Shown here: piece by piece, positions 1 through 6,077 of the stretch
Layout: each line of letters opens with the position of its first letter
Numbering within the stretch: position 1 is the stretch's first letter
NCBI GenBank assembly: GCA_022561735.1
Contig: JADFQR010000091.1
Span: 1-6,077 of the forward strand
Direction: 5' to 3'
From: Chloroflexota bacterium
GTDB taxonomy: Bacteria; Chloroflexota; Dehalococcoidia; UBA1151
Length of the DNA: 6,077 bases
Made by a program: the position numbers and the translations under genes
Notes under the pieces: generated by a model
Database searches by the model: none
The model's input: the letters and a program-made list of their open reading frames with translations, nothing else
What the model was told of the DNA's origin: nothing

Positions 1-919
1 GGGCCGTGGTGAATCCCACGCCAAATGTCGTATCGAACATCAGGATTCGTATGGCCCCGCTGGACAGCATCGGCCGGTACGCCTCCGCTCCCGCCAGCGT
101 TTCACTGCCAAGTACCGGCAGATGCGTCCGTTCCTGGACCTGCCGCAAACCCTCAACGTTATCCGGCGATGTCACATCCTCTATCCAGTAAGGCTCGAAC
201 TCCTCAAGCGCCTTCACGATCTTTACGACCGACGGGATGTTCCACATGCCGTGCAGTTCCGCCATGATCTCCATGCGGTGGCCGACGCGCTCCCGGATCT
301 TCCTGAACGGCTCCAGCCCCCTGTTCAGGTCCTCAAGCGAGATGTGCTGACCGTTCGTCTTCTGCACAAACTGGTCAAACGGCCAGATCTTCATCGCCTT
401 CACGCCCTCGTCCAGAAGACTCTCGGCCACGGTCCCGGCGTCTGTCAGGAAGCCCTGCAGATCGTCGTACTTGCCCGCGGGCGTCTCGTGCGAGACCTGC
501 GTTGAGAGTCCAAACGCAGACGAACCCGGGCGAACGGCGTAGCGCCAGTCTGCGCAGGTGTTGTAGATCGGGATCGAGTCCCGGACGCGGCCGCCAAGCG
601 CCTGGTGAATTGGCTGCCCCGTAGCCTGTCCGACGATGTCCCACAGGGCGATGTCCACCGCCGAGATCGCCCGCCACTCCGCGATGCCGTTCGGGCCGAT
701 CCGGCCGCGTGCCTGCATGCCCTCATGTAGGTCGGCGACCTGCATCGGGTCCTTGCCCAGCAGGTAAGGAGCCAGCTCGGCGAGGATGTGCGCCTCGGTC
801 GGTGCCGGCACGCCGGTCGACTCGCCAAGGCCGATCAGGCCGTCATCCGTGTGCACCCGGACCCACACCCAGCGGGGGATATCGCCGGTCCGGACGGTCT
901 CGATTTTCGTGATTTTCAC
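1..919 (-). CDS. Enolase-superfamily (mandelate racemase/muconate lactonizing type) sugar-acid dehydratase-like protein, 3' end cut by window
   Basis: Reading the minus strand from GTG at 917-919 gives 306 codons without a stop. The roughly 95 C-terminal residues expected from the 403-residue neighbours lie outside the window. The start reads MKITKIETV, the usual opening of this family. A second in-frame GTG 18 bases upstream, at 935-937, would overlap the preceding gene. The N-terminal capping domain (about 1-120) is followed by the TIM barrel. Visible active-site positions are K177 on strand 2 (KIW, not the classic KxK), metal ligands E221, E247 and E273, H223 in the ELH motif (predicted general acid, as in galactonate and mannonate dehydratases), and D296, whose partner His is off-window. 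It is clearly more diverged from the two upstream paralogues than they are from each other. Only 7 bases separate it from the upstream stop, implying co-transcription and possible translational coupling. Family is sure; acid-sugar dehydratase activity is inferred, substrate unknown. Confidence 0.93.
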   Translation of the reverse strand, partial: MKITKIETVRTGDIPRWVWVRVHTDDGLIGLGESTGVPAPTEAHILAELAPYLLGKDPMQVADLHEGMQARGRIGPNGIAEWRAISAVDIALWDIVGQATGQPIHQALGGRVRDSIPIYNTCADWRYAVRPGSSAFGLSTQVSHETPAGKYDDLQGFLTDAGTVAESLLDEGVKAMKIWPFDQFVQKTNGQHISLEDLNRGLEPFRKIRERVGHRMEIMAELHGMWNIPSVVKIVKALEEFEPYWIEDVTSPDNVEGLRQVQERTHLPVLGSETLAGAEAYRPMLSSGAIRILMFDTTFGVGFTTA

Positions 920-926
920 GAGATGG

Positions 927-2138
927 CTAAAGCTCACTCACTCGCACGGTGAGTTGATCGCTCTCCATGAACTTGTCCGTGAAATCCAGTCCCAGTCCCG
1001 GGTCGTCCGAGACGGAGGCGTAGCCGTTCTCCACCTTCGGGAGCGCCGTCACGATGTCCTTGTACCAGGTGGCGTTGTACGACCTCACCGTCTCCTGGAT
1101 GAAGGCGTTCGGGACGTTCAGGCTCAGGTGCACGCCCGCCATGAAGGCGATCGGGCCCACGCAGTCGTGGGGTGCGATCGGGATGCCGAACGACTCGGCC
1201 ATCGTCGAGACGCGCTTGGCCTCGGAGATACCGCCGACCCAACCGAGGTCGAACATACAGATATCGATTGCCTGGCTCACGAACATCTCCCGGAAAGACC
1301 ACCGGGTCGATACGTTCTCGCTGGCGATCGTCGGGACGTTGGTGGTACGCCTGAACTGCGCCAGCGCGTCCAGGTTGTCCATCTGGACCGCGTCCTCAAA
1401 CCACATCGGTTTGAACGGCGTTACCGCCTGGGCGATCTTTATCGCCGAGGGCAGGTTCCACGACTGGCCCATCTCGACGGCGACCTCCATCTGGTCGCCC
1501 ATCGCCTCGTGGATCAAGCGAAACGGCTCCGTGCCCTTCTCCAGGTCTTCGGCCGATATGAACTGGCCGTTGGTCTTGGCTGCGAACTGTGAGAACGGCC
1601 AGATCTTCATCGCCCTGAAACCATCGGCGTACAGGCTCTTGGCGAGGCCCACGGGATCGGTCAGGGCGGAGTGCTCGTCGTCGTACGGCCCGGAAGGGAC
1701 AAAGTCTGCCGAACCCGCCCGAGGGCCATCGGAGCGATTCATGTAGAACGGGTAGCCGACGCAGGTGGCGTAGACCTTGATCTTGTCCCGACTCAACCCA
1801 CCAAGCACGTTGTACATCGGCTGTCCCATTCGTTTGCCGAAAAGATCCCACAGGGCGATGTCGATCGCCGAAAGCGCCCGCATTTCCGCCCCACGTGATC
1901 GCATGCCGCCGGCCATCTTCGCCAGACTGGCCCAGTGCAAGTCCAGTTGGCTGGCGTCCTTGCCAAGCAAGTACTCTGCTGCATCGGCATGGACGAAGGC
2001 GTGTACCGGCTCCGGCGAACCCGGCGATTCACCGATGCCGAACAAGCCGTCATCCGTGTGGATCTTGACAAAAAACAGCCCCCGGTAATCGCCGTGCCGG
2101 AAGGTTTCTATCCTGACGATCCTGGGTGATTTCGCCAC
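927..2138 (-). CDS. Enolase-superfamily dehydratase-like paralogue with altered active site
   Basis: 403 residues, starting at GTG 2136-2138 eleven bases after the upstream paralogue's stop. The full fold is present: capping domain to about residue 125, then the barrel and a C-terminal return segment. K178 (KIW), metal ligands E222, E248 and E274, the D297-H324 dyad (FDLGW; APHDCVGP) and E349 are all kept, so it should still bind Mg2+ and could still abstract an alpha proton. The odd feature is at three positions shared by both neighbouring paralogues: the post-strand-3 His is Gly (EMG, G224), KIWPFD has become KIWPFS (S183), and GQHIS has become GQFIS (F193). Known galactonate- and mannonate-type dehydratases use the His two residues after the first metal ligand as the acid that expels water. 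This copy may therefore be a racemase/epimerase-like variant, use another acid, act on another substrate, or be inactive. It is about 81% identical to its upstream neighbour with no gaps, and ends with the same ELstop. Confidence 0.95.
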   Translation of the reverse strand: MAKSPRIVRIETFRHGDYRGLFFVKIHTDDGLFGIGESPGSPEPVHAFVHADAAEYLLGKDASQLDLHWASLAKMAGGMRSRGAEMRALSAIDIALWDLFGKRMGQPMYNVLGGLSRDKIKVYATCVGYPFYMNRSDGPRAGSADFVPSGPYDDEHSALTDPVGLAKSLYADGFRAMKIWPFSQFAAKTNGQFISAEDLEKGTEPFRLIHEAMGDQMEVAVEMGQSWNLPSAIKIAQAVTPFKPMWFEDAVQMDNLDALAQFRRTTNVPTIASENVSTRWSFREMFVSQAIDICMFDLGWVGGISEAKRVSTMAESFGIPIAPHDCVGPIAFMAGVHLSLNVPNAFIQETVRSYNATWYKDIVTALPKVENGYASVSDDPGLGLDFTDKFMESDQLTVRVSEL

Positions 2139-2149
2139 GAAAGCGGAAC

Positions 2150-3361
2150 CTAAAGCTCTGTCGTTGTTACGGTCAGCTGATCGCTATTCATGAACTTCTC
2201 CGTGAAGTCCAACCCCAGGCCGGGGTCATCGGAGACCGAGGCGTAGCCGTTCTCCACCTTCGGGAGCACGGTCACGATGTCGTTGTACCAGGTGGCGTTG
2301 TAGGCCCGGACCGTTTCCTGGATGAAGGTGTTTGTGGCGTTCAGGCTCAGGTGCACATCCGCCATGAAGGCGACCGGGCCGACGCAGTCGTGCGGAGCGA
2401 TGGGGATGCCAAACGACTCCGCCATCGTCGCGATGCGCTTGGCTTCCGATATGCCGCCGACCCATCCGAGGTCGAACATGCAGATATCGACCGCCTGTTT
2501 CACAAACATCTCCCGGAAGGTCCAGCGGGTGGATACACCCTCGCTGGCGATGGTCGGGATGTTGGTCGTGCTTCGGAACTGCGCCAGCGCGTCCAGGTTG
2601 TCCATCTGAACGGCGTCCTCAAACCACATCGGCTGGTACGGCGTCACCGCCTGGGCGATCTTTATCGCAGACGGCAGGTTCCACATCTGGTGCATCTCTA
2701 CGGCGACCTCCATCTGGTCACCCATCGCCTCGTGGATCAGCCGGAACGGCTCCGTCCCTTTCTCAATGTCTTCGTGCGAGATGTGCTGGCCGTTGGTCTT
2801 TGTGACGAACTGGTCGAAGGGCCAGATTTTCATCGCCCGGAAGCCCTCGGCGTGCAGGCTCTTCGCCAGTCCCACCGGGTCGGTGAGGAAGGCGTGCTGG
2901 TCCTCGTACGGTCCGTCCGGCCGGTAGTCCACAGACCCGGGCTCGTAATGTCCGGCCCTGTTCACGCCGTACGAGTAGCCGGCGCAGGTGTTGTAGACCT
3001 TGATCCTGTCCCTGCTCAACCCGCCGAGGACGTTGTACGTCGGTTCCTCCATCCGTTTGCCGTACAGGTCCCAGAGAGCGATGTCGATGGCGGACAGGGC
3101 GCGCATTTCTGCGCCGCGGGAGCGCATGCCGCCGCACATCTTCGCCAGGTTGTGCCAGTGCCAGTCCAGCTGGCTGGCGTCCTTGCCGAGCAGGTACTCG
3201 GAGGCGTCGGCGTGGATGAAGGCGTGTACCGGCTCCGGGGACCAGGACGTTTCACCGATGCCGTAAAGCCCATCGTCCGTGTGGATCTTGACGAATACCA
3301 GCTTCGGGTACTCGTCATGGTTGAACGTCTCAATCTTGACAATCTTTGGCGATTTCGCCAC
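2150..3361 (-). CDS. Enolase-superfamily sugar-acid dehydratase-like protein, full active site
   Basis: I place the start at GTG 3359-3361. It aligns with the first codon of the downstream paralogue, gives the same 403-residue length, and has AAAGG nine bases upstream. A further GTG at 3397 would add 12 residues with no counterpart. All expected catalytic positions are present: K178 (KIW), metal ligands E222, E248 and E274, H224 in EMH (predicted general acid), the D297-H324 dyad (MFDLGW; APHDCVGP) and E349. The set resembles acid-sugar dehydratases of the mandelate racemase subgroup (galactonate/mannonate type), which remove an alpha proton with the His-Asp pair and expel a beta hydroxyl with the strand-3 His. 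It is a cytoplasmic, Mg2+-dependent enzyme by family. It is the first of three tandem paralogues and is preceded by 96 noncoding bases holding a GC-rich repeat-like stretch. Family assignment is firm; the substrate is unknown, although the neighbouring double-cupin suggests a catabolic route for an organic acid. Confidence 0.96.
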   Translation of the reverse strand: MAKSPKIVKIETFNHDEYPKLVFVKIHTDDGLYGIGETSWSPEPVHAFIHADASEYLLGKDASQLDWHWHNLAKMCGGMRSRGAEMRALSAIDIALWDLYGKRMEEPTYNVLGGLSRDRIKVYNTCAGYSYGVNRAGHYEPGSVDYRPDGPYEDQHAFLTDPVGLAKSLHAEGFRAMKIWPFDQFVTKTNGQHISHEDIEKGTEPFRLIHEAMGDQMEVAVEMHQMWNLPSAIKIAQAVTPYQPMWFEDAVQMDNLDALAQFRSTTNIPTIASEGVSTRWTFREMFVKQAVDICMFDLGWVGGISEAKRIATMAESFGIPIAPHDCVGPVAFMADVHLSLNATNTFIQETVRAYNATWYNDIVTVLPKVENGYASVSDDPGLGLDFTEKFMNSDQLTVTTTEL

Positions 3362-3370
3362 GGACGTGGG

Positions 3371-3376
3371 CCTTTC
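3371..3376 (-). promoter_or_regulatory. Ribosome binding site deciding the start of the 2150-3361 gene
   Basis: Minus-strand GAAAGG ends nine bases before GTG at 3361. It supports that start over the in-frame GTG at 3397, whose upstream bases lie in a CCCTCACCCTGG-type repeat and carry no purine-rich site. Confidence 0.5.
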
Positions 3377-3390
3377 GTTGAACAGGTCTC

Positions 3391-3423
3391 TTCTCACGGC
3401 GGGAGAGGGCCAGGGTGAGGGGG
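3391..3423. repeat. GC-rich intergenic repeat-like segment (CCCTCACCCTGGCCCTCTCC type)
   Basis: On the minus strand the spacer between the cupin gene and the first dehydratase gene contains CCCTCACCCTGGCCCTCTCC followed by CGCCGTGAGAAG. Very similar CCCTCACCC..CCCTCTCCC phrases occur as dispersed intergenic repeats in many GC-rich bacterial genomes, often with a mirror GGGAGAGGG arm. Here only one arm is present, so no hairpin forms. There is no second copy within the window, so the repeat status rests on recognition, not on a copy count. Confidence 0.35.
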
Positions 3424-3457
3424 AAGTCTATTTGTCGAAGACGCTATTCCAGGAGCG

Positions 3458-4489
3458 TCACCCGGGAAGTTGCTCGTTGGTCTTTGGAACGTCCATCCAA
3501 CTCACTTCTTCGTCAGATTTCTCCTTGCCGCACACATCGCACCGGGCGCTCCAGTGGCCGCCCGGCGGCATGGCGATGGCCAGGCGTATCGAGGTCTCTT
3601 TGCCTTCGGTGGTGATGTGATGCGTCGTCCCGCGAGGGACCCAGACGATGTCGCCCTTGCTCGCGACGAAGGTCTTCCCGCCGCTCAACTCCCAGCGGAT
3701 CTGTCCGGCCGCCACGTACCACCACTCGTCGAAATCCTTGTGATAGTGGGGATCGTTGCCGCGGCCTTCGGGGTGGGCGAGCAGCGTAGCGATGTTCCGT
3801 TCGTCCGACACGATGAACTCGTGCCACTCTTTCTCGCCCGCATGTTTGGCCTGTATCGCCTCGATCGACGTGTGCAGCACGCCCGGCCAATCTGTGTTGT
3901 CGATGCGTGGAGGGATCGGCCCCTCGACCGTGTCTGTAATCGTCAGGGAACCCGGGGCTATGACATCAGCGATGCCGAAGACGGGCGCGGCATCTGGAGC
4001 GTAGTCGCACACATTGCAGGGAGAGGAGTAGTGCTCGGCAGGAGGTTGTGACACGGCAAGACGCAACGACAGGCCGTCGCCGACGTTCTGAATGTGATGC
4101 ACAGCGCCGCGCGGCACCCACACCACATCGCCCTCGGTAGCGGTCACAGTTTTCCCGCCCGTGTAGTGCCACTGGAGCGTCCCGCGCATCACGATCCACC
4201 ACTCGTCAAAATCCTTGTGCCAGTGCGGGATGTTGCCCGAGCCGGGGTCGTTTGCGATGAGCGTTACGTTGTTCCGCTCGTCCTTGATCAACGATACCGA
4301 CCACGGCGCCGGTCCTTTAGCGTCCACGATGTCCTGGATACGGGTGTGGATCTTGCCGGGCCATTCGTCGCTGTCGACCCGCGGCGGGATCGGACCTTCG
4401 ACGGTGTCGGCGATCTTGACTTCGCTCGTAACCAAGACATTCTCCGGGACTGGAGTGAGGCACGGGCGCGCCGCCCGCGGCGAGCGCAT
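3458..4489 (-). CDS. Double-cupin metalloprotein with a CxxC motif after each cupin
   Basis: 343 residues from ATG 4487-4489. The protein is an internal duplication. Repeat 1 carries cupin motif 1 as H89-W-H91-x4-E96 and motif 2 as PRGxxH131. Repeat 2 carries H248-Y-H250-x4-E255 and PRGxxH290. All matching positions are exactly 159 residues apart, so both halves keep a full three-His/one-Glu metal site. Each half also ends in a CxxC pair (C158/C161 and C317/C320). The segments before each cupin repeat too (DTVEGPIPPR, then WPG). HKDFDEWW and the terminal CxxC recall bacterial 3-hydroxyanthranilate 3,4-dioxygenases, where C-terminal Cys pairs hold a second iron. Gentisate- or homogentisate-type ring-cleaving cupins and sugar isomerases are other possibilities. 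It is probably cytoplasmic; no signal peptide is seen. Residues 1-20 look unlike the repeat, and a TTG at 4433-4435 preceded by GGAG is a plausible alternative start giving 325 residues. It is likely the first gene of the dehydratase operon. Confidence 0.93.
   Translation of the reverse strand: MRSPRAARPCLTPVPENVLVTSEVKIADTVEGPIPPRVDSDEWPGKIHTRIQDIVDAKGPAPWSVSLIKDERNNVTLIANDPGSGNIPHWHKDFDEWWIVMRGTLQWHYTGGKTVTATEGDVVWVPRGAVHHIQNVGDGLSLRLAVSQPPAEHYSSPCNVCDYAPDAAPVFGIADVIAPGSLTITDTVEGPIPPRIDNTDWPGVLHTSIEAIQAKHAGEKEWHEFIVSDERNIATLLAHPEGRGNDPHYHKDFDEWWYVAAGQIRWELSGGKTFVASKGDIVWVPRGTTHHITTEGKETSIRLAIAMPPGGHWSARCDVCGKEKSDEEVSWMDVPKTNEQLPG
4442..4445 (-). promoter_or_regulatory. Shine-Dalgarno candidate GGAG for an alternative TTG start of the double-cupin gene
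   Basis: Minus-strand GGAG lies six bases before an in-frame TTG at 4433-4435. The upstream ATG at 4489 has no comparable site. Starting at TTG would give VTSEVKIADTVEGP at the N-terminus, close to the start of the second repeat, and would remove an Arg/Pro-rich leader with no counterpart in the second half. An ATG at 4438-4440 beside it is in another frame. Confidence 0.35.
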
Positions 4490-4500
4490 CTTAACGCCCC

Positions 4501-4516
4501 GATATACGCAGATATA
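4501..4516 (-). promoter_or_regulatory. Possible -10 elements upstream of the double-cupin gene
   Basis: Two minus-strand TATATC hexamers lie ten bases apart (GATATA at 4501-4506 and 4511-4516 on the plus strand). They are the only AT-rich bases in an otherwise GC-rich spacer. Either could be a -10 box for leftward transcription of the operon. No good -35 is visible at 16-18 bases, so this is a weak call. Confidence 0.25.
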
Positions 4517-4587
4517 ACCACCACGGCATCCGGAATCCCGGGCGCTCTTCCGGTCTTCAAGCTCGGGCGCTGTTTACACGTTACCGG

Positions 4588-4596
4588 TGCTACACT
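4588..4596 (+). promoter_or_regulatory. Extended -10 promoter for the small membrane protein, probably leaderless
   Basis: TGCTACACT fits an extended -10 (TGn followed by TACACT) and ends nine bases before the ATG at 4606. Transcription would then begin at or within a few bases of the start codon, and no Shine-Dalgarno sequence is present between them. A TTTACA at 4573-4578 resembles a -35 but is only 12 bases away, too close for normal spacing. Confidence 0.4.
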
Positions 4597-4605
4597 GCCG
4601 CCGTT

Positions 4606-4893
4606 ATGACGTTTGGAACGCTCATATTTCCGATGCTCATACTGGCGCTCACGGGAATCGTGTTTGTGAACGCCTGGCGCAGCGCTACCCCGGTGCGCGC
4701 CTTTCGTGGCAGTTTCATCTGGGCCTTTCTGCTCGTGTTGCTGACTCCGTGGGTGGGCGCGTATTCCGCTGAGTCGGCCGTTGTGAACGGAAGCGTGGCC
4801 GGCCTGTTGGGCGTGGGCATGTGGTGGCTGATCCAGACGCGGCTGCGTCCCGCCGAGAGGGTCGCTGTCACCGTAAGGTCAACGAGAAGGTAA
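4606..4893 (+). CDS. Small membrane protein, three predicted helices, unknown function
   Basis: 95 residues. I do not recognise a family. Hydrophobic segments lie at about 5-22, 36-53 and 60-76, each long enough to cross a membrane. The Arg residues in the first loop (R25, R31, R34) and the Arg-rich tail after helix 3 (R79, R81, R85 and beyond) predict, by the positive-inside rule, an outside N-terminus and an inside C-terminus. The second loop carries the acidic E56 and would face out. No cleavable signal peptide or catalytic motif is visible. The gene stands alone on the plus strand. It diverges from the cupin operon and runs tail to tail into the acetyltransferase gene with only 18 bases between stops. 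The promoter-like TGCTACACT just upstream and the convincing helix pattern support a real gene. Confidence 0.75.
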   Translation: MTFGTLIFPMLILALTGIVFVNAWRSATPVRAFRGSFIWAFLLVLLTPWVGAYSAESAVVNGSVAGLLGVGMWWLIQTRLRPAERVAVTVRSTRR

Positions 4894-4911
4894 CCGGCGT
4901 CCGCAGGCGGT

Positions 4912-5394
4912 TTACTCGCCCGCCAGCTTCTTGATCCCGGGACCGTCGAGACGGTAGGCCAGCCACTCATCCATCTGTTCAAACCCCAGCCGGTGATAAA
5001 ACTCGCGCGTCGGGTTCCAGTCGAGTACCGACAACTCCAGCCGGGCGCAACCGCGTTCCTGTGCGATACGCGCCAGCTCACGCATCAGGTCCGCACCCAG
5101 GCCGTGACCGCGGGCGTGCTCCTCAACGTACAGGTCCTCCAGGTGCAGCCCCGGCCTTCCCTGCCAGGTCGAGTAGTTGTGAAAAAACAGGGCGAACCCG
5201 ACCGGCGTCCCGTCAAGTTCGGCGAGAAGGGTTTCGAACCGCGGCGGATCGCCAAACCCGTCACGCAAAACGTCAGCCTCGGTTAGCCGGACAATTTCTG
5301 GGGATTCCTTCTCGTACACGGCGAGCGACCGGACAAGCCGGACGATAGTGGCCGCATCATCTGGAACGGCGAAACGTACCTGTGTGTTCGGCAT
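4912..5394 (-). CDS. GNAT-family N-acetyltransferase, diamine/thialysine acetyltransferase (SSAT-like) type
   Basis: 160 residues from ATG at 5392-5394, the usual length for this family (about 160-170). It transfers the acetyl group of acetyl-CoA to an amine. The acetyl-CoA pyrophosphate loop is RGHGLG (residues 95-100), directly after strand 4 with LEDLYV (85-90). The later VLDWNPTREFY block (123-133) places Y133 where SSAT enzymes have their general-acid Tyr. The C-terminal MDEW..YRLDG..I..LA pattern is typical of spermidine/spermine- or thialysine-type acetyltransferases rather than of ribosomal-protein or aminoglycoside enzymes. Polyamine or a lysine analogue is therefore the likely substrate, but substrates of these enzymes are hard to predict. 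The gene converges with the membrane-protein gene and sits beside the repeat-rich region. No clear promoter or strong ribosome site is visible; GAGG lies about 17 bases upstream of the ATG. Confidence 0.93.
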   Translation of the reverse strand: MPNTQVRFAVPDDAATIVRLVRSLAVYEKESPEIVRLTEADVLRDGFGDPPRFETLLAELDGTPVGFALFFHNYSTWQGRPGLHLEDLYVEEHARGHGLGADLMRELARIAQERGCARLELSVLDWNPTREFYHRLGFEQMDEWLAYRLDGPGIKKLAGE

Positions 5395-5559
5395 AGGCTC
5401 AGGCTACCTCACGCTTTTGTTCTCACGGCGAGTCATTTCGGGGGGGCCAGTTACGAAGCATATGGCGAGCATGTCGAAGTGAATTTCGCCGCCGGCCGGC
5501 GATCGCACGGGCACGCCCTGCCCTCCAGAAATCGTTCCTGTCCTCCTCAATAATTCCTC
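5395..5559. other. Noncoding stretch upstream of the acetyltransferase gene
   Basis: No credible gene on either strand. The stretch holds a GCCGGCCGGC palindrome at about 5492-5501 and a small hairpin, GGGCA-loop-TGCCC, at 5509-5523 in a phrase (GGGCACGCCCTGCCC) of the kind seen in dispersed intergenic repeats. It should also contain the promoter of the leftward acetyltransferase gene, which I could not pinpoint. Together with the array that follows, it makes a gene-free stretch of about 300 bases. Confidence 0.5.
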
Positions 5560-5643
5560 TCACCCCGAACCCGAAACCTGTGACCCCGAATTTGATTTCT
5601 GCCATCCTGAGTTCGATTCCGGTCATCCTGAACTCGATTCAGG
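5560..5643. repeat. Tandem array of four 21-base units, left side
   Basis: Four consecutive 21-base units start at 5560, 5581, 5602 and 5623. Each follows the pattern TCAtCCtGAA...GATTC..G, and similarity to the palindromic innermost unit falls with distance from it. The innermost unit is a perfect palindrome, ATCCTGAA-5 bases-TTCAGGAT, at 5625-5645. A further, very degenerate unit ending in ATTCC may precede the array at 5539-5559. Confidence 0.8.
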
Positions 5644-5648
5644 ATCCG
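5622..5648 (+). repeat. Inverted repeat, left copy (27 bases, exact)
   Basis: These 27 bases, beginning GTCATCCTGAAC and ending CAGGATCCG, are the exact reverse complement of 5929-5955. The copy contains the perfect 21-base palindrome at 5625-5645 and is the innermost unit of the left array. Confidence 0.9.
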
Positions 5649-5701
5649 TTCAAGTATCGTGACCTCGCGATGCCGGGGGACGAAACATGATGGCCGTTCT
5701 T

Positions 5702-5915
5702 AACGCCCTTATGTGTGCGTAACCGGCGGCCTTGAGCGGCGTGTGAGGCGGCACAAGCGCGCATTCTCTCCCGGTTTCGCGGCCGGTACGGCCGTACGAG
5801 GACGGTCTTTCTCGACGCGACCCTGGAGGTGCAGGAAGCGACGCGGGAAGAAATGCGGCTCAAGCAATGGCGTCGTCAATGGAAGGTCGATCTCGTCGAA
5901 AGAAGCAACCCGTGA
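5702..5915 (+). pseudogene. Remnant of a small GIY-YIG endonuclease, frameshifted and N-terminally eroded
   Basis: Two pieces in different frames join into one GIY-YIG-like protein. The first runs from about 5710, giving YVCVTGGLERRVRRHK then SPGFAA, which matches the usual YVGVTsDL.RRV.EHk...GFtarYg stretch. The second, from about 5785 to TGA at 5913-5915, gives RYGRTRTVFLD, then EATREEMRLKQWRRQWK and VDLVERSNP. That matches the family's REkqLK.WrRaWKi.LIE..NP tail, including the conserved metal-binding Glu region. One missing base near 5784/5785 would restore frame; another near 5710 would restore ALYV. The YIG Gly is now Cys (YVC), no GIY strand is found upstream, and the usual W.DL end after NP is missing. 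Intact relatives have about 90-100 residues. It is not expected to make an active nuclease. It lies wholly between inverted palindromic repeats. Confidence 0.65.
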
Positions 5916-5928
5916 CGGTGGGTTCTAG

Positions 5929-5955
5929 CGGATCCTGAATCGAGTTCAGGATGAC
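5929..5955 (-). repeat. Inverted repeat, right copy (27 bases, exact)
   Basis: This is the exact reverse complement of 5622-5648, with the perfect palindrome ATCCTGAA-5 bases-TTCAGGAT at 5932-5952. It begins 13 bases after the stop codon of the nuclease remnant and is the innermost unit of the right array. Confidence 0.9.
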
Positions 5956-6077
5956 TGGATTAAGTTCAGGTGGCGGGATTAAGCCCAGGATGACGGGATT
6001 GAGTTCAGATGACGGGATTAAGTTCAGGTTGGGCATATGTACCCAGGATTGCGGGACTCAAGTCCAGGTTTATTTCT
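5934..6077. repeat. Tandem array of 19-21 base units, right side, running to the window edge
   Basis: After the palindromic unit at 5934-5954, further units begin at 5955, 5974, 5994, 6013, 6033 and 6052. Most follow CGGGATTaAGTTCAGGatga with lengths of 19-20 bases. They are the reverse complement of the left-array unit type. The unit at 6033 is strongly degenerate, and the array may continue past 6077. No gene is present. Confidence 0.8.

Follow-up and report, generated by a model that had tools for sequence, protein, structure and literature searches.

In a 6,077-nucleotide stretch of Chloroflexota DNA (contig JADFQR010000091.1; hereafter, the window), a decayed gene of the small GIY-YIG nuclease family is enclosed by two inverted, hairpin-forming REPs, and the same architecture recurs around intact nuclease genes in several phyla. 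The feature is probably a copy, now dead, of a selfish cassette, the nuclease of which would act on its own class of REP and spread it. The pairing of nuclease and REP is well supported; cutting and movement would follow in the proposed reading.

Two inverted REPs enclose the cassette

The left REP (5622–5648, forward strand) consists of the remnant of a GTC tag, an 8-bp stem with AT first, a 5-base loop, and the tail CCG, and the right REP (5929–5955, reverse strand) is its exact inverted copy; both were delimited from sequence and folding. The exact 27-base inverted repeats reported by the initial annotation were confirmed (27/27 bases), and the match extends to 31 bases at 97% identity. Both tags point away from the nuclease gene. 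Exact inverted repeats of at least 16 bases were found in 0/100 dinucleotide shuffles of the window (those of 14 bases in 16/100), and a generic CGTC-hairpin detector gave two matches over the 100 shuffles combined versus two in the real window. A chance origin of the inverted repeats was ruled out by these shuffles. Each repeat had also been described as containing a perfect 21-base palindrome, which did not hold. The REP has 8-base complementary arms, ATCCTGAA and TTCAGGAT, around a non-palindromic 5-base loop, with GTC ahead, and the palindrome reading was rejected because folding gives a stem-loop. Short pieces fold into this stem-loop; when the REP was folded with 93–116 bases of the adjoining arrays, the energy was not unusual (z = −0.9 and −0.7).

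Degenerate units of the same repeat, which the initial annotation does not mention, lie on both sides of the cassette. To the right, 5956–6056 (forward strand) is filled by degenerate 19–20-base tandem units of a REP half, reported by TRF in rows within 5942–6056. To the left, 5560–5621 (forward strand) holds units that were read by eye and face the right array, one of which, at 5606–5622, has two mismatches. In these facing arrays (5560–5621 and 5942–6056), a unit consists of one REP arm plus the tag, with a length of 19–20 bases on the right. The window had no match in Rfam, the window end had none in a plasmid search, and an exact 26-mer was not found in viral contigs.

The enclosed gene is a GIY-YIG remnant with intact homologues

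Between the REPs, 5649–5928 (forward strand) comprises the decayed nuclease gene with short untranslated ends. Its pieces are read in two frames. When joined by X they scored 13.3 bits in Pfam, below the cut-off of 22.6, and separately they gave no match; the remnant is without part of the GIY-YIG domain. A protein search with the two pieces set together returned no candidate. The Chloroflexi metagenome-assembled genome casp150-mb.164 (G018) carries two intact cassettes in tandem, both with the REP of the window, and their genes scored 45.6 and 47.4 bits against PF01541. Aligned end to end with one of them, the window cassette is identical at 255/334 bases (76%), the REPs (46/48) being better kept than the inner part (209/286). 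Because its DNA aligns to two intact homologous cassettes with PF01541 genes, we assign the window remnant to the GIY-YIG family. The window cassette is 36 bases shorter than the aligned one and its frame is broken. The initial annotation was right both in seeing a broken GIY-YIG-like frame, now recognised from pieces in two frames and from the DNA alignment, and in calling this copy dead.

In the intact homologues, the PF01541 domain includes the conserved residues Y, Y, R, and E, and the homologue scoring 47.4 bits (contig C106) belongs to clade A of the tree described below. Among 132 clade-A proteins, the residues Y, Y, G, R, H, and E, which we take to be those of the active site, are kept in at least 97%. 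This conservation suggests that nuclease activity in clade A is under selection. With one clade-A protein as query, a PDB sequence search gave no match, and the two weak matches in NCBIfam fell well short of the curated cut-offs.

The window repeats resemble CGTC-tagged REPs

A survey by Di Nocera, De Gregorio, and Rocco (2013, PMC3733652) reports CGTC-tagged REPs, in paired copies, from five phyla, with the tag CGTC or variants (TGTC/CCTC), a stem of 8–9 bp with AT first, a loop of 4–5 bases, and a tail of approximately CCA. According to this survey they are apparently without a dedicated transposase, and none of the RAYT/IS200 genes in the species that bear them is flanked by CGTC REPs. The window REPs share the GTC before an AT-first stem, the 8-bp stem, the 5-base loop, and the short unpaired tail. 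Their tags read GGTC (left) and AGTC (right), and so differ from CGTC in the first base; the CGTC tag itself is present in the second intact homologous cassette of G018 and in the left REP of a Sphingomonas locus (L400). The tail is CCG in the window and in the G018 locus, and CCA in L400 and in a further locus (L403). By stem and loop, the window repeats appear to fit the CGTC-tagged REP class. The survey reports no dedicated enzyme for them, whereas the CGTC-type REPs here bound a GIY-YIG gene.

Public genomes contain the exact 24-mer of the window in at least 111 stretches, whose record titles include Chloroflexi, Armatimonadetes, and Patescibacteria, outside the five phyla that PMC3733652 lists for CGTC repeats. 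Across these 111 loci (808 kb), 63 of 100 neighbouring palindrome pairs have their tags outward. Within the same 808 kb, the distance to an exact palindrome is 5, 9, and 95 bp for the three clade-A genes present, and 1482 and 5824 bp for the two clade-B genes.

Facing repeats are enriched at small GIY-YIG genes

We surveyed small GIY-YIG genes taken as the best PF01541 match in up to 30 genomes per group, not picked by repeat. The four groups were the class of the Chloroflexi genome G009, the class of the Sphingomonas genome G015, and the phyla of G038 and G020. GTC-AT stem-loops occurred at 0.28–0.83 per kb near the gene versus 0–0.077 per kb farther out in the four groups. At the survey loci, upstream tags faced outward in 11 cases and inward in 3, and downstream tags outward in 10 and inward in 3; over all repeat classes the count was 97 outward and 44 inward, a majority and not a rule. 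Two nuclease genes of G015 (L398, L399) each have an entire facing REP pair, with GTCAC stems, on either side. Such stems are missed by the GTCAT detector, so the REP counts are likely low.

Flank complementarity was then scored in a test that assumes no repeat sequence (score ≥12), with the genes divided into a subfamily A, defined by the FTxKY/NPxW motif, and other small GIY-YIG genes. By motif, 5/117 loci had no gene; 3/75 of the others and 1/20 of the UvrC loci were short of near flank, and more loci were short of far flank. Facing repeats were found at 23/37 subfamily-A genes in the near flanks versus 1/30 in the far flanks, and at 18/72 versus 2/67 of the other small GIY-YIG genes. Far flanks gave 3/97 overall, and mismatched partners gave 11/180 and 5/355. 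At UvrC genes the result was 0/19 (20 fetched, from two of the four groups), and UvrC was rejected as a REP partner. Under the stricter definition of CGTC stem-loops on both sides with tags outward, the counts were 5/37 for subfamily A, 1/75 for the others, and 0/20 for UvrC.

The initial annotation had supposed that this nuclease type and this palindrome form a pair. The pairing passed the check that this annotation had named, with enrichment beside GIY-YIG genes in related and unrelated genomes against controls; "this nuclease type" proved too broad, as one clade goes with CGTC hairpins and their kin, another with a different repeat, and the UvrC genes examined with none, and no repeat is seen at many genes of either clade. 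Head-to-tail arrays of GIY-YIG genes were also observed, in L305 (genome G485; period ~365 bp), L302–L304, and L300, and no CGTC hairpin was detected in these arrays.

Nuclease clade and repeat class go together

The repeats beside the nuclease genes were sorted into classes, set after part of the data had been inspected: F1, CGTC stem-loops; F2, CTGAGCGnAGCGAAG; F3, ATTGCGAGG; and F4/F5, CTGAG..TCGAAG and CTGAGCGnAGTCGA. A FastTree phylogeny was built from 200 small GIY-YIG proteins (2/202 sequences failed the profile), some of them from genomes selected because they carry the palindrome or many copies. The motif-based subfamily split had filed several genes wrongly as "other," and a split by tree and profile was used instead. 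One split of the tree (support 76) placed all 19 F4/F5 genes on side B and 48 of the 50 F1–F3 genes on side A, so that clade A holds 48 F1–F3 and 0 F4/F5 genes and clade B holds 2 and 19; of the remaining tree genes, 129 had no class and 2 were mixed. The class labels need 3 changes on the tree, whereas none of 200 label shuffles needed fewer than 12 (Fisher p = 4.5e-15 for clade versus class, with related genes not down-weighted). Six of the nine sampled groups hold both classes and repeat the pattern, and the other three hold only clade A with F1–F3. The F1 calls at two clade-B genes (L240, L243), one of them inside the gene itself, look like chance matches of the detector and were kept in the counts.

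With detectors and clade profiles fixed beforehand, we examined a held-out set of 59 further genes, hand-picked from earlier tables. Clade A had F1–F3 in 17, F4/F5 in 0, and none in 15; clade B had F4/F5 in 6, F1–F3 in 0, a mixture in 1, and none in 20 (p = 9.9e-6). Facing repeats at score ≥14 were present in 15/32 near versus 0/26 far flanks for clade A and in 6/27 versus 0/21 for clade B. Of the held-out genes, 39/59 came from genomes that had also given a training locus; among the 20 from other genomes, those that could be classed were eight of clade A with F1–F3 and one of clade B with F4. Over all 293 genes, the class was none or mixed for 59/131 of clade A and 135/162 of clade B, and one clade-B gene (of 162) had F1 only. 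Taken as a sequence-level association, the link of clade A with CGTC hairpins and their kin, and of clade B with CTGAG..TCGA repeats, is well supported. Within clade A, F1, F2, and F3 also cluster on the tree (8 changes versus at least 15 in 300 shuffles), to which host kinship may add.

Cassette dimensions, duplicated copies, and sites with and without a cassette

Among 133 distinct clade-A genes, 27 have outward-facing F1 stem-loops no more than 200 bases away on each side. Within one locus, the left stem and the right agree at 8.22 of 9 positions, compared with 5.32 between loci (0/2000 permutations). The cassette length is 350–430 bp in 23 of the 27 and 484–545 bp in the rest.

Duplicated copies were found in several genomes. 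In G506, homology between two copies spans 1184–1842 and 7572–8293, while the REPs start at 1185 and 7573 and end at 1839 and 8290; the left end of homology is less telling than the right because both copies sit in REP clusters. Tandem cassette copies occur in G018 and G498. Three dispersed REP-nuclease-REP copies in G052 (L310, L311, L312) lie in a shared unit of up to 531 bp, which extends beyond the REPs and speaks against a simple picture. This longer unit has short facing ends, seen by eye, and the tag of the REP is not GTC. A comparison of the G018 contigs C36, C269, and C332 with C106 and C107 showed facing REP pairs of ~370 bp, with the nuclease gene, and of ~167–180 bp, the latter being possibly deletion derivatives.

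Filled and empty sites, which the initial annotation had proposed to compare, both exist, at the Sphingomonas locus L400 and between G351 and G790. For L400, the loci of 15 relatives were compared, and both flanks were seen in nine. In G753, G766, and G716, the flanks are 11–44 bases apart versus 536–557 in the filled genome (boundaries not base-exact). At the same site, G763 (L480) has 164 bases that hold two facing REPs of another stem and no gene, the 161 bases of G752 include a repeat of the clade-B type (by eye), three relatives carry 757–977 bases of other DNA, and G750 is filled. For G351, the site spans 494 bases, compared with 127 in its only genus relative, G790, again not base-exact. 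That the cassette was gained rather than lost at these sites rests on parsimony. Copy numbers of one F1 stem pattern were 83 in G015, 4 in the filled G750, and 0 or 1 in G753, G766, G716, G763, and G752. Eight Chloroflexi genomes had 0–37 copies of one stem pattern, three of them 0, and reversed-pattern controls for the REP counts gave 0.

A model for spread of REPs by their nuclease

The sequences themselves show how the cassette is built and that it recurs across phyla, along with the agreement of clade with class, the matched stems, the near-constant length, the duplicates, and the cassette-free relatives. Beyond these, we infer hairpin recognition, cutting, and repair-driven copying, with the nuclease and not another enzyme as the driver. 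REP hairpins would form on single strands, and the hairpin class on either side of its gene is most likely the one that the intact nuclease recognises. The enzyme would nick or cut at such repeats, near the tag, and host repair, using a REP-bounded template, would fill the break with a copy of the cassette or of just two facing REPs. The REPs found elsewhere, single or in facing pairs, would then be gene-less derivatives. There is, in our estimate, an even chance that this arrangement represents a widespread and unrecognised class of mobile element, REP-nuclease-REP with a GIY-YIG nuclease as its sole protein, present in several phyla, with each clade spreading its own hairpin class. On the same reading, clade A would spread the CGTC hairpins and two imperfect kin and clade B the CTGAG..TCGA repeats, by hairpin-directed homing and not by HUH transposition.

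The nuclease could instead be a controller, which resolves or trims hairpins and sits beside its substrate for regulation or because the pair shields the host against replication blocks. An enzyme that only processed the repeat would predict the match of clade and class equally well, and the conserved residues also agree with such a role. We nevertheless regard it as unlikely, since it leaves unexplained the duplicated REP-bounded copies in G506, G018, and G498, the sites with and without a cassette, and the matched flanking pairs on both sides.

Carriage of the nuclease as cargo, with the repeats moved by a transposase (RAYT or IS200/IS605) or by an IS acting on the ends, seems to us more doubtful still. 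In its favour, the longer unit common to the G052 copies means that the cassette may be carried by other elements, and an IS21-like fragment adjoins the cassette of the window. Y1_Tnp matches exist in 5/13 genomes with CGTC-type hairpins, but the other 8/13 have none, including G015 (83 copies), G018, G021, and the complete genome G009, which bear 12–83 copies of one stem pattern. Moreover, no GTCAT stem-loop was found in the DNA examined around each of the 11 Y1_Tnp loci of the five genomes. On these two grounds RAYT was rejected as the mover, and cargo would not predict clade-specific repeats.

That terminators or intergenic REPs of the ordinary kind came to lie by chance around a small gene is highly improbable: REPs are common between genes and gene-less facing pairs are frequent (63/100 neighbouring pairs), but the near versus far, UvrC, and mismatched-partner controls speak against it, as do the presence of repeats upstream as well and the matching of stems within a locus.

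Relation to known systems

In RAYT systems, a small enzyme gene is flanked by inverted palindromic repeats, gene-less pairs spread, and the enzyme group matches the repeat group. The cassette is like RAYT/REPIN in all of these, with one small enzyme gene, inverted palindromic repeats, gene-less pairs, and a match of clade and class. Its enzyme, however, is a GIY-YIG nuclease and not an HUH Y1 transposase, and its tag is GTC(A) and not GTAG; in the window itself, the gene between the REPs is of the GIY-YIG type and the tag ends in GTC. To our knowledge, no DNA end-joining or strand-joining chemistry is known for GIY-YIG enzymes. The Seg proteins of phage T4 are free-standing GIY-YIG homing endonucleases, and their lone gene can spread by cutting and host repair. 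Homing endonucleases of this type are, as far as we know, phage genes without terminal REP hairpins. The cassette differs from them in that its presumed target is the repeat that also bounds its gene. RAYT (TnpA-REP) with GTAG REPs and REPINs is the subject of PMC2817692, PMC3116915, and PMC8266576.

A literature search found no link of GIY-YIG to REP, RAYT, CGTC, or REPIN repeats among the matches listed, as judged from titles and the starts of abstracts, in a search that took in few subscription papers and no preprints. A term search did not return the word GIY in the searchable text of a 2025 REP survey (PMC12306157) or a 2018 HuH survey (PMC6006769). If our proposal is true, it would supply the missing enzyme of the CGTC REPs, together with an origin for several unexplained intergenic repeats; it would place a second, chemically different enzyme beside the known enzyme partner of REPs, and small stand-alone GIY-YIG proteins would gain a role. 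The match of clade and class across phyla makes the missing-enzyme question of the CGTC REPs directly testable at the bench.

Surroundings of the window cassette

In the window, three tandem enolase/mandelate-racemase-like genes are followed by a two-cupin gene, a small frame without clear family, a GNAT gene, and then the cassette. The closest relative found for these surroundings among 294 genomes of one class, G292, matches the window up to 5370, where another gene comes directly next. After 5370, the window instead has the IS21-like fragment, the repeat units, and the cassette, and it ends at 6077. A 52-base stretch at 5464–5515 shares 81% identity with the corresponding position in four relatives (L164–L167). 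It lies within frames read as istB-like (IS21), a name given by eye and not by a profile.

The enolase/mandelate-racemase assignment was made from the frames of all three genes and a profile run for one. Expansions of this superfamily are typical of SAR202 Chloroflexi. The three tandem genes occupy 2–3397, and similar genes occur in the same order in G292 (L162).
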